From positions 32,451-96,450 of the forward strand of contig JAHCAO010000007.1 of assembly GCA_019634835.1 (NCBI GenBank): DNA of 64,000 bases. Direction: 5' to 3'. The notes beneath the pieces were generated by a model. That model saw only the letters and a program-made list of their open reading frames with translations. It ran no database searches and had not been told where the DNA came from. Source of the stretch: Gammaproteobacteria bacterium. Lineage in GTDB: Bacteria; Pseudomonadota; Gammaproteobacteria; DSM-16500. Both the position numbers and the translations under genes were made by a program. Positions 1 through 64,000 of the stretch are shown in pieces; within the stretch, counting starts at the first letter, position 1, and the number at the start of each line of letters is the position of its first letter.

Positions 1-716
1 ATACGGGCACGATTATCGCCTGAACTTACCCCTGTTCCCATCATAGCCATACCCATCTCTGACATAACAGTACGGACATCAGCAAAATCAACGTTAATCA
101 ATCCCGGTCTTGTTATTAATTCGGCAATCCCTTGTACCGCACCTCGTAAAACATCATTTGCAGCTTTAAATGCATTGATGAGGGTGACATTTTTACCTAA
201 AACAGTCAGTAATTTATTATTGGGAATAGTGATCAATGAATCCACATATTGTGACAGATTAGCAATTCCTTGCTCTGCTGTTTGCAAACGCATTTTTCCT
301 TCAAAGGAAAATGGTTTGGTCGTCACCGCCACTGTCAGAATACCTAATTCTTTTGCAATTTGCGCGAACACTGGTGCGGCTCCTGTACCCGTTCCTCCAC
401 CCATACCAGCAGCAAGAAACACCATGTCAGAACCACCTAATACCGTACGGATTTTTTCTCTATCTTCTTCCGCCGCCCGACGCCCCACCTCAGGGTTTGC
501 TCCAGCACCTAAACCACGCGTAATATTTTCTCCTAGTTGGATGATCGTATTTGCAGAAGAGTTTTTTAATGCTTGTGAATCTGTATTAGCACAAATAAAC
601 TCCACGCCCTCGATATGACCGGCCATCATATGCTCGATTGCGTTACCACCGCCGCCGCCAATACCAACCACTTTTATCACTGCATTTTGTTGACACGTAT
701 CTAATAGCTCAAACAT
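1..716 (-). CDS. ftsZ: Cell division protein FtsZ, N-terminal part (runs off the window)
   Basis: Tubulin-like GTPase that forms the cytokinetic Z-ring under the inner membrane. The minus strand opens at the ATG at 714-716 and stays open to base 1, giving about 238 residues, roughly the GTPase domain; the C-terminal part lies outside the window. Visible are the N-terminal glycine-rich loop (VGIGGGGNA), the FICANTD segment and the tubulin signature [14 protein letters not shown], followed by the helix with NKLLTVLG. It is last in the dcw cluster, 23 bp after the ftsA stop, so it is probably co-transcribed with ftsA. The identification is certain from the signature motif. Confidence 0.97.
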
Positions 717-739
717 GCCATCACCCCATTGAAGGATTG

Positions 740-1978
740 TTAAAAATTACCCTGGAACCAGTTTTTCATCCTAGACCATAACCCTTTCATGCTAGGCTGA
801 TTAATGACAACTTCCCGCTGACTTGAACGCTGCTTCTGACCATACACTAGCAAACCCACGCCAGTTGCGTAAATAGGATTATGTATGATGTCAGGCAATC
901 CTGTAACATTATATGGCTTACCGATGCGCACAGGTATTTTAAAAACTCTTTCAGCAAGCTCTTGCGCCCCCATAATTTTAGACGCACCACCAGTCAAAAC
1001 AATGCCCGCTGCAATAAAATCTTCTAAGCCACTTCGACGCAATTCGCTTAAAGCTAGCGTAAACAATTCTTCATATCTCGCTTCAACCACTTCAGCCAGT
1101 GCTCTGCCATGGATACGCCGCCCGGCTCTATCACCCATTGTTGGTATTTCAATCGTTTGGTTTGGATCAATTAAATCTTGCAATGCACATCCATACTTAA
1201 TTTTGATTTCTTCCGCATTGCGTGTTGGTGTTCTTAATGCGATGGCAATATCGTTAGTTACTTGATCTCCAGCAATAGGAATCACAGCTGTGTGGCGAAT
1301 AGCACCATCTGTGAAAATAGCAATATCACTAGTACCGCCACCAATATCTATCATGCATACGCCAAGTTCTTTCTCATCTTCCGTTAAAATAGACTGACTT
1401 GAAGCAAATTGTTCAAGCACAATATCACTGGTGGACAATCCGCAACGTTTCATACACTTCACGATATTTTGCGCAGCGCTTACCGCTCCAGTGACAATAT
1501 GAACTTTTGCTTCCAACCTAACACCTGACATGCCTACTGGTTCTCGAATGGAGTCTTGATTATCAATAATGAATTCTTGCGGCAATACATGTAGGATTTT
1601 CTGATCAGCAGGAATAGCAATCGCTTTTGCTGCATCAAGCACACGATCAACATCACTTTGGGACACTTCATAGTCACGAATAGCAACAATACCGTGAGAA
1701 TTCATGCTTCGGATATGACTGCCTGCAATGCCTGTATAAGCGGAAAAAATCTCACATCCTGCCATATGCTCAGCATCTTCTACTGAACGCTGGATGGATT
1801 GCACCGTAGACTCAATATTTACAACAACACCTCTTTTTAACCCTTGTGAAGGATGCGACCCAAAGCCAATCACATTCAGCTTTCCATCGCCAGTCATTTC
1901 ACCCACAAGAGTGACAACTTTCGAAGTGCCGATATCGATTCCTACCAAAAGATCTTTATGTATTGGCTTCTTTGCCAT
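740..1978 (-). CDS. ftsA: Cell division protein FtsA
   Basis: Actin-like ATPase that tethers FtsZ to the membrane and recruits later divisome proteins. The 412-residue length is normal. The fold markers are an N-terminal phosphate-binding loop ([18 protein letters not shown]), the second phosphate loop ([15 protein letters not shown]) near residue 210, and the [11 protein letters not shown] adenosine segment near 330. The C-terminus carries a basic, Trp-rich tail ([16 protein letters not shown]), the amphipathic membrane-targeting helix expected of FtsA. It lies between ftsQ (26 bp upstream) and ftsZ (23 bp downstream), the canonical order. Confidence 0.98.
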
Positions 1979-2004
1979 ATTTTTTCTTCCACATTAAACC
2001 GGAA

Positions 2005-2751
2005 TCAAGTTGTTGCTATCGCCTCTTTTTTCCATCGCACTGCCATTCCATTAGAGTAGCGTAAATCAATATAGTCTACACCTAATGGATGAGTTCCTAC
2101 TATTTTTGGGTACACTTTCACAAAATGACTAAGGCGAGTCAAGATATCTTTATGACCTATTTGCATTGTAATGCCATTATTTAATGTTAACTTCCATGTA
2201 AAAAAGGGTGTCAATTCCAAATAAGAAATCTTAACATGTAATGGCCATAATAATCGATTCATGTTGTGAAAATACCGCAACATAAAAATTTGCTGGCCTT
2301 CTGGCCCAGTGAATTGAGGAAGATCCTGTTGATTAATCTCTTGTTTAGGGATAAATAATTCTCCTGCTTCGCTTAATAAACTTTTGCCATTCCATTTAGC
2401 AGCAGGTTTTTTCTCGACAATAGTGATTTCAACTTGATCTGGCCACACACGCCTAACATATAAGTCTGATATCCATGGCATTTGCAATAGTTGATCTCTT
2501 ATATATTCAACATTAATTGTAAAAAAACCACGACTGACTAGCGGAGTAAGTAAACGTTGTACTTCTTGATGATTCACATGGTAAATACCGTACACCCGGA
2601 CGGTTCGGATGGGAAAACACTGTGAAAAATTAAGCTGGTTTAAAGTAAAAACGACAGTGAGCACCATAGCGCCCAGTAAGGTAATTTTGAAGGTCTGTGA
2701 TAAATATTCAACATAGTTTCTTGGCTGTTTTCCTTTTCTTAGGCTCATCAT
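2005..2751 (-). CDS. ftsQ: Cell division protein FtsQ
   Basis: Bitopic divisome protein that links FtsB/FtsL to the cytokinetic machinery. There is a short basic cytoplasmic tail (RKGKQPRNY), one membrane helix at about residues 24-42, then a periplasmic POTRA domain (IRTVRVYGIYHVNHQEVQRLL) and the FtsQ beta domain. The length of 248 residues is slightly short but within the family. Two adjacent Met codons open the frame. The upstream neighbour murB ends 184 bp away; in most gammaproteobacteria ddl fills this position, and here there is no ddl. That gap may hold the promoter for ftsQ-ftsA-ftsZ, but I see no clear consensus. Confidence 0.95.
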   Translation of the reverse strand: MMSLRKGKQPRNYVEYLSQTFKITLLGAMVLTVVFTLNQLNFSQCFPIRTVRVYGIYHVNHQEVQRLLTPLVSRGFFTINVEYIRDQLLQMPWISDLYVRRVWPDQVEITIVEKKPAAKWNGKSLLSEAGELFIPKQEINQQDLPQFTGPEGQQIFMLRYFHNMNRLLWPLHVKISYLELTPFFTWKLTLNNGITMQIGHKDILTRLSHFVKVYPKIVGTHPLGVDYIDLRYSNGMAVRWKKEAIATT

Positions 2752-2935
2752 GATATACCTTAGTACAGCACCACGCTAAGTTTGGCCCTATTAGATTCGC
2801 TCAGACTTTGGTGTTATCTCACCTCGTCCCACTGTTATTTAACCTTGTTTGTCCTACAGTTTACTCACTGCGCCGTCGTGCCACGGCTTGTCCACGACAT
2901 CCAAGCAGCTCAACGGGCACAAAACTTGTTAACAC
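2752..2935. other. ftsQ-murB intergenic gap where ddl would be expected
   Basis: This 184-bp stretch separates the murB stop from the ftsQ start. In related clusters ddl (D-alanine-D-alanine ligase) sits here. No frame on either strand gives a ligase-like product; short open frames on the plus strand are shadows of murB. The minus strand begins with a 24-codon GTG frame right after murB, with no recognisable product. The gap may carry regulatory signals for ftsQAZ, which are expected at this junction in other bacteria, but none is convincing by eye. Confidence 0.5.
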
Positions 2936-3877
2936 TTATTTTCTGCCAATAATACAAACTTCCGGAATTAATCGTACACCAGTTTTCTCTTCAACAATAG
3001 CACCCACATTGGCTATCAAGTTTTCAATATCAGCAGAAGTGGCGCTGCGTTCATTAATAATAAAGTTTGCATGTTTCTCTGAAATACATGCTCCTCCAAT
3101 ATATTTTCCCTTGATACCACATTCTTCTATCAAACGTCCCGCATAGCTTCCAGGAGGATTACGAAAAACAGAACCACAATTGGCTGTGCCAGTAGGTTGT
3201 GTATGATGACGCTTTTCTAATAACGTACGGATATCATTTAATGACTTTTCTTTATCACCTATTTGTAGAGAAAAATGCCCTGCGACAAACCACTCGCCTT
3301 CTGGTCGCACAACATGCCGGTAATGGACTTCAAAGTCTGATAGAGGGCGGATTTTAATTTCACCTTGCCGATTAATAGTTTCTACCATACGTACAAACCG
3401 CCAAGTCTCCCCGCCAAAACATCCCGCATTCATCGCTAACGCTCCCCCCACCGTACCTGGAATACCAGCCATAAATTCTAGGCCAGTCGCACCAACCCTA
3501 GCGGTAAACCGAGCCAGTTGAGCAGAAGCAACTCCCGCTTCAGCACGAATTTCTTGTGAGTCATTTTGTGACAATTGATTGAGTGCACCTTGCGTAATCA
3601 CAACCACCCCTTCCACTCCGCCATCTCTCACTAATGTGTTACTACCTAAGCCCAACCAGGTAAGAGGGACGGTACTTGGCAACTCATGCAAAAATAGGGA
3701 AAGATCATCAAGATCAGCAGGTATATAGACATAATCAGCCGGCCCTCCTGTGCGCCAAGAAGTATAATGAGCGAGTGGCTCATTTTGTAAAAACTTGCCG
3801 CGAAGCTTGATTGCCAATGGTGATGAAAGAATATCATTCATACAAAAAGCCCATGAGTTAGAAATGATTACAGCCAT
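2936..3877 (-). CDS. murB: UDP-N-acetylenolpyruvoylglucosamine reductase MurB
   Basis: FAD enzyme that reduces UDP-GlcNAc-enolpyruvate to UDP-MurNAc with NADPH. The sequence shows the FAD-binding region (SWRTGGPADY; LGLGSNTLVRDGG; GIPGTVGGALAMNAGCFGGE), the catalytic serine motif CGSVFRNPPGSYAGRLIE and the terminal catalytic glutamate in IPEVCIIG. The short C-terminal domain resembles type II MurB (Bacillus-like, about 300 aa) rather than the 342-residue E. coli type I. The reading frame has a second Met at position 13 (start 3841), giving 301 residues; this looks the likelier start because the family begins near NDIL. A fold-back repeat separates it from murC upstream. Confidence 0.96.
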   Translation of the reverse strand: MAVIISNSWAFCMNDILSSPLAIKLRGKFLQNEPLAHYTSWRTGGPADYVYIPADLDDLSLFLHELPSTVPLTWLGLGSNTLVRDGGVEGVVVITQGALNQLSQNDSQEIRAEAGVASAQLARFTARVGATGLEFMAGIPGTVGGALAMNAGCFGGETWRFVRMVETINRQGEIKIRPLSDFEVHYRHVVRPEGEWFVAGHFSLQIGDKEKSLNDIRTLLEKRHHTQPTGTANCGSVFRNPPGSYAGRLIEECGIKGKYIGGACISEKHANFIINERSATSADIENLIANVGAIVEEKTGVRLIPEVCIIGRK

Positions 3878-3908
3878 TTCTATTGAAAATAAAAACCTCT
3901 GTTACTGG

Positions 3909-4077
3909 ATGCATGACGAGTTTTTCGCAACGAGAGGATGAAGGTATTTTTCCTTCACCATTCACCGCAAAACACACTTATCCTTGAGTGAGTTTTACTC
4001 TCGCAGACTCTTGTCTGCGAGTGAATAGTTCATACAAAATACCTTCATCCTCTCGTTGCGAAAAACTCGTCATGCAT
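3909..4077 (-). repeat. Fold-back element copy A (arms + two internal hairpins), between murC and murB
   Basis: A 169-bp palindromic element. The left arm starting ATGCATGACGAGTTTTTCGC is mirrored by the right arm ending GTCATGCAT; the arms match for about 42 bp. Read on the minus strand, the interior has a 9-bp hairpin with loop AAGA (stem CTCGCAGAC/GTCTGCGAG) followed by a second hairpin GTAAAAC/GTTTTGC, where a T-G wobble keeps the pairing. The same layout occurs at 49950, 55528 and 57616. It sits inside the dcw operon, between the murC stop and the murB start, so every transcript through the cluster would carry a long hairpin here. Confidence 0.9.
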
Positions 4078-4079
4078 AC

Positions 4080-5501
4080 TTACTTCCCTATCTCTTTTAA
4101 CTTAGTTGCGGCTAACTGAGCCACCAAACCACCAATATTACCAGCACCTTGCATCAGCAAAACATCGCCATCTTGTAATTCCTGCTCGAACAATGATGGC
4201 AAAGTATGGTGACATTCCACAAAGATGGGTTCAATGTGACCACGTTTTTTTATTTCACTAGCCAATGACATACCATCTGCACCTTGAATATAATCTTCTC
4301 CAGCAGAATAAACATCTAGCAACATCAATTTGTCCGGTTTAGACAATACATTGCAAAAATCGCTGAATAAATCACGCGTGCGAGTATATCGATGAGGTTG
4401 ATACACCATCACCAAACGTCGGTCCGGCCAACTCTCTCTAGCGGCTTGTAACGTGGCAGCAATTTCACGCGGGTGATGCCCATAATCGTCCACTAACGTC
4501 ACTTGCCCGCCATTTAGTAAAGAAAAATCGCCATAAACCTGGAAGCGGCGGCTTATTCCAGCAAAATTTTCTAATGCATCAGCGATAGCACGGTCTTGCA
4601 CTTTCAATTCTGATGCCACTGCAACAGCAGCAAGTGCATTTAATACATTATGCCGCCCGGGTAAATTCAATGTCACTGGCAATGGTGATTGGCCTTTGGG
4701 GCGCTCAATAATGAATTTAGTCTGCATACCACTCTGGGTATAACTTAATGTTCTAAAGTCAGCTTCGCTGGTAATTCCATACGTAATCACTGGCCGTGAA
4801 AGCATGGGCATGATTTCACGCACAATAGGATCATCAATACAGAGTATGGCTAAACCATAAAATGGCAACCGGTGAAGAAATTCCAAAAAGGTTGCTTTTA
4901 ATCGCTCAAAATCATTTTCATAAGTCCCCATATGATCTTGATCTATGTTTGTTACAATTGAAATCATAGGCTTGAGATATAAAAATGATGCATCACTTTC
5001 ATCTGCCTCAGCAACCAGATAATGACCACGTCCCAAGCGTGCATTGCTCCCAACACTATTTAACCGACCACCAATGACAAAAGTCGGGTCAAGTCCTGCC
5101 TCAGCAAGAATACTGGTCACAAGACTAGTTGTTGTCGTTTTACCATGTGTGCCTGATACAGCAATACCATACCGAAACCGCATCAACTCACCCAGCATTT
5201 CTGCTCTAGGCACAATAGGAATATGCGCATTCCGCGCCGCTTCTAATTCAGGATTATGCCAATCCACCGCTGAAGAACGCACGATAACATCTGCATTTTT
5301 AATGTGACTCGCATCATGTCCACGATAAATGATGGCACCCATCACACGCAGCCACTGAGTCAACGAATTCTCAGATAAATCCGAGCCAGAAACCGTATAA
5401 CCTTGACGTAACAACACCTCAGCAATACCGGCCATGCCAACGCCGCCCACACCTACAAAGTGGACATGTTTAATATGTCCCATCTCAAACATCCAACTCA
5501 A
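4080..5501 (-). CDS. murC: UDP-N-acetylmuramate-L-alanine ligase MurC
   Basis: Cytoplasmic ATP-dependent Mur ligase adding L-Ala to UDP-MurNAc. The 473 residues show the N-terminal Rossmann motif HFVGVGGVGMAGIAE, the ATP P-loop SGTHGKTTTTS near residue 117, the EADESDASFL metal/substrate motif, the DHMGTYEND segment, and the C-terminal domain DDYGHHPREI with HRYTRTRDLF. The start at 5501 could instead be Met7 (MGHIKHVHF); the family normally begins close to that point. It lies 12 bp after murG. It is the first ligase of the pentapeptide pathway; MurD and MurE are also in the cluster, but the last one, MurF, is not. Confidence 0.97.
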   Translation of the reverse strand: MSWMFEMGHIKHVHFVGVGGVGMAGIAEVLLRQGYTVSGSDLSENSLTQWLRVMGAIIYRGHDASHIKNADVIVRSSAVDWHNPELEAARNAHIPIVPRAEMLGELMRFRYGIAVSGTHGKTTTTSLVTSILAEAGLDPTFVIGGRLNSVGSNARLGRGHYLVAEADESDASFLYLKPMISIVTNIDQDHMGTYENDFERLKATFLEFLHRLPFYGLAILCIDDPIVREIMPMLSRPVITYGITSEADFRTLSYTQSGMQTKFIIERPKGQSPLPVTLNLPGRHNVLNALAAVAVASELKVQDRAIADALENFAGISRRFQVYGDFSLLNGGQVTLVDDYGHHPREIAATLQAARESWPDRRLVMVYQPHRYTRTRDLFSDFCNVLSKPDKLMLLDVYSAGEDYIQGADGMSLASEIKKRGHIEPIFVECHHTLPSLFEQELQDGDVLLMQGAGNIGGLVAQLAATKLKEIGK

Positions 5502-5513
5502 TGGTTAACCTCC

Positions 5514-6605
5514 TCAATGAATGACTTCGCACAGTATCTTATAAAATCTCTCTGCCACATTAACTCTGCGTAATTGATAAGCTGCTTTTGCCATATCAAA
5601 ACGACTCTCCGGCGATTGCGAGAATTGCTTGACTACATCAGCCAACCGATCTTCTGTTAATTCAGATTGTTGAATACAAAGCGCTGCTTTATGCTTCACC
5701 ATAAAATCCGCATTGGCTGTCTGATGATCGTCTACTGCAAATGGAAAGGGTACAAAAATCGCTCCTACCCCTACAGCACAAAGCTCAGTGACTGTTAAAG
5801 CACCTGCGCGACATAATACCATGTTTGTCCACGCATAAGCATGTGCCATATTTTTAATAAATGGTGTAAGGTTTGCCTGCACCCCCATCGATTCATATGC
5901 TTTTTTTGCTGCTGCATAATGCTTCTCGCCAGTTTGATGCCATATCTCAGGGCGCTCTTCATGTTTTAATTTTGCGATCGCACGCGGCACCACCTCATTC
6001 AATGCTTTCGCTCCTAAACTACCCCCTAATATGAGTAAACGAAACGGCGCATGATTTGGTATTAAACGTTCTTGGGGTGGGGGTAAGTGCTCAAGCTCGT
6101 GCCGCACAGGATTACCAATAGTCATCACTTTAGATCGGGGCGTGAAAGCAGTCGGGAACCCTTCTAATATCCGCTTTGAAAAGCACGCAAGCGCCCGATT
6201 TGTCAATCCCACTTTAGCATTTTGCTCATGAATAATCAGCGGACAACGTGTCAGCCAGCTTGCTATGCCACCAGGGCCGCTAACAAATCCCCCCATACCA
6301 ATGGTAATGTCCGGATGGATTTTTTTTATTACACGCATGGATTGCTGAATAGCAAGAAAAATTTTAAATGGTGCAAGCATCAATGTTTTGATACCTTTGC
6401 CCCGTACTCCATTAATGGTAATAAAATGCAAGGGAATATTAACTTCCGGTACCAAACGCGATTCCATCCCCTGCTTCGTGCCTAACCAATGCACATCAAC
6501 GCCATGCTGTTGTAAATAGTTCGCGATAGCGAGCCCAGGAAACACATGCCCTCCTGTGCCTCCTGCCATAATTAATACACGTTTTAGCTGTGTGGTTGAA
6601 GTCAT
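5514..6605 (-). CDS. murG: Lipid II synthase MurG (GlcNAc transferase)
   Basis: GT28 glycosyltransferase at the inner face of the membrane; it transfers GlcNAc from UDP-GlcNAc to lipid I. Seen: the N-terminal glycine loop MAGGTGGHVFPGLA, the second G-loop GMGGFVSGPGG, the HEQNAKVGLTNRALA motif, the third glycine loop LGGSLGAKALN and the UDP-GlcNAc-binding CRAGALTVTELCAVGVGAIFVPFPFAVDDHQ block. The length of 363 aa is typical. It is 3 bp from the upstream ftsW stop and 12 bp from murC, consistent with translational coupling in one operon. Confidence 0.97.
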   Translation of the reverse strand: MTSTTQLKRVLIMAGGTGGHVFPGLAIANYLQQHGVDVHWLGTKQGMESRLVPEVNIPLHFITINGVRGKGIKTLMLAPFKIFLAIQQSMRVIKKIHPDITIGMGGFVSGPGGIASWLTRCPLIIHEQNAKVGLTNRALACFSKRILEGFPTAFTPRSKVMTIGNPVRHELEHLPPPQERLIPNHAPFRLLILGGSLGAKALNEVVPRAIAKLKHEERPEIWHQTGEKHYAAAKKAYESMGVQANLTPFIKNMAHAYAWTNMVLCRAGALTVTELCAVGVGAIFVPFPFAVDDHQTANADFMVKHKAALCIQQSELTEDRLADVVKQFSQSPESRFDMAKAAYQLRRVNVAERFYKILCEVIH

Positions 6606-6608
6606 GTT

Positions 6609-7763
6609 TTATTTAATGCCTAGTCCCGCTAATCGATTTTCGTGATCTATACGCAATAACACCGCAATGACAATACAGTTTACCAATATACTGCTGCCAC
6701 CATAACTCATTAATGGCAGCGTTAACCCTTTAGTAGGTAACAGCCCAGAGTTTACACCAATACTGACAGTAAATTGAATGGCTATCCACAACCCAAATCC
6801 ATAGGCAAGAAATCCAGCATAATGTCTATTCAGTTGTTGCGCAGCTCTGGCTATCAAAAATATCCGCGTAACAAGAAAAAGAAATAAACCCATGACGATA
6901 AGCATACCGAATAATCCCAATTCTTCTGCAATCACAGCAAATAGAAAATCAGTGTGTGCTTCAGGTAAGTAAAACATCTTCTGAATACTTTTGCCTAACC
7001 CAACACCAAACCACCCTCCTCTGCCAAAAGCAATTAATGATTGAGTCAACTGATATCCTGTATCAAATGGCCGCTCCCATGGATTTAAAAAACTGGTTAA
7101 TCGTGCTAATCGATAAGAAGCAGAAACCGCAATTAAGGCCAATGCACCCAGTGCTAATGAAAACAACACGGCGAAGTGACGAAGACGCATTCCTGCCAGA
7201 AACATTAAACCCAACGTGGTAGCAGTGACTACTACTGTTGCCCCAAAATCAGGTTCGCGTAAGAGCAACACCGCCACCACACTCAACACTAACATAGGCT
7301 TCAGAAAACCACTTAATTGACGCTGGACTTCATTGTTATGTCTCACCAAATACCCTGCCATATAGACGACTACCATGAATTTAGTCAACTCGGACACTTG
7401 AAAAGTAAAAGGACCATACCCAATCCAGCGAGCACTTCCATTCACACTATGGCCCATGCCAGGTATCAATACAAGCGCCAGCATAAGCATCACACCTAGC
7501 AAAAGATACCCGCCCCATTTTTCCCAATAGGAAGTATCAATTTGCATTACAATACCCCCTAATAAAACACCTAATGCCAAGAAAATTAACTGTTTAAAAA
7601 GAAAATAAAACGGTTGATGCATTTGTTTATCAGAAATGACAATGGACGCTGACGTCATCATGAGCAATCCTAATACTACGATTAGAAGAATAGTAACCAC
7701 AAGCCACTTATCGTAAAGAGCAGGTGCAACAGCTTGATGGACGGCAGCATGAGAACGCATCAC
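6609..7763 (-). CDS. ftsW: Peptidoglycan glycosyltransferase FtsW (SEDS family)
   Basis: Septal peptidoglycan polymerase that works with FtsI. The 384-residue protein has about ten hydrophobic helices and SEDS signatures: NGSARWIGYGPFTFQVSELTKF in the first half, LLREPDFGATVV, and the large periplasmic loop region with TGYQLTQSLIAFGRGGWFGVGLGKSIQKMFYLPEAHTDFLFAVIAEELG. The C-terminal helix carries GLTLPLMSYGGSS. Position between murD and murG identifies FtsW rather than RodA. Start at 7763 gives MMRSHAAV; a downstream alternative is possible because the first helix begins at about residue 20. Confidence 0.97.
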   Translation of the reverse strand: MMRSHAAVHQAVAPALYDKWLVVTILLIVVLGLLMMTSASIVISDKQMHQPFYFLFKQLIFLALGVLLGGIVMQIDTSYWEKWGGYLLLGVMLMLALVLIPGMGHSVNGSARWIGYGPFTFQVSELTKFMVVVYMAGYLVRHNNEVQRQLSGFLKPMLVLSVVAVLLLREPDFGATVVVTATTLGLMFLAGMRLRHFAVLFSLALGALALIAVSASYRLARLTSFLNPWERPFDTGYQLTQSLIAFGRGGWFGVGLGKSIQKMFYLPEAHTDFLFAVIAEELGLFGMLIVMGLFLFLVTRIFLIARAAQQLNRHYAGFLAYGFGLWIAIQFTVSIGVNSGLLPTKGLTLPLMSYGGSSILVNCIVIAVLLRIDHENRLAGLGIK

Positions 7764-7779
7764 GTACCTCTCACAGACC

Positions 7780-9117
7780 CTACAGCTTTTCCACTATTTC
7801 CGTGAAAACCCGGCCTCTATGTTCATAATTATTAAACATGTCAAAACTCGCACAAGCTGGAGATAATAAAACACTATCATCTGGTTGTGCGACCACCGCA
7901 GCTTGTTGAATAGCATCATCCATACTATTCGCAAATGATAATGGAACACGATTCCCAACGGCATTAGCAATATCGTTGGCTGCTTCGCCTATCAGGACAA
8001 TATGGCGAGAATATTTTTCAATCGCAGGAACAAGCGATTGAAAATCAGCATTCTTACCCACACCTCCTAAAATGACAATCAACTTACCTATTATCTCGCT
8101 CCCCAATCCTTCAATCGCTGCTTGCGTCGCACCAACGTTAGTCCCTTTAGAATCGTTGTACCACCTTACACCATTACGTTCACGAACCAACTGGCAACGA
8201 TGAGGCAATCCTTTAAATTCCCGTAATACTTTTAGCATGGGTTCGAAGGGTAATCCTAATCCATATCCTATTGCTAACGATGCCAGCGCATTTGCTTGAT
8301 AGTGTTTACCCCTTACTGGTAATTCGTTAACAGGCAGTAATACCGTATCCGCGAAAGCAAGATAAGTTTCTTTTCCTTTGGTTAATAACCCAAATTCACT
8401 TTGCCCTGGCATATCTGAAGTAAAATATAATTTCTTTTGTAATGTTTTCTCATAACATTCTGTCAATGGGTCGTCTCGATTGCACACAGCAATTTGGCAA
8501 TTTTGATAAACACGATATTTTGCACGCTGATAATGAACCAGATCCTCATAACGGTCCATGTGATCGGCTGTCACATTCAATACTGTCGCCACCTGTGGCT
8601 TTAAAGAATAGGTTGTTTCTAATTGAAAGCTTGATAGCTCTAACACAAAGAGATTGGCAACAGGATGATTTAGCAATAAATCTAAAGCTGGTACACCTAA
8701 ATTACCACCTGCTTGAACATGATAACCCGCCGTTTCTGTCATGTTGCCTACTAAGGTTGTCACCGTGCTTTTCGCATTCGTCCCAGTAATCGCGATTACT
8801 GGAACATTCACTGCACGTGCAAATAATTCAACGTCCCCAATCACGGGAACTCCTCGCTTTACTTGTTTAGCGATGGCTGGTTCACGTAATGCAATCCCAG
8901 GACTGAGAATAATACGAGTTGCTTTTTCAAGTAATGAATCATTGAGCCCACCCAATACCACAGGAACATCCGGACAATGACGGGAAAAAGTTTCTAAATA
9001 AGGAGGAGCTTCTCGCGTATCCATCACAGTAATTGGCAAACCACAATTTTTAAGATAGCGCGCGCAAGAAAGACCTGTTGCACCTAATCCAACAATTACA
9101 TGTAATTCAGTAGACAT
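7780..9117 (-). CDS. murD: UDP-N-acetylmuramoylalanine-D-glutamate ligase MurD
   Basis: Cytoplasmic ligase adding D-Glu to UDP-MurNAc-L-Ala. The 445-residue protein shows the N-terminal nucleotide-sugar domain (VGLGATGLSCARYL), the ATP loop ITGTNAKSTVTTLVG near residue 111 (with Ala-Lys in place of the usual Gly-Lys, as is common in MurD), ELSSFQLETT, and the C-terminal YNDSKGTNVGATQAAIEG and LSPACASFDMFNNYEHRG motifs. It lies 16 bp before ftsW. The gap to mraY upstream (187 bp) is long for this cluster and holds a short dispersed repeat. Confidence 0.97.
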   Translation of the reverse strand: MSTELHVIVGLGATGLSCARYLKNCGLPITVMDTREAPPYLETFSRHCPDVPVVLGGLNDSLLEKATRIILSPGIALREPAIAKQVKRGVPVIGDVELFARAVNVPVIAITGTNAKSTVTTLVGNMTETAGYHVQAGGNLGVPALDLLLNHPVANLFVLELSSFQLETTYSLKPQVATVLNVTADHMDRYEDLVHYQRAKYRVYQNCQIAVCNRDDPLTECYEKTLQKKLYFTSDMPGQSEFGLLTKGKETYLAFADTVLLPVNELPVRGKHYQANALASLAIGYGLGLPFEPMLKVLREFKGLPHRCQLVRERNGVRWYNDSKGTNVGATQAAIEGLGSEIIGKLIVILGGVGKNADFQSLVPAIEKYSRHIVLIGEAANDIANAVGNRVPLSFANSMDDAIQQAAVVAQPDDSVLLSPACASFDMFNNYEHRGRVFTEIVEKL

Positions 9118-9222
9118 AGTTAAATCTCTATTTATGATGTTTCAGCCATCATTGTTCAAAGTAACAGATAGACAGCAGACATCCCGCTAAAAGCAATCAT
9201 CCTATTATTTCTTAGCAACTGG

Positions 9223-9257
9223 ATTGCAGGATGCAACCTTAAACGCCACGGATAGCG
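9223..9257 (+). repeat. 35-bp REP-like dispersed repeat, copy 1
   Basis: The murD-mraY gap (9118-9304) contains a 35-bp segment beginning ATTGCAGGATGCAACC. It matches the segment at 15613-15647, upstream of mraZ, in about 25 of 35 positions, and most differences are transitions. A small palindrome (TTGCAGGATGCAA) forms its left half. It resembles the short REP-type repeats scattered in many gammaproteobacterial genomes. Nothing else is visible in this gap; an open frame covering 9156-9392 is a shadow of mraY's 3' end. Confidence 0.55.
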
Positions 9258-9304
9258 TGTGTAGAATTCCTTAGCAGGCGCGGTATTCAGTAAAACGCTT
9301 GCCC

Positions 9305-10387
9305 TCATCTCAATTTCAGCGTCGCTAATCCGCACAATACCAACACAAATGTAATAATCCAAAACCTTACAATGACTCGAGGTTCCGGCCAACCTTTCAA
9401 TTCAAAATGATGATGAATAGGTGCCATTTTAAAGATGCGCTTGCCTGTTAATTTGTATGAGCCTACTTGTAAAATTACAGAGACTGTTTCCAAAACAAAA
9501 ATACCACTCATTAAAAAAAACACGATTTCCTGACGTACTATCACAGCAATCATCCCAAGCGCCGCGCCCAATGCTAACGCGCCCACATCGCCCATAAATA
9601 CCTGTGCTGGATACGTGTTAAACCATAGAAACCCTAGACCTGCGCCAACGAGCGAACCGCAAAATACCACTATCTCACCTACACCAGGAACATAAGGAAT
9701 AGCAAGATAGGTTGCATGATGAATATTCCCTGTCGCATAAGCAAACACGCCCAATGCACCACTAATCATCACCGCAGGCATGATAGCAAGCCCGTCTAAA
9801 CCATCCGTTAAATTCACAGCATTGCTGGATCCTACAATGACAAAATAAGTAAATAATATGAAGAATGGCCCCATGGCTAATGACAAGTTCTTAAAAAATG
9901 GGAGAACCAATTGTGTCTCAACAGGTAAACTGGCGGTATAGTACAAATAACAAGCCGCTCCAAAACCTAAGAGGGATTGATATAAATATTTTTGTCTTGC
10001 TGGCATACCGCGACTGTGTTTCAACACCAATTTCCGGTAATCGTCCCAATATCCGATTGCACCAAAACCCAATGTAATAACCATCACTAGCCAAACATAA
10101 CGATTAGACAAGTCACTCCATAATACCGTGCTAAGAAGCACAGAAATCAGAACTAATGTACCTCCCATGGTTGGTGTACCCGCTTTGCTTAAATGGCTTT
10201 GCGGGCCATCATCACGAATTACTTGGCCTACATGATGTGAACTTAATTGGCGGATGATGCTAGGCCCAAGCAACAGCGCCATCACTAATGCTGTCAAGGT
10301 ACCCAATATTGCCCGTAACGTCAGATATTGAAAAACATGAAAAACATGGAAGTATTTAGCCAGCCATTCACTTAACCATAATAACAT
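9305..10387 (-). CDS. mraY: Phospho-MurNAc-pentapeptide translocase MraY
   Basis: Integral membrane enzyme that makes lipid I from UDP-MurNAc-pentapeptide and undecaprenyl phosphate. The 360-residue protein has about ten hydrophobic helices and the family signatures [27 protein letters not shown] (DD motif), [30 protein letters not shown] and the C-terminal cytoplasmic [13 protein letters not shown] triple-His motif. The length equals the E. coli protein. murE lies 27 bp upstream; murF, which usually separates these two genes, is missing. Confidence 0.98.
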
Positions 10388-10414
10388 TCAGTTTCCCCAT
10401 ACATTGTTGACTGC

Positions 10415-11923
10415 TTAATGTCCTTGAGCGAGAGTCACCGCTGATAATGACAGCGTTTCTTTGACTTTCTCCATATCATCAAATGGAATCTTTTCATCCC
10501 CAATTTGCTGATAGCGTTCAGCTCCTTTACCTGCAATTAAAATACAATCTTTTGCTGAAGCCCATTGTATACTGTTCTGGATTGCTTTAGAACGATCAAG
10601 CTCAATCAAAACACGCTCTGGGTGGGAAAAACCTTGCATGATGTCACTAGCAATGTCCTCTGGTTTTTCATGCCTAGGATTATCGTTAGTGACAATCACT
10701 TGGTCAGCTAATTGCTCAGCAATTTTTGCCATTAGCTGTCGCTTACCGCGATCTCTTTCACCCCCGCAGCCAAACACACAGAATAACTTGCCAGCAGTGT
10801 GCAGTCTCAACGCTTGTAACACTTTTTCTAATGCATCCGGCTTATGGGCGTAATCAACAACAATGAGAGGCTGCCTACCACCGCCTACTGTTTGCATGCG
10901 ACCAGGTACAGTCTTTAATTGAGAAAGGTGGTGTACAACATCTGAAAATGGAACACCATATAAACATAAGGCAGCCAATGCAGCGAGGCTATTGCTTAAA
11001 TTAAACTGTCCCATTAACGGCAACAATAATTCACTGTTACCCCATGGAGAAAAAACAAAAGCCCTGATACCTTGCAAAGTCATTTCCACATTCTTGGTAT
11101 ACACTAATGGAACATTCGATGAGATTGACAAAGACTTGCGTGTGCAATAAGCAGTGATTGACTTGTATGGTAATAATTCATTTGTCCATTTACGACCATA
11201 AGAGTCATCCGCATTCATTACCACCTGTTTAACAGGAAATTCAGCGAGAAATCGCCGTTTAACATTAGCATACGCTTCCATGTCACCATGATAATCCAGG
11301 TGGTCTTGTGTGAGGTTGGTGAATATACCGGTATCAAACTCAATCCCTGCGATACGATCTTGATTGATACTATGCGAAGAGATTTCCATTGCAATGGTTT
11401 GCGCACCTTGATCCACAAACTGGGCCAGTCGTGATTGCAACGTAACAGCATCTGGTGTAGTCAGGCCCACTGCATCCAACGCTCCATAAAAACCGCTGCC
11501 CAACGTCCCAATCAGGCCACAGCGAACGTTTAACGCTTGTAAAATTTGAGCGATAAAATGCGTACAAGATGTTTTACCGCTCGTGCCCGTCACACCAATC
11601 ATGCGCATTTTGCTTGCTGGATGACCATAAAAGCGCGCAGCAAATTTGCCAATTTTCTGTTGTAGTTGATAAATAGGAATGAGAGGAACATTTTCATGCC
11701 AAGTAAGAGGCGCATTCACTGTTTTAGCTTCCATCAACACCGCTGTTGCACCACGTGAAATGGCATCTAAAATATATTTTTCACCATCTCTCTGCGTGCC
11801 TTTAAGAGCGAAAAATAAGCTATTTGCTTGAGTTTGACGGCTATCTAACGCGACACTCATCACCTCACGATCTGCCTGCGTTGGAATTTGACCATCCTCT
11901 TCTAACAGTTTTAATAAGCGCAT
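10415..11923 (-). CDS. murE: UDP-MurNAc-tripeptide synthetase MurE (meso-DAP adding)
   Basis: Mur ligase adding the third stem-peptide residue. It shows SVALDSRQ near the N-terminus, the ATP loop IGVTGTSGKTSCTH, EISSHSINQDRI, DYAHKPDALEKVL and GCGGERDRGKR. The motif DNPRHEKP contains DNPR, the signature of meso-diaminopimelate-specific MurE. The frame is open to 11953, but the Met at 11923 fits the family start (MRLLKLLEEDG) and has GAAGG just upstream; it gives 502 residues. ftsI ends 45 bp upstream of this start and mraY follows 27 bp downstream. No MurF domain is fused to it. Confidence 0.96.
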   Translation of the reverse strand: MRLLKLLEEDGQIPTQADREVMSVALDSRQTQANSLFFALKGTQRDGEKYILDAISRGATAVLMEAKTVNAPLTWHENVPLIPIYQLQQKIGKFAARFYGHPASKMRMIGVTGTSGKTSCTHFIAQILQALNVRCGLIGTLGSGFYGALDAVGLTTPDAVTLQSRLAQFVDQGAQTIAMEISSHSINQDRIAGIEFDTGIFTNLTQDHLDYHGDMEAYANVKRRFLAEFPVKQVVMNADDSYGRKWTNELLPYKSITAYCTRKSLSISSNVPLVYTKNVEMTLQGIRAFVFSPWGNSELLLPLMGQFNLSNSLAALAALCLYGVPFSDVVHHLSQLKTVPGRMQTVGGGRQPLIVVDYAHKPDALEKVLQALRLHTAGKLFCVFGCGGERDRGKRQLMAKIAEQLADQVIVTNDNPRHEKPEDIASDIMQGFSHPERVLIELDRSKAIQNSIQWASAKDCILIAGKGAERYQQIGDEKIPFDDMEKVKETLSLSAVTLAQGH

Positions 11924-11968
11924 GAGTACCTTCACTAAGTTAGAACCATACAATGTGCTTCTTTACCG

Positions 11969-13657
11969 CTACTTCCGCTGAAGATCATCCGTATCAGGAG
12001 GCACATTCAAAAGACGCAGTGCTCCTTCCATAATTTTTTGGAAAACGGGCCCTGAAACTAGTCCGCCGTAATAATGTTTCCCTTTAGGGTCATCAATCAG
12101 AACTGTCACAACCAAACGAGGATCACTAAGCGGAGCAATCCCTACAAACGATGAAATATAACGATGTTTTTGATAACCGCCTATGCCATTTTTTTTTACT
12201 GTACCAGTTTTACCAGCTACATGATACCCAGGCACTGATATTGTTTCTGCGGTTCCTCCTTTAGAAAATACAGCCTCTAATAATACTAGCATTTGCTTTG
12301 CAATTTTAGGATTCAGTACCAGCTTCCCTTGCGGCGGTTTTTCTACCTTTAGTAAAGAGAGTGGTAATTTCACACCATTATTTGCTAGCACGGAATAAGC
12401 ACGACTAATTTGTAATATGGTTGCCGACATTCCATAACCAAATGCAAGAGTAGCCAAAACAAACTGCCCCCAAGGATGATGTTTGACAAGTAATCCATTC
12501 TGCTCCCCAGGAAATCCTATTCCAGTGCTTTCACCAAACCCAACTCTATGTAATACATCCCACAATTGGTCTGGCGGTAACGCAAGTACAATTTTACCAG
12601 CACCCATGTTACTTGAGATTTGCAGAATTTGTGACATGCTAAGCAACCCATTGTTTTTTTCATCCTTCACCACATTATGTCCTACCCGCATCCAACCGGG
12701 TGAAGTATCAATGATAGCGTCTGCTTTAAAACGGCCACTTTCTAGAGCACTGGCAACAGTGAATGTTTTTATAGTAGATCCAGGCTCAAAACTATCTGTT
12801 ACTGCACGATTGCGGAAATTCTCTCTTTTCACACCTAAACGATTATTTGGATTAAACGATGGCACATTAACCATGGCAAGCACTTCACCTGTTTTTACGT
12901 CCAGTACAATCACTGAACCAGATTCCGCTTTATTTTCTATTACACCAGACAATAGCTCTCGATAAGCAAGGTACTGAATTCGTCTATCAATACTTAATAT
13001 AAGGTCCCGTCCTGGTTCTTGCTCTTGAATAGCTTGCACATCTGAAATAACACGCCCTATCCTATCTTTAATCACCCATTTTTTACCTGGCTCACCTCGC
13101 AGCCATTGATTGTATGCAAACTCCAGACCTTCTTGTCCTTGATCGTCAATGTTAGTAAAGCCAATTACATGCGCGGTCACTTCGCCTTCAGGATAATAGC
13201 GCCGATATTCCTGTTGTAAGTAAACACCAGGAATATTGAGCGCTTTAATTTGATTAGCTATTTCTGGAGAGAGCGAACGTTTGAGATAAACAAATTCACG
13301 CTTTTTTTTCAGGCTTTTATTCCAAATCGCAGTCACTTCTTTTTGTTTCAGATTGGTGAGATGCGATAATGAAATCAACCTTTCTTTTGTGGACGAAAAT
13401 TCTTGAGGATTCATCCAAACAGAATATACCGTGGTACTAACCGCCAATGGAAACCCATTGCGGTCTACTATCATCCCACGAATAGACGGCGTATTGATAA
13501 GACGCAATACACGCTCATCACCTTGATGACGTAAAAAATGCTGGTTCAGAATTGCAAGATCGAAAACTCGCCATATCAGCCCACCCACAATGAGCGCTAT
13601 CACTAATAATATAAGATAGAATCGCCATGCAATATAGGACATGTGCTGCTGGGTCAT
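11969..13657 (-). CDS. ftsI: Septal peptidoglycan transpeptidase FtsI (PBP3)
   Basis: Bitopic penicillin-binding protein that crosslinks septal peptidoglycan. One membrane helix lies at about residues 12-30, followed by a PBP dimerisation domain (RGMIVDRNGFPLAVS) and the transpeptidase domain with all three active-site motifs: STIK near residue 295, SSN (SSNMGAGKI) and KTG (VAGKTGTVKK). The frame is open to a TTG at 13690; the first ATG, at 13657, gives 562 residues and starts 19 nt after the ftsL stop, so I prefer it. Its SEDS partner is FtsW at 6609-7763. Confidence 0.96.
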   Translation of the reverse strand: MTQQHMSYIAWRFYLILLVIALIVGGLIWRVFDLAILNQHFLRHQGDERVLRLINTPSIRGMIVDRNGFPLAVSTTVYSVWMNPQEFSSTKERLISLSHLTNLKQKEVTAIWNKSLKKKREFVYLKRSLSPEIANQIKALNIPGVYLQQEYRRYYPEGEVTAHVIGFTNIDDQGQEGLEFAYNQWLRGEPGKKWVIKDRIGRVISDVQAIQEQEPGRDLILSIDRRIQYLAYRELLSGVIENKAESGSVIVLDVKTGEVLAMVNVPSFNPNNRLGVKRENFRNRAVTDSFEPGSTIKTFTVASALESGRFKADAIIDTSPGWMRVGHNVVKDEKNNGLLSMSQILQISSNMGAGKIVLALPPDQLWDVLHRVGFGESTGIGFPGEQNGLLVKHHPWGQFVLATLAFGYGMSATILQISRAYSVLANNGVKLPLSLLKVEKPPQGKLVLNPKIAKQMLVLLEAVFSKGGTAETISVPGYHVAGKTGTVKKNGIGGYQKHRYISSFVGIAPLSDPRLVVTVLIDDPKGKHYYGGLVSGPVFQKIMEGALRLLNVPPDTDDLQRK

Positions 13658-13676
13658 TTCATTTTTATAAAATTCG

Positions 13677-14012
13677 TCATTCGTGAACAACCATTACTGA
13701 TTGATGATCAGGAACAATCATACCTAATTTATTCTCAGCAATTTGCTGAATGCGTGCCTGCATCATCCACGTACTAAGCTCTAAAAGTAACCGCCCTTTC
13801 TGCTCATGTAAATGATGCTGTTCGGCTATATTACGCTGATAGGCCGCATGCATAATACGAGTGATATGAGTCACATAGATAATGCTTAATGCTGACAACA
13901 ACACAGCAAGCACTAAAGCAACAACAACGATTTGCCTGCGATTTAATAAATGAGTCAATAATAAATGTCGAGATAAAACACCTTGATGAACTAAGCGTGC
14001 TGCCGCGTTCAT
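13677..14012 (-). CDS. ftsL: Cell division protein FtsL
   Basis: Small bitopic divisome protein forming the FtsQLB complex. The 111-residue product has a short basic N-terminus, one hydrophobic helix at about residues 28-50 (IVVVALVLAVLLSALSIIYV) and a periplasmic heptad-rich stretch (YQRNIAEQHHLHEQKGRLLLELSTWMMQARIQQIAENKLGM). The weak sequence conservation typical of FtsL means it is identified mainly by topology, size and position between rsmH and ftsI. Its start overlaps the rsmH stop by 4 bp (ATGA). Confidence 0.92.
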   Translation of the reverse strand: MNAAARLVHQGVLSRHLLLTHLLNRRQIVVVALVLAVLLSALSIIYVTHITRIMHAAYQRNIAEQHHLHEQKGRLLLELSTWMMQARIQQIAENKLGMIVPDHQSVMVVHE

Positions 14013-14968
14013 GATAGTTTCTCCGCTATTCTTAAAATGGCACTACGTGCCCGTGGGTTGACATTAATTTCTGTTGAACTAGGTTTAACCGGCTTATCAA
14101 TTGATTTAAGCCGCGCGTTAAAACACATTCCTTTGACTGGCAACCCACGAGGCAGTTCCTGGCCTTTTTCGTGGTGTCGAATAAATTGTTTCACTATACG
14201 ATCTTCCAACGAATGAAAACTAATGACTGATAATCGACCGCCAACGGCCAATGCTTCTAATGCCTGAGCAAGACCAGTCTCTAATTCCGTTAACTCTTGA
14301 TTAATAGCGATACGTATCGCTTGAAAACTTCGTGTTGCAGGATGTTTATCCTGCGTGCTCTTTGTTTTTGGTATAGCATATTTGATAATCTCTGTTAGTT
14401 GAGCAGTAGTCGTAATCGGGGATTGTTGACGAGCTAGAATAATAGCTCGAGCAATACGACGAGAAAATTTTTCCTCTCCATAACTCCATAAAACATTCGC
14501 TAGTTCATCTTCTTCAACTTTTGCAAGCCAGCTCATCGCATCGATGCCTTGGCTTGTATCCATACGCATATCAAGTTTGCCTTCTTTTGTAAAACTAAAA
14601 CCTCGTTCAGCATTATCTAATTGAGGAGAAGACACACCAAGATCAAACAAAATGCCGCTTACTTTTCCATATACATTAAGTTCATGCAAGCTTGATTGCA
14701 GGTGCGCAAAAGAACGATGAATAATGGTAAATCGCTTGTCCTCAGAAAAATATTGTTTTGCGTAAGCAATAGCTTCTGGATCTTTGTCAAATGCAATTAA
14801 CCGACCTAACGGACTTAGTCTATCTAAAATAGACCGAGAGTGACTGCCGCGGCCAAATGTAGCATCAACATAAATACCATCAGAAGAAGTGAAAAGGCTC
14901 GCGACTGCTTCGTTCAGCAAAACTGGAATATGTTGGTGAAAAATCTCGCTCATACGGCAAGCAGCCAT
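14009..14968 (-). CDS. rsmH: 16S rRNA m4C1402 methyltransferase RsmH (MraW)
   Basis: SAM-dependent N4-methyltransferase acting on C1402 of 16S rRNA in the ribosomal P site. Motifs: HIPVLLNEAV at the N-terminus, SAM-binding DATFGRGSHSRSIL, FDKDPEAI, GILFDLGVSSPQLD, RGFSFTKEGKLDMRMD and the C-terminal ISFHSLEDRIVKQF. The length of 319 aa is normal. Met6 (14953) is an equally good start, since homologues begin close to it. It overlaps ftsL by 4 bp and follows mraZ by 24 bp. Confidence 0.97.
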   Translation of the reverse strand: MAACRMSEIFHQHIPVLLNEAVASLFTSSDGIYVDATFGRGSHSRSILDRLSPLGRLIAFDKDPEAIAYAKQYFSEDKRFTIIHRSFAHLQSSLHELNVYGKVSGILFDLGVSSPQLDNAERGFSFTKEGKLDMRMDTSQGIDAMSWLAKVEEDELANVLWSYGEEKFSRRIARAIILARQQSPITTTAQLTEIIKYAIPKTKSTQDKHPATRSFQAIRIAINQELTELETGLAQALEALAVGGRLSVISFHSLEDRIVKQFIRHHEKGQELPRGLPVKGMCFNARLKSIDKPVKPSSTEINVNPRARSAILRIAEKLS

Positions 14969-14992
14969 GTTAGTTAGTAAACTCCCTTTACA

Positions 14993-15454
14993 TCACAACG
15001 AAATAGATCTAACCTCGTCAGGTAATGGGGAATCACTCGTGTCAGATTCTTCTTGTAGCCACTGACTACGGCTTTCGTCCCAATGAGCCTCATCCCACAA
15101 CTCAAATTTCTTCCCCTGACCGACTAACACTGCACGTTTATTCAATCCTGCATATTCGCGCAGTAAAGGTGGTAATAGAATTCTTCCTTGTCCATCCATT
15201 TCCACATCAGTAGCATGTCCTACCAGTAAACGCTGGATACGACGTGCTGCTGGATTAAAGCTAGGCAGCCTAGCTAACTTCCTCTCTATTTCTTCCCATT
15301 CTGGTAATGGGTAGAGCAGCAAACAACGTTCTTCGGTATCGATAGTTAATACCACCGCACTCTTGCTATCTAATTGCAGACGCTCGCGGTATCGGGTTGG
15401 CATCGCGATCCTGCCCTTCGCATCGATGTTAATCCCATTTATACCGCGAAACAC
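14993..15454 (-). CDS. mraZ: Transcriptional regulator MraZ
   Basis: DNA-binding repressor of its own dcw operon, with two SpoVT/AbrB-like MraZ repeats: FRGINGINIDAKGRIAMPTRYRE at the N-terminus and TDVEMDGQGRILLPPLLREYAGL in the second half; both carry the DxxGRI-P core. The frame is open far upstream, but I place the start at the GTG at 15452-15454, which has a strong GGGGAGG ribosome site 8 nt before it and gives 153 residues, matching E. coli MraZ (152). Starting at 15586 would add a hydrophobic, family-foreign leader that overlaps the operator region. Confidence 0.95.
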   Translation of the reverse strand: MFRGINGINIDAKGRIAMPTRYRERLQLDSKSAVVLTIDTEERCLLLYPLPEWEEIERKLARLPSFNPAARRIQRLLVGHATDVEMDGQGRILLPPLLREYAGLNKRAVLVGQGKKFELWDEAHWDESRSQWLQEESDTSDSPLPDEVRSISL

Positions 15455-15552
15455 TGCATTAACCTCCCCGAAAGAGAAGACCACAAGGTAAAACCCCTCA
15501 ACACAGTATATAAAAACAGCCGAAAAACCCCTTGTGGGTAAAAATAAATATA

Positions 15553-15596
15553 CCACAATTTTCCACAAAAAAACATTTTTCGCCACTATTTGCCAC
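15553..15596 (-). promoter_or_regulatory. Putative MraZ operator: GTGG repeats at 10-bp spacing
   Basis: On the minus strand, upstream of mraZ, GTGG occurs at four places whose plus-strand CCAC starts are 15553, 15563, 15583 and 15593. All lie on one exact 10-bp register with a single missing unit at 15573. MraZ of other bacteria binds short direct GTGG/TGGG-type repeats with about 10-bp periodicity in front of its own gene, so this array is the likely operator. The last unit lies about 100 bp before the GTG start. A TATACT on the minus strand (rev. comp. of about 15506-15513) is a possible -10. Confidence 0.7.
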
Positions 15597-15612
15597 TCTT
15601 GCCAGAAATTTC

Positions 15613-15647
15613 ATTGTAGGATGCAATCCTAAGCATCATGGAGGACG
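15613..15647 (+). repeat. 35-bp REP-like dispersed repeat, copy 2
   Basis: Second copy of the short repeat at 9223-9257; it begins ATTGTAGGATGCAATCC and matches in about 25 of 35 positions, mostly with transition differences. It lies between the mraZ operator and the fold-back element at 15744. The rest of 15648-15743 shows no gene. Confidence 0.5.
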
Positions 15648-15743
15648 TGTTGAGAGATAAACAATAGGGTGATTGCCTTTCAGTAGAATTTCTGCACCCT
15701 TGCTTGGTAAGAGACGACGCTAGTCTAGGATTTTCAACAAGTT

Positions 15744-15890
15744 ATAGCGATATCAGAACGGGTCTGCCTTTTTTATTTTTTATATGCGGGAAAATGGGCA
15801 GGAGTCCACTTTAGCAAAAGCCAGAAGGGAAACGTCTTTTGCAACCGAATATAAAAAATAAAAAAGGCAGACCCGTTCTGATATCGCTAT
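15744..15890 (+). repeat. Fold-back element, subfamily 2, copy 1 (downstream of rnpB)
   Basis: A 147-bp palindrome. Arms of about 40 bp starting ATAGCGATATCAGAACGGGT are matched exactly by the right end. Inside, a hairpin with AGGA loop (TGGGC/GTCCA with one G-T wobble) is followed by linker TTTA and then the hairpin GCAAAAG/CTTTTGC. The interior is nearly identical to the copy at 61076-61248, while the outer arms are only distantly similar to that copy's arms. It lies between the 3' end of rnpB and the mraZ upstream region, and could end rnpB transcripts. A 12-bp tandem duplication (TAATAATACAAG twice, 15891-15914) separates it from rnpB. Confidence 0.88.
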
Positions 15891-15910
15891 TAATAATACA
15901 AGTAATAATA

Positions 15911-16251
15911 CAAGTCAGTCGATAAGCCGGGTTCTGTCGAGAGCAATTATTTATCTAGGATGTCTGTCGCCAAACACCTCATGCAGCCTACCCAAACTCA
16001 GTGCGGATCACACTATAGAGTTCCTATTTGGCCTTACTCCAAGCGGGGTTTACCATGCCGCAACTGTTACCAGTTACGCGGTGCGCTCTTACCGCACCAT
16101 TTCACCCTTACTTTGCATCTCGTACAAAGCGGTATATTTTCTGTGGCACTTTCCGTAGGTTCACACCTCCCAGATGTTATCTGGCGCTTTACCCTATGGA
16201 GCCCGGACTTTCCTCTCTTTCTGGTGAAAGAGCAATTGCTTGACTGACTCG
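15911..16251 (-). ncRNA. rnpB: RNase P RNA (M1, type A)
   Basis: Catalytic RNA that trims the 5' leader of tRNA precursors. Read on the minus strand it contains the universal blocks GAGGAAAGTCCGGGCTCC, GGTAAGGGTGAAA-like (GTAAGGGTGAAATGGTGCGG), GCGGTAAGAGCGCACCG, TGGTAACAG, AAGGCCAAATAGG and the 3' block ACAGAACCCGGCTTATCG. The ends pair as helix P1 (AGTCAGTC with GACTGACT), which fixes the boundaries to within a few bases. Length is about 341 nt. Short open frames crossing this interval on either strand are meaningless. Confidence 0.97.
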
Positions 16252-16282
16252 AGGAGGATGATAGCATAGTTAGAAATTATCA

Positions 16283-17170
16283 TCACGCTTTAGAGGCGAA
16301 GCTTAAAAAAGATTTGGCCAAGTCCCGCGCAACAACGTGCTGCTTATATTTACCTTCTTGCTTCTGGTTCAATCCAAAAAACAGTTTTATAAATGATAAG
16401 CGAAGCAAATGAAACTGTGCGTGCCGCAAGTCTTGTTTTACAATTTTTATCACATCAGTGTGAGGATAATGCTTACGATAAAATAATAGCTTTCCCGCTT
16501 TTTTCTTACGCAGTACTTCTTCGCGTGGATTACCTTTCTCACTAGCACTGCCAACATGTTGAACTGTCACTGTTTGGCAATAACCAATCATGTAACCTGC
16601 TTTGCGTATACGTAAACATAAATCTGTTTCTTCACCGTATAAAAAAAATTCTTCATCAAACCCGCTCGTTTCTTCAAACACTTCTCGGCGCACCACCATG
16701 CTTGCCCCCAAAACTGTTGCTAATTCACCAGGTAACGTAGAAAAATCAATACTCACCTGTTTTTGACGGGGATAATGCAAAAATGTGGTTTGTTCAACAT
16801 GATGATCGCCATTCACAATCCGTGTTCCAACTAAACCATATTGTAAGTGTTCATCCATGAATTTAACTACATGATATAAATCGTAGTCTGTCAAACAAAC
16901 TGCATCGGGATTCAGCATGAAAATATACCGCCCTTGGCAAAGCTTAAATGCTTGGTTATTTGCCCTACCAAATCCCTGATTATCGTGATTAAGAATAAGT
17001 GTGATATGAGGAGTAAATTTCTGTAAAATAGGAATGCTATCATCGCAACTATTGTTATCTATCACAATAACTTCAAAATTTACATCCCGTTGTTTTGATA
17101 CAGATTCAACACATTTCTTAACAAGTTCCGCCGTGTTATAATTTACGATCAGAACTGAAATATCAATCAT
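16283..17170 (-). CDS. Family 2 glycosyltransferase (rhamnosyltransferase-like)
   Basis: GT-A fold transferase using a nucleotide sugar. It shows the N-terminal VLIVNYNTAELVKKCVESV block, IDNNSCDDS (donor-binding Asp), a DxD-like LNPDAVCLTD, GASMVVRREVFEETSGFDEEFFLYGEETDLCLRIRKAGY (catalytic ED region) and a helical C-terminus. The layout resembles WbbL/RfbN-type rhamnosyltransferases of LPS or cell-wall assembly. It overlaps the rsmI stop by 4 bp (ATGA), so it is translated from the rsmI transcript although its function is unrelated. Sugar specificity cannot be read from the sequence. Confidence 0.88.
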   Translation of the reverse strand: MIDISVLIVNYNTAELVKKCVESVSKQRDVNFEVIVIDNNSCDDSIPILQKFTPHITLILNHDNQGFGRANNQAFKLCQGRYIFMLNPDAVCLTDYDLYHVVKFMDEHLQYGLVGTRIVNGDHHVEQTTFLHYPRQKQVSIDFSTLPGELATVLGASMVVRREVFEETSGFDEEFFLYGEETDLCLRIRKAGYMIGYCQTVTVQHVGSASEKGNPREEVLRKKKAGKLLFYRKHYPHTDVIKIVKQDLRHAQFHLLRLSFIKLFFGLNQKQEGKYKQHVVARDLAKSFLSFASKA

Positions 17171-18021
17171 ACGTCACTCTTTTTTGCTAATGCCATCTCA
17201 TATAATACATTCTTTCGTTCACCTGTAATTTTGCTGGCAAGCATCGCTGCCTGCTTTAAGGGCAATTCTTCTAAGAGAATATCTAATACATTTTCAGGAA
17301 TCACTTCCTTACTTTCACTCACTTTCTCATTGATTCCTTCAACAAGGACCACAAATTCACCGCGTAATTCATTATCGTGTAATTGATAATATTCCATCAG
17401 GCTCGCCAGTGTACCTCCTCGTACTGATTCATGAAGCTTAGTGAGTTCGCGTGCAACTACTGCTTTTCTACTTTGACCAAAGATTTCTGTCATCGTTTGT
17501 AATACGGATAATAATCGATGTGGTGCTTCATAAAAAATCATAGAGCGATTTTCATGTAACAATAACGCAAGACGATGACGGCGAGCTTCCATCTTCGGTG
17601 GCAAAAATCCCTCAAAAGTAAATTTATCTGTTGGCAATCCTGCTACACTTAATGCGGCGATTGCCGCACACGGGCCAGGAATGGCTACTACTTTGATATC
17701 TAATGCCTTCGCTTCTCTTACCAAATGGAACCCTGGATCACTGATCAAAGGAGTACCCGCATCGCTAATCAATGCAATTGACTCCCCCTGCTGTAAATAT
17801 TCAAGAATAATTTTGAGACGTTCACGTTCATTAAATTCATGCATAGAAATGCAAGGCTTAGAGATAGAAAAGTGCTTTAATAACGGCATAGAATGTCTGG
17901 TATCTTCAGCAGCAATTCGATCTACTGCCTTCAACACTTCAATCGCACGTAAGGTAATGTCTTGCAAATTGCCAATCGGTGTGGCCACTATGTACAATGT
18001 ACCCTTTATTTCATTTTGCAT
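17167..18021 (-). CDS. rsmI: 16S rRNA C1402 2'-O-methyltransferase RsmI
   Basis: Tetrapyrrole-methylase-fold enzyme; with RsmH (14009-14968) it forms m4Cm1402 in 16S rRNA. Signature segments: GTLYIVATPIGNLQDITLRAIEVLK, AAEDTRHSMPLLKHF, LISDAGTPLISDPGF, IPGPCAAIAALSVAGLPTDKFTFEGFLP, MIFYEAPHRL and ARELTKLHE. The length of 284 aa is typical. It is divergent from yraN-diaA-dolP, the usual arrangement, but lpoA, normally between them in enterics, is absent; instead a repeat remnant lies in the short gap. Confidence 0.97.
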   Translation of the reverse strand: MQNEIKGTLYIVATPIGNLQDITLRAIEVLKAVDRIAAEDTRHSMPLLKHFSISKPCISMHEFNERERLKIILEYLQQGESIALISDAGTPLISDPGFHLVREAKALDIKVVAIPGPCAAIAALSVAGLPTDKFTFEGFLPPKMEARRHRLALLLHENRSMIFYEAPHRLLSVLQTMTEIFGQSRKAVVARELTKLHESVRGGTLASLMEYYQLHDNELRGEFVVLVEGINEKVSESKEVIPENVLDILLEELPLKQAAMLASKITGERKNVLYEMALAKKSDV

Positions 18022-18053
18022 ACAAAAGCACTCATAGAAAATAGCATATTTTA

Positions 18054-18073
18054 AACTAAAAACTCGTCATGCG
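18054..18073. repeat. Remnant of a fold-back element arm in the rsmI-yraN gap
   Basis: The sequence around AAAAACTCGTCATGC (inside 18054-18073) equals 15 bases of the right end of the fold-back element at 3909-4077. No partner arm or core is present nearby. It overlaps the upstream ATG of the yraN reading frame (18069), which is one reason to prefer the later yraN start. Confidence 0.5.
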
Positions 18074-18101
18074 CCCATCTATTAATATTTTACGAGCCAC
18101 C

Positions 18102-18464
18102 ATGAGACACTACCTTGGTAAACAAGCTGAACGTGAAGCTAGTAAGTTTTTACAAGCCAAAGGCTTGCGCTTACTTGAGCAAAATTATCATTGCCGTTAC
18201 GGTGAGATTGACTTAATCATGCATGATCAGCATGATATTGTGTTTGTTGAAGTCCGGAGCCGGAGTCGTACTGACTTTGGCAAAGCATCTGAAACTGTCA
18301 ATAAAAACAAGCAAAAAAAGCTCATTAAAACGGCCACACATTTTTTGCAAACAAAGCAATGGTGGTATAAAGTCAATAGCCGCTTTGATATCATTGCCAT
18401 ACATTATGAAAGCGGTAAGCAACAGTTAGAATGGATTAAAAATGCATTTTCGGTAACGAGTTGA
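18102..18464 (+). CDS. yraN: UPF0102 family endonuclease-like protein YraN
   Basis: Small protein with a restriction-endonuclease-like fold; its cellular role is not established. Seen: LGKQAEREASKFLQAKGLRLLEQNYHCRYGEIDLIMHDQHDIVFVEVRSR, which carries the E-x-E-D-L and VFVEV-(R/K) motif expected of this fold, then KQKKLIKTATHFL. I use the ATG at 18102 (120 aa, family-typical) and not the ATG at 18069, which lies in a repeat remnant and would add an unconserved 11-residue leader. It sits just before diaA and dolP, the conserved order. Confidence 0.92.
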   Translation: MRHYLGKQAEREASKFLQAKGLRLLEQNYHCRYGEIDLIMHDQHDIVFVEVRSRSRTDFGKASETVNKNKQKKLIKTATHFLQTKQWWYKVNSRFDIIAIHYESGKQQLEWIKNAFSVTS

Positions 18465-18484
18465 ATATTGCTAGAGAATATTAC

Positions 18485-19090
18485 ATGAATAGTATCATCG
18501 ACCGTATTAGAATTAATTTTACCGACAGCATACAAACTAAAATTAATTCGGCGGACTCCATTATCAATATTATTGCTGAAGCCAGCGAAGAAATAGTCCA
18601 AGCACTGTTGGAAGGACACAAAATTCTAAGCTGCGGTAACGGTGCTTCTGCTTGTGACGCTTTACATTTTAGCTCACAAATGCTGAATCGCTTCAAGCAA
18701 GAACGCCCTGGATTACCGGCCATTGCTTTAAACTCAGACATCTCAACCATGACAGCCATCGCTAATGATTATCATTTTAGTGATGTATTTGCTAAACAAG
18801 TACGAGCCATTGGCCAAGCAGGGGACTTGCTATTAGCTATCTCCACCAGCGGGAACTCTGCAAATATCGTGAACGCTATAAAAGCTGCGCATGATAAAAA
18901 TATGGGAATTATTGCATTAACAGGATATGACGGTGGTAAAATAGTCGACCATTTGCAAGAAAAAGACATAGAAATCCGAGTGCCAGCATATGATCCACCG
19001 CGGATACAAGAAATGCATATTTTAATTATTCATTGTATATGTGACATTGTTGATTTTCGATTATTTGGTCACGGAGAAGTAATCACATGA
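18485..19090 (+). CDS. diaA: DnaA initiator-associating protein DiaA (SIS domain)
   Basis: Phosphosugar-isomerase-like SIS protein; in E. coli DiaA is a tetramer that binds DnaA and helps timely initiation at oriC. The sequence follows DiaA closely: FTDSIQTKIN, LLEGHKILSCGNGASACDALHFSSQMLNRF, ERPGLPAIALNSD, KQVRAIGQAGDLLLAISTSGNSANIV, ALTGYDGG and ARIQEMH-like RIQEMHILIIH. The frame opens at a TTG at 18461, but the ATG at 18485 matches the family start and gives 201 aa. GmhA (sedoheptulose-7-phosphate isomerase) is a close relative and remains a less likely alternative. Confidence 0.9.
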   Translation: MNSIIDRIRINFTDSIQTKINSADSIINIIAEASEEIVQALLEGHKILSCGNGASACDALHFSSQMLNRFKQERPGLPAIALNSDISTMTAIANDYHFSDVFAKQVRAIGQAGDLLLAISTSGNSANIVNAIKAAHDKNMGIIALTGYDGGKIVDHLQEKDIEIRVPAYDPPRIQEMHILIIHCICDIVDFRLFGHGEVIT

Positions 19091-19680
19091 AAAAACAAAG
19101 CAAAAAAGCTCTTATTATCATTGGACTAACCCTAGCCTTACAAGGGTGCATTTTTGTCGCTGGAGCAGCAGCTGGAGCAGCAGCTATCGCGATTGTATAT
19201 GACCATCGCACTATTCAAAAGGTATTGGAAGACACAGAAGTTGCCAATAAAATTTCAGATAAAATTAGAAAAATACCTGCTCTTCGCAATGAATCTCATA
19301 TAGAAGTCACAGTCTTTAATCATATTGTTTTACTCACAGGCCAAACTCCCAACCTTGCTTGGAAACAACAAGCTGAAGAAATAACAAAAACAGTCTCTGG
19401 TGTCACTCGTGTTTATAACCAAATTACTATTGAAGGCCCCACTTCTTCTTTGACTCACACTAGCGATGCTTGGATTACGACAAAAATAAAGGGCGAAATG
19501 CTTGCAACTGAAAACTTAAAATCAAGTAGTATCAAGGTCGTCACTGAAAATGGTGTAGTTTATTTAATGGGTATTGTTAACACTCAACAAGCAAATGTTG
19601 CTGTTGACATCGCAAGACAAGTTTCTGGTGTTCAAAAAGTGGTGAAGATATTTCAATATACAAAAAAACCTCAGAAATAA
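19087..19680 (+). CDS. dolP: Outer-membrane lipoprotein DolP (YraP), dual BON domains
   Basis: Lipoprotein with two BON domains that binds anionic phospholipid and supports outer-membrane integrity. The signal peptide ends in a lipobox (LALQGC) with Cys21 as the lipidation site, followed by a glycine/alanine-rich segment. BON 1 covers about residues 45-115 (VTVFNHIVLLTGQTPN) and BON 2 about 128-195 (KVVTENGVVYLMGIVN). Its ATG overlaps the diaA stop by 4 bp. The length of 197 aa is family-typical. Asp at position 22 is not present, so the mature protein is expected to be sorted to the outer membrane. Confidence 0.93.
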   Translation: MKKQSKKALIIIGLTLALQGCIFVAGAAAGAAAIAIVYDHRTIQKVLEDTEVANKISDKIRKIPALRNESHIEVTVFNHIVLLTGQTPNLAWKQQAEEITKTVSGVTRVYNQITIEGPTSSLTHTSDAWITTKIKGEMLATENLKSSSIKVVTENGVVYLMGIVNTQQANVAVDIARQVSGVQKVVKIFQYTKKPQK

Positions 19681-19820
19681 GCCCATCCATCTTTAATACG
19701 GCGTCATAATGCGCCAAACTGGTTGGTGATGAAAAACATTAACCAAAAGAGATGGAAGGTTCGAAATGAATAAATGAATTTTCGTTGTGCTGCTCGCAGA
19801 TGAGCGCATTCTTCACGTTT

Positions 19821-20040
19821 GTAACCATTCACAGGGGTAGTCATAGGGCCCCCAAAAACGGAAGCTCTGCGATGTCGAAGCCATGAAGGCCCGTTAAGAG
19901 GGAAGCTAGCGAAGGAATAAAGGCTGCAATTTTAACCCATCTATTGTATTTCAAAGCGGGCCGTCGTGATGACTGGAATGGTGCTATCTATCAGCTTCCG
20001 TTTTTGGGGGCCCTATGACTACCCCCCCGTGAATGGTTAC
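19821..20040. mobile_element. 220-bp MITE with GTAA termini and 8-bp target duplication (IS66-like ends)
   Basis: Terminal inverted repeats of about 46 bp begin GTAACCATTCAC at both ends and continue through TAGTCATAGGGCCCCCAAAA and CGGAAGCT. They differ by a few bases in a G-run. Directly outside, TCACGTTT occurs at 19813-19820 and again at 20041-20048: an exact 8-bp target-site duplication. Ends starting GTAA plus an 8-bp duplication are characteristic of IS66-family elements. The 220-bp interior has no coding capacity, so this is a non-autonomous derivative. It lies in the gap between dolP and the next gene (19681-20096). A fragment of its left interior occurs at 26103-26149. Confidence 0.88.
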
Positions 20041-20096
20041 TCACGTTTAAAGTTGCCTTCGAAACAGCTATGCGCCCTTCTTGTACCTTCTTTAAT

Positions 20097-21155
20097 TCAG
20101 CTTACTACGAAACGAGCTGGCGACGATGAAGGAGTGTGAGCACTATCAACAGGCTTATCGCCTTTATTAAAGAAGAAATTCAAGCTAGTGGAACGCCGAT
20201 ATTTCGGTGATGAATCAACTTTATCACTATCTATCTTACCTATTTTTTTGCTAACCTCTATTCGCTTAGATTCCGTAGGCTGCTTTGAAATTTCTAGGTA
20301 AAGCGTAGCTAAAACTCGTCCCAAATAACGCGGATCCACGCCAAGCCCAGCTAACTGCAATGCCACCGAACTAATAAAATCTCGTGCTTCCAGTGATAAA
20401 TCTTCTGGTTCAGCACATAGCACTGGATCTACTTTAGATACATTTTGTTGTACATTTCGATTATATCTTGGCTTAACGTGAATAAGAGAATTGGGGACAT
20501 AACCAATTGTTCCTGCATTCAGCAACATATTATGCATGACTTGAGTAAGAGGATGGTGATAAAGCAATACATTCATAACCTGAACTGAATTTTCTTGAGC
20601 TTCTTGCTGAGGCTGCATCCAAGAAAGGCAATCGATAGCACACTGAATCATATGACTGGCAATTGCTTCCTCCGACACATCTTTAAAACTCGGGGTCTTT
20701 TTTTTACTTATGACGTCTTTTTCAAGCAACCCTTTAATGGTGTCTGTTTTTTTCTGTTCGAATTGAGCATAGAGCGCTGCAGCTTTTTTCCAAATCTCTT
20801 TGCCTCGCCATTCTGATTCTTTGATTATCTTATTGGAGGGCACACGCTTTAATAACTCTGCATTTTCTCTCTTCCATGCCACTAAAGGAGATTCAAGATC
20901 ACCATCAGATTGATCTCTGGGAGCAAGATAAATCGTATAATCGTACTTTTTCTTTATCACGCCATCAATTGTAGCAGCTAGCTCTTCAGCAGAAAGACCA
21001 CCTTTGTATCCAATACAAACAGGAATATGGCAATGCACCATCGATATCTCTCTTTCACTTTTAGCAATAGCAGTGTTAATCCTCTGCCAAATACCTTCGT
21101 CTATACTAGTCTCCGCAACACGATTTATCTCTTGCGCAATTTTAGTTGATCTCAT
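20097..21155 (-). CDS. Unknown protein, 352 aa
   Basis: I do not recognise this protein. It is soluble, with no signal peptide or membrane helix. The first half is mixed alpha/beta (SMVHCHIPVCIGYKGGLSAEELAATIDGVIKKKYDYTIYLAPRDQ), the middle is helical and charged, and the last 50 residues are polar and probably disordered (SSPKYRRSTSLNFFFNKGDKPVDSAHTPSSSPARF). A disordered, Ser/Pro-rich tail after a helical body is often seen in type IV-secreted effectors of Legionellales, but nothing here proves secretion. It stands alone between a MITE and a sensor kinase gene, with its own upstream gap of 181 bp. Confidence 0.75.
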   Translation of the reverse strand: MRSTKIAQEINRVAETSIDEGIWQRINTAIAKSEREISMVHCHIPVCIGYKGGLSAEELAATIDGVIKKKYDYTIYLAPRDQSDGDLESPLVAWKRENAELLKRVPSNKIIKESEWRGKEIWKKAAALYAQFEQKKTDTIKGLLEKDVISKKKTPSFKDVSEEAIASHMIQCAIDCLSWMQPQQEAQENSVQVMNVLLYHHPLTQVMHNMLLNAGTIGYVPNSLIHVKPRYNRNVQQNVSKVDPVLCAEPEDLSLEARDFISSVALQLAGLGVDPRYLGRVLATLYLEISKQPTESKRIEVSKKIGKIDSDKVDSSPKYRRSTSLNFFFNKGDKPVDSAHTPSSSPARFVVS

Positions 21156-21336
21156 ATTAAACCCCTCGAGATATTTGATTAGACATCATATTATATTTTT
21201 ATTCAAAATGAGAGCGATATCATGCATTATAAATGTGACTTTAACATTATCAAGCACTATATAATGTATTAAAATTAAAATAAATCTGTTATCACTACGT
21301 TTTTAGCGAGAGTTACTTCTCGAGTAAGGATATCAC

Positions 21337-23034
21337 TTGACTCACTTAAAAGAAACACAAAATCTAACACATGCTGAATTAATCAATTTAATAGAAATAA
21401 AAGAAGAAGAAGTTAATATCTTAAAATCAGATAATAATATGCTGCGCAATATTATCGCACTCATCCCAGGAAATATCTTTTGGAAAGACAAAGAAGGAAG
21501 ATATTTGGGTTGCAATAATAATGTCGCTCATATACTGGGTCTCTCTAATCCAAATGAAATCATTGGTAAAAAAAATGAAGATCTTTTTGATACGCAGTTT
21601 GCTGAACTTGCTGATCAAATTGATCAAGAAGTTCATAGTTTGGCAAAAGAAGTTTATCTCGAGGAACAAGGTCTCACTATTAATAAACAACCTGCCACTT
21701 ATTTAACTAAGAAACTCCCTTTATTCAATAGTCAAGGTAAGGTAATAGGAATTTTAGGTGTTGCATTTGATATTACTGAAAGAAAAAAAATGGAAGAAGA
21801 CTTAAAAATAGCCAAAGAAAAAGCAGAAACAGCAAATCACAACAAATCTGAGTTTGTCGCCAATATGAGCCACGATGTTAAAACACCTCTTTCTGGCATC
21901 ATTGGCTTGGCAGAATTGCTAACCTACCGGCTGACAGGCCAAGAAAATCTTCAATTTGCACAAGCTATACTCTACTCAGGACAACAGTTACTGAGTTTTT
22001 TCAACAATTGTGTTGAAATTTTCAAATTAAAATCTAGTGATATCACATTACATAAAGAACGTTTCAAATTAAAATCCGTCGTTGATGAAATTTCCGAACT
22101 CTATCAACCTGCCATTAAAATAAAAAATTTAACTCTCCATACTCATTATGATCCTCATCTTCCTCAGTCCTTGCTCGGAAGCAGTGTTGGTATATATCGA
22201 ATACTACTGAATCTAGTTGGAAACGCAGTCAAGTTTACTGATGCAGGCACCGTATCAATCAGTGTCAGCTTAGATCAGAAATTAAGCACTAATCAGCAAG
22301 TCATCATCAAATTCATTGTCGAAGATACAGGTGTTGGTATACCTAAAAATAAACAAAATGTTATCTTTGATCGATTCACGCGATTAACACCATCATACAA
22401 AGGAATATTTGACGGAAATGGCATTGGTTTGTATATCGTCAAGCGATATGTACAAGCCATGCATGGAAATATTCACGTTAACAGTCAAGTAGGTGTAGGT
22501 AGTCAATTTATTATTCATCTACCTTTTCTACTTCCCAATCATCATAATGTAAAAAATATTCAACACCATACAATTCAGCCAATAAACAAAGATAATAATG
22601 AACACTTTTCATTACATTTAGTAGGCGAAAATCAGAAAAAATTTATTAATACGTCCATTAAAGTTTTATTAGTAGAAGATAATTTCACCGCTCAATTAAT
22701 GGGAAGCTCATTATTATCATCGATGAACTGTGAGGTAGAGATAGCGGATTGCGGTGAAAAAGCCATTGATATGTTTAAGCCTGGGAAATACGATTTAATC
22801 TTTATGGACATTGGACTTCCTGGTATGCAAGGAGATGCCACCACCCAACATATCAGAAAGATAGAACAGAATAGTCGCCATCAAACACCCATACCTATCA
22901 TTGCTCTCACTGCACATACGACAGATAACCTTGATAAAAGCCTTCTTAAAGCAGGAATAAACAATATCCTTAGTAAACCATTATCTAGAGACAAAGCAAA
23001 GAAAGTTATTGATTGTTATTTTGTTAGAATCTAA
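21337..23034 (+). CDS. PAS-containing hybrid sensor histidine kinase with receiver domain
   Basis: Signalling kinase, apparently cytoplasmic since no membrane helix is visible. Order: N-terminal coiled coil (about 12-35), PAS domain (about 36-148, ending GVAFDITERK), HisKA domain with the phospho-accepting His179 in FVANMSHDVKTPLSGIIG, HATPase domain (NAVKFTDAGTVSISVS; EDTGVGIPKNKQ; FDGNGIGLYIVKRYVQAMHG), and a C-terminal receiver (VLLVEDN; FMDIGLPG with phosphoacceptor Asp491; Lys in SKPLS). It begins at TTG 21337, supported by AGTAAGGA six bases upstream; no in-frame ATG lies close. The partner and signal are unknown. Confidence 0.93.
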   Translation: MTHLKETQNLTHAELINLIEIKEEEVNILKSDNNMLRNIIALIPGNIFWKDKEGRYLGCNNNVAHILGLSNPNEIIGKKNEDLFDTQFAELADQIDQEVHSLAKEVYLEEQGLTINKQPATYLTKKLPLFNSQGKVIGILGVAFDITERKKMEEDLKIAKEKAETANHNKSEFVANMSHDVKTPLSGIIGLAELLTYRLTGQENLQFAQAILYSGQQLLSFFNNCVEIFKLKSSDITLHKERFKLKSVVDEISELYQPAIKIKNLTLHTHYDPHLPQSLLGSSVGIYRILLNLVGNAVKFTDAGTVSISVSLDQKLSTNQQVIIKFIVEDTGVGIPKNKQNVIFDRFTRLTPSYKGIFDGNGIGLYIVKRYVQAMHGNIHVNSQVGVGSQFIIHLPFLLPNHHNVKNIQHHTIQPINKDNNEHFSLHLVGENQKKFINTSIKVLLVEDNFTAQLMGSSLLSSMNCEVEIADCGEKAIDMFKPGKYDLIFMDIGLPGMQGDATTQHIRKIEQNSRHQTPIPIIALTAHTTDNLDKSLLKAGINNILSKPLSRDKAKKVIDCYFVRI

Positions 23035-23101
23035 TAATTGTACATTCACGAGGTAACCTTAAACGTGAAGAAAACGTCCAGCTACAAGGGAAATACAGAT
23101 C

Positions 23102-23551
23102 CTACTCCACTAATTTCAAAAATGGCTTCGTTCTGTTAATAGAGGGTTCTACCGAATGACTTTGCTGATTCAATGAATCAAAGCTACCAAACCCATCTAT
23201 TTCCTTAAGCTGCGGAATTTTTTCTGCATTATCCTCGTTATCTTCTTCCGCATCAAAAAAGATCCCTTCACCATTTTCTTCTGCATAGATGGCCAAAATA
23301 GCTTTGATAGGAGCAGAAATAATATGTGTCACACCTGAAAATGAAGCCTTAAACTCCACTAATTCATTAGTCATTTTCAAATCACGAATAGCAGTAGGTG
23401 AAATGTTAAATACAATCTCTCCACCCTCAACATACTCTTGTGGAACTTTAGACCGAGGATGGTTGGTATCAACAACCAGTATTGGATTACAGTTACTATC
23501 AACAATCCATTGATAAAACGCTCGTAATAGATAAGGTTTATTAGATAGCAT
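23102..23551 (-). CDS. sspB: ClpXP adaptor protein SspB
   Basis: Adaptor that binds ssrA-tagged peptides from stalled ribosomes and delivers them to ClpXP. The N-terminal domain (SNKPYLLRAFYQWIVDSNCNPILVV; VPQEYVEGGEIVFNISPTAIRDL; FKASFSGVTHIISAPIKAILAIYAEENGEGIFF) matches the SspB fold. An acidic, flexible linker follows, and the C-terminal motif TKPFLKLVE is the ClpX-binding tail (consensus xLRVVK-like). The length of 149 aa is normal. It follows sspA by 19 bp, the conserved pair. Confidence 0.96.
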   Translation of the reverse strand: MLSNKPYLLRAFYQWIVDSNCNPILVVDTNHPRSKVPQEYVEGGEIVFNISPTAIRDLKMTNELVEFKASFSGVTHIISAPIKAILAIYAEENGEGIFFDAEEDNEDNAEKIPQLKEIDGFGSFDSLNQQSHSVEPSINRTKPFLKLVE

Positions 23552-23570
23552 GTTTTGTACTCCTTTAACG

Positions 23571-24221
23571 TTAGGCTGTTTCTACCTCAGATAATTTTCG
23601 TAATTCTTGTTCTGATTCAGTTAAGCTTGCTTGGAATGAATCACGCTGAAATAACCGCTCAGCATATTTGTTAATTACCTTAGCTTCTGTGGGAGAAAAT
23701 GTAATGCCCCATGCAGGCAGTCTCCATAAAACAGGAGCAAGACAACAATCAACAAGAGTAAAATCATCTCCTAGAAAATAAGGTGATGAACTAAAAACTG
23801 GCATTAGTTGTAATATATAACTTATTAACTCTTTTGCAGCAACACGTATGTCATTTACCTTGCCTGATTCCAATTTACGAATCAATGGACCCCACTCACG
23901 ATCAAATCGATAAACAATCAATCTTGCTTTTGCTCTTGCAACAGGATACACAGGCATTAACGGAGGATGAGGGAAACGTTCATCAAGATATTCAGCAATG
24001 ATGTTAGGCTCATATAATGCTAATTCTCTATCGACTAAAGTCGGCACACTTCCATAAGGATTCAATTCAAGTAAATCCTCTGATTTACCACGCAATTCTA
24101 CATTAATTACCTCGTATGAGACTCCTTTCTCTGCAAGGACAATACGGACACGGTGGCTAAGAATATCAATCGCACCGGAATATAGTGTCATAACGGATCT
24201 TTTATTTGTTATGATAGCCAT
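23571..24221 (-). CDS. sspA: Stringent starvation protein A (GST fold)
   Basis: RNA-polymerase-associated regulator with a glutathione-S-transferase fold, important in starvation and acid survival in enterics. The N-terminus (NKRSVMTLYSGAIDILSHRVRIVLAEKGVSYEV) and the segment SVPTLVDRELALYEPNIIAEYLDERFPHPPLMPVYPVARAKARL match SspA; the PHP surface motif (FPHPPLMPVYP) is intact. The full start at 24221 aligns with the E. coli N-terminus, so I keep it over Met11. The order tRNA-Gln, sspA, sspB after rpsI is consistent with co-transcription. Confidence 0.96.
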   Translation of the reverse strand: MAIITNKRSVMTLYSGAIDILSHRVRIVLAEKGVSYEVINVELRGKSEDLLELNPYGSVPTLVDRELALYEPNIIAEYLDERFPHPPLMPVYPVARAKARLIVYRFDREWGPLIRKLESGKVNDIRVAAKELISYILQLMPVFSSSPYFLGDDFTLVDCCLAPVLWRLPAWGITFSPTEAKVINKYAERLFQRDSFQASLTESEQELRKLSEVETA

Positions 24222-24316
24222 GCTGACCCCTTCCCTACATATGTGATTTAATTATCTGAGACACAAAAAATGCATCTAACGTAAAAACAAAACAATTGTG
24301 CGCGAAAAGAAAAAGG

Positions 24317-24390
24317 TGGCTGGGGGACTAGGATTCGAACCTAGGTTAACGGAGTCAGAGTCCGTAGTCCTGCCACTAGACGATCCCCCA
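24317..24390 (-). tRNA. tRNA-Gln (anticodon CTG)
   Basis: A 74-nt cloverleaf with encoded CCA. On the minus strand it starts TGGGGGATCGTC and ends CTAGTCCCCCAGCCA. The acceptor stem pairs GGGGGA with TCCCCC, the T-arm has GGTTCGAATCC and the anticodon arm is ACGGA-CTCTGAC-TCCGT, so the anticodon is CTG (reads CAG). The T-first unpaired base resembles bacterial tRNA-Gln. It lies 25 bp after the rpsI stop on the same strand. Confidence 0.96.
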
Positions 24391-24415
24391 ATCGCAGAGG
24401 AAGTTACAATACGAA

Positions 24416-24832
24416 TTATCGCTTAGAGTATTGTGTACCTTTTCGAGCTTTGTGCTTACCCACTTTTTTACGCTCGACTTCTCGCGCATCTCGTGTGACA
24501 TAGCCCGCTCTACGCAAAGCTTGCTTTATTGAATTATCTTCAACGCTTTCACTTAATTCATACTTTATTAAAGCGCGTGCAATACCATGACGAATAGCAC
24601 CAGCTTGACCATTGATTCCACCACCATCTACGGTCACTAATACATCAAACTTGTGTTGCAATGATGTCGCCTCAAGCGGCTGACGAACAATCATGCGGGC
24701 TGTTTCACGGCCAAAGTATTCATCCAAGGTTCTATTATTAATGACAATATTGCCATTCCCTGGTTTCAAAAAAACTCGCGCAGTCGATGTTTTACGTCGC
24801 CCAGTACCATAATAATTTGTTTCTGCTGCCAT
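24416..24832 (-). CDS. rpsI: Small ribosomal subunit protein S9
   Basis: 30S protein whose C-terminal tail contacts the P-site tRNA. The sequence [48 protein letters not shown] and the basic tail [24 protein letters not shown] are diagnostic; the final KR is conserved. Length is 138 aa. It starts 9 bp after the rplM stop; the L13-S9 pair is universal in bacteria. tRNA-Gln follows. Confidence 0.98.
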
Positions 24833-24841
24833 ATTGTTGTC

Positions 24842-25282
24842 CTATTTTGCTTTTTCAAAACTAATTTCTACAGGTTGCTGCGCGCTGTGCGGGTGCTCTA
24901 ATCCAGCATATACCTTTAATTTGCGCAGCATTGCTCTACCCAATGGATTCTTTGGCATCATACCTTTTACCGCAATTTCAATAAGCTGAGTTGAATCTTT
25001 CGCTCGCAATTTTTCAAATGTCGTTTCTTTTAACCCACCAGGGTAACCGGAGTGGCGGTAATATACCTTATCCTGCTCTTTATTTCCTGTTACCTTTACC
25101 TTAGACGCATTAATCACGACGACATAATCTCCCACATCTGCATGTGGAGTATATTCTGGTTTATGCTTACCACGCAGATATTTAGCAATCTGAGTCGCCA
25201 GCCTACCAAGTACTTTGTCAGATGCATCAACAACATACCATTTATGTTCTGTGTTTTCACTTGTTGCAAAATACGTTTTCAT
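24842..25282 (-). CDS. rplM: Large ribosomal subunit protein L13
   Basis: 50S assembly protein. Motifs: [72 protein letters not shown] and [22 protein letters not shown]. The start is the ATG at 25282, with AGGAT six bases upstream; the frame's longer opening to 25375 would add a hydrophobic leader foreign to L13. It gives 146 residues. First gene of the rplM-rpsI pair. Confidence 0.97.
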
Positions 25283-25613
25283 TGTTAATCCTATGAGATA
25301 GAAAGAACCCTTAAAAGCGCCAGAATTGTATAGTAAGCAGCTAAAACAAGCAAGTAGCAGCGCTAGATTTGGCAAGATGCGGAATTGCTACAGCTATCCT
25401 AAATTTAGCATTTCATTGAGTGTGACTAGCGCCATGGACAGACGTACTCTCTCTTTTTTCATCACGAAGAAAAGTTCAGGAATACCCCCTAGCATTTCCC
25501 AAAAAAATAGCTGCTTTTTCCTTATTTTTCGAGATTTTCAACAAAAAAGTCTCGCAATATTCTACAGAAATGGTATTTTATTTATGTCTTTTTACTTTAG
25601 TTGAGGAATGAAC

Positions 25614-26024
25614 ATGGCAGTAAAAAAATCTATGTCCAAAATGAAAAGGAAGTCAGGAAATAGCAAAATCACCGCTAAAGCAACAAAAAAAGCAGCTCCT
25701 GTAAAAATACCATCTATTAAAGATCCATTATCAAAAAGTAACATGATTAAAACTATTACTGATGTTACATGCGTAGCAAAAAAAGATGTGGTCTCTGTGC
25801 TTGATTGCTTTTCGCAAGTTATCGAGAAACACGTGAAATCTGGCGGCCCAGGCGTGTTTGTCATGCCAGGCTTAATGAAGATTAGCGTGGTGAAAAAGCC
25901 AGCTAGACCTGCTCGTAAAGGCGTCAATCCCTTTACTGGTGAAGAAATCATGATTAAAGCTAGACCTGCTTACAAAGCAGTTAAAATTAAAGCACTCAAA
26001 AAGCTAAAAGAAATGGTTGCTTAG
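25614..26024 (+). CDS. HU/IHF-family DNA-binding protein with basic N-terminal extension
   Basis: Nucleoid-associated protein. Residues about 45-135 form an HU-like domain: helix-turn region (MIKTITDVTCVAKKDVVSVLDCFSQVIEKHV), PGVFVMPGLMKISVV and the DNA-bending beta-arm with KPARPARKGVNPFTGEE, ending KALKKLKEMVA. The first 40 residues are a Lys/Ala/Ser-rich tail with low complexity (SMSKMKRKSGNSKITAKATKKAAP), resembling histone H1-like tails and absent from ordinary HU. Two ATGs six bases apart exist; the second (25614) has better spacing from GAGGA. A strong terminator follows at 26037. Confidence 0.9.
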   Translation: MAVKKSMSKMKRKSGNSKITAKATKKAAPVKIPSIKDPLSKSNMIKTITDVTCVAKKDVVSVLDCFSQVIEKHVKSGGPGVFVMPGLMKISVVKKPARPARKGVNPFTGEEIMIKARPAYKAVKIKALKKLKEMVA

Positions 26025-26036
26025 CTGCTGCTAATT

Positions 26037-26077
26037 AAAACCCCCTCTTTTTGAAATAACATTGAGGGGTTTTTTTA
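26037..26077 (+). terminator. Rho-independent terminator of the HU-like gene
   Basis: The stem AAAACCCCCTC / GAGGGGTTTT with a 16-base spacer is followed by a run of T (GGGGTTTTTTTATT). It begins 13 bp after the HU stop codon, on the same strand. Confidence 0.92.
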
Positions 26078-26102
26078 TTCGTTCATGAGGTAGCCAGCGG
26101 AT

Positions 26103-26149
26103 CCAAAAAACGGAAGCGCTGCGATATCGAAGCCATGAAGGCTCGTTAA
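26103..26149 (+). repeat. Internal fragment of the 19821 MITE
   Basis: About 47 bp (starting CCAAAAAACGGAAGCGCTGC) match the left interior of the MITE at 19821-20040 with five to six differences, running up to TCGTTAA. Terminal repeats and target duplication are missing. It lies between the HU terminator and the glmM stop. Confidence 0.8.
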
Positions 26150-26158
26150 AGTGGTTTT

Positions 26159-27541
26159 TTATTCTTCTCCCAACTCTTGTTTGACTACTTCAGCTAACTG
26201 CTCAGCTAGGCGTCTCACATTCTGTTCATCTTCACCTTCTACCATAATACGTACTAATGGTTCAGTACCTGAGCACCGTAATAAAATACGGCCTTTATCC
26301 CCAAGCTCATTCTCAGCCTCTTTGATGGCTTGCTGTATACGTTGAGTAGTTAATGAAACATCTTGCTTGGTTATTTTAACATTCAGTAAAACTTGCGGAT
26401 ACTTAACTAATCCAACACGTATATCAGCCAATGTTTGCGCTTGATGCCTCATAGCAGCGAGAACTTGAAGCGCAGTAATAATACCATCGCCTGTCGTTGT
26501 CATTTCCATACATAAAATATGACCTGAAGGCTCGCCGCCAAAATACCAGTGACGCTGTATCAGCTCACTCATAATATATCTATCGCCTATAGCAGCACGA
26601 ACAAATTCCAACCCCATATTCTTAAACGATTGCTCAAGCCCAAGATTAGTCATTGTAGTACCGACTATCCCCCCCTTCAGGGATTCACGCTGTAACTTAT
26701 CTTTTACAATAATATATAAAAGGTCATCGCCATCTAAAATATATCCTTGATGATCCACCATCACGACACGGTCACCATCTCCATCCAATGCAATACCTAA
26801 ATCCGCTTTCATCTCAAGCACTTTTTGCTGAATCACTTCAGGACGTGTTGCTCCACAATTCAAATTAATATTTAATCCATTTGGCTCCACACCTGTTTCT
26901 ATCACTTCTGCACCCAATTCACGAAATACATTAGGAGCAATGTGATAAGCAGCACCATGCGCACAATCAACAACGATTTTTAACCCATTTAAAGTAATGT
27001 CTGAAGCAACTGTGCTTTTACAAAACTCAATATAACGCCCTGGCGCGTCAACAACACGGATTGCTTTACCCAATTCAGCTGAATCCACCATAGTCATGGG
27101 TTGTTCTAATTGCTCTTCAATCGCAAACTCTATGCTATCCGGCAGCTTAGTTCCTTGCGCTGAAAAAAACTTAATACCATTGTCATAATAGGGATTATGA
27201 GATGCACTAATGACTATTCCTGCTTGAGCACGTAGTGTCCGGGTAAGATAAGCAATGGCAGGAGTTGGCATGGGGCCCAGTAAATGCGTATCAATACCAG
27301 CAGCAGACAAACCAGATTCAAGCACAGACTCGAACATGTAACCAGATATCCGTGTATCTTTACCAATTAACACCTTACCATTACCTTGCAGTGCAAGGAC
27401 TTTTCCTACAGCCCATCCTAATTTTAGTACAAACTCAGGTGTAATAGGCCATACACCAACATGACCACGTATTCCATCAGTCCCAAAATATCGATGTGTT
27501 TTTTTTGATAAACGAGTCATTTCAATTGACATTTGTGCCAT
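26159..27541 (-). CDS. glmM: Phosphoglucosamine mutase GlmM
   Basis: Converts glucosamine-6-phosphate to glucosamine-1-phosphate for UDP-GlcNAc, the first precursor of the wall pathway encoded elsewhere in the window. The sequence shows [10 protein letters not shown], the active-site loop [14 protein letters not shown] with the phosphorylated Ser near residue 114, the metal-binding [17 protein letters not shown] and the C-terminal [15 protein letters not shown] phosphate-binding loop. The ATG at 27541 lies inside the 3' end of ftsH (20-bp overlap); ATGs at 27532 and 27520 are alternatives. folP, usually between ftsH and glmM, is absent. Confidence 0.97.
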
Positions 27542-29492
27542 CTACAGAAGCAGCTCCCTCATTTTCATCCATGAGCTTGCCTGTTCCTTGTTGGTTATTT
27601 GTTTTGTCTTCTGGCTTTGAGTTCTTATCATCTATTGAGCGTTTTGATTGATCAGAAGAATCTTTGCTACGCCAACTAGATGGTTCTCTGATAGGCTTGC
27701 CTGCCATAATATCTTGGATTTGCTCTTGTCCTATTGTTTCATATTTAATAAGAGCTTCTGCCATAACATGCAACTTTTCAATATTTTCTCTGAGAATATG
27801 CTCTGCTCGCTGGTAATTCTGTTCAATGATATTACGCACCTCAGCATCAACTACGCTAGAGGTTGCTTCAGATATATCTTTATGACGTGTTATAGAGTGC
27901 CCAAGAAACACTTCTTCGTCATTATTACCTAACGTTAGCGGACCTACTTTCTCAGATAACCCCCACTTGGTCACCATATTACGCGCAATCTCCGTTGCTT
28001 TTTGAATATCGTTAGAAGCACCAGTTGTCACTTTTCCTGTACCAAAAATTATTTCCTCAGCTAATCGACCACCAAATAAGCTTGAAAGCTTGCTCTCAAG
28101 GTATTCACGAGTATAGCTATAACGATCAACCTCTGGTAGAAACATAGTCACACCAAGTGCACGGCCACGCGGAATGATAGTGACTTTATGGACAGGGTCA
28201 TGAGATGGCATCATGAGACCCACAATGGCATGACCTGCCTCATGGTAAGCAGTGAGTTTTTTCTCTTCATCAGTCATCACCATAGATCGGCGCTCTGCGC
28301 CCATAATGACTTTATCTTTTGCCTTCTCAAAGTCCTCCATATCCACCACACGTTTATTAGCACGCGCAGCAAATAAGGCAGCCTCGTTAACAATATTGGC
28401 CAAATCAGCGCCAGAAAATCCTGGTGTACTCCGTGCAATCACTGTCACATCAACATCATCCGCCGTTGGCACTTTCCGACTATGCACCCGAAGTATTTGT
28501 TCCCGTCCACGCACATCTGGCAAACCTACGACAACTTGGCGGTCAAAACGCCCTGGACGCAATAAAGCAGGATCTAAAACGTCTGGTCTATTCGTTGCAG
28601 CGACAACAATCACACCTTCACTACCCTGGAACCCGTCCATTTCAACTAACAATTGGTTTAAAGTCTGTTCACGCTCATCATGGCCTCCTCCTAAACCAGC
28701 GCCACGATGACGTCCCACTGCATCAATTTCATCAATAAAAATGATGCATGGCGCTTGTTTCTTTGCCTGATCAAACATATCACGAACACGAGAAGCACCG
28801 ACACCAACAAACATTTCGACAAAATCTGATCCAGAAATTGTAAAAAAAGGCACTTTTGCTTCACCAGCAACAGCTCTAGCCAATAACGTTTTACCGGTTC
28901 CAGGAGGACCCACTAATAAAACCCCTCGTGGAATTTTACCACCCAAACGCTGAAATTTTCCTGGATCCTTTAAGAAGTCGACTAGCTCTTTCACTTCTTC
29001 TTTCGCTTCCTCACAGCCTGCCACGTCAGCGAAAGTCACTTTTACTTGATCTGCATTCAATAACCGCGCGCGGCTACGTCCAAACGAAAATGCTCCGCCT
29101 TTGCCAACACCTGCTTGCTGACGCAAGATATAAATCCAGATAGCAAATATTACAATCCACGGCAGCAGACTAATTAAATGTGCTAATAACCCTGGCTGCT
29201 CTGGAGGAGTACCTTTTACAATAACGTTTTTATTAATTAAGTCTTGCAACAATGCTGCGTCTTGAGGCATAGGCAGGTAAGAGGTAAATTTCTTGTTACT
29301 TTGTAATACTCCGCTAATGTTTTGATCAGAGATAGTCACCGCCTGGACATTTCCCTGTTTGACCTCTTTGAGAAAAGTAGAGTACGTCATTTTTTCATCT
29401 GTTTCACGTCGAGGCCCAAAATTATTGAAAACAGAGATTAAGATTATCCCTATTACTAACCATAAAAGTATCGTCTTAATTGCGTCATTCAC
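27522..29492 (-). CDS. ftsH: ATP-dependent zinc metalloprotease FtsH
   Basis: Inner-membrane AAA+ protease that degrades membrane and regulatory proteins, including sigma-32 and LpxC in E. coli. Order: membrane helix (about 5-23), periplasmic domain, second helix (about 105-123), AAA domain with Walker A GPPGTGKT (195-202), Walker B IIFIDEID and the second region of homology [21 protein letters not shown], then the zinc protease motif HEAGH (in [11 protein letters not shown]). The last 45 residues are polar and low complexity. The 656-residue length is typical. Its 394-bp upstream gap suggests an independent promoter. Confidence 0.98.
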
Positions 29493-29626
29493 GTTGGTAG
29501 ACCTCTCTGAAAGCTCGCTTTACGTTTAACTGAAAATACATTTCTCTGTTTAGAACTTTTAATCTACACTGCTAGCAGATAAACCACGTAAAATCTCCTC
29601 TTCCCTAAACTTTTCATTATGCATAA

Positions 29627-29657
29627 GTTAATCATACCTAATCTAGGAATGATTAAC
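29627..29657. repeat. Short hairpin in the rlmE-ftsH gap
   Basis: A 10-bp perfect inverted repeat (AGTTAATCAT / ATGATTAACT) with a spacer of about 12 bases. No T-run follows on either strand, so it is more likely an operator-like or structural palindrome than a terminator. It lies about 135-165 bp upstream of the ftsH start. Confidence 0.45.
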
Positions 29658-29722
29658 TACAAAAGCGAGACTAATCCCTAATCAGCTTATCCTTAGAATC
29701 TTGTTGACACGCAATTCTCGTT

Positions 29723-29835
29723 GCAAAACAAGCAACATCAGCCAAAATACACACAAATTTGTGAAGGATAACAGAAACTTTATGGCAAGAACTTGTGTGT
29801 ATTTTGCCTCGATGGCCTCATGGCTTGTTTGAAAA
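29723..29835. repeat. Imperfect fold-back sequence in the rlmE-ftsH gap
   Basis: The left part (CAAAACAAGCAACATC then CCAAAATACACACAA) is mirrored at the right (TTGTGTGTATTTTG, then GATGGC and GCTTGTTTG). The inner 15 bases pair almost perfectly, and the outer part pairs with small bulges. The interior lacks the AGGA hairpin of the fold-back superfamily, so it may be an unrelated or decayed element. The 29493-29886 gap otherwise holds no gene; a heat-shock promoter for ftsH is expected here but I find no convincing match. Confidence 0.55.
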
Positions 29836-29886
29836 TCCCATTGTCAGTAAACTCTAGTAGTAACATAAAACGCAAGATCAGCCTAC

Positions 29887-30504
29887 CTATACTGTTAATT
29901 CTCTAGCTAAAATATATACTTCCCTAGATCTACCCCTTGATGCTTTTGGTTTACGCACAACGACTGATTTAAAGTTTCGTTTCATTTCAATTAACAACGC
30001 ATCGAAACCTTCCCCTTGAAAAACTTTGATTAGGAAACCACCGCCTGGGATCAAAACCTTCAAAGCAAAATCCAGCGCTAGCTCAGACAGGTACATAGCA
30101 CGAGGAATATCGATACTTTCATTCCCACTCATATTGGGTGCCATATCCGAAATGACCCAACTCACCTTATTAGCAAACAATTGTTCATTTAGAGCATTTA
30201 AAATGGCCTCATCAGAAAAATCCCCAAGAATAAATTCCACGCCATCAATAGGCTCCATCGGCAATAAATCCAAAGCAATCACTCTGCCATTTGGTCTAAT
30301 CAATTTAACAACAAGCTGCGACCACCCTCCTGGCGCAGCACCAAGGTCGATTACCGTCATCCCAGGTTTAAATAAGTGATACCGTTCTTGCATCTCAAGC
30401 AACTTATAAACTGCTCGAGAACGATATCCTGCTTTTTGTGCTTGTTTGACATAGGGGTCAGTAAAATGTTCCTTCAACCACCTACGACTGCTTTTATTCG
30501 TCAT
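29887..30504 (-). CDS. rlmE: 23S rRNA 2'-O-methyltransferase RlmE (FtsJ/RrmJ)
   Basis: SAM-dependent enzyme methylating U2552 in the A-loop of 23S rRNA. Motifs: [33 protein letters not shown], the SAM loop [23 protein letters not shown] with catalytic Asp, and [15 protein letters not shown] with catalytic Lys; a distal [13 protein letters not shown] also matches. Length is 205 aa. It shares one base with the greA stop codon region, a tight coupling. Confidence 0.97.
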
Positions 30505-30977
30505 TAAATATAGGCTACTTCAACAATCTCATAAATAATAGTGCCATCTGGTGTACCCACTTCCACCGTATCACCTTCATATTTACCAATCAGCGCACGG
30601 GCCACTGGGGAAGTCACAGAAATTTTATTCTTGCTAATATCTGCTTCATCTTCACCAACAATTTGATAAACAAGCACATTATCATCGCCCTGGGTCAACG
30701 TAATTGTTGCGCCAAAAATAACTCGGCCAGAATTCTCTATTTGCGTCACATCGATGACATGTGCAATAGAAAGCTTTCCTTCAATTTCCAGTATACGGCC
30801 CTCAATAAAACCCTGCTGCTCACGAGCAGCATGATATTCGGCATTTTCTTTCAAATCACCATGTGCTCGCGCTTCCGCAATGGCATTAATAATTTTTGGT
30901 CTTTCAATTTGCTTCAATCGGTTTAATTCATCACGCAACCTATCTGCACCTTTTACTGTCATGGGCACTTTCTGCAT
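30504..30977 (-). CDS. greA: Transcription elongation factor GreA
   Basis: Factor that stimulates transcript cleavage by backtracked RNA polymerase. N-terminal coiled-coil hairpin ([57 protein letters not shown]) with the acidic tip residues in DLKENAEY, then the FKBP-like C-terminal domain ([18 protein letters not shown]). The start is ATG 30977 (157 aa, family size), preceded by AGGTGAT. The earlier opening at 31013 adds 12 unconserved residues. Confidence 0.97.
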
Positions 30978-31058
30978 ACCTATCACCTCTGAACTAGATT
31001 TAAATGCGATCAACTATTCCCGCTGAGAAACACGGAGAGATTCAGTGTGAACCATCCG

Positions 31059-32180
31059 CTATAGCTTCATATCTTCAAAAAACTTTTTGACCTTATCAAA
31101 CCACGAACTCGATTTTGGGTTATGTTTATTATTCACCGATATTGTTTTTTCAAATTGAGTTAACAAATCCTTTTGCTTTGCTGTTAAATTAACAGGGGTT
31201 TCAATCTGCACTCTGCACATTAAATCACCTTGGTCACCGCCACGCACAGACGGTACCCCCATACCTTTGATGCGAAAAACCTTGCTTGTTTGTGTTTCTG
31301 GAGGAATTTTTAACTTTACTCGTCCATGCAAAGCAGGGACTTCTAACTCCCCACCTAGCGCAGCGATAATAAAGCTAATAGGTACCTCACAATATAAATT
31401 CTTCCCATCTCGTTCAAAAAGGGGATGTGGCTGGACTTGTATTTGTATGTAAAGATCTCCCGACATAGCGCCAGATTCACCTGACTCACCTTCACCGCTT
31501 AACCGGATACGGTCACCTGTATCAACACCTTGAGGAATCTTCACAGACAACTTTTTATTTTGCTTAGTCCGGCCGCGACCATGACAATTCAAACATGGTG
31601 TCTGTACGACACGACCTTTTCCATAACAAGTAGGACAGGTTTGCTGCACAGAGAAAAAACCTTGCTGCATACGGATCTGTCCGTAACCACTACAATTAGA
31701 ACAGGTCACAGGCGAAGTACCTGGTCGAGCACCTGAGCCATGGCACTCTACACAAGCCGCCAATGTTGGGATGGTAATTTCAGCCGTTTTGCCAAACACT
31801 GCGTCTTCCAGCGTAATTTCTAACGTATAGTAAAGATCTGATCCACGCTGCGGACCACTGCCACCTCTTCCACCTCCAAAGATATCCCCGAAAATGTCAC
31901 CAAAGATATCAGTGAAATTCATTCCGCTAGCACCACCCCCAAAACCTCCGGTTCCTTCAACACCAGCATGTCCAAATTGATCGTAAGCGGCGCGACGACG
32001 ACTATCAGAAAGTACTTCATAAGCTTCTTTAATTTGCTTAAATTTCTCTTCTGAGACTTTATCATTTGCGTTTCTATCCGGATGGTGTTTCATTGCCAAG
32101 CGACGATAGGTTTTTTTAATTTCCTCTTCGCTGGCATTACGGGTCACGCCAAGAATTTCATAATAATCACGCTTAGTCAT
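31059..32180 (-). CDS. dnaJ: Chaperone protein DnaJ
   Basis: Hsp40 co-chaperone of DnaK. J-domain with HPD ([12 protein letters not shown]) in the first 70 residues, a Gly/Phe-rich linker, a zinc-binding region with four CxxCxGxG-type repeats ([44 protein letters not shown]) and the two C-terminal substrate domains. The length is 373 aa. It lies downstream of dnaK, with a hairpin in the 156-bp gap that would lower read-through. Confidence 0.98.
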
Positions 32181-32247
32181 GATTTATATTCTCATCAAAA
32201 AACTTTCCCATGCTCGAAGCGCATAGCACTGAAAGATGGAGGAAAAC

Positions 32248-32295
32248 CGTTCCTTGGGTAGAAGCGCATAGAATGCGCAATCCCAAGGAAAAACG
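32248..32295 (-). terminator. Hairpin between dnaK and dnaJ
   Basis: Nested inverted repeat: TTCCTTGGG pairs with CCCAAGGAA, and inside it GCGCAT-AGA-ATGCGC forms a perfect inner stem. No T-run follows, so it is probably an mRNA-processing or attenuating hairpin rather than a full terminator. The rest of the dnaK-dnaJ gap holds no gene. Confidence 0.6.
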
Positions 32296-32336
32296 GAAGA
32301 TGTGAAAAAGAACGACCTTTTTAACATTATTTAAAA

Positions 32337-34295
32337 TTATGCATCACGCTTGTTATCATCTTTAACTTCTTCAAATTCCGCATCCACCACATTATCATGC
32401 TGCTTATTATCTGACGCCTGACTTTGTTGACCACTAGGCCCTGCTTGCTGTGATGTTTGCTCAGACTGTCCTTGAGCATATAAACGCTCAGCCATCTTAC
32501 TAGACGCTTCAGTTAAGTCTTTAGTTTTTGCTTCGATAATGTCTTTGTCATCGGTCTTCATGACTTCTTTTAAGGCTGTCACAGCACTTTCAATTGCTTG
32601 GCGCTCGTCAGCACTCACCTTATCACCCGCATCCTTCATTGCTTTAGTCACAGCATGTATCATGTTATCTGCTTGGTTTCGCACGGTAACAAGCTCATGG
32701 AATTTATGATCTTCGGCTGCATGTAACTCGGCATCTTTTACCATCTTCTCAACTTCAGCCTCACTTAAACCAGACGAAGCTTGGATCTTGATAGATTGCG
32801 CTTTACCTGTCGCTTTATCTTTTGCTGAAACATGCAAAATACCATTAGCATCAATATCAAATGTCACTTCAATCTGCGGCATACCGCGTGGAGCAGGTGG
32901 AATATCTGTTAAATCAAAGCGGCCTAATGATTTGTTCGCAGAAGCCATTTCACGCTCCCCTTGCAGTACGTGAATAGTCACGGCTGTTTGGTGATCTGCA
33001 GCAGTTGAAAATACTTGAGTGGCTCGGGTAGGGATGGTTGTATTCTTTTCAATAAGCTTAGTCATCACACTGCCCATGGTCTCAATACCAAGAGACAATG
33101 GAGTCACATCTAACAAAAGCACATCTTTGATGGCGCCAGAAAGCACAGCTCCTTGAATAGCAGCGCCCATCGCCACAGCTTCATCCGGATTAACGTCTTT
33201 ACGTGGGTCCTTGCCGAAGAATTTACGCACAGTCTCTTGAACCATAGGCATGCGAGTTTGACCACCAACAAGGATGACATCATCAATTTTATCAGCTCCA
33301 AGGTTAGCATCTTTCAGTGCAATTTTGCAGGGTTCAATCGTACGCTGCACCAAATCTTCCACCAATGATTCCAACTTGGCTCGCGTAATTTTAACATTCA
33401 TATGTTTGGGCCCTGAAGCATCCGCTGTGATATAAGGCAGATTGACTTCGGTTTGTTGTGTAGAAGAAAGCTCGATCTTAGCTTTTTCTGCCGATTCCTT
33501 GAGACGTTGTAAAGCAAGTGGGTCATTACGTAAATCAATACCAGATGAGTTTTTAAATTCATCAATTAAATGGTTCATCAAACGTTGGTCAAAATCTTCT
33601 CCGCCAAGGAAAGTATCACCATTGGTAGATAACACTTCGAATTGATGTTCCCCATCGACTTCAGCAATTTCGATGATAGAAATATCGAACGTACCACCAC
33701 CAAGATCATAAACGGCAATTTTGCGATTACCCGGCTTCTTATCCATACCAAAAGCAAGCGCGGCAGCGGTAGGCTCATTAATAATACGCTTAACTTCAAG
33801 ACCAGCAATTTTACCGGCATCTTTTGTCGCTTGACGTTGCGAATCATTGAAGTAAGCAGGCACGGTAATCACAGCCTCTGTCACTTCATGGCCAAGATAA
33901 TCTTCCGCCGTTTTTTTCATCTTCATTAAGACTTGCGCAGACACTTGAGGCGGAGCAAGGTCCTTATTTCCTAAAACTTCTACCCAAGCATCGCCATTGT
34001 CCGCTTTAATAATTTTATATGGGACTGTTTCCTGCATACGACGAACCATTGGCTCATCATAACGACGCCCAATCAACCGCTTTACCGCATAAATAGTATT
34101 TTTAGGGTTCGTGACCGCCTGGTGCTTAGCTGGCTGCCCAACGCGAATCTCGCTATTATCAAGATAAGCAACAATAGAAGGAGTGGTACGTGCACCTTCT
34201 GAGTTTTCAATCACCTTGACCTTGTCCCCTTCCATAACCGCTACACAAGAGTTGGTAGTCCCTAGATCTATACCAATGATTTTATTTGTAGCCAT
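32337..34295 (-). CDS. dnaK: Molecular chaperone DnaK (Hsp70)
   Basis: ATP-dependent chaperone. N-terminal ATPase with [58 protein letters not shown] and [17 protein letters not shown] [10 protein letters not shown]; then the substrate-binding domain ([23 protein letters not shown]) and a helical lid ending in a Gln/Ser-rich linker and the conserved EEVKDD tail. The length of 652 aa is typical. A sigma-32-like promoter lies directly upstream, in addition to the one before grpE. Confidence 0.99.
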
Positions 34296-34328
34296 ACTGT
34301 TCTCCGCTTGTTATCTATATGTCATTAC

Positions 34329-34356
34329 ACATGAGGGCAATTCATCACTTTTCAAT
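34329..34356 (-). promoter_or_regulatory. Sigma-32-like heat-shock promoter in front of dnaK
   Basis: Minus strand: ATTGAAA, 13 bases, CCTCATGT. The sigma-32 consensus is CTTGAAA, 13-14 bases, CCCCATNT; 6 of 7 and 6 of 7 defined bases match. It lies about 34 bp before the dnaK ATG (34295), so dnaK can be induced independently of grpE. Confidence 0.7.
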
Positions 34357-34366
34357 CTCTTATTGA

Positions 34367-34918
34367 TTATTTTTCTGCTTTCGAAACAACTACCAAAGCT
34401 GGCCTAATTAATCGATTATTTAATGTGTAACCTTTTTGTAACACTGATACCACTGTACCCGGCTCAATCAATGGATCATATTGCACTGAAATAGCTTGCT
34501 GGAATTCAGGGTCAAATATTTCTGAAACAGGGTTGACTTGTTTAACACCATATTTTTCCAAAGCTGAATAGAACATTTTTAACGTCAAATTTACTCCTTC
34601 AATGATGGCATTGTCTGAAGCTTGTATCCCTTGGGAAGCATTAGAAACACATAACTCTAAGCTATCAATGACTGGCAATAATTCGCCAACAAATTTTTCC
34701 AAAGCATATTTATGGGCGTTAGAAATATCCCGCTCAGCCCGACGCGCCGCATTTTCGCTATCAGCCTGCATGCGTAACATACGTTCCCAATGTTGATTCG
34801 CCTTTTGTTCAGCTTCGTCTAGTTTTTGTAATAGCTCTTCGTAAGATGGGTGTGTCAATAGCTCCGTCGCTTTATTTTCATTTGCCCCACTCTCATCATC
34901 AGACATCTTTTTAGGCAT
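34367..34918 (-). CDS. grpE: Nucleotide exchange factor GrpE
   Basis: Hsp70 co-chaperone that releases ADP from DnaK. Acidic N-terminus, then a long coiled coil (about residues 30-90; ELLQKLDEAEQKANQHWERMLRMQADSENAARRAERD) and the C-terminal beta domain (GVKQVNPVSEIFDPEFQQAISVQYDPLIEPGTVVSVLQKGYTLNNRLIRPALVVVSK). The length is 183 aa. The start has GGAAGGAG nine bases upstream. First gene of grpE-dnaK-dnaJ; a sigma-32-like promoter precedes it. Confidence 0.97.
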   Translation of the reverse strand: MPKKMSDDESGANENKATELLTHPSYEELLQKLDEAEQKANQHWERMLRMQADSENAARRAERDISNAHKYALEKFVGELLPVIDSLELCVSNASQGIQASDNAIIEGVNLTLKMFYSALEKYGVKQVNPVSEIFDPEFQQAISVQYDPLIEPGTVVSVLQKGYTLNNRLIRPALVVVSKAEK

Positions 34919-34978
34919 TTGCTTACTCCTTCCATCTCATTGTTACTTTTAACAAAGTTTTGTTGTCTTGCGTTATTA

Positions 34979-35006
34979 ATATGTGGACGAAATAGTAAGA
35001 TTCAAG
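34979..35006 (-). promoter_or_regulatory. Sigma-32-like heat-shock promoter in front of grpE
   Basis: Minus strand: CTTGAAT, exactly 13 bases, CCACATAT, against the consensus CTTGAAA-N13/14-CCCCATNT. It places the start of transcription about 50 bases before the grpE ATG. It lies in the 132-bp divergent gap shared with nadK. Confidence 0.75.
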
Positions 35007-35050
35007 GTAGGTTAACATTTATGCGAGAGAGCTAAGTACTCGAGGTATTC

Positions 35051-35938
35051 ATGGCACGACAATTTAAAACCATTGGTATTTTTGGACGGGTCAAAAATCC
35101 AGGGGTAATAGAAACACTAAAAGCACTGATTAGCTATTTGCGTAATCTTAACCAAGAAATACTGATCGACTCAGAAACAGCTGATGCATTAGAAGATACC
35201 TCGCTGGTCTGCATCAACCGCAGCGAACTGAGTAAACGTTGCAATCTCTTGATTGTTGTAGGCGGGGATGGCAGTTTATTGCATGCTGCCCATACGATTG
35301 TCAATGATGAAATACCCGTGCTGGGCATTAACCGAGGGCGCTTAGGATTTCTCACGGATATTTTACCCACTGATTTGACCAGAATTAAGTCCATCTTAGA
35401 AGGTGACTACATTCTTGAAAAACGCTTCCTACTAAGCGCCACTGTCGAACATCATGACACAATATTAGGCCATGGTGATGCATTAAATGAAATAGCTCTC
35501 ATCCCAGATTCTGTGCCACACATGAACGAATTTGAAATCTTTATCAACCATCAATTTGTGTGTAGCCAAGATTCAGATGGCGTTATTGTTGCTACACCAA
35601 CTGGATCAACAGCCTACGCACTCTCCGGCGGTGGGCCCATTCTTCATCCACAACTCGATGCGATAGTCATTGTCCCCATGTTTCCACACACACTTAGCAT
35701 CCGGCCAATCGTCATAGAAGGTAATCACCGTATTACCATCGTCATCACTCCAAACAATACTGCCACTCCACGCCTAGCCTGTGACAGCCAAACATTCATC
35801 AATACGCCACCTGGGAGTCATATCAATATTCAGAAAAAAGACCAACACTTACATTTGATCCATCCCCTCGATTACGATTATTATGAAACTTTGCGCAGTA
35901 AACTTCATTGGGGACGCAAACTACATTATGTGGAATAA
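35051..35938 (+). CDS. nadK: NAD kinase
   Basis: Phosphorylates NAD to NADP. Seen: the GGDGSLLHAA motif (with catalytic Asp) near residue 75, LGINRGRLGFLTDI, LNEIALIPD, and the DGVIVATPTGSTAYALSGGGPILHP block; the typical C-terminal IRPIVIEGNHRITI is present. The length of 295 aa matches gammaproteobacterial NadK. It is divergent from grpE; nadK next to grpE and recN is a conserved arrangement in this class. GAGG lies before the ATG. Confidence 0.97.
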   Translation: MARQFKTIGIFGRVKNPGVIETLKALISYLRNLNQEILIDSETADALEDTSLVCINRSELSKRCNLLIVVGGDGSLLHAAHTIVNDEIPVLGINRGRLGFLTDILPTDLTRIKSILEGDYILEKRFLLSATVEHHDTILGHGDALNEIALIPDSVPHMNEFEIFINHQFVCSQDSDGVIVATPTGSTAYALSGGGPILHPQLDAIVIVPMFPHTLSIRPIVIEGNHRITIVITPNNTATPRLACDSQTFINTPPGSHINIQKKDQHLHLIHPLDYDYYETLRSKLHWGRKLHYVE

Positions 35939-35943
35939 TTCAT

Positions 35944-37614
35944 ATGTTAAATCAAATCCATATTCGCGATCTCGCAACCATTGAAGAGCTTCACCTTAAC
36001 CTCAGTACCAACTGCACCATGATTACAGGCGAAACGGGGGCAGGAAAATCTATCTTCATCGAAGCTATCGAATTAGCCTTAGGTGGGCGTGCCTCACAAA
36101 ATGTTATTCGCCCAGGAAAAGAGAAAGCAGATATTAGCTTGAGCTTTGACATTACGAACTTTCCTCAAGTGATAACATACTTAAAAAACTATGATCTTTA
36201 TCAAAACACTCCTGAGTGCATCATCCGGCGCATCATTACCAGTGATGGCCGCTCACGCAGTTACATCAATGGACTACCTTCTACACTTCAGTTTGTAAAA
36301 GAATTAGGGGAGTTATTGTTTCATTTACATAGCCAACATGAGCAACAAGTACTTCTCAAGGTGGAAACACAGCGTGAAATGCTAGACCGTTTTGCAGATC
36401 ATTTACCTCTTACAGCCGCAGTAAAAACCTTCGCTGAGGAATGGCGCATCCTAGATCAAGAAATTAAAAATCTACGTGAAAAAATATCAGAACGCTATGA
36501 ACGTGCCGATTATTTACGTTTTCAACTAGAAGAATTACAAGCTGTAAAATTAGAACCTGATGAGTGGAGAGCAATAGAAGCAGAGCATCATCGCCTCACT
36601 CATGCGGAAGAATTAATGCGAAGCATACAATGTGCTATAGATCTCATCGCTGACAATGACACCAAAAATATACTTTCGCTGCTAAGTGATACCCGTAAAA
36701 TGCTTGAATCTATTCATCTACTCGAACCCAAAGTAAATGAATGGACAGCAACATTAAATACTATTTTAATTCAACTCACTGACCTTGAATCTGACTTGAA
36801 AAATTATTTAGACAATACAGAACTGGACCCAGAAAGACTGCAATTCATTGAAGAACGTGTCAGCCAAATTTTCAATCTTGCGCGCAAACATAAAATTTCA
36901 CCACAAGAACTGACCACATTCAAAGAGCAACTCATATCAGAACTTCAATCCATTGATTCCAGCAACGAAGACTTAATGAAATTAGAAGACAAAAAAAATC
37001 AAATAGCAAAATCTTATATAGAGCACGCAGATCAACTCAGTTCAAGCCGAAAAAAAGCGGCTGAAAAACTAGAGAAAGAAATATCTGCCACGATACAGCA
37101 CCTATCTTTGCCACATGGAGAATTTAAAATTGCGCTTGAAAGAGATGATGGGACACTGCCCTTGCACGGTCATGAAAAAATTATATTTCTTATCAAAACC
37201 AATCCAGACCAGTCCTTGCAACCTTTAGCCAAAGTCATTTCTGGCGGTGAATTATCTCGTCTAAGCTTAGCAGCACACCTGGCTCTTGCCAACCAAACCA
37301 CCATTCCAACCCTTATTTTTGATGAAGTAGATACAGGACTAAGCGGCGCAACAGCAGAAAAAATTGGCAGACTATTACGAAAATTAGGCAACTCCTACCA
37401 AGTATTTTGCATCACACATCAACCACAAGTCGCCGCATGCGGCCATCACCATGTATTAGTAGAAAAGTACTTTGTAGATAACAGTACACATACACGGTTA
37501 CGTTTGCTTACCGCTGATGAGAAAACACGCGAAATCGCACGTATGCTGGGAGGAGAAAAAATTACCGAAAAAACACTGGAACATGCACGGGAAGTACTGC
37601 AAGGGAATTTATGA
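35944..37614 (+). CDS. recN: DNA repair protein RecN
   Basis: SMC-like ATPase in double-strand break repair. Walker A ITGETGAGKSIFIEAIELALGGRA near the N-terminus, long coiled-coil arms (about 155-365), and the C-terminal ABC signature KVISGGELSRLSLAAHLAL with Walker B TLIFDEVDTGLSG and ITHQPQVAACGHHH. I use ATG 35944 (MLNQIHIRDLATIEE, 556 aa); the earlier TTG opening at 35908 would overlap nadK. An SOS box was looked for upstream and not clearly found. Confidence 0.97.
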   Translation: MLNQIHIRDLATIEELHLNLSTNCTMITGETGAGKSIFIEAIELALGGRASQNVIRPGKEKADISLSFDITNFPQVITYLKNYDLYQNTPECIIRRIITSDGRSRSYINGLPSTLQFVKELGELLFHLHSQHEQQVLLKVETQREMLDRFADHLPLTAAVKTFAEEWRILDQEIKNLREKISERYERADYLRFQLEELQAVKLEPDEWRAIEAEHHRLTHAEELMRSIQCAIDLIADNDTKNILSLLSDTRKMLESIHLLEPKVNEWTATLNTILIQLTDLESDLKNYLDNTELDPERLQFIEERVSQIFNLARKHKISPQELTTFKEQLISELQSIDSSNEDLMKLEDKKNQIAKSYIEHADQLSSSRKKAAEKLEKEISATIQHLSLPHGEFKIALERDDGTLPLHGHEKIIFLIKTNPDQSLQPLAKVISGGELSRLSLAAHLALANQTTIPTLIFDEVDTGLSGATAEKIGRLLRKLGNSYQVFCITHQPQVAACGHHHVLVEKYFVDNSTHTRLRLLTADEKTREIARMLGGEKITEKTLEHAREVLQGNL

Positions 37615-38369
37615 GTGACTATATTATTGTTGCTGATGGAAATTTTCTTGTCAGAGAAATTATTCATGAAGCGATTAAAGATAAAACTATTTTAGCGTTA
37701 GACGCAGCAGCAGATAAATTAGCAAGAATTGGTATCACACCCCACCTACTTTTAGGTGACTTTGATGTTGACAATAAAATGCATGTTGACTATTGGGGGG
37801 TACGCCAAACATTCGTAGAATTGACGCATGATGCCATGCCCTATATTGGAAATCATGGTGTCCTTATTGTGCCATGCAAAAATCAAAATTTATCCGATTT
37901 AATCAAGGCAATTCACTATTGTGATAAGCAAAATGCAAGAAGTATTACTATCATTTGTGCCTTAGGCGGCCGCATGGATCATCACGAAGCAGCAATGCGG
38001 TCATTGCGGGCTGAATACAAAAAAGATCGGCCGTTATTCATCCATACCGAACAGCAAACCTTACGCTATGCTAAAGACGAGGAGATCATAATCAAAGGTA
38101 AAATTGGTGATAAATGTGGTATTTTTGCCTTTCCAAAAGGCATATTTTCCTCTCAAGGATTAACGTACGATGTTAACAATTTTGACTTGTCCATGGGGTT
38201 TTCAGAAAGCATTGCAAATTCGTTACATTCTGAATGCGCCACTATCACTGTTAGAGGCGAAGCATTACTAATCATGCCACCATATTTACGCTCACAGCGT
38301 GAATTCATGAAAAAATCTGAGATTGAGCGACTCGAAATGTTATTAAGAGATGCTCGTACATTAATTTAA
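37611..38369 (+). CDS. Thiamine pyrophosphokinase-like protein
   Basis: Likely makes thiamine diphosphate from thiamine and ATP. Family motifs: LALDAAADKLARIGITPHLLLGDFDV (GDFD substrate motif near residue 48), NQNLSDLIKAI (the DxxTDxxKAL-like motif, with S for T), CALGGRMDHHEAAM (GGRxDH) and GLTYDVNNFDLSMGFSESIANSL, the C-terminal beta domain. The length is 252 aa. The ATG overlaps the recN stop by 4 bp. Deviations in the second motif leave some doubt about activity. Confidence 0.85.
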   Translation: MSDYIIVADGNFLVREIIHEAIKDKTILALDAAADKLARIGITPHLLLGDFDVDNKMHVDYWGVRQTFVELTHDAMPYIGNHGVLIVPCKNQNLSDLIKAIHYCDKQNARSITIICALGGRMDHHEAAMRSLRAEYKKDRPLFIHTEQQTLRYAKDEEIIIKGKIGDKCGIFAFPKGIFSSQGLTYDVNNFDLSMGFSESIANSLHSECATITVRGEALLIMPPYLRSQREFMKKSEIERLEMLLRDARTLI

Positions 38370-38394
38370 CCGAGAATCAATCACCTTTCTAGAT

Positions 38395-40011
38395 TTAAAC
38401 ATAGCAAACTGAATGCGATGGTGGCAACAGCTTTTCAGCCTTATCATTGTCCGCAGCCAGTGTTGTCATGGGACGAGGACGATTAAAATAACTATGTTTT
38501 CTCAATGCACTCAATGTTTCGCTAGATAATTGATTTCTTTCAAGCCAGTACGTCATATTATGATAAGTTGCGTGTTTTTTCGTTAGCAAAGACATAACAG
38601 CACTAAAATCAAAAGAAGAAGCAAGCATCCAATTACCTGCTATCATCACAACGCCACTCACACTTTTTGTTGTGATTCCAAAAAGATTTGCTTTATCTGT
38701 TATGACTTTTGCTGCACTGGCAAGTGAAGTTGCTGATAATCCACAACCGGCCCCAACTAAAATGACCTTCCCAGCATTTAAAGCATTGTTCTTCATATAG
38801 TCTGCCGCTAAAATAATCGTGTGGCTCAATTCCATGCCAGCCAAAAATCCCAATATACCGGAAGAAATACCAGTTAGAGTTGCAATGGTCATTTGTGCAC
38901 CATAAGGCCAGTTATCCAAATTAATATTTTTACTAGGGTATTGAAAAATAATTTTCATCCCATCGAATCCATTTTGAGCATAGAACACAAAAAAAGTTGA
39001 ACCAATTAATACTCCTAGACCTAAGTCAATTATTTTATGAGTAATGCGTTTTATATAATCTAATTGCCTAGGAGGATTAAATATTACTAATGTATTACTA
39101 TTTTCATTATCTTCTAAATCTATATCACTTGCCTTATCATATATTTTTAATAAGCATTGCCGCACAACAGCCTCATCAATTTGCTTCCCCATCACGACTT
39201 CAGCTTTTAATAAATTCTCAAAGGTTTCGACATGCTCAGGTTTAATACGCTTAAGTTCATTCACTATTGCTTTTTGGAACTGACAATTTTGATCAAATAA
39301 ATTTCGCACATCATTAATAAGTGACGCTACAGATATCACTCGAAAACCCAAGGTTAATAAAAAATTAATACCAGCAGAAAACATTGCTGTGACTTGACCA
39401 GCCCAGATAAAACCATAGTAACCTAAAGCAAGTGCAGAAACAGCGGCTATGCCAGACATAATTAAAATAAAATTATTTGTGAAAAAATCAGGTACTGATG
39501 GGCAATAGTGACTAAATATTTCTTTTAATTTTTTAGCCATTTTGGGAAAGTAATCAATTCTCACCAATGTTCCAATTCCAAGACAAGCACTGGTTAAAGC
39601 AATAGCGAAAACTTTGATACCTGTAGGCGCAGAAGAAAATAACTCCCAAGTTAATAACTCAGGACTAATATTAAAAGGAAATGTCAATGCATAAACAGCA
39701 ACAGGTAAAGTGGTAGTAAAACTAGAAATATACAAGAGAGCTAATTTTGCAGATGGCCATGCTGCCAAAAGATAAGTGGATAATGTTGGTGGCGGTGATA
39801 TTTCTTTAACAAATAATTTTCTATCACTAATTAAATCCAATTTAGGTTTTTCATAAGGTTCTTCATGAAACAATTCTAAAGGACTATTTTCATCAAGCTT
39901 AACATCTTCAAAAACCTCATCCCTATTATCAATATCATCTAAACGCTCATTTACACTAGACTCAAATTCATCTTCACTAGCGGTAAAATATTCATCATCA
40001 CCATTCTCCAT
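38395..40011 (-). CDS. Unknown multi-pass membrane protein, about 538 aa
   Basis: I do not recognise this protein. The N-terminal 70 residues are very acidic and probably disordered (DDEYFTASEDEFESSVNERLDDIDNRDEVFEDVKLDENSP), then several hydrophobic segments follow (roughly 85-105, 125-145, 170-200, 205-225), a soluble charged region (about 235-310), and another hydrophobic half with glycine-rich helices (IGSTFFVFY; LTGISSGILGFLAGM; VILVGAGCGLSATSLASAAKV). The C-terminus is polar. The opening Met at 40041 overlaps ugd; Met at 40011 does not and is preferred. It could be a secreted membrane effector or a lineage-specific inner-membrane protein. Confidence 0.75.
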   Translation of the reverse strand: MENGDDEYFTASEDEFESSVNERLDDIDNRDEVFEDVKLDENSPLELFHEEPYEKPKLDLISDRKLFVKEISPPPTLSTYLLAAWPSAKLALLYISSFTTTLPVAVYALTFPFNISPELLTWELFSSAPTGIKVFAIALTSACLGIGTLVRIDYFPKMAKKLKEIFSHYCPSVPDFFTNNFILIMSGIAAVSALALGYYGFIWAGQVTAMFSAGINFLLTLGFRVISVASLINDVRNLFDQNCQFQKAIVNELKRIKPEHVETFENLLKAEVVMGKQIDEAVVRQCLLKIYDKASDIDLEDNENSNTLVIFNPPRQLDYIKRITHKIIDLGLGVLIGSTFFVFYAQNGFDGMKIIFQYPSKNINLDNWPYGAQMTIATLTGISSGILGFLAGMELSHTIILAADYMKNNALNAGKVILVGAGCGLSATSLASAAKVITDKANLFGITTKSVSGVVMIAGNWMLASSFDFSAVMSLLTKKHATYHNMTYWLERNQLSSETLSALRKHSYFNRPRPMTTLAADNDKAEKLLPPSHSVCYV

Positions 40012-40019
40012 TGATCTTA

Positions 40020-41408
40020 TTATGCTAACACCTCTTTGCATTTTATTGCTCCTTTAACCAGCAAAGCTGGGGTACTACCTCTACCAATTCCATAATAGTC
40101 AAATCCTGCGGCATGCATATGCTTGGGATCATATTGGTTACGACCGTCAAAAATAATATATTGACGCATTAAATTTCTCATTGCCGTCATATCAGGATAA
40201 CAAAACGGCTTCCACTCCGTGATTAATAGCAATGCGTCCGCATCTTTTAATGCATCGTATTGATGAGCAGCTAGAATAAGCTTACCTGAACGGAGCCATT
40301 CCTCTGGTACTATTTCTCGCGCAACGGGCATGGCGACAGGATCATAGGCTTGCACTCTAGCGCCACGTTTGATGACATCCTCGATCAACACCAACGATGG
40401 TGCTTCACGCATATCATCCGTACCAGGTTTAAAAGACAGACCCCATACAGCCAGTGTAATATCAGCTAGGTCTTCCCCAAACACATCAAGCACTTTTTTT
40501 GATAATACTTGCTTCTGCTTATCATTACGTGCTTCAACCGCTTGCAAAATCATAGAATCAACATGGTGAAGCTCTGCCATCTTTATTAATGCACGCACAT
40601 CCTTGGGAAAACAGGAGCCGCCATATCCACAGCCAGGATTAAGAAATACACTACCTATCCTAGAATCAGACCCTATACCAATACGGACATTCTCAACATC
40701 TACACCCATACGCTCGCATAATATGGACATCTCATTCATAAATGAAATACGTGTTGCAAGCATGGCATTCGCAGCATATTTAGTCATTTCAGCATCCTTC
40801 ACACTCATGAAATAAATACGCTCCGGGCTACGCAAAATCGGTAAATACAAATCAAGCATAATGTTTTTCGCATTACTAGACTCTAAACCAATGATAATGC
40901 GATCAGGACGCATAAAATCTTCGATAGCCGCGCCTTCTCGCAAAAACTCTGGATTACTAACTACGTCAAACTGAATAGTCAAATTACGTTTTTGTAATTC
41001 TTGCTGGATAACATTTTGGACTTGATCAGCCATACCAACTGGCACTGTAGATTTGTCGACAATGATACAATAATGCTTGAGATGCACACCAATATTTCGG
41101 GCTGCTTCTAGTACATACTTAATATCAGCAGAACCATCTTTATCACTTGGTGTTCCAACTGCAATAAAGATCACTTGGCTATTTGCTATCCCCTCAGACA
41201 TAGAAGTAGCAAAGTGTAATCGCCCTTCATTCATGTTACTCATTACCATGGGCTCAAGACCAGGCTCATAGATAGGAAGAATACCTTTTTTCAGATTAGC
41301 AATTTTATGCTCATTCACATCCACACAAGTGACATGATTACCAAGCTCAGCAAAGCAAGTACTGGTAACCAAACCTACATATCCTGCACCAACCACCGTG
41401 ATATTCAC
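40020..41408 (-). CDS. ugd: UDP-glucose 6-dehydrogenase
   Basis: NAD enzyme oxidising UDP-glucose to UDP-glucuronate. N-terminal Rossmann GAGYVGLVTSTCFAELG, IFIAVGTPS, VDKSTVPVGMAD, SNPEFLREGAAIEDFMRPDRIIIG, the catalytic Cys266 in GCGYGGSCFPKD, and the C-terminal domain LSFKPGTDDMREAPSLVLIEDVIKRGARVQAYDP. The length of 462 aa is normal. It begins a run of sugar genes; galU (43010) supplies its substrate. Confidence 0.97.
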   Translation of the reverse strand: MNITVVGAGYVGLVTSTCFAELGNHVTCVDVNEHKIANLKKGILPIYEPGLEPMVMSNMNEGRLHFATSMSEGIANSQVIFIAVGTPSDKDGSADIKYVLEAARNIGVHLKHYCIIVDKSTVPVGMADQVQNVIQQELQKRNLTIQFDVVSNPEFLREGAAIEDFMRPDRIIIGLESSNAKNIMLDLYLPILRSPERIYFMSVKDAEMTKYAANAMLATRISFMNEMSILCERMGVDVENVRIGIGSDSRIGSVFLNPGCGYGGSCFPKDVRALIKMAELHHVDSMILQAVEARNDKQKQVLSKKVLDVFGEDLADITLAVWGLSFKPGTDDMREAPSLVLIEDVIKRGARVQAYDPVAMPVAREIVPEEWLRSGKLILAAHQYDALKDADALLLITEWKPFCYPDMTAMRNLMRQYIIFDGRNQYDPKHMHAAGFDYYGIGRGSTPALLVKGAIKCKEVLA

Positions 41409-41480
41409 TTTCTATCCCCTTGCTATCATATTTTATTTTTTATTCCAGAGCGTTTATTTCAGAAAAAGCCACTATGAACC

Positions 41481-43013
41481 TTACTTTATTTTATATATGG
41501 AAATGTGATTTCCACGCTTATTACTAAATATTTGTATTGGTTCTAGCTCTTTTAATTCTTGCAAAATACCAGCCATCGCTCCTTCTTCTTTGTTTTTTAA
41601 ACGCAGTGCAAGATAATCATATTGCTTCCAACGACCCTGTGTAATTGCATTGGCCTGTAAGTAATCAGGCAATATTTTAAAAATATGTGTCCCAAAATGC
41701 TGAGTGTAATACATCAGTTGGAGGTCATTCACATAAATGGTGGCATCAACAGGAATGTTCTTGGCCGCCCAATTTCCTGCTGAGCGAATATAAGATTTGG
41801 AATGTCCAAACTCAATTATTCCACTTAATGCGGAAATAAAAATAATGCTTGCGATGAGTGAGAGAAATATTCGATGATATTTGCTATGCCATTTCTGAAT
41901 TAAATCGTTTAATGCAAATGGAACCCACAACATGAGCGTCAATGTGAGTGCTATTAAATAACGCTTAGAAATAAACAAATGTTCCGCTAGAAAAACCAGT
42001 GTCACAATAGCATTAACACTCAGGTATCCCCCTATCACCAAAGTAGACCTTGCCGATAAAGAAGCAACCTTATTTTTCCAGGCGTAAGCCACTAAAGCAG
42101 CGTAACCCCACGATAACGTAATACAAACATTGAGTGCATACCAAGAAATCCAGACTAAAAATAAAACCACTGTCGCATCTGCGGCACCTTCAGGCGGCAA
42201 CACATGTTGAACCAACGCAGTCTTTGAGGTGTGATAGCGATCAGCCAATATGACGAATCCATTTTGTAGTTGATTAATAATCTCACTAATCCGACCTAAC
42301 TTTTCTAAGCCTAACTGTGCATGAAATAACTGCCAAGTAATGAAAGCCATGCACAGTAATATCATTGGTGAAGTCAATATAAGAAAAGATTTAATGCGTT
42401 CTTTGGACGAGACAGAAAAATTAACCAACGTTAAGAATGGCATGACAATCAAAAATATTGCGCCTTCAATTCGGAACAAAGTAGCAATGATAAGACTTGT
42501 GTACCAAGCAACCCCTGTTGTCCATGTTGGTTTACGAAAATAATATAGAAAGAAAAGTATCGAACTCAAATAAAAAGCCCAAAAACCATGATCACGAATA
42601 ATATTTTCTCGCAATATGTTAAATTGGTGGTCAAACAAAATAACCAGCGCAGCAAGCCATAGCACTCGCCGTGAGCCGCCCAACTCTTTTATAATCAAGA
42701 TAAAGGCAATAACAGATAGTAAAGAAAAAAAACTGTTTAATACATAAGCTGAAGCTGCATAAGATAAATGGCTAATTTGCACAAGCAAATAAATCAGAAT
42801 AGAATAGAGTGGCCATTGAGATTGCGGGCAAAACTGCATGACTTCTTTAATGGAAGAAGTTCCTACCAATTGCGCACTAAGGAGATAACAAATACCATCT
42901 GGATTAACTACAGATTCTCTATAATCTACGCTCAATGACAATAAAACACTTGTGATCAACGCAAAAAAATATAAAAAGCTATTATGCTCAAACAATGCGG
43001 TCACTTTTCTCAT
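41481..43013 (-). CDS. GT-C type membrane glycosyltransferase (GT39/ArnT-like), tentative
   Basis: A 510-residue polytopic protein with about ten hydrophobic helices. The first loop carries acidic residues typical of lipid-linked-sugar GT-C enzymes ([19 protein letters not shown]), then [19 protein letters not shown] and [17 protein letters not shown] soluble C-terminal portion ([20 protein letters not shown]) ends the protein. It probably transfers a sugar from a polyprenyl carrier in the periplasm. Start overlaps the galU stop by 4 bp (ATGA), so the two genes are translationally coupled. Confidence 0.75.
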
Positions 43014-43882
43014 TCCACTAAACTCTCCAAAGAACGTTTGAAATCATTAGCTAATTCAGGATGTTTTAATGCGTAGGCAACCGTCGCTTCAAGATAACCT
43101 AACTTACTGCCGCAATCATATCGTTTACCGTGAAATTGATATGCATATACCTTTTCTTCATGCAGTAATTTAGCAATTGCATCTGTTAATTGAATTTCAC
43201 CATTCGATCCTTTGACTGTATTTTCAAGTAATCCAAATATTCTCGGCATCAAAACATATCGGCCTACCACACCAAGATTGGACGGTGCTTGTTGCGGATC
43301 AGGCTTTTCAACAATACCGCGAACAGTAGCTAATATTTCATTTGCTGAAGCCACATCGACAATACCATATTTTTTTGTTTCATCAGCTGAGATCTTTTCA
43401 ACCGCAATAATACTCGTTTGTATTTTGTTAAATTGGTCTACCATTTGTTTTAGACATGGCTGCACGCTGCTATCAATTAAATCGTCCGCTAACAACACAG
43501 CAAAAGGTTCATTCATCACAAGCTGCCTAGCACACAGTACCGCATGCCCTAGACCTTGAGGCGATTTCTGGCGGATATAGGCGCATGACACTCCATCTGG
43601 CAAAATGCCCTTTACAATATCCAATAATTCTTTTTTACCTCGCTCTTGCAAAGTGGCTTCCAGTTCGAAATTAGAATCAAAATGATCTTCTATCGCACGC
43701 TTACTACTATTTGTCACAAAAATCAGTTCTGTAATGCCTGCATCCACCGCTTCTTCTACTGCATACTGAATAAGTGGCTTATCCACAATAGGTAACATTT
43801 CTTTGGGGTTGGCCTTAGTTGCAGGCAAGAACCGGGTTCCTAATCCTGCAACGGGAAAAATAGCTTTAGTTACCTTCATCAT
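43010..43882 (-). CDS. galU: UTP-glucose-1-phosphate uridylyltransferase
   Basis: Makes UDP-glucose from UTP and glucose-1-phosphate. N-terminal nucleotidyltransferase loop [50 protein letters not shown] (metal-binding Asp), [22 protein letters not shown] and [16 protein letters not shown]; the C-terminal [19 protein letters not shown] is typical. The first codon of the longer frame is at 43939, but Met20 (43882) or Met21 (43879) fits the family and gives about 290 aa. Feeds ugd and galE. Confidence 0.96.
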
Positions 43883-44004
43883 ATAGAGATTGATTATACC
43901 TCCGCGTAAAGAGGTGAATGGTACCATACTTAATTTCAAGGATAGAGAAAAAAATTGTTATCATTATATATCCACAGCGTTTCATTTAGGTATTCTGTTG
44001 ACTT

Positions 44005-44054
44005 GGGAGCACGACAAGTTTTTTGCAGCGCGAGGATGCGGGTATAGTGCCCAA
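44005..44054. repeat. Solo arm of a fold-back element in the galU-GT4 gap
   Basis: The stretch with GACAAGTTTTTTGCAGCGCG followed by AGGATGCGGGTAT resembles the left arm of the elements at 55528 and 57616. The core hairpins and the second arm are missing. It lies between the divergent galU and GT4 genes (43883-44123), which otherwise show nothing but presumptive promoters. Confidence 0.5.
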
Positions 44055-44123
44055 CATTTACTCTTGTTCTCACTTTTATAACTTGATATAAATAGCATAC
44101 TTTCAGATAAAGACTTGTCATTA

Positions 44124-45275
44124 ATGCGTAAAAATGTTCTCATTCTTGGTCATAATGATGCCACTCCATTTGTTGATATTTATAATCAATACACTAAGTT
44201 ATTTAATAAAAATAAATATGAAGTAACAGTTGCATATCTAACAGGCGACCCCAATGAAGAAACCAAAAAACGTACGCTAGCAGAAAATATCATTTTTTTA
44301 AACCTACCCAAAAGAAGTATTCGCTCGTTAAAAATCAATGCGATAAAAACTCTGCTGACTCTCACTCGAGAGAAACAATTTCAAATCGTTATCTGTCATC
44401 GCTATAAGCCCATTTACACGATGCTATGGGTAGCAAAATTCCATAAGATACCGGCTCTTATCGCTGTTATGCATGAACTAGGCACGATGTCATCCATTCA
44501 TCGGCGAATGCTGATTGCCTGTCTAGCAGGAGAAAATGTATTGCTTGCAGGAGTATCTAATGCTGTCCGTGATGATTTGCGTAAAAATGCATGGCATATT
44601 CCCAAAGAACGTATTATTACACTTTACAACGCCATCGATGTTGAGCTGACCGAACCACAGTTACTAAACAGAGAAACTGCACGAAAGAACCTCCAATTAT
44701 TAGGAGACGCTTTTGTTTTTGGCAACCTAGGACGTCTCGCCACGAACAAAGATCAAGAAAGTCTCATTCACGCCTTTTCTCTCATCAGGCCTTATTGCCC
44801 AACAGCAAAACTGATGATCATTGGAACAGGTGAGTTAGAATCACGCCTTAAGCAACAAGTTGAATCTCATGGTTTAAAAGATGACGTTCTTTTTACTGGA
44901 TTTCTCACTAATGGTTTTCGTTATATGAAAGCTTTTGATTGTTTTGTATTATCTTCGATTCAAGAAGCATTTGGCCGTGTGTTACTCGAAGCAATGATGG
45001 CAAAGCTGCCTATTATCGCAACACGTGTACATGGCATTCCTGAAGTCATCAGCACAGTGGGGACACTGGTAGAGCCTAAGGATATTCACGGATTAGCAAC
45101 CGCTATGCGAAAAATATATGAATTATCACAAGCAACTCGTAACAGTAACAGCGAAGTAGCTTATCAACACCTTACCATGCATTTCTCAATTCCAAGATTT
45201 TATGAACAATTCTGGCAACTACCGCTAATACAAGAGATTGACGCTGCACCCAAACATTTTTCTACCATGCTATGA
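44124..45275 (+). CDS. Family 4 glycosyltransferase
   Basis: GT-B fold transferase. N-terminal domain NVLILGHNDATPFVDIYNQYTKLF, then the C-terminal GT4 core: FGNLGRLATNKDQESLIHAFSLI, LMIIGTGELESRLKQQVE, VLFTGFLTNGFRYMKAFDCFVLSSIQEAFGRVLLEAMMAKLPIIATRVHGIPEVI, which includes the E-x7-E donor-binding motif. Acceptor and donor cannot be read. The frame opens at a TTG (44115); the ATG at 44124 is used. It is convergent with the small gene at 45270, overlapping by 6 bp. Confidence 0.88.
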   Translation: MRKNVLILGHNDATPFVDIYNQYTKLFNKNKYEVTVAYLTGDPNEETKKRTLAENIIFLNLPKRSIRSLKINAIKTLLTLTREKQFQIVICHRYKPIYTMLWVAKFHKIPALIAVMHELGTMSSIHRRMLIACLAGENVLLAGVSNAVRDDLRKNAWHIPKERIITLYNAIDVELTEPQLLNRETARKNLQLLGDAFVFGNLGRLATNKDQESLIHAFSLIRPYCPTAKLMIIGTGELESRLKQQVESHGLKDDVLFTGFLTNGFRYMKAFDCFVLSSIQEAFGRVLLEAMMAKLPIIATRVHGIPEVISTVGTLVEPKDIHGLATAMRKIYELSQATRNSNSEVAYQHLTMHFSIPRFYEQFWQLPLIQEIDAAPKHFSTML

Positions 45276-45674
45276 CATTTTTGCCAATCCGGATAATTCT
45301 GAACGCCTTACCTCAGCGCGAGCCATCACCACTAAACGCATCATGAGATGCAAATCATTTTTAATCTGTTGTTTTATCTCGATATCAGTCACTCTTTTAC
45401 TTTCGTATCGCGAATAATTAGCTACTCCATGCATTTCTATTTCTACACTAGTAATTTCCCGGTTTATTTTATTAGTTATTTTCATAATACATTTTACTAT
45501 GCCATTTTTTTCAAGAAAAAAACTATCATGAGAACACTTTAGAGAAGATTGAATGGCTTTGCCCAATTCTACCAGGTCAGCTTCATACGCTGTTAATTTC
45601 TTTCCCTTAATTTTATTTCTAATATTATCCAAAAGTTTATTTAATTCTGCGATCAGTATTTCACTCCTTGTCAT
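45270..45674 (-). CDS. Unknown small helical protein, 134 aa
   Basis: I do not recognise this protein. It appears almost entirely alpha-helical and basic, with no signal peptide (MTRSEILIAELNKLLDNIRNKIKGKKLTAYEADLVELGKAIQ). Its 3' end overlaps the convergent GT4 gene by 6 bp. A 152-bp gap to the gene at 45827 shows nothing. Confidence 0.65.
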   Translation of the reverse strand: MTRSEILIAELNKLLDNIRNKIKGKKLTAYEADLVELGKAIQSSLKCSHDSFFLEKNGIVKCIMKITNKINREITSVEIEMHGVANYSRYESKRVTDIEIKQQIKNDLHLMMRLVVMARAEVRRSELSGLAKMS

Positions 45675-45826
45675 AATAACGGCTCTCCGTTATAAAATGA
45701 TTTACTTATTATAAACGCAAGTACAACGAGAATTATTAAGACAATAAAAATCCACTATCAGCAGCCAAATGTTTCAATATAAGATACCCAAGTGAAACGC
45801 TACAGGCATAGAAATATCAACAACTT

Positions 45827-47350
45827 CTATAATTTCTGAGTTATTTTCTTCTCCTCTTCATCTGTTTGCATCGCTGCTGTAGAGAGAATTGTGCACGCCG
45901 ATCTAATCAACTCAACCACTTTAGGTTCTAAATCAGTACTACCTTTACCATTAAGATTCTTCCATAATTGTAAAAGCAAGGTTAACTGATCCGCAGGAGT
46001 GTCTGCTTCTTCAATATATTTAATTGTTTCTTTAACAATTTGTGCATGAGAACGTGATCGTAGAATGGTTGGTACATAGTGTGAGCTAAAAGAAGCTGCA
46101 ATATACCCCTTTAAAGTCTCGATGATGACATCTGAAAATTCTTTTAACAATAAATTTTGCTGCTTACTCAATTTGTACTGAGTTAAATAAACCAATAGCA
46201 TGGTGAACTTTGCCGTTTCTTCTTTAGCAGCTTGAATTTTATCTAAAATATTAGATGAAAGGAGTGGTTTCTCGCCTTTTATATGATGAGATTGGCGAGA
46301 ACACTGAAAAAGCTGCAGCCCTGCAGAATGCGAGAACATTATTTCTTGTTTGTCAGTTGGAAATGGTGTACCAGATTGCTTGCTTATCTCTTCTTCATTT
46401 GTTGGTTGCTTAACCGTAACAGGTTGCAATACCGGTTTAGGTACAAGATGCGCTTGAATCACAGCAGAAATTTGGTGATAAAACAGGGACATTTCATATA
46501 ATGTTAGGTTAAATTTATCTTGAAACGACTTATCCTTATCACTAATGGTTGGCATTTTGTTATTTTCATTTTTCATGACCCCACCATCTTTTCTATATTG
46601 CTCTGGCACTTGTAAATAAACATGCCGATTCATGCCTTCTAACCATAAGGCGACTTCCTGCCACAATGCACTTGTGGCTTCATCAATCCGCACTAACTTA
46701 ACGTACTCACGCACAATAATGAATGGATTTTGTATCGCTTCTTCTTTATGCGCCTTTGCCAAATAAGGGGCCATTAATGCCACAATCTGAAACCAATTTG
46801 CGGTCTGTCTTTTGTCTGCTTCCATATATAATTCAATCGTACAAATCAGAAACACTTCGTTGCAAAACAATTGGGTAAAAACTTGTTCTGCTGTTTCTAA
46901 TACAACCTCTTCCAAAAGATATCTTTTTATTCCTCTATCATAAATTTGTTTAACGATAGACATAAAAAAATGCTTAATTTTCTCCTCAGTAAGCTCTGCC
47001 ATACGACTTTCATCTGCTAATTTTTCAAAAATCTTCCTCGTATCACTATCTAAGATTTTTGCAATCACCTCTCGGATTGAGCCTTTAATAATTGTTTTAT
47101 TGATATCTTTTCCAGTCATCTCGCTAAATGTGTTCCTGATGACATTCTCGTTAATTTCGCGAATCTCATTGAGAATTTTCATGACTGCAGGTAATGAAAC
47201 TAAATGATCTAATTTAGCAATTGCTGTGATTGCTTGTTCTTTGTCTTGGATTTCTTTGATTTCATTTCTGAACTGACCGAGATGTGTTCTGAGTGTTTCA
47301 CACCCACTTTCCCAATCTGTTGTTTTATATTTCTCGACTTTCCTTAGCAT
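45827..47350 (-). CDS. Unknown helical protein, 507 aa (possible secreted effector)
   Basis: I do not recognise this protein. It is soluble, predicted mostly helical, Lys/Glu-rich, with no signal peptide. An acidic or coiled N-terminal third precedes a middle segment with a short Pro/Val-rich linker (LVPKPVLQPVTVKQPTNEEE), then a helical C-terminal domain. The last residues MQTDEEEKKITQKL are a glutamate-rich block, a feature reported near the C-terminus of many Dot/Icm substrates, which makes it a modest effector candidate. The downstream 47351-47536 gap holds a short fold-back element. Confidence 0.7.
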   Translation of the reverse strand: MLRKVEKYKTTDWESGCETLRTHLGQFRNEIKEIQDKEQAITAIAKLDHLVSLPAVMKILNEIREINENVIRNTFSEMTGKDINKTIIKGSIREVIAKILDSDTRKIFEKLADESRMAELTEEKIKHFFMSIVKQIYDRGIKRYLLEEVVLETAEQVFTQLFCNEVFLICTIELYMEADKRQTANWFQIVALMAPYLAKAHKEEAIQNPFIIVREYVKLVRIDEATSALWQEVALWLEGMNRHVYLQVPEQYRKDGGVMKNENNKMPTISDKDKSFQDKFNLTLYEMSLFYHQISAVIQAHLVPKPVLQPVTVKQPTNEEEISKQSGTPFPTDKQEIMFSHSAGLQLFQCSRQSHHIKGEKPLLSSNILDKIQAAKEETAKFTMLLVYLTQYKLSKQQNLLLKEFSDVIIETLKGYIAASFSSHYVPTILRSRSHAQIVKETIKYIEEADTPADQLTLLLQLWKNLNGKGSTDLEPKVVELIRSACTILSTAAMQTDEEEKKITQKL

Positions 47351-47379
47351 AGCAACTCCTCTATATCAAAATTAATCAG

Positions 47380-47488
47380 TGACCATCGGGTATATCACGG
47401 GTTTTTTGTAGTGAGAAGATGTGGTTAATGGTGAAGGAAAAATACTCCACCTCTCGCTACAAAAAACCCGTGATATACCCGATGGTCA
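47380..47488 (-). repeat. Shrunken fold-back element (arms only)
   Basis: A 109-bp palindrome with arms of about 36 bp (TGACCATCGGGTATATCACG on the left, mirrored exactly except one base). The centre keeps only TGGTGAAGGAAAAATA, shared with the element at 57616; both internal hairpins are lost. The arm shares GGGTATAT-ACG-GTTTTTTG with the 57616 copy. Confidence 0.85.
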
Positions 47489-47536
47489 TTATTATCAGAT
47501 AATTCTTAAACTAAGCTTAACCATAAAATTAATTAG

Positions 47537-48520
47537 TTAGCTTAAATGCATCGCCTTCCAAGCATGCTGAATCATCGTTTCAAGGCCCGGATATTTTGGC
47601 AGCCAATGTAGTTCTTGTTTCACCAATGAAGCATCAGCAACAAGAACAGCCACATCTCCCAGACGCGGTGGGCCAATTATCTTATTGATAGACTTTCCTG
47701 TTACTCGCTGCGCTGCGTGAACAACTTGCATAACAGAATAACCATGACCAGTGCCCAAATTGTAAATCATATTTTTTTTGTTTTTGACTAAAGCATTCAA
47801 GGCAAGTAAGTGTGCATTGCATAAATCGACGACATGAATGTAATCACGGATGCATGTCCCATCTACCGTTGGATATTGATTCCCATGAATCGTCACGTTA
47901 GGATGTTGCCCAGCAGCCGTTTGTAAAACCAAGGGAATAAGATGTGATTCTGGCTCATGACATTCACATAAACGGGCTTCAGGATCCGCACCTGCCGCGT
48001 TAAAATAACGTAAGATTGCAAAATTCAATCCATCGCTTCTAGCAAAATCCTTGATAATTTCTTCTACCATCCATTTTGTACGACCATAAGGACTAACAGG
48101 AGCAAGAGGATGCGATTCTGTCATTGTTTTATATTGCGGCTCCCCATACACAGCAGCCGAAGAAGAGAATATAAAATTCTTCACGCCACATTGAACCATC
48201 ACATTGATGAGAGTAATGGCGGTTGAAACATTATTTTGATAATATTTAGCGGGAAATTTGACCGATTCGCCAACATCAATAAAAGAAGCGAAGTGCATAA
48301 CAGCAGCAAATTGATGCTTAGAAAATAATTGTTTGAGAAGCGCCGCATCCCCTGCCTCTCCTACAATCAGCTCAGCATTGAGCACTGCATCACGATGTCC
48401 TTTACTTAAATTATCTAGCACCACAGGACGATAACCAGCACGCAGCATATTCAACACCATATGAGAACCAATATAGCCAGCGCCTCCTATAATTAAAATC
48501 GATTGTGAATTAGTACGCAT
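47537..48520 (-). CDS. galE: UDP-glucose 4-epimerase
   Basis: Interconverts UDP-glucose and UDP-galactose through a keto intermediate. SDR motifs: NAD-binding GGAGYIGSHMVLNML, FSSSAAVYGEP with Ser, YGRTKWMVEEI with Tyr-x3-Lys, YFNAAGADPEARLCECHEPESHLIP, and RDYIHVVDL; the C-terminus shows YNLGTGHGYSV. The length of 327 aa is typical. Start overlaps the 3' end of the sugar transferase gene by 11 bp. Confidence 0.96.
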   Translation of the reverse strand: MRTNSQSILIIGGAGYIGSHMVLNMLRAGYRPVVLDNLSKGHRDAVLNAELIVGEAGDAALLKQLFSKHQFAAVMHFASFIDVGESVKFPAKYYQNNVSTAITLINVMVQCGVKNFIFSSSAAVYGEPQYKTMTESHPLAPVSPYGRTKWMVEEIIKDFARSDGLNFAILRYFNAAGADPEARLCECHEPESHLIPLVLQTAAGQHPNVTIHGNQYPTVDGTCIRDYIHVVDLCNAHLLALNALVKNKKNMIYNLGTGHGYSVMQVVHAAQRVTGKSINKIIGPPRLGDVAVLVADASLVKQELHWLPKYPGLETMIQHAWKAMHLS

Positions 48521-49919
48521 TACGGCTGAAAAATCCCCGAAAACAGGTCAAGAAGATAATTTTCAAATCGAACCCAAGAGACCAGTTATTAATATAATAT
48601 AGATCATATTCCACACGCTTTTGCATTTTTGTCAGTGTGTCAGTTTCACCACGCCATCCATTCACTTGCGCCCAACCAGTAATACCTGGTTTGACATGAT
48701 GCCGCTGCATATAAGTGTAAATTGAATCTTTATACAATTCATTATGCGCCAATGCATGAGGGCGCGGACCTACTATCGACATACGGCCTTGCAGCACATT
48801 AATAAATTGCGGCAATTCATCTAAGCTGGTCCTACGTAAAAACCGACCCAATGGTGTAACACGTTTATCATCTATAGTTGCTTGAGTCACTTGACCCTCT
48901 GCTTCTATATGTTCATACATGGTGCGAAACTTATAAACCTTAATGATATGACCATCCCATCCCAAACGCTGTTGCTTGAAAAATACGGAACCTCTTGAAC
49001 TGCATTTCACTCCAATCATAATAATAAATAATATAGGGCTAATACATGTCAGTATTAACACTGCAAGTAATCTATCTTCAATCGCCTTAACTAGTCTATT
49101 CATACCTCTCATGGGTGAAGAGCGAATATTCAGTACCGGGAAACCTGCAACATCTGTAATAGAGTGATTCAGCAAATCCATACCGAAAATATCCAATACA
49201 AACCGAGTGGTAATGGTATGATGCCGCAACTCATGCAGGATTTCTTTTACTCGTGCTTCGGCACGCAGTGGTAACGCAAGCCAAATTTCATCTATTCCTG
49301 CTTGTGTAAGATAACTGCTAAGACTGGCTGGCGTTTGAATAATAGGAATAGAATGAATCACCGCAGGTTTTTTAGCAGCAGCATCATCGATGAATGAGAC
49401 AATACGAAATCCCGTCCAAAGAGCTTGCTGAACTGAGGTGGCGAACTTTATGCCTAATTCACCTGCACCCATAATCACAACACATCGCTCGTTCAAACCA
49501 CGTGAGCGCATGAACCGCAGCACAAGCAATAAACTACAGCGAAATAAGACCAATAAAAATAATGTCAATCCAATCCAATAAATAAACCAAGCACGTGAAA
49601 AATTAGCTCCTGATTTAGTAAAGAAAGATAAACCTGCCAGCATGAGACCTATGACACATACTGCTTGAACAAGTGTTACTGCATGCCGAAGAAAACCTTC
49701 ACCACGCACGGAAGCATAGATATTAAAAGATGAAAAAACTATTGGCACAAAGAGAAGACCTATCGCCATTGCCATCAGGTAAGAGGATGGCACCGTAAAT
49801 TCATTAAACCTAATGAAATAAGCCATCCATCCCGCAATCAATACAGTGACCATGTCCACTGCTCGCGTCAACATAGAAATGGCACGTGAATACTCTTTTA
49901 GCAACCCTTTAGGTAACAT
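48510..49919 (-). CDS. Undecaprenyl-phosphate glucose/galactose phosphotransferase (WcaJ/WbaP type)
   Basis: Initiating transferase that puts a sugar phosphate on the polyprenyl carrier. N-terminal four hydrophobic helices, a central CoA-binding-like domain (VIMGAGELGIKFATSVQQ), and the C-terminal bacterial sugar transferase domain: KRLGWDGHIIKVYKFRTMYEH-like region FFKQQRLGWDGHIIKVYKFRTMYEH, RFLRRTSLDELPQFINVLQGRMSIVGPRPHA and KPGITGWAQVNGWRG. Length 469 aa is typical of this family. Specificity between Glc-1-P and Gal-1-P cannot be told. Confidence 0.93.
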   Translation of the reverse strand: MLPKGLLKEYSRAISMLTRAVDMVTVLIAGWMAYFIRFNEFTVPSSYLMAMAIGLLFVPIVFSSFNIYASVRGEGFLRHAVTLVQAVCVIGLMLAGLSFFTKSGANFSRAWFIYWIGLTLFLLVLFRCSLLLVLRFMRSRGLNERCVVIMGAGELGIKFATSVQQALWTGFRIVSFIDDAAAKKPAVIHSIPIIQTPASLSSYLTQAGIDEIWLALPLRAEARVKEILHELRHHTITTRFVLDIFGMDLLNHSITDVAGFPVLNIRSSPMRGMNRLVKAIEDRLLAVLILTCISPILFIIMIGVKCSSRGSVFFKQQRLGWDGHIIKVYKFRTMYEHIEAEGQVTQATIDDKRVTPLGRFLRRTSLDELPQFINVLQGRMSIVGPRPHALAHNELYKDSIYTYMQRHHVKPGITGWAQVNGWRGETDTLTKMQKRVEYDLYYINNWSLGFDLKIIFLTCFRGFFSRNAY

Positions 49920-49949
49920 CTTGAATATGATATCCTACATCGTGTTTTA

Positions 49950-50121
49950 GGTTGCATGATGAGTTTTTACAACGAGAGGATCAGGGTATTATTCCTTCAC
50001 CATTCGCCACAAACCACCCTCATCCCTGATTGGGTTTTGCTCGCACAGACTCCTGTCTGCGAGTGAATGATTCATACAAAATAGCCTCACCCTCTCGTTG
50101 CAAAAAACTCATCATGCAACC
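49950..50121 (-). repeat. Fold-back element copy B, divergent gap
   Basis: 172-bp element with arms starting GGTTGCATGATGAGTTTTTA and mirrored at the right, with a few arm mismatches. The minus-strand interior keeps the AGGA-loop hairpin (CTCGC-AGAC-AGGA-GTCT-..-GCGAG with a two-base bulge) and the second, degenerate hairpin. Directly outside are CGTGTTTTAG (left, 49941-49950) and CGTATTTTAA (right), 8 of 10 identical, possibly a decayed target duplication. It occupies most of the gap between the sugar transferase and GT4 genes. Confidence 0.85.
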
Positions 50122-50219
50122 GTATTTTAAGTGGATTTTAACAAGAGCTCTCGCTAAAGAACGCAGGAACTCCTTCGATTGTTTATACTGTATTTTATTT
50201 GATTAGCAGCAACTTATCT

Positions 50220-51335
50220 ATGAAAACCGCAATTGTTTGTGATTGGCTAGTCACTATAGGTGGTGCAGAAAAATTCCTCGGACATTTACTGCAATGCTAT
50301 CCTAACGCTGATATTTTTGCGGTGATCGATTTCATTGACCCAGATAAACGTGGTTTCCTATTAAATAAACCTGTAAAAACTACTTTTATTCAAAAACTCC
50401 CCTTCGCAAAAACTCGCTATCGCAGTTATTTGCCTTTAATGCCTATTGCGATCGAACAAGTAGATGTTTCCTCTTATGATTTAATCATCTCTAGTTCTCA
50501 TGCTGTTGCAAAAGGCATCATGACGGGACCTGAACAAGTTCATATTAGCTATGTACATTCGCCTATGCGCTATGCCTGGGATTTGCAGCATCAATATTTA
50601 CACGAAACTGGATTAGATAAGAAATTGAGCGGAATGATTGCTCGTTACTGCTTGCACAAACTTCGTCTATGGGACTTGCGCAGCGCAACAGGCGTTGATT
50701 ATTTTGTCGCTAATTCTAATTTCATTGCCCGCCGGATAGAAAAGACTTATCGAAGACAAGCTGAGGTGATTTATCCTCCTGTTGAAATCACACAATTTTT
50801 TCCTTCAGGTAAAAAAGAAAATTTTTACCTCACTGCGTCACGTCTAGTTCCATATAAACGGCTAGATTTAATTGTCGACAGTTTTGCTTCCATGCCAGAT
50901 AAAAAGCTGATCGTTATTGGTGACGGACCAGATTTTGAAAAAATCAAAAGCAAAGCAGGCCCAAACGTTGACGTATTAGGATATCAACCTAATGAAGTAC
51001 TTCTTTCCTATATGCAACGCGCCAAAGCTTTCTTATTCGCCGCTCAAGAAGATTTTGGACTACTCCCTCTCGAAGCTCAAGCTTGTGGTACGCCGGTTAT
51101 TGCTTATGGAAAAGGCGGCGCACTGGAGACAGTACGCGGGTTAAACCATGCTCGTCCTACTGGAATATTTTTCTCAACGCAAACCATAGAGGCTATTTGT
51201 CAGACAGTGATGATGTTTGAAGCAAATCAACCTCATTTTACTGTTGAAAACTGTGTACAAAACGCAGCTCGTTTCACCCCTGAACAATTTCATAAGGCAT
51301 TCAAAACCTTCGTCACAACGAAGATAAACTCGTAG
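50220..51335 (+). CDS. Family 4 glycosyltransferase (mannosyltransferase-like)
   Basis: GT-B enzyme, first gene of a plus-strand run that continues with the ABC exporter. Markers: AIVCDWLVTIGGAEKFLGHLL, YDLIISSSHAVAKGIM, YVHSPMRYAWDLQHQYL, YFVANSNFIARRIEKTY, EVIYPPVEITQFFP, and the C-terminal LLSYMQRAKAFLFAAQEDFGLLPLEAQACGTPVIAYGKGGALETV with the E-x7-E motif. It resembles WbaZ/WbdA-type O-antigen transferases. The frame opens at TTG 50199; ATG at 50220 is preferred. Confidence 0.9.
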   Translation: MKTAIVCDWLVTIGGAEKFLGHLLQCYPNADIFAVIDFIDPDKRGFLLNKPVKTTFIQKLPFAKTRYRSYLPLMPIAIEQVDVSSYDLIISSSHAVAKGIMTGPEQVHISYVHSPMRYAWDLQHQYLHETGLDKKLSGMIARYCLHKLRLWDLRSATGVDYFVANSNFIARRIEKTYRRQAEVIYPPVEITQFFPSGKKENFYLTASRLVPYKRLDLIVDSFASMPDKKLIVIGDGPDFEKIKSKAGPNVDVLGYQPNEVLLSYMQRAKAFLFAAQEDFGLLPLEAQACGTPVIAYGKGGALETVRGLNHARPTGIFFSTQTIEAICQTVMMFEANQPHFTVENCVQNAARFTPEQFHKAFKTFVTTKINS

Positions 51336-51433
51336 TGTTTCACCTTCGTCCGTCGACCACAAGCAACATTGTCACACCCAAGCTATCGTGATATTCTCGC
51401 ACACCAAGGAAATGTAGTATTGTATCGGTAAAT

Positions 51434-52315
51434 ATGCCTATAAAAGAAACAGCTATTGCTTCACCATCTGACTTGTCCCTAAATGGAGATAATGTTATTG
51501 ATGTTGCATTCCCCACTATCAATCAAAAAAAACTAGCGTGGCAAGATATCAAATCTGGCTTGTTGAATTGGCGTATCTGGGTAATGCTCGCTTATCAAGA
51601 CATTAAACTACGGTATCGCCGTTCCGTGCTAGGGCCTTTTTGGATCACACTTAGCATGGCGATTACTGTTTACTCAATGGGATATTTATACAGCCATTTA
51701 TTTCACGTACAGCTTGCTGAATATTTTCCCTATCTTGTTGCAGGAATGTTAAGTTGGTCATTAATCTCTACGACTGTCACTGATACGGTAGAAACCTTTA
51801 CCGCTAACGACGCTCTACTAAAGCAAATTAAACTTCCCTATAGCTTGTATGTGCACAGAGTTGTAGCAAGGAATTTTATTATCTTTTTTCATAACATTTT
51901 AGTTTTTATTCCCATCATGGTGATTTTTCATCATCAGGTCAAAATGGGACTGAATTGGTTGTTATTGATACCTGGATTATTGATTATTTACTTTAACTCC
52001 ATTTGCTATGGGCTTTTTTTCGCCATGATTGGTGCTAGATATCGTGATATATCACAACTTATCAAAAACCTCATTCAAGTTGTTTTTTTCGTCACTCCCA
52101 TTATGTGGAAACCCTCTATTTTACCAGCCAGTAAACAATTTCTTGCTTACTTAAACCCCGTATTTTCACTGTTGGAATTGATACGCGCTCCTATGATTGG
52201 ATATTCGCTCACCAAAATGAATATTCTGATGATATTTCTCATGTCGTTAATGGGCTTAGGAGTGAGTTATTCTGTATTCGTTTCCCGCAGAGCAAGGATC
52301 ATTTACTGGTTATAG
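51434..52315 (+). CDS. Polysaccharide ABC exporter, permease (Wzm type)
   Basis: Membrane half of an ABC-2 exporter for undecaprenyl-linked polysaccharide. After a soluble N-terminus with the typical GLLNWRIWVMLAYQDIKLRYRRSVLGPFW motif, six hydrophobic helices follow, with the cytoplasmic TDTVETFTANDALLKQIKLPYSLYV and RYRDISQLIKNLIQVVFFVTPIMW segments. The length of 293 aa is standard. The ATPase gene follows 8 bp later; together they indicate an O-polysaccharide exported by the ABC-dependent route instead of Wzx/Wzy. Confidence 0.93.
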   Translation: MPIKETAIASPSDLSLNGDNVIDVAFPTINQKKLAWQDIKSGLLNWRIWVMLAYQDIKLRYRRSVLGPFWITLSMAITVYSMGYLYSHLFHVQLAEYFPYLVAGMLSWSLISTTVTDTVETFTANDALLKQIKLPYSLYVHRVVARNFIIFFHNILVFIPIMVIFHHQVKMGLNWLLLIPGLLIIYFNSICYGLFFAMIGARYRDISQLIKNLIQVVFFVTPIMWKPSILPASKQFLAYLNPVFSLLELIRAPMIGYSLTKMNILMIFLMSLMGLGVSYSVFVSRRARIIYWL

Positions 52316-52323
52316 GAAGGAAT

Positions 52324-53073
52324 ATGGCACAGATAGATTTACGTTCGGTCCACGTTGAATTTCCTATCTTTAACCTTAGCTCACGCTCTCTGAAAAAACA
52401 TTTCTTAAAACTCGCAACAGGTGGCAGTATTGTTAAAGATGCTAATGAACATATATTAGTCCATGCATTACGTGACATCACGCTCTCTTTCAAACATGGT
52501 GAACGAATTGGCCTCATTGGACATAATGGTTCGGGAAAAAGCACATTACTGCGTTTATTGGCAAAGATTTATGAGCCAAATCGCGGTGATATCCGTATTG
52601 ATGGCCACATTTCACCGATGTTGGATTTTTTTGCGGGCGTAGAAGCTGAATTCACTGGTTATGACAACATTTATACGCGAGGAATCATCTTAGGATTAAC
52701 CCGCAGGGAAATTAAAAACCAAATTGCCGAAATTGCTGAGTTCACTGGTCTGGGCGATTATCTTTCTATGCCAGTCCGCACTTATTCATCAGGCATGAAA
52801 ATCCGTCTTTCATTCGCTATCTCCACCTGCATCAAGCCCGAAATCTTATTGATCGACGAAGTCTTTGGTGCCGGCGACGCAAGCTTTATGGATAAAGCAA
52901 GGCAAAAAATGATTTCTCTGCTTGATCAATCCAGCATTGTCATACTAGCATCTCACTCAGATGACTTAATCTATGAGCTCTGTAGTAAAGCATTGTTACT
53001 GGAAAATGGGCAGGTAAAATACTTTGGGCCTGTTGATAATGCATTTGAGATATACCACTTGGAAAAAAAATAG
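52324..53073 (+). CDS. Polysaccharide ABC exporter, ATP-binding subunit (Wzt type, short)
   Basis: Energises the exporter together with the permease at 51434. Walker A GLIGHNGSGKSTLLRLL, Q-loop and FAGVEAEFTGYDNIYTRG segment, ABC signature YSSGMKIRLSFAIS, Walker B ILLIDEVFGAGD, H-loop ASHSD. It is only 249 aa, with no C-terminal carbohydrate-binding domain as found in E. coli O9a Wzt. A strong AGGAAGGA precedes the ATG; the next gene starts 17 bp after the stop. Confidence 0.94.
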   Translation: MAQIDLRSVHVEFPIFNLSSRSLKKHFLKLATGGSIVKDANEHILVHALRDITLSFKHGERIGLIGHNGSGKSTLLRLLAKIYEPNRGDIRIDGHISPMLDFFAGVEAEFTGYDNIYTRGIILGLTRREIKNQIAEIAEFTGLGDYLSMPVRTYSSGMKIRLSFAISTCIKPEILLIDEVFGAGDASFMDKARQKMISLLDQSSIVILASHSDDLIYELCSKALLLENGQVKYFGPVDNAFEIYHLEKK

Positions 53074-53090
53074 CGCAGGAGGTCAATGAA

Positions 53091-54191
53091 ATGATTATTA
53101 GCCGCACTCCTTACCGGATTTCCTTTTTTGGCGGCGGCACTGATTATCATACTTGGTACCAACAGCATGGTTCTGCTGTACTCTCTGCCACCATTAATCA
53201 TTATTGCTATTTACATTGCCGCAATCTAGCCCCATTTTTTAAGCACAAAACACGCGTGGTATGGTCTACAGTGGAAGAAGTGTTACAACACTCCGACATT
53301 AAACATCCTGCTGTCAGAGCAGTGCTTGATTACTTACAAATCCATCACGGTGTTGAAATCAACCATCAAGGCGATTTACCTGCGCGCTCCGGTCTAGGCT
53401 CAAGTTCAGCATTTACTGTTGGCTTGCTGCATGCTATGTATGCATTGCGCGGTATGATGTCCAGCAAACGTGAGCTAGCGTGCGAAGCAATTCATATCGA
53501 ACGAGATATCTTAAAAGAAAATGTGGGTGTGCAAGATCAAATCGCAACTGCTTACGGTGGGCTGAACAAAATTATTGTGCACCCAGACGGCAGCTTTGAA
53601 GTTAAGCCACTCATTTTGTCTCATCATCGCCAACAAGAACTACATGAACATTTACTCTTGTTTTTTACTGGTATCTCCCGCACAGCCTCTGATATTGCCG
53701 CTGATAAAATCAAATCTATACCGGAAAAAAACCATCAATTACATACCATGCGTAACATGGTAGATGAGGCTGAAAGCATTCTATGCACTAGTCAAGACAT
53801 TACATTATTTGGTGAATTATTGCATGAAACGTGGATGTTAAAACGGCAGCTTAGCAGCAAAATTGCACCTGCTTACATTGACGAAATTTATGCGAAAGCC
53901 CGTAATGCAGGCGCTATCGGCGGTAAATTATTAGGCGCAGGCGGCGGCGGGTTTATGTTGTTTTTCGTCAATCCAGAAAACAAATTACATGTGTGCAATG
54001 CGCTGGAAGATTTATTGCTTGTACCTTTTCATTTCGAGTCCAGCGGCTCACAAATTATCTTTTACGATGACGCACACTATAGTCGAATGGCCATGACACG
54101 CCGTGACTACATGCATTTACGCAACATCACAATTGATGAAACACCCCCTCTTAATCGGCAGCGGTTAAATCGACTGCTCACCGTAGAATGA
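53091..54191 (+). CDS. GHMP-family sugar kinase (HddA-like, heptose/fucose-type)
   Basis: Sugar kinase of the GHMP superfamily. N-terminal SRTPYRISFFGGGTDYHTWYQQHGSAVLSATINHYCYLHC motif, the ATP-binding ARSGLGSSSAFTVGLLHAM (GLGSSS), NVGVQDQIATAYGG and the C-terminal GAIGGKLLGAGGGGFMLFF. It most resembles D-glycero-alpha-D-manno-heptose-7-phosphate kinase (HddA) and related kinases of GDP-heptose synthesis, but substrate is inferred only. AGGAGGT precedes the ATG. It follows wzt by 17 bp and precedes the dehydratase by 25 bp. Confidence 0.85.
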   Translation: MIISRTPYRISFFGGGTDYHTWYQQHGSAVLSATINHYCYLHCRNLAPFFKHKTRVVWSTVEEVLQHSDIKHPAVRAVLDYLQIHHGVEINHQGDLPARSGLGSSSAFTVGLLHAMYALRGMMSSKRELACEAIHIERDILKENVGVQDQIATAYGGLNKIIVHPDGSFEVKPLILSHHRQQELHEHLLLFFTGISRTASDIAADKIKSIPEKNHQLHTMRNMVDEAESILCTSQDITLFGELLHETWMLKRQLSSKIAPAYIDEIYAKARNAGAIGGKLLGAGGGGFMLFFVNPENKLHVCNALEDLLLVPFHFESSGSQIIFYDDAHYSRMAMTRRDYMHLRNITIDETPPLNRQRLNRLLTVE

Positions 54192-54216
54192 TAAACCCAC
54201 CAGGAGATCATCCAAT

Positions 54217-55521
54217 ATGAATGAAAAGCAGGAATTACTAAATAAAATTCGCGACAACATTAAAGAATATTGTGACATCCAGTTCAATTTTAATTTTAAT
54301 CCTAATGATCCAGTGATTCGGGTTCAAGAAACCAGCTATGGTGCTGAAGAAATTAACGCTGTCATGCAAACACTATTATCAACCATGACGACGATGGGCA
54401 AACAAGTCAGTGATTTTCAAGAAATGTATGCAAAATACGTCGGGGCTAATTATGCTGTGATGTCAAATTCAGGTTCCTCAAATAACCTATTATCTGTCGC
54501 TGCTCTTGCAAATCCTTTTACCAAAGATCATTTAAAACCAGGCGATGAAGTGATCGTTCCTGCACTATCTTGGTCAACCACCATCTGGCCTATCGTGCAG
54601 CATCATCTTGTGCCTGTTTTCGTGGATTGTGATTTACGTGATTTTAATCTCGACCTCAACCAATTAGAAAACGCGATTGGCCCCAAAACACGTGCGATCA
54701 AACTTGTACATGTATATGGCAATCCTTGCAACATGGATGCGATCATGTCATTGGCTAGAAAACATAATTTATTTGTCATTGAAGATTGCTGTGAAGCAAT
54801 GGGCGCAATGTATGACAACAAACACGTGGGCACATTTGGTAATGTAGGCAATTTCAGTTTCTTCTTTGCTCATCACATTACGACGATGGAAGGTGGAATA
54901 TCTGTCACGAACGATTTTGATTTGACAGAAACCATGAAGATTTTACGCGCACACGGCTGGTCACGCGAATCTAAAGAACATCAAAAATACATTAATATGT
55001 ACCCAGACATTGATCCGCGCTTCATTTTCATTAACCAGGGGTATAACTTACGCCCTACCGAGTTAAATGCTGCGATGGGTGCAGTGCAATTACCTAAATT
55101 AGAGCACTTTAATCATTTACGCCGCAATGCAGCTGCTTATCTCTTGGAACATTTATCCAAATACGAAGATTTTTTCCATTTCCAACATGAAACACCAAAG
55201 GGGAAACATGTCTGGTTTGGTTTCTCACTGATTGTCAAAGATACCGCGCCATTCAGCACAAAGGATATTACTACTTATTTGCAAAAACATCGTATTGAAT
55301 CACGGCCTATTATTGCCGGCAACATGACACGCCACCCTGGCGTAAAAATGTTCCCACATCGCATCAATGGCGATTTGCATGCTGCAGATATAGTGATGAA
55401 AAATGGTTTTTCATTTGGGTGCCACCAAGGCACTGATTTGAACGCATGCAAATACATTGTTAATGTCTTCGATTCTTTTGTAGATGAGTTTGTGCATAAC
55501 AAAGCCAAGATGACAGCGTAA
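54217..55521 (+). CDS. PLP-dependent sugar 3-dehydratase of the ColD/RfbH type (DegT fold)
   Basis: DegT/DnrJ/EryC1-fold protein, 434 aa. The position of the usual PLP-binding Lys is His219 (FSFFFAHHITTMEGG); Asp190 (FVIEDCCEAMG) would hold the pyridine nitrogen. A His here characterises ColD (GDP-4-keto-6-deoxymannose 3-dehydratase) and RfbH (CDP-sugar 3-dehydrase), which remove the C3 hydroxyl and do not transaminate. RfbH's [2Fe-2S] cysteine cluster after the FRDWGRD region is absent (here HGWSRESKEHQKY), so ColD is the closer functional model. It is the last gene of the exporter run; AGGAGAT lies before the ATG. Confidence 0.85.
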   Translation: MNEKQELLNKIRDNIKEYCDIQFNFNFNPNDPVIRVQETSYGAEEINAVMQTLLSTMTTMGKQVSDFQEMYAKYVGANYAVMSNSGSSNNLLSVAALANPFTKDHLKPGDEVIVPALSWSTTIWPIVQHHLVPVFVDCDLRDFNLDLNQLENAIGPKTRAIKLVHVYGNPCNMDAIMSLARKHNLFVIEDCCEAMGAMYDNKHVGTFGNVGNFSFFFAHHITTMEGGISVTNDFDLTETMKILRAHGWSRESKEHQKYINMYPDIDPRFIFINQGYNLRPTELNAAMGAVQLPKLEHFNHLRRNAAAYLLEHLSKYEDFFHFQHETPKGKHVWFGFSLIVKDTAPFSTKDITTYLQKHRIESRPIIAGNMTRHPGVKMFPHRINGDLHAADIVMKNGFSFGCHQGTDLNACKYIVNVFDSFVDEFVHNKAKMTA

Positions 55522-55527
55522 AGAGTA

Positions 55528-55688
55528 CATGGCAAGTTTTTTGCAGTGAGAAGTGGAGGGTATTTTTCCTTCACCATTAATCGCAAAATACACTCATCCT
55601 TGATTGGGTTTTGCTCTCGCAGACTCCTGTCTGCGAGTGAATGGTTCATACAAAATACCCTCCGCCTCATGACGCAAAAAACTCATAC
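55528..55688 (-). repeat. Fold-back element copy C, convergent gap
   Basis: About 161 bp between the dehydratase stop and the cyclase stop. Arms (left GGCAAGTTTTTTGCAG...GGAGGGTATTTT, right its approximate mirror) carry several mismatches. The minus-strand interior is intact: hairpin CTCGCAGAC-AGGA-GTCTGCGAG, linker, GCAAAA/TTTTGC with a 6-bp stem. It may serve as a bidirectional terminator between these genes. Confidence 0.85.
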
Positions 55689-55700
55689 GCTCGTTAAGCG

Positions 55701-57578
55701 CTACAATTTACGCGAAATTAATGCATATACACGGATTTCCTCTATTATTCCTTTAAGCGAGACATACCCCATTTCTTGTAACACAAATTTATCTTTAATC
55801 ATGGCATAAACTGCTTCACTCACCAGGATGGAGGTATTAAATTTTTTATTCATCCCTTCTAATCGGCTAGCAATATTAATTGAATCACCTACTGCCGTAT
55901 AATTAATACGCTCGGATGAGCCCACATTTCCAACAATCGCTTCTCCAATATGGATACCTATGCGTGTATAAAATGGAGATTTACCTTCATCTTTCCATTT
56001 CTTATTTAACCCGCTTAATTTATCCATAAATTGTAAGGCTGCATTTGCTGCATGGTGACAAGGAGACTCAATATTATCTGGTGCTCCCCAAAATGCCATA
56101 ATAGAATCACCGATATATTTATCCACCGTACCTCTCTCGCGAAGAATAACACGAGTTAACGCATCAAAATATTCATTCAGCTGTGAGACTAACGGCGCTG
56201 GATCTGATTGGTGAGAAATGGTGGTGAAATCTTGGATATCACTAAAAAATGCAACGATGGTTTTTTTACTGCCACCTAACCTTGCATGTTCACCTTTCTT
56301 GATTAGTTGCTTCACCAACTCTGACGGCACATAGCGCTTAAATGCTCTAAGGCCCACTTTCATAGTGTAAATAGCATCAGATAATAATAATACTTCTTTT
56401 ATTCTTGTAGCGATTCGTCCATCACCTGCAAGATCAAAATTTTTGATTTTATTAGTTTCTTTAATCAATAATTTTATCGGCTTAACAATATTATTAACAA
56501 ACCCCGAAACTAAAAATATCCCTAATAATAAAATAAATAAACTAATAATAATATTCTTCATTCGTGCCTTATTCAGTTCACCAACAAAATCATTTTCAGG
56601 CACAACAAGACCAATCAACCAGCCTTGATATTTTAACATTGGTATTTGACGATAAGTCGCAAGATAAATTTTATCTTTATAAATAAAAGAAAAACTGCTA
56701 TTGCCGGTTTTTTTGTATAAATCAAATGAATGACTAATCCATGGGGAAGACATCTCATGAATGTCTTCCAACTGGGTTTGTTTAGGTAATTTAGACAGCC
56801 CAGGATAAGCGATGAGTTTTCCATTTTTTTGTACAACAAATATGATGCCATTAGGACTAATGGTTAAACCATCGATATACCATGAAATCCAATCAAGGCG
56901 TATGTCCACTCCCAATACGCCTTTTAATTTAGTATTTTTTTCATAGACAGGCGTAGCAAGCGTAATGCCCAAATGTTCCATCGGTTGATAAAGGTAGACA
57001 TCTGTCCATGTCGGCTTTTTATTTTCAGCAGCAGCTCGAAACCAAGGTCTTTCTCTAGGATCATAATGACTGAGTTTAGATTTCTTATATTCAATTATCT
57101 TTCCACTCACATCCCGTCCAATCTTTAATTCATAAGGATTAGGCAAGCTTCTATGGTAATAATAACTTGAAATTGAATTATCATCTTCATATTCAGCTGA
57201 CACATAATTACCGTTAATATCGCCCCAATACACAGATTGGACAATATTAAATCCTGCCGCAAGCGTGTAAAAATATTGAATCATCTCGTTAATATCTTCT
57301 GTATTCAGTACCTGCCCTAAAATCAAGGACGCTGTCACTTCAGCATCACGCTGGGCCAATGTGATTTCAGATACGAAAAGTTGATTCAATGATTTTGTAA
57401 TATCTTGCATGGATTGATTTGCGCTATAAATGATATGGTCAGACGAACTTTTATAGTCAATGGATATTAACACTGCACTGGTTAAAACAAATAAAGAAAT
57501 AAAAATAGATAAAATACTAAATTTTAAGGTAACGATAATGCGATTAATCAACTCTATCATTTTTTTTAAATACTTCAT
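55701..57578 (-). CDS. Adenylate/guanylate cyclase with Cache sensor and HAMP-like region
   Basis: Class III nucleotide cyclase on the inner membrane. N-terminal helix (about 14-38), a large periplasmic dCache-like sensor (about 40-340; YYHRSLPNPYELKIGRD, YDPRERPWFRAAAENKKPTWTDVY, VLGVDIRLDWISWYI), second helix (about 345-365), HAMP/linker (NNIVKPIKLLIKETN), and the catalytic domain: VAFFSDIQDFTTIS (metal-binding Asp), KYIGDSIMAFWGAP, GIHIGEAIVGNVGSSERINYTAVGDSINIASRLE. Lys and Asp residues at the purine-selective positions look adenylate-like, but I cannot be sure. It signals an unknown small ligand. Confidence 0.92.
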   Translation of the reverse strand: MKYLKKMIELINRIIVTLKFSILSIFISLFVLTSAVLISIDYKSSSDHIIYSANQSMQDITKSLNQLFVSEITLAQRDAEVTASLILGQVLNTEDINEMIQYFYTLAAGFNIVQSVYWGDINGNYVSAEYEDDNSISSYYYHRSLPNPYELKIGRDVSGKIIEYKKSKLSHYDPRERPWFRAAAENKKPTWTDVYLYQPMEHLGITLATPVYEKNTKLKGVLGVDIRLDWISWYIDGLTISPNGIIFVVQKNGKLIAYPGLSKLPKQTQLEDIHEMSSPWISHSFDLYKKTGNSSFSFIYKDKIYLATYRQIPMLKYQGWLIGLVVPENDFVGELNKARMKNIIISLFILLLGIFLVSGFVNNIVKPIKLLIKETNKIKNFDLAGDGRIATRIKEVLLLSDAIYTMKVGLRAFKRYVPSELVKQLIKKGEHARLGGSKKTIVAFFSDIQDFTTISHQSDPAPLVSQLNEYFDALTRVILRERGTVDKYIGDSIMAFWGAPDNIESPCHHAANAALQFMDKLSGLNKKWKDEGKSPFYTRIGIHIGEAIVGNVGSSERINYTAVGDSINIASRLEGMNKKFNTSILVSEAVYAMIKDKFVLQEMGYVSLKGIIEEIRVYALISRKL

Positions 57579-57615
57579 GGCAAATCATCCATTCAATCGC
57601 CTATTTATACCTATC

Positions 57616-57832
57616 GCATTTCACGTAGGTGTTCTATGGGTATATAACGAGTTTTTTGCAACGAAAGGATCAGGATATTTTGTATGAGCAATTAACAAGC
57701 AGACAGGAGTCTGCGAGAGCAAAACCCAATCAAGGATGAGTGTGTTTTGCGCTTAATTGTGAAGGAAAAATATCCTGATCCTTTCGTTGCAAAAAACTCG
57801 TTATATACCCATAGAACACCTACGTGAAATGC
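57616..57832 (+). repeat. Fold-back element copy D (best preserved, 66-bp perfect arms)
   Basis: 217-bp element with 66-bp arms that match perfectly; left begins GCATTTCACGTAGGTGTTCT. Interior on the plus strand: CAATTAA pairing with TTAATTG, hairpin GCAGAC-AGGA-GTCTGC, linker GAGA, hairpin GCAAAAC-(18 bases)-GTTTTGC. The interior runs opposite to copies A, B and C. It fills the divergent gap between the cyclase and an SDR gene; 57833-58000 shows no other gene. Confidence 0.92.
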
Positions 57833-58000
57833 TGCAGATATATTTCAATAAGAGTAGCTTGATCTCGCATAAGGACACAAGTCATAAACAATAATCACAA
57901 CGATTCCGCTGGCCTTATAGGACTGGAAACTTATCTAGCACATCATAGACAAGTATGGCAGAATGACCCCGTTTGCAAGAACCTACCTGCTGGAGCCATC

Positions 58001-58963
58001 ATGAGAAAGAAAGTATTAATCTGCGGTGCAACTGGTTTTATCGGCCGCAACTTAACGGAACAATTGAGCAAACGATCTGATCTTGAAATCCATGCAGTAC
58101 GCTTTAATCGCCCTGAATATGCTTGCTCAAATGTGATCTGGCATCATGCCGATTTACGCAATCCAGCTGATGTTGAACGTGTTGTCCAAGGAACAGATGT
58201 CATTATTCAAGCTGCAGCAACCACATCCGGTTCTAAAGATATTGTGACTCGTCCTTTTATCCATGTAACCGACAACGCAGTCATGAATTCACTGTTATTT
58301 CGCTCTGCATTTGAACATAAGATTCAGCACGTCGTATTTTTCAGCTGTACTGTCATGTATCAATCCAGTGAAAAAGCATTAAAAGAAACTGATTTTGATG
58401 CTAACAAACCACTACATCCGCGTTACTTCGGCGTAGGCAACACCAAATTATATATCGAGAAAATGTGTGAATTTTATGCTGGGATTTCAGACACTAAATT
58501 CACCGCTATCCGTCATTCCAATATTTATGGTGCACATGATAAATACGACTTAGAACGCAGCCATGTGTTTGGCGCTACGATTACAAAAGTCATGATCGCT
58601 AAAGATAAAATCATAGTCTGGGGCACAGGTGAAGAAGAACGTGATCTTTTATATGCAGATGATTTAGTTAACTTTGTCGAACTTGCCATAGAAAAACAAC
58701 CAGAAAAATACCGCTTATATCACTGCGGACTGGGTCAAGCGATTCCCATTAAACAATTAGTACAAAAAATTATTGCACACTCGGGCAAACCATTAACCAT
58801 CGAGCATGACTTATCACAACCCACCATCAAAACTAGCTTGTTCCTGGATTGCACACTAGCTCAAACAGAATTAGGCTGGGAGCCAAAAACTAGTTTAGAC
58901 GAAGGTATTAAAAAAACATTGGCTTGGTGGAGAGAGAATGTAGGAGTGGCAAAAGTTGCTTAG
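58001..58963 (+). CDS. NAD-dependent epimerase/dehydratase (extended SDR, GDP-fucose-synthase-like)
   Basis: Extended SDR acting on a nucleotide sugar. N-terminal ATP/NAD loop CGATGFIGRNL; DLRNPADVERVVQGTDVIIQAAATTSG; FFSCTVMYQSS with the catalytic-type Ser; RHSNIYGAHDKYDLERSHVFGATITKV and VWGTGEEERDLLYADDLVNFV resemble GDP-4-keto-6-deoxymannose epimerase/reductases. The normal Tyr-x3-Lys is altered: Lys is in GNTKLYIEK but the residue four before it is Val, with a Tyr three further upstream. Length 320 aa. Substrate unknown; context suggests a deoxy-sugar. Confidence 0.8.
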   Translation: MRKKVLICGATGFIGRNLTEQLSKRSDLEIHAVRFNRPEYACSNVIWHHADLRNPADVERVVQGTDVIIQAAATTSGSKDIVTRPFIHVTDNAVMNSLLFRSAFEHKIQHVVFFSCTVMYQSSEKALKETDFDANKPLHPRYFGVGNTKLYIEKMCEFYAGISDTKFTAIRHSNIYGAHDKYDLERSHVFGATITKVMIAKDKIIVWGTGEEERDLLYADDLVNFVELAIEKQPEKYRLYHCGLGQAIPIKQLVQKIIAHSGKPLTIEHDLSQPTIKTSLFLDCTLAQTELGWEPKTSLDEGIKKTLAWWRENVGVAKVA

Positions 58964-58974
58964 TCAAGCAAATG

Positions 58975-60891
58975 CTATCCGTTCATGAATGGCGTTTTTG
59001 CTGCTCGCATGTTGAGAGAGAGCGAGGAGATAATACGCTTAAATTCTGCAGCGTATTTTTTGGGATCAGAAGATAAGTGAGCGTAAATATCAAACGGAAT
59101 ATCTTGCTTTTCGCCCAACAATACTTGGCTAATTTTTATGCCTAATAAGCGTTCGATTTGACCACATATAATCCATTGAACAATGGCAGCAGTACCACGT
59201 TTATACGGATATAATACACATAAGTAGTACGCCAACTCCCCTAATTTTTCCAAGCAATCATCATTCACCCCTTTACTTTGGCTCAATGGCTGTAAATATT
59301 GCTTATCTAAAATATGAATACATTTCTCATATTCTTCTTGAGATAAAGTAGAGAATCCTGTTTCTATCCGTACATTATTAGATTCACCTTGGTATAAGTC
59401 TATTATGCGATCAGGGAATTTGACCTCACCCCATACAGCATCTTTCAGAGTAAGATAGATTCTTTTACGCTCTCCTTGACCTACGCAGGATTGTTTTTGC
59501 GTTACACGAACTTGCATATTACTTGGGACAAATAGATCTCTGATAGATGTTCTAGTAAGTTGGAAAACGCTAAGTAACACTTCTTTCGAAACAACACTAT
59601 ATCCAGCGTTGCTATAAATATCGCCTTGTTCCTCTGTGCGATAAACACCAAAATCTTTTGCTGTATTGTGGCATGAAGAGACTGCTACTTTATGTCTAAA
59701 ATCTGATAAATAAATCATCATCTCTAATAATGACTTTTCTTTGACAGCAGTATTGACCCATTGAATGGCATATTCTGAATAGACACTCCAATACTGTTGT
59801 TCTTTTTTTGTGTCCACAGAATCTAACCCATTTCCTTTCAAACGTGCCTGGCAAGATCGATCCATAAATTCTTCAGTAACGACTTTCTTAAATAATGACA
59901 CATCTAATATCTTCGTCTGATCCAGCCTTGCCAGTATCTCTGACACAAAGAAAATGAATTTTTCTACCTGAGCAACTTGCGTTATTTTCTCTATTAAGCA
60001 AGTCACATTATCGTTATTTAATAACTTATTTTCTTGCATGATGGTAAAAATATTCTTTAATAACCAACAAGTCAAAATAGGTGAAACTGCTTTCAATGAC
60101 AATACATCTTCCAATCTTGAACCATCGCATTGATGGGCATGCAAGAGTGATTGTACTGCATTTTTTAAACTCTCTAGGTTTATTTCACGTGGGTTCAATA
60201 GTCTAATAAGCTCTTGATGCTTTTCTTGCAAAGCTCGATGTAGTTCGAGCGTGATATTATATAAACCATAAAATGAAATCTTTTGAGATTCCTTTTCCGG
60301 ATCTTTTATCGATTTCTCAAAAAACTCCATTACCTGCCTGATTTTACTTAGTATCTCTTCAACCTCCTTAAGATATGTTTGAATGCGGTACAGTGAATCG
60401 CCTGATTCAACTTCTTTAATAAAATTAATCATGGTGTCATGGTAATTGACTGTTAATTTTTTGATGAAAAGATCCATGTTATTATTTACATTTTTATACT
60501 TCTTTAAAAGATCCGCTATATTAGGATATTTTAAGTACCGATTGATCACACGAAGATGTTGGAACAAGGCATTTTGATTATGCTCACCTATCACACAAGA
60601 AAGATTGATTTTCTTACTGAGGGGGGAAAGCAATTCAATCACATTACAATCAAGAGGGCCAGTGAAAGTTAGAATAATTTTATCCACTTCGGACTGTACT
60701 TGCATTCTAATCAGATGACTTGCAAGTGCTTTTTTTATTTCTATTATAGTGGTCATGATGGATCCAGATTTCAAGTCCATATGACCCTCATTAGTAAATG
60801 CAACTACGCAACTACTAACAACTGGCACATTAGCAAAATACGTTGTAATAGGATTTATATAATACAAAGAATGTGTGTCTTGTCTCTGCAT
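58975..60891 (-). CDS. Unknown large protein, about 638 aa (possible secreted effector)
   Basis: I do not recognise this protein. It is soluble, mixed in character and without signal peptide or membrane helix. Middle region strongly helical (KYKNVNNNMDLFIKKLTVNYHDTMINFIKEVESGD), then a segment with GAVSPIL-like turns, and a C-terminal helical module with YLCVLYPYKRGTAAIVQWIICGQIERLLGI. The frame opens at GTG 60930, but ATG at 60891 has GAGGAG 11 bases upstream and is preferred. The C-terminus RAAKTPFMNG is short and polar. Lineage-specific; secretion is unproven. Confidence 0.7.
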   Translation of the reverse strand: MQRQDTHSLYYINPITTYFANVPVVSSCVVAFTNEGHMDLKSGSIMTTIIEIKKALASHLIRMQVQSEVDKIILTFTGPLDCNVIELLSPLSKKINLSCVIGEHNQNALFQHLRVINRYLKYPNIADLLKKYKNVNNNMDLFIKKLTVNYHDTMINFIKEVESGDSLYRIQTYLKEVEEILSKIRQVMEFFEKSIKDPEKESQKISFYGLYNITLELHRALQEKHQELIRLLNPREINLESLKNAVQSLLHAHQCDGSRLEDVLSLKAVSPILTCWLLKNIFTIMQENKLLNNDNVTCLIEKITQVAQVEKFIFFVSEILARLDQTKILDVSLFKKVVTEEFMDRSCQARLKGNGLDSVDTKKEQQYWSVYSEYAIQWVNTAVKEKSLLEMMIYLSDFRHKVAVSSCHNTAKDFGVYRTEEQGDIYSNAGYSVVSKEVLLSVFQLTRTSIRDLFVPSNMQVRVTQKQSCVGQGERKRIYLTLKDAVWGEVKFPDRIIDLYQGESNNVRIETGFSTLSQEEYEKCIHILDKQYLQPLSQSKGVNDDCLEKLGELAYYLCVLYPYKRGTAAIVQWIICGQIERLLGIKISQVLLGEKQDIPFDIYAHLSSDPKKYAAEFKRIISSLSLNMRAAKTPFMNG

Positions 60892-61075
60892 ATTGAAGCT
60901 ATCTCCTCGTTTTTTCTTCTTTTCAAGCACAATTTGTCTGTAGCACGAAATGATGATTATATTTATAATGGCGATTTTACTCCTTTATTATTAAATTATT
61001 ATGATAACGGTCAGGCGGTAAGCATTCAGTTAACTTACCATTTGTTGGTTTTTTATCACTGAGCCGTTGTACGTA

Positions 61076-61248
61076 GTAAGTGTTCGGTGATAGCTGCATC
61101 TAAGCAAGGTGGCTCTTTTTATTTTTATAGGAGAGAAAGTGGACAGGAGTCCACTTTAGCAAAAGCCGGAAGGGAAACGTCTTTTGCGACCGAATATAAA
61201 AATAAAAAGAGCCACCTTGCTTAGATGCAGCTATCACCGAACACTTAC
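61076..61248 (+). repeat. Fold-back element, subfamily 2, copy 2
   Basis: 173-bp palindrome with arms of about 54 bp matching perfectly (left starts GTAAGTGTTCGGTGATAGCT). The plus-strand interior is hairpin GTGGAC-AGGA-GTCCAC, linker TTTA, hairpin GCAAAAG-(15 bases)-CTTTTGC, nearly identical to 15744-15890. The outer arms are only about 60% similar to those of that copy. It lies in the divergent gap 60931-61302; the remainder of that gap shows an inverted repeat GGTAAG/CTTACC around 61030 and no gene. Confidence 0.9.
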
Positions 61249-61302
61249 AATAGGTATGTCAAGTGACCACAACTAGTTGTTTTAAAAAAACAGGATCAAG
61301 TC

Positions 61303-62316
61303 ATGAGCTTTTATACAAATAAAAATGTTTTGGTTACAGGCGGCACGGGATTAATTGGCCGTCCTCTCGTTGAAATATTGTTAGCACAAGGTGCTAACGT
61401 AACAGTCGTTTCGCTAGATGACCCATCCCGCGCTCCTCAAGGCGTCACTTTCAAACGCACAGATTTACGTGAATTTAGTAATTGCCTGGAAATTTGCCAA
61501 GACCAAGAAATTGTATTCCAACTAGCTGGCGTAAAAGGTTCGCCTGCTATGACGGCAAAACGTCCAGCCAGCTTTTTTGTCCCTACTCTCACCTTTAGCA
61601 TCAACATGATGGAAGCTGCCCGACGTATGGGAGTAGAACGTTTCTTATTCACTAGTTCAGTAGGGGTTTATGCACCCGCTGAAATTTTCTATGAAGATGA
61701 AGTCTGGAAAACCTTCCCTTCCCCCAATGATCGTTTTGCTGGTTGGGCCAAGCGCATGGGTGAATTGCAAGCAGAAGCGTATAAAATCGAATATCAGTGG
61801 GACAAAATTTCTATTGTCCGTCCCGCCAATGTATACGGCCCTTATGACAACTTTGATCCTGCCAATGCGATGGTCATTCCTTCTCTCATCAAACGTGCTA
61901 TGGATGGGGAAAAACCTTTGACCGTATGGGGTGACGGTTCGCCTATACGTGATTTTATCCATGCACGAGATGTCGCTCGAGGTATGTTATTAGCAGTCGA
62001 GAAAGGTATCAATGAACCCATTAACTTAGGCAGTGGCAGCGGTGTCACGATCAAGCAAATTGCAGAAATCGTTGCTGCTCACATTCCAAGCGGCCCCGTT
62101 GAACTCGTCTGGGACACGACCAAGCCTAAAGGCGATGCCAAACGTTTAATGGACATGACTCGCGCAAATTCCCATGGTTTTATTCCACAAACCTCTATTG
62201 AAGAAGGTATCAAAGAAACGATTACTTGGTATGCACAAAACAAGAGTATTGCCGATAATCGCTATAATGCATTTACTGAAAAAGCTCATTTACCTACCGA
62301 GCAAATGCTAAGGTAA
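61303..62316 (+). CDS. NAD-dependent epimerase/dehydratase (extended SDR)
   Basis: Extended SDR of nucleotide-sugar metabolism. NAD loop VTGGTGLIGRPLVEIL; FQLAGVKGSPAMTAKRPASFFVPTLTFSINMMEAARRMGVERFLFTSSVGVYAP with Ser; PANVYGPYDNFDPANAMVIPSLIKRAMDGEKPLTVWGDGSPIRDFIHARDVARG; the C-terminal GSGSGVTIKQIAEIV. The expected Tyr-x3-Lys reads AGWAK (Ala at the Tyr position), the second SDR in this locus with an altered site. Length 337 aa. It probably acts with the SDR at 58001 and the dehydratase at 54217. Confidence 0.82.
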   Translation: MSFYTNKNVLVTGGTGLIGRPLVEILLAQGANVTVVSLDDPSRAPQGVTFKRTDLREFSNCLEICQDQEIVFQLAGVKGSPAMTAKRPASFFVPTLTFSINMMEAARRMGVERFLFTSSVGVYAPAEIFYEDEVWKTFPSPNDRFAGWAKRMGELQAEAYKIEYQWDKISIVRPANVYGPYDNFDPANAMVIPSLIKRAMDGEKPLTVWGDGSPIRDFIHARDVARGMLLAVEKGINEPINLGSGSGVTIKQIAEIVAAHIPSGPVELVWDTTKPKGDAKRLMDMTRANSHGFIPQTSIEEGIKETITWYAQNKSIADNRYNAFTEKAHLPTEQMLR

Positions 62317-62404
62317 AGTTACATAAATCGAGTGGTAGAACATTTCATTGAAAAAAATATTCTGGATGATACTCCACAACCTCCTCGTCCCCACCAAACA
62401 TAAA

Positions 62405-62424
62405 ACTCGGCCGCAAGGCCGAGT
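62405..62424 (-). terminator. Hairpin terminator of the gene at 62427
   Basis: A perfect 8-bp stem ACTCGGCC/GGCCGAGT with a GCAA loop. On the minus strand it follows the stop codon of the gene at 62427-63542 and is followed by GTTTTATG, so it looks like a weak intrinsic terminator. The plus strand has no T-run, so it would only weakly terminate the SDR. Confidence 0.7.
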
Positions 62425-62426
62425 CG

Positions 62427-63542
62427 TTATTGATATCGTTTCGCTTCCATGAAAGAAACCCCATCGGTAGAAAGTTTGTTGCCTGCATCAAGATTTGCGC
62501 GATCCAGAATTCTATCTTGTACGTTTACCCATTTTGAAATTTTTAATGTCACTTGGCCAGCAGGCTGAGTATATGACAACATTATTCCTCCTTTCCCTAT
62601 TACTATTTCTTTTTCTTTTGTATTTTTTGTATTTTCTGCTAGTACTTGTAATACTTGTAATATTTGATCAGAAATACCAAAATGCGGTTTAAAGAAAAAG
62701 AACTTGTTTATTTCATTGCGTATTTGGTTGTAAAAACCTGTCATGAGAGCAGCGATTTGAATCACTTTCCTAACTGGAGAGTTATCCTCGCCTGCTGCAA
62801 TCTCTTCCACGTCGTCTAGTAATTTGCGCATAGAAATCGCCAAGCTTTCGTTCGCGAAAGACGAATTATTTTCTTCTGTTTTTAATCTCCTTCCTATCTT
62901 TCTCAGATCAGAAAGCATACTATTCAAGTACTTTTTATATTCATCTTCAATTTTTTTAATGTGAGTAGGATTCCTCCCCTCTCCGTGTTCAAAAATATAA
63001 TAGACTTTTGTCTGATCCATAATTATTCCATCTTCTTCATCAAATTTTTTCAGAAGCTCAGGATTGGTAGAATAATATTTAAATTCACTATCGATTTTTT
63101 TTACTAAATTTCCGCTTCCTCGATAAAAAATCATTTTTTTAATATCACCCATCAACTCTTGATATTCTTCTGTCTTTTTAGGCAAATAATCCTTTTTTTC
63201 CACTGCATTAATAACATTAATAATCGCGTTACTCGTGATTTTTTTATTCGTTACTTTTTCTAATTGGTTTTTAAGAAAAGCCTTAAACATCATTAATGTG
63301 ATGCGATTCAATCCAGCATCATTGTTAAATATATAACGATAGAGATAATGATAGAGTTCGGGTACATATATTTGTGTAGATAATTCTTTATCTAATGGAA
63401 GAAGTCCTAATGTTAATAGATTTAAATATTGTGTCATTATTTCTGGAGTAATTTTTGCTCCCTCTGTAAGCAAACGCTCTGCATCACTTAACGTCGAAAC
63501 TGAATTATTCTTATGGGATGGCTTCTGCCTAACATGTGACAT
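62427..63542 (-). CDS. Unknown helical protein, 371 aa (possible secreted effector)
   Basis: I do not recognise this protein. It is soluble, Lys/Glu/Asn-rich, predicted helical, with no signal peptide. Features: an N-terminal basic patch (RQKPSHKNN), long helical repeats with coiled-coil character (FKAFLKNQLEKVTNKKITSN), a Phe-rich patch (NKFFFFKPHF) and a beta-rich C-terminus (GGIMLSYTQPAGQVTLKISKW). It is opposite in strand to the SDR and stands with two other unknown proteins in this region. The 63543-63837 gap upstream shows nothing but likely promoter sequence. Confidence 0.7.
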   Translation of the reverse strand: MSHVRQKPSHKNNSVSTLSDAERLLTEGAKITPEIMTQYLNLLTLGLLPLDKELSTQIYVPELYHYLYRYIFNNDAGLNRITLMMFKAFLKNQLEKVTNKKITSNAIINVINAVEKKDYLPKKTEEYQELMGDIKKMIFYRGSGNLVKKIDSEFKYYSTNPELLKKFDEEDGIIMDQTKVYYIFEHGEGRNPTHIKKIEDEYKKYLNSMLSDLRKIGRRLKTEENNSSFANESLAISMRKLLDDVEEIAAGEDNSPVRKVIQIAALMTGFYNQIRNEINKFFFFKPHFGISDQILQVLQVLAENTKNTKEKEIVIGKGGIMLSYTQPAGQVTLKISKWVNVQDRILDRANLDAGNKLSTDGVSFMEAKRYQ

Positions 63543-63837
63543 TGTTCTAACCTCGCTCTGTGTTATTGATATATCTTATTGATTTTTTATAATATATTTT
63601 TTAATCTAATGATTTAATGGTCAAATTATAGCCAAACTATTTTAAAAATAGCAACCTCGGCTGACATAAAAAAATGCTTCACGGGTGGCCTCTACAAGTT
63701 TATTCCGATAAATACTCTTTTCTAATCAACGGATTAAATCATCATTCTTTGCTCACTATACAGAAAACATTGCAGATAAGTGGATGTACTATACTTTAAT
63801 TTAATCAATCAAGATAAAAACAAGAAGAGGCAAGGTA

Positions 63838-64000
63838 ATGCAATCGGATAGAGAACCCAATCAACAAGACACTGTTGTTAGAAGTGAAGCGGATTATAAA
63901 GCAGCTTTTAAACAGTTGGCAGAGCGTAGCCAAGATTTTTTAAAAAAAGCGGACATTGGTGCCCCCCCTACAACAGAAAACCGCATTAGCACATTGGTTG
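63838..64000 (+). CDS. Unknown protein, N-terminal fragment (cut by window end)
   Basis: An open frame from ATG 63838 to the window end (54 residues: MQSDREPNQQDTVVRSEADY...). A good ribosome site AGAGG lies seven bases before the ATG. The residues seen are polar and helical (KAAFKQLAERSQDFLKKADIG), with no recognisable domain. The rest is outside the window. Confidence 0.7.
   Translation, partial: MQSDREPNQQDTVVRSEADYKAAFKQLAERSQDFLKKADIGAPPTTENRISTLV

Follow-up and report, generated by a model that had tools for sequence, protein, structure and literature searches.

Two families of MITE-like palindromic elements in a gammaproteobacterial genome, with long arms whose covariation most likely reflects DNA template switching

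The nearest published elements found in this study are QMITE1 and QMITE2 of Coxiella burnetii, MITEs that form long palindromes, occur in about 50 copies per genome and in some cases give rise to sRNAs (PMC5896051). QMITE2 is 150–190 bp in length, has direct repeats of 7–11 nt, is located mainly in intergenic regions or 3′ of genes and contains a GTAG REP, and QMITE1 contains an IHF site (PMC5896051). The likeness to the elements reported here, compared by description, lies in their being palindromic MITEs; the accessible part of that paper describes neither a pair of hairpins with GGA loops nor a correction of the arms (PMC5896051).

Template switching is known to make the arms of inverted repeats identical, which gives rise to simultaneous double changes (PMC7202029, PMC8794818, PMC8604942). 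This process, quasipalindrome correction, in which imperfect arms become identical through the copying of one of them, is represented in the available portions of the published work by reporters, rRNA and miRNA stems, and yeast genes; here we infer its action on the copies of a dispersed mobile family, in which target duplications supply the yardstick. Within a largely open-access literature, we found no publication that describes the core of the present elements or connects template-switch correction to MITEs of bacteria. Covariation is commonly taken as proof of a selected RNA structure, and these elements combine in one insertion an outer palindrome with covariation like that of DNA copying, an inner and possibly selected hairpin, and a target-site duplication as yardstick. 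The comparison of G-T with A-C mismatches and that of arms with duplications could be carried over to further palindromic repeats, as well as to RNA families that are in doubt.

The window, that is, the whole 64-kb stretch of DNA analyzed, belongs to a genome (G000) of 2.46 Mb in 49 contigs that is 99.8% complete. A sequence-only reading of this stretch had described six fold-back elements in two subfamilies, here termed families A and B, and all six are present, with six matches (≤3 mismatches) to the pattern common to both subfamilies compared with 0.01 expected from shuffles (Table 1). Its set of six was without the truncated family A copy at 47380–47488. Elements in the window are approximately 140–220 bp in length, and the copy at 57616 folds with −141 kcal/mol (z −22.7). 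The sequences given earlier for stem 1 (GCAGAC/GTCTGC in A and GTGGAC/GTCCAC in B) were borne out in the window copies, as was the closing pair of stem 2, which is C-G in A and G-C in B.

Two hairpins indeed lie inside the long arms, but the 4-base linker (GAGA or TTTA) proposed between them is mostly paired, since the consensus fold gives stem 1 a length of 8 bp in A and of 9 bp in B. The G-T wobble noted earlier in the 15744 copy is present, and the outermost of the pairs quoted for stem 1 is in addition broken there, as A.C (ATGGGC/GTCCAC). Family A has an extra helix, ACCATTCAC/GTGAATGGT, between the arms and the hairpins in the consensus fold. No Rfam match at gathering score was obtained, and none up to E 1 at 57580–57870. 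At 61050–61280, sub-gathering Rfam matches were mostly to plant and animal miRNA precursors, which is expected of any long perfect hairpin and does not indicate homology.

Table 1. Elements of both families and core hairpins of the 57616 copy in the 64-kb window.
Feature	Positions	Strand	Details
Family A element, focal copy	57616..57832	+	Arms 57616–57681/57767–57832, 66 bp, 0 mismatches; covariance-model place G000:C47:90095-90253
Core hairpin 1 of the 57616 copy, inner 6 bp	57699..57714	+	GCAGAC AGGA GTCTGC, loop 57705–57708; consensus fold
Core hairpin 2 of the 57616 copy	57719..57750	+	GCAAAAC...TCA AGGA TGA...GTTTTGC, loop 57733–57736
Family A element	3909..4077	-	Arms 3909–3950/4036–4077, 42 bp, 0 mismatches
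Family A element	49950..50121	-	Arms with 5 mismatches or gaps
Family A element (55528 in the sequence-only reading)	55535..55683	-	Arms with 5 mismatches or gaps
Truncated family A copy	47380..47488	+	Arms 47380–47411/47457–47488 retained, both core hairpins gone
Family B element	61076..61248	+	Arms 61076–61129/61195–61248, 54 bp, 0 mismatches; ends GTAAGTGTTCGG
Family B element	15744..15890	+	Arms 15744–15789/15845–15890, 46 bp, 1 mismatch; without the usual end sequence

A genome-wide collection of copies with a covariance model, proposed earlier as a check, found at least 53 places for family A (every one of the 53 candidates scored was a match) and 56 distinct places for family B in G000 (57 matches, of which one is another read on the reverse strand), a few of them fragments and three of the B places weak (<45 bits); a further search added two more short B fragments. 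Across 36 genomes of the order, the B model gave clear copies in four, namely G000, G015 of the same genus (nine copies), G033 of another genus (four) and G026 of a third genus (four), together with weak single matches in G017 and G030. The A model, run on 56 genomes, matched G000, G015 once at a place that the B model also finds, and G001 once and weakly. The distribution of the elements among genomes is patchy. The weak match in G001 (L065, G001:C94:4211-4284) is a long hairpin of another kind, which has a small loop and lacks this core. Exact-pattern scans returned three matches in the genome contig collection, none with matching arms, and no match in viral contigs.

Both ends are recognizable at 39 of 53 places in family A and 39 of 56 in family B, and duplication statistics use these copies. 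Family B has the ends GTAA...TTAC; most of the B copies listed start with GTAA and a few with GTAAGCG. Its target-site duplication is 8 bp in length, with an identity of 0.75 versus 0.28 for shuffled pairs (z 16.8, 39 copies), and every other spacing gives an identity of ≤0.35. The octamers agree at 8/8 positions in seven copies, 7/8 in 15, 6/8 in seven and ≤5/8 in 10, so that 22 of 39 scorable B copies have halves alike at 7–8 of 8 sites; in the window, the octamers flanking the 61076 copy (TGTACGTA/AATAGGTA) are alike at 5/8. The duplication of family A is 8–9 bp (identity 0.46 versus 0.29–0.30 in shuffles, z 6.2–6.5, 39 copies) and is older and decayed. Direct repeats of 6–8 bp with ≤1 mismatch were identified in five of nine G015 copies (L099, L103, L107, L111, and L115), duplications in relatives being the best of many offsets without a shuffle control. 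Because direct target-site duplications stand at the ends of both families, the elements appear to have been inserted by a staggered cut. Both families are MITE-like, that is, short, dispersed and equipped with terminal inverted repeats and target-site duplications, and their length leaves little room for an internal transposase gene.

Hallmarks of IS66 elements are ends starting with GTAA(GCG) and an 8-bp duplication (PMC11946415, PMC3281130). As far as the available parts of these sources describe the IS66 family, family B is similar to it in its GTAA ends and 8-bp duplications and differs from it in its arms of 50–65 bp and the little room for a transposase gene, whereas family A is unlike it in both its ends (GGGTGCATGACGAG) and its duplications of 8–9 bp. 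An IS66 element is resident in G000 (L203 889–2392), with a 468-aa transposase, the ends GTAAGCGTTCACGG and the duplication AAGATTCG. The B copy at C23:18877 has its first ten bases (GTAAGCGTTC) in common with the end of this element, and the other B ends differ from it by at least one base; even in the closest copy, only about ten bases are in common. In the flanks examined of L199, another IS66 element, which comprises three genes, no ends of the L203 kind were present. Family B is probably mobilized in trans by an IS66-type transposase. For A-type ends, no inward pair of IS size was present among 89 end matches (≤1 mismatch).

A different mobilizing enzyme, an HUH/Y1 (RAYT-like) transposase acting in trans through recognition of the hairpins, had been suggested from the sequence. 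In having a small loop of fixed form, the hairpins are reminiscent of HUH substrates, and a Y1_Tnp (PF01797) match is present in eight of 18 genomes searched, for example at 148 bits in G015. However, no Y1_Tnp match was obtained in the 99.8%-complete genome that carries about a hundred copies (five candidates scored), and IS200/IS605-type (HUH) transposition is not known to make target-site duplications, which at 8–9 bp are present here. Y1/HUH mobility was rejected on these two grounds and must be regarded as extremely improbable.

Arm pairing was analyzed in alignments of the 29 (A1) and 30 (A2) best BLAST copies, the cells of which share ancestry, so that p values serve as guides. No arm mismatch at all was found within 21 of 39 B copies and five of 39 A copies. 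Covariation of the B arms is strong and above both shuffled and slid controls: in 30 copies, 27 of 32 arm pairs contain double changes, and 186 cells were changed on both sides, compared with five changed on one side and 16 unpaired. Across copies, however, the middle of the B arms differs at 0.43 per site, and the end sequences are more conserved (0.17 vs. 0.43). Arm mismatches of the G-T and A-C kinds are about equally frequent, 96:111 in A (53 copies) and 39:34 in B (56 copies), with 158 (A) and 96 (B) other mismatches.

These numbers bear on the possibility that the element as a whole, with its arms, is a structured RNA under selection for pairing, which is one of the two forms that the earlier claim of a selected fold could take. 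Arm covariation above the controls favors this possibility, and so does hairpin 1 of the core, which covaries between subfamilies and in which G-U is commoner than A-C (26:8 in A, 16:9 in B). If a single RNA strand were selected, G-U ought to be spared in the arms, yet G-T equals A-C there, which makes RNA selection on the arms unlikely; with the count of 186 versus five cells, in which one-sided intermediates are nearly absent, it was rejected. Variable arm middles, arms that run into unique flank (see below), a random orientation to genes and the lack of an Rfam match at gathering score also argue against a wholly selected RNA, a reading that we consider improbable. For the long arms, the claim of selection on the fold therefore found no support.

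The target-site duplications offer a further comparison. In 34 B copies whose duplication is recognizable, its halves differ at 46 of 272 sites (17%) and the arms at only 28 of 1758 (1.6%). A middle threshold on the duplication (29 copies) gives mismatches of 29/232 in duplications and 24/1498 in arms, and the strictest threshold (22 copies) gives 15/176 (8.5%) and 18/1134; thresholds of this kind select well-preserved duplications. If all copies were young and their arms identical simply because each copy was born that way, with no correction after insertion, B copies with perfect arms (21 of 39) and B cores only 3.3% from the consensus would be accounted for, as would the growth of arm mismatch with core divergence in A. 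Duplications of the same B copies nevertheless differ at 8.5–17% of sites, arm middles differ at 0.43 per site among copies, and in some copies the flank beyond the ends is duplicated in inverted orientation; youth of the copies is thus an unlikely explanation.

Matched arms reach past the element into flanking DNA in several copies, by 23 bp in A:C8:9370, 21 bp in A:C23:176122 and 18 bp in A:C5:49823, the flank being unique to the copy as judged against the element stretches collected rather than the whole genome. B:C46:107005 has lost the canonical end, in place of which the same flank stands on both sides, and in B:C1:351962 the octamers are inverted rather than direct. The 11 B copies scored as extended include two fragments, and for most of the remainder the gain is only 6–10 bp. 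DNA-level selection for matched arms, for instance by a transposase or an architectural protein that needs a symmetric cruciform, would also predict equal G-T and A-C if both DNA strands were selected equally, and agrees with ends more conserved than arm middles (B, 0.17 vs. 0.43). It leaves unexplained the outgrowth into copy-unique flank, the end replaced on both sides and the near-absence of one-sided states, and we give it little credence, a shade less than the two preceding alternatives.

Insertion into pre-existing palindromes was rejected as a general cause of the long arms, as it fails for the copy-unique extensions. It may fit A:C34:98718 and A:C34:149005, which have a common extension, A:C47:90095 and A:C46:79416, whose extensions resemble that one, and B:C1:381127, which sits between A-type arms. 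The outer arm common to A:C34:98718 and A:C34:149005 (CGTAGCGTTTCACTTAG..ATTCTAT) is perhaps part of yet another palindromic repeat, the third, and a similar stretch flanks A:C34:131314 and B:C3:71184.

Since double changes dominate, G-T equals A-C, arms outmatch duplications and the flank is drawn into the arms, DNA copying of the arms is indicated, and template switching of DNA, not RNA selection, is the most likely source of the arm covariation. Taken as a whole, the picture of MITE-like families with 8–9 bp duplications, of which B is probably mobilized by IS66 and whose arms are kept identical by quasipalindrome correction, is in our judgment likely to be right. In this process, a transposase would recognize the element ends; after insertion, nascent DNA would fold back at the hairpin and one arm would be copied onto the other, which would erase differences between the arms, create paired double changes and sometimes carry flank across.

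Several observations weigh against a uniform action of arm correction. In family A, the arms differ at 8.5% of sites, and the more so the more divergent the core (rho 0.50), and therefore correction is weak in A. Family B shows no correlation among mismatch in the duplications, divergence of the core and mismatch in the arms, so that the duplication is an imperfect clock. Because B cores are only 3.3% from the consensus and duplication halves are 8.5–17% apart, the B core may be under constraint or may undergo conversion from copy to copy. Between B copies, arms differ by 0.38 and cores by 0.08, and this excess of arm over core variation is more than correction alone explains.

ExoI restrains quasipalindrome mutation in E. 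coli, and its C-terminal domain was found in none of 10 genomes of this genus and in eight of nine others; G033 and G026 carry elements, yet have the domain. SbcD, one half of a complex that opens hairpins according to the accessible part of the source (PMC6265447), was above the cut-off in none of 19 genomes, with eight of 14 controls passing and weak sub-cut-off matches in seven of the 19, including G000. The lack of recognizable SbcD and ExoI might let palindromes persist and be corrected, and offers a testable reason for the build-up of long palindromes in this lineage.

The two-hairpin core, usually with GGA in the loop, is present in four genomes of three genera, as read by a script that favored GGA loops. 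Stem 1 is GCAGAC in A (exact complement in 32 of 52) and GTGGAC in B (35 of 55); it is GCGGAC in eight of nine and CGGACA in one of nine G015 copies, ACGGAC, ACGAAC and twice CGGACA in G033, and twice GTCGAC, GCTGAC and GCCGAC in G026. Loop 1 is AGGA in 34 of 52 A copies (AAGA in six) and 45 of 55 B copies, AGGAT or GGGA in G015, AGGA or GGGA in G033 and AGGAT in G026. Hairpin 2 contains AGGA or AGGGA in A, G015, G026 and three of four G033 copies and AAGGGA in B; L094 contains neither AGGA/AGGGA nor AAGGGA.

Here the claim of a selected fold fared better, and only in part. Stem 1 covaries between subfamilies across the four genomes, and hairpin 1 in 30 B copies departs from its consensus only by nine one-sided G-U cells and one gap, with no cell broken, which makes selection on this stem plausible. 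Counted across every copy, hairpin 1 has a G-T:A-C ratio of 26:8 in A (p 0.003) and 16:9 in B (p 0.23), whereas hairpin 2, with 23:17 in A and 12:19 in B, has no wobble preference. The A core contains 15 double-changed cells versus 3.9 in shuffles; the whole B core (30 copies) has 11 one-sided and two broken cells and no double change, so that compensatory changes within B do not bear out the claim. Signs that pairing is selected are thus modest in hairpin 1, which is possibly under selection, and absent from hairpin 2; the core, the only part of the element with such signs, limited to its first hairpin, may be retained because of the fold that it forms. The short core stems, too, could be subject to template switching. 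An active element probably depends on the core, whether as RNA or in the form of a single-stranded DNA hairpin.

CsrB/RsmZ-type CsrA-binding RNAs contain hairpins that present GGA in the loop. The present elements resemble them in this respect and differ in having only two such hairpins per copy, predicted from DNA, and in occurring in G033 (four elements), where CsrA was not found; CsrA is present in seven of eight genomes searched. A CsrA decoy was rejected as the main explanation on the evidence of G033. Orientation of the elements to neighboring genes is random (18:15 and 17:13). A more speculative proposal, which we regard as improbable, is that the core is an RNA cargo, in which about a hundred transposed copies of GGA-loop mimics of CsrA/Rsm sites, or of the sites of another GGA-reading protein, would form a dispersed protein-titrating RNA, and arms perfected by template switching would guarantee folding and release by a double-strand RNase. 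Should the recurrent GGA-loop core prove functional, regulatory RNA would arise from these MITEs, much as the available part of the paper on Coxiella reports for the MITEs of that organism (PMC5896051).

Two A-type arms of 22 bp enclose a B element at G000:C1:381087-381304, an arrangement that insertion into an A palindrome devoid of its core would give. At G000:C5:50993-51044 and G000:C45:43875-43924, A ends face each other at a distance of approximately 50 bp; these are possible mini-palindromes from which the core has been lost, and many other A ends stand singly. The IS66 copy with GTAAGCG ends sits inside another repeat (CGGAAGC.CTGCGAT.TCGAAGCCATGAAG; L203 817–888), which also occurs at 19851–19897 and 26103–26149 of the window and is located between genes or at their ends.

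The gap beside the RNase P RNA gene, rnpB (window 15744–16251; L134, L132, L124, and L136), is a shared hot spot. In the window, the 15744..15890 element lies 16 bp from the 3′ end of this gene, and G015 has a counterpart of this copy from another subfamily. Among 15 genomes with rnpB compared, the same gap contains other long hairpins in G003, G008 and G013; the one downstream of rnpB in G003 (L132) combines perfect arms of great length with a short core, GCGCAGGAGGCCGGAGGCCG, that does not resemble A or B.
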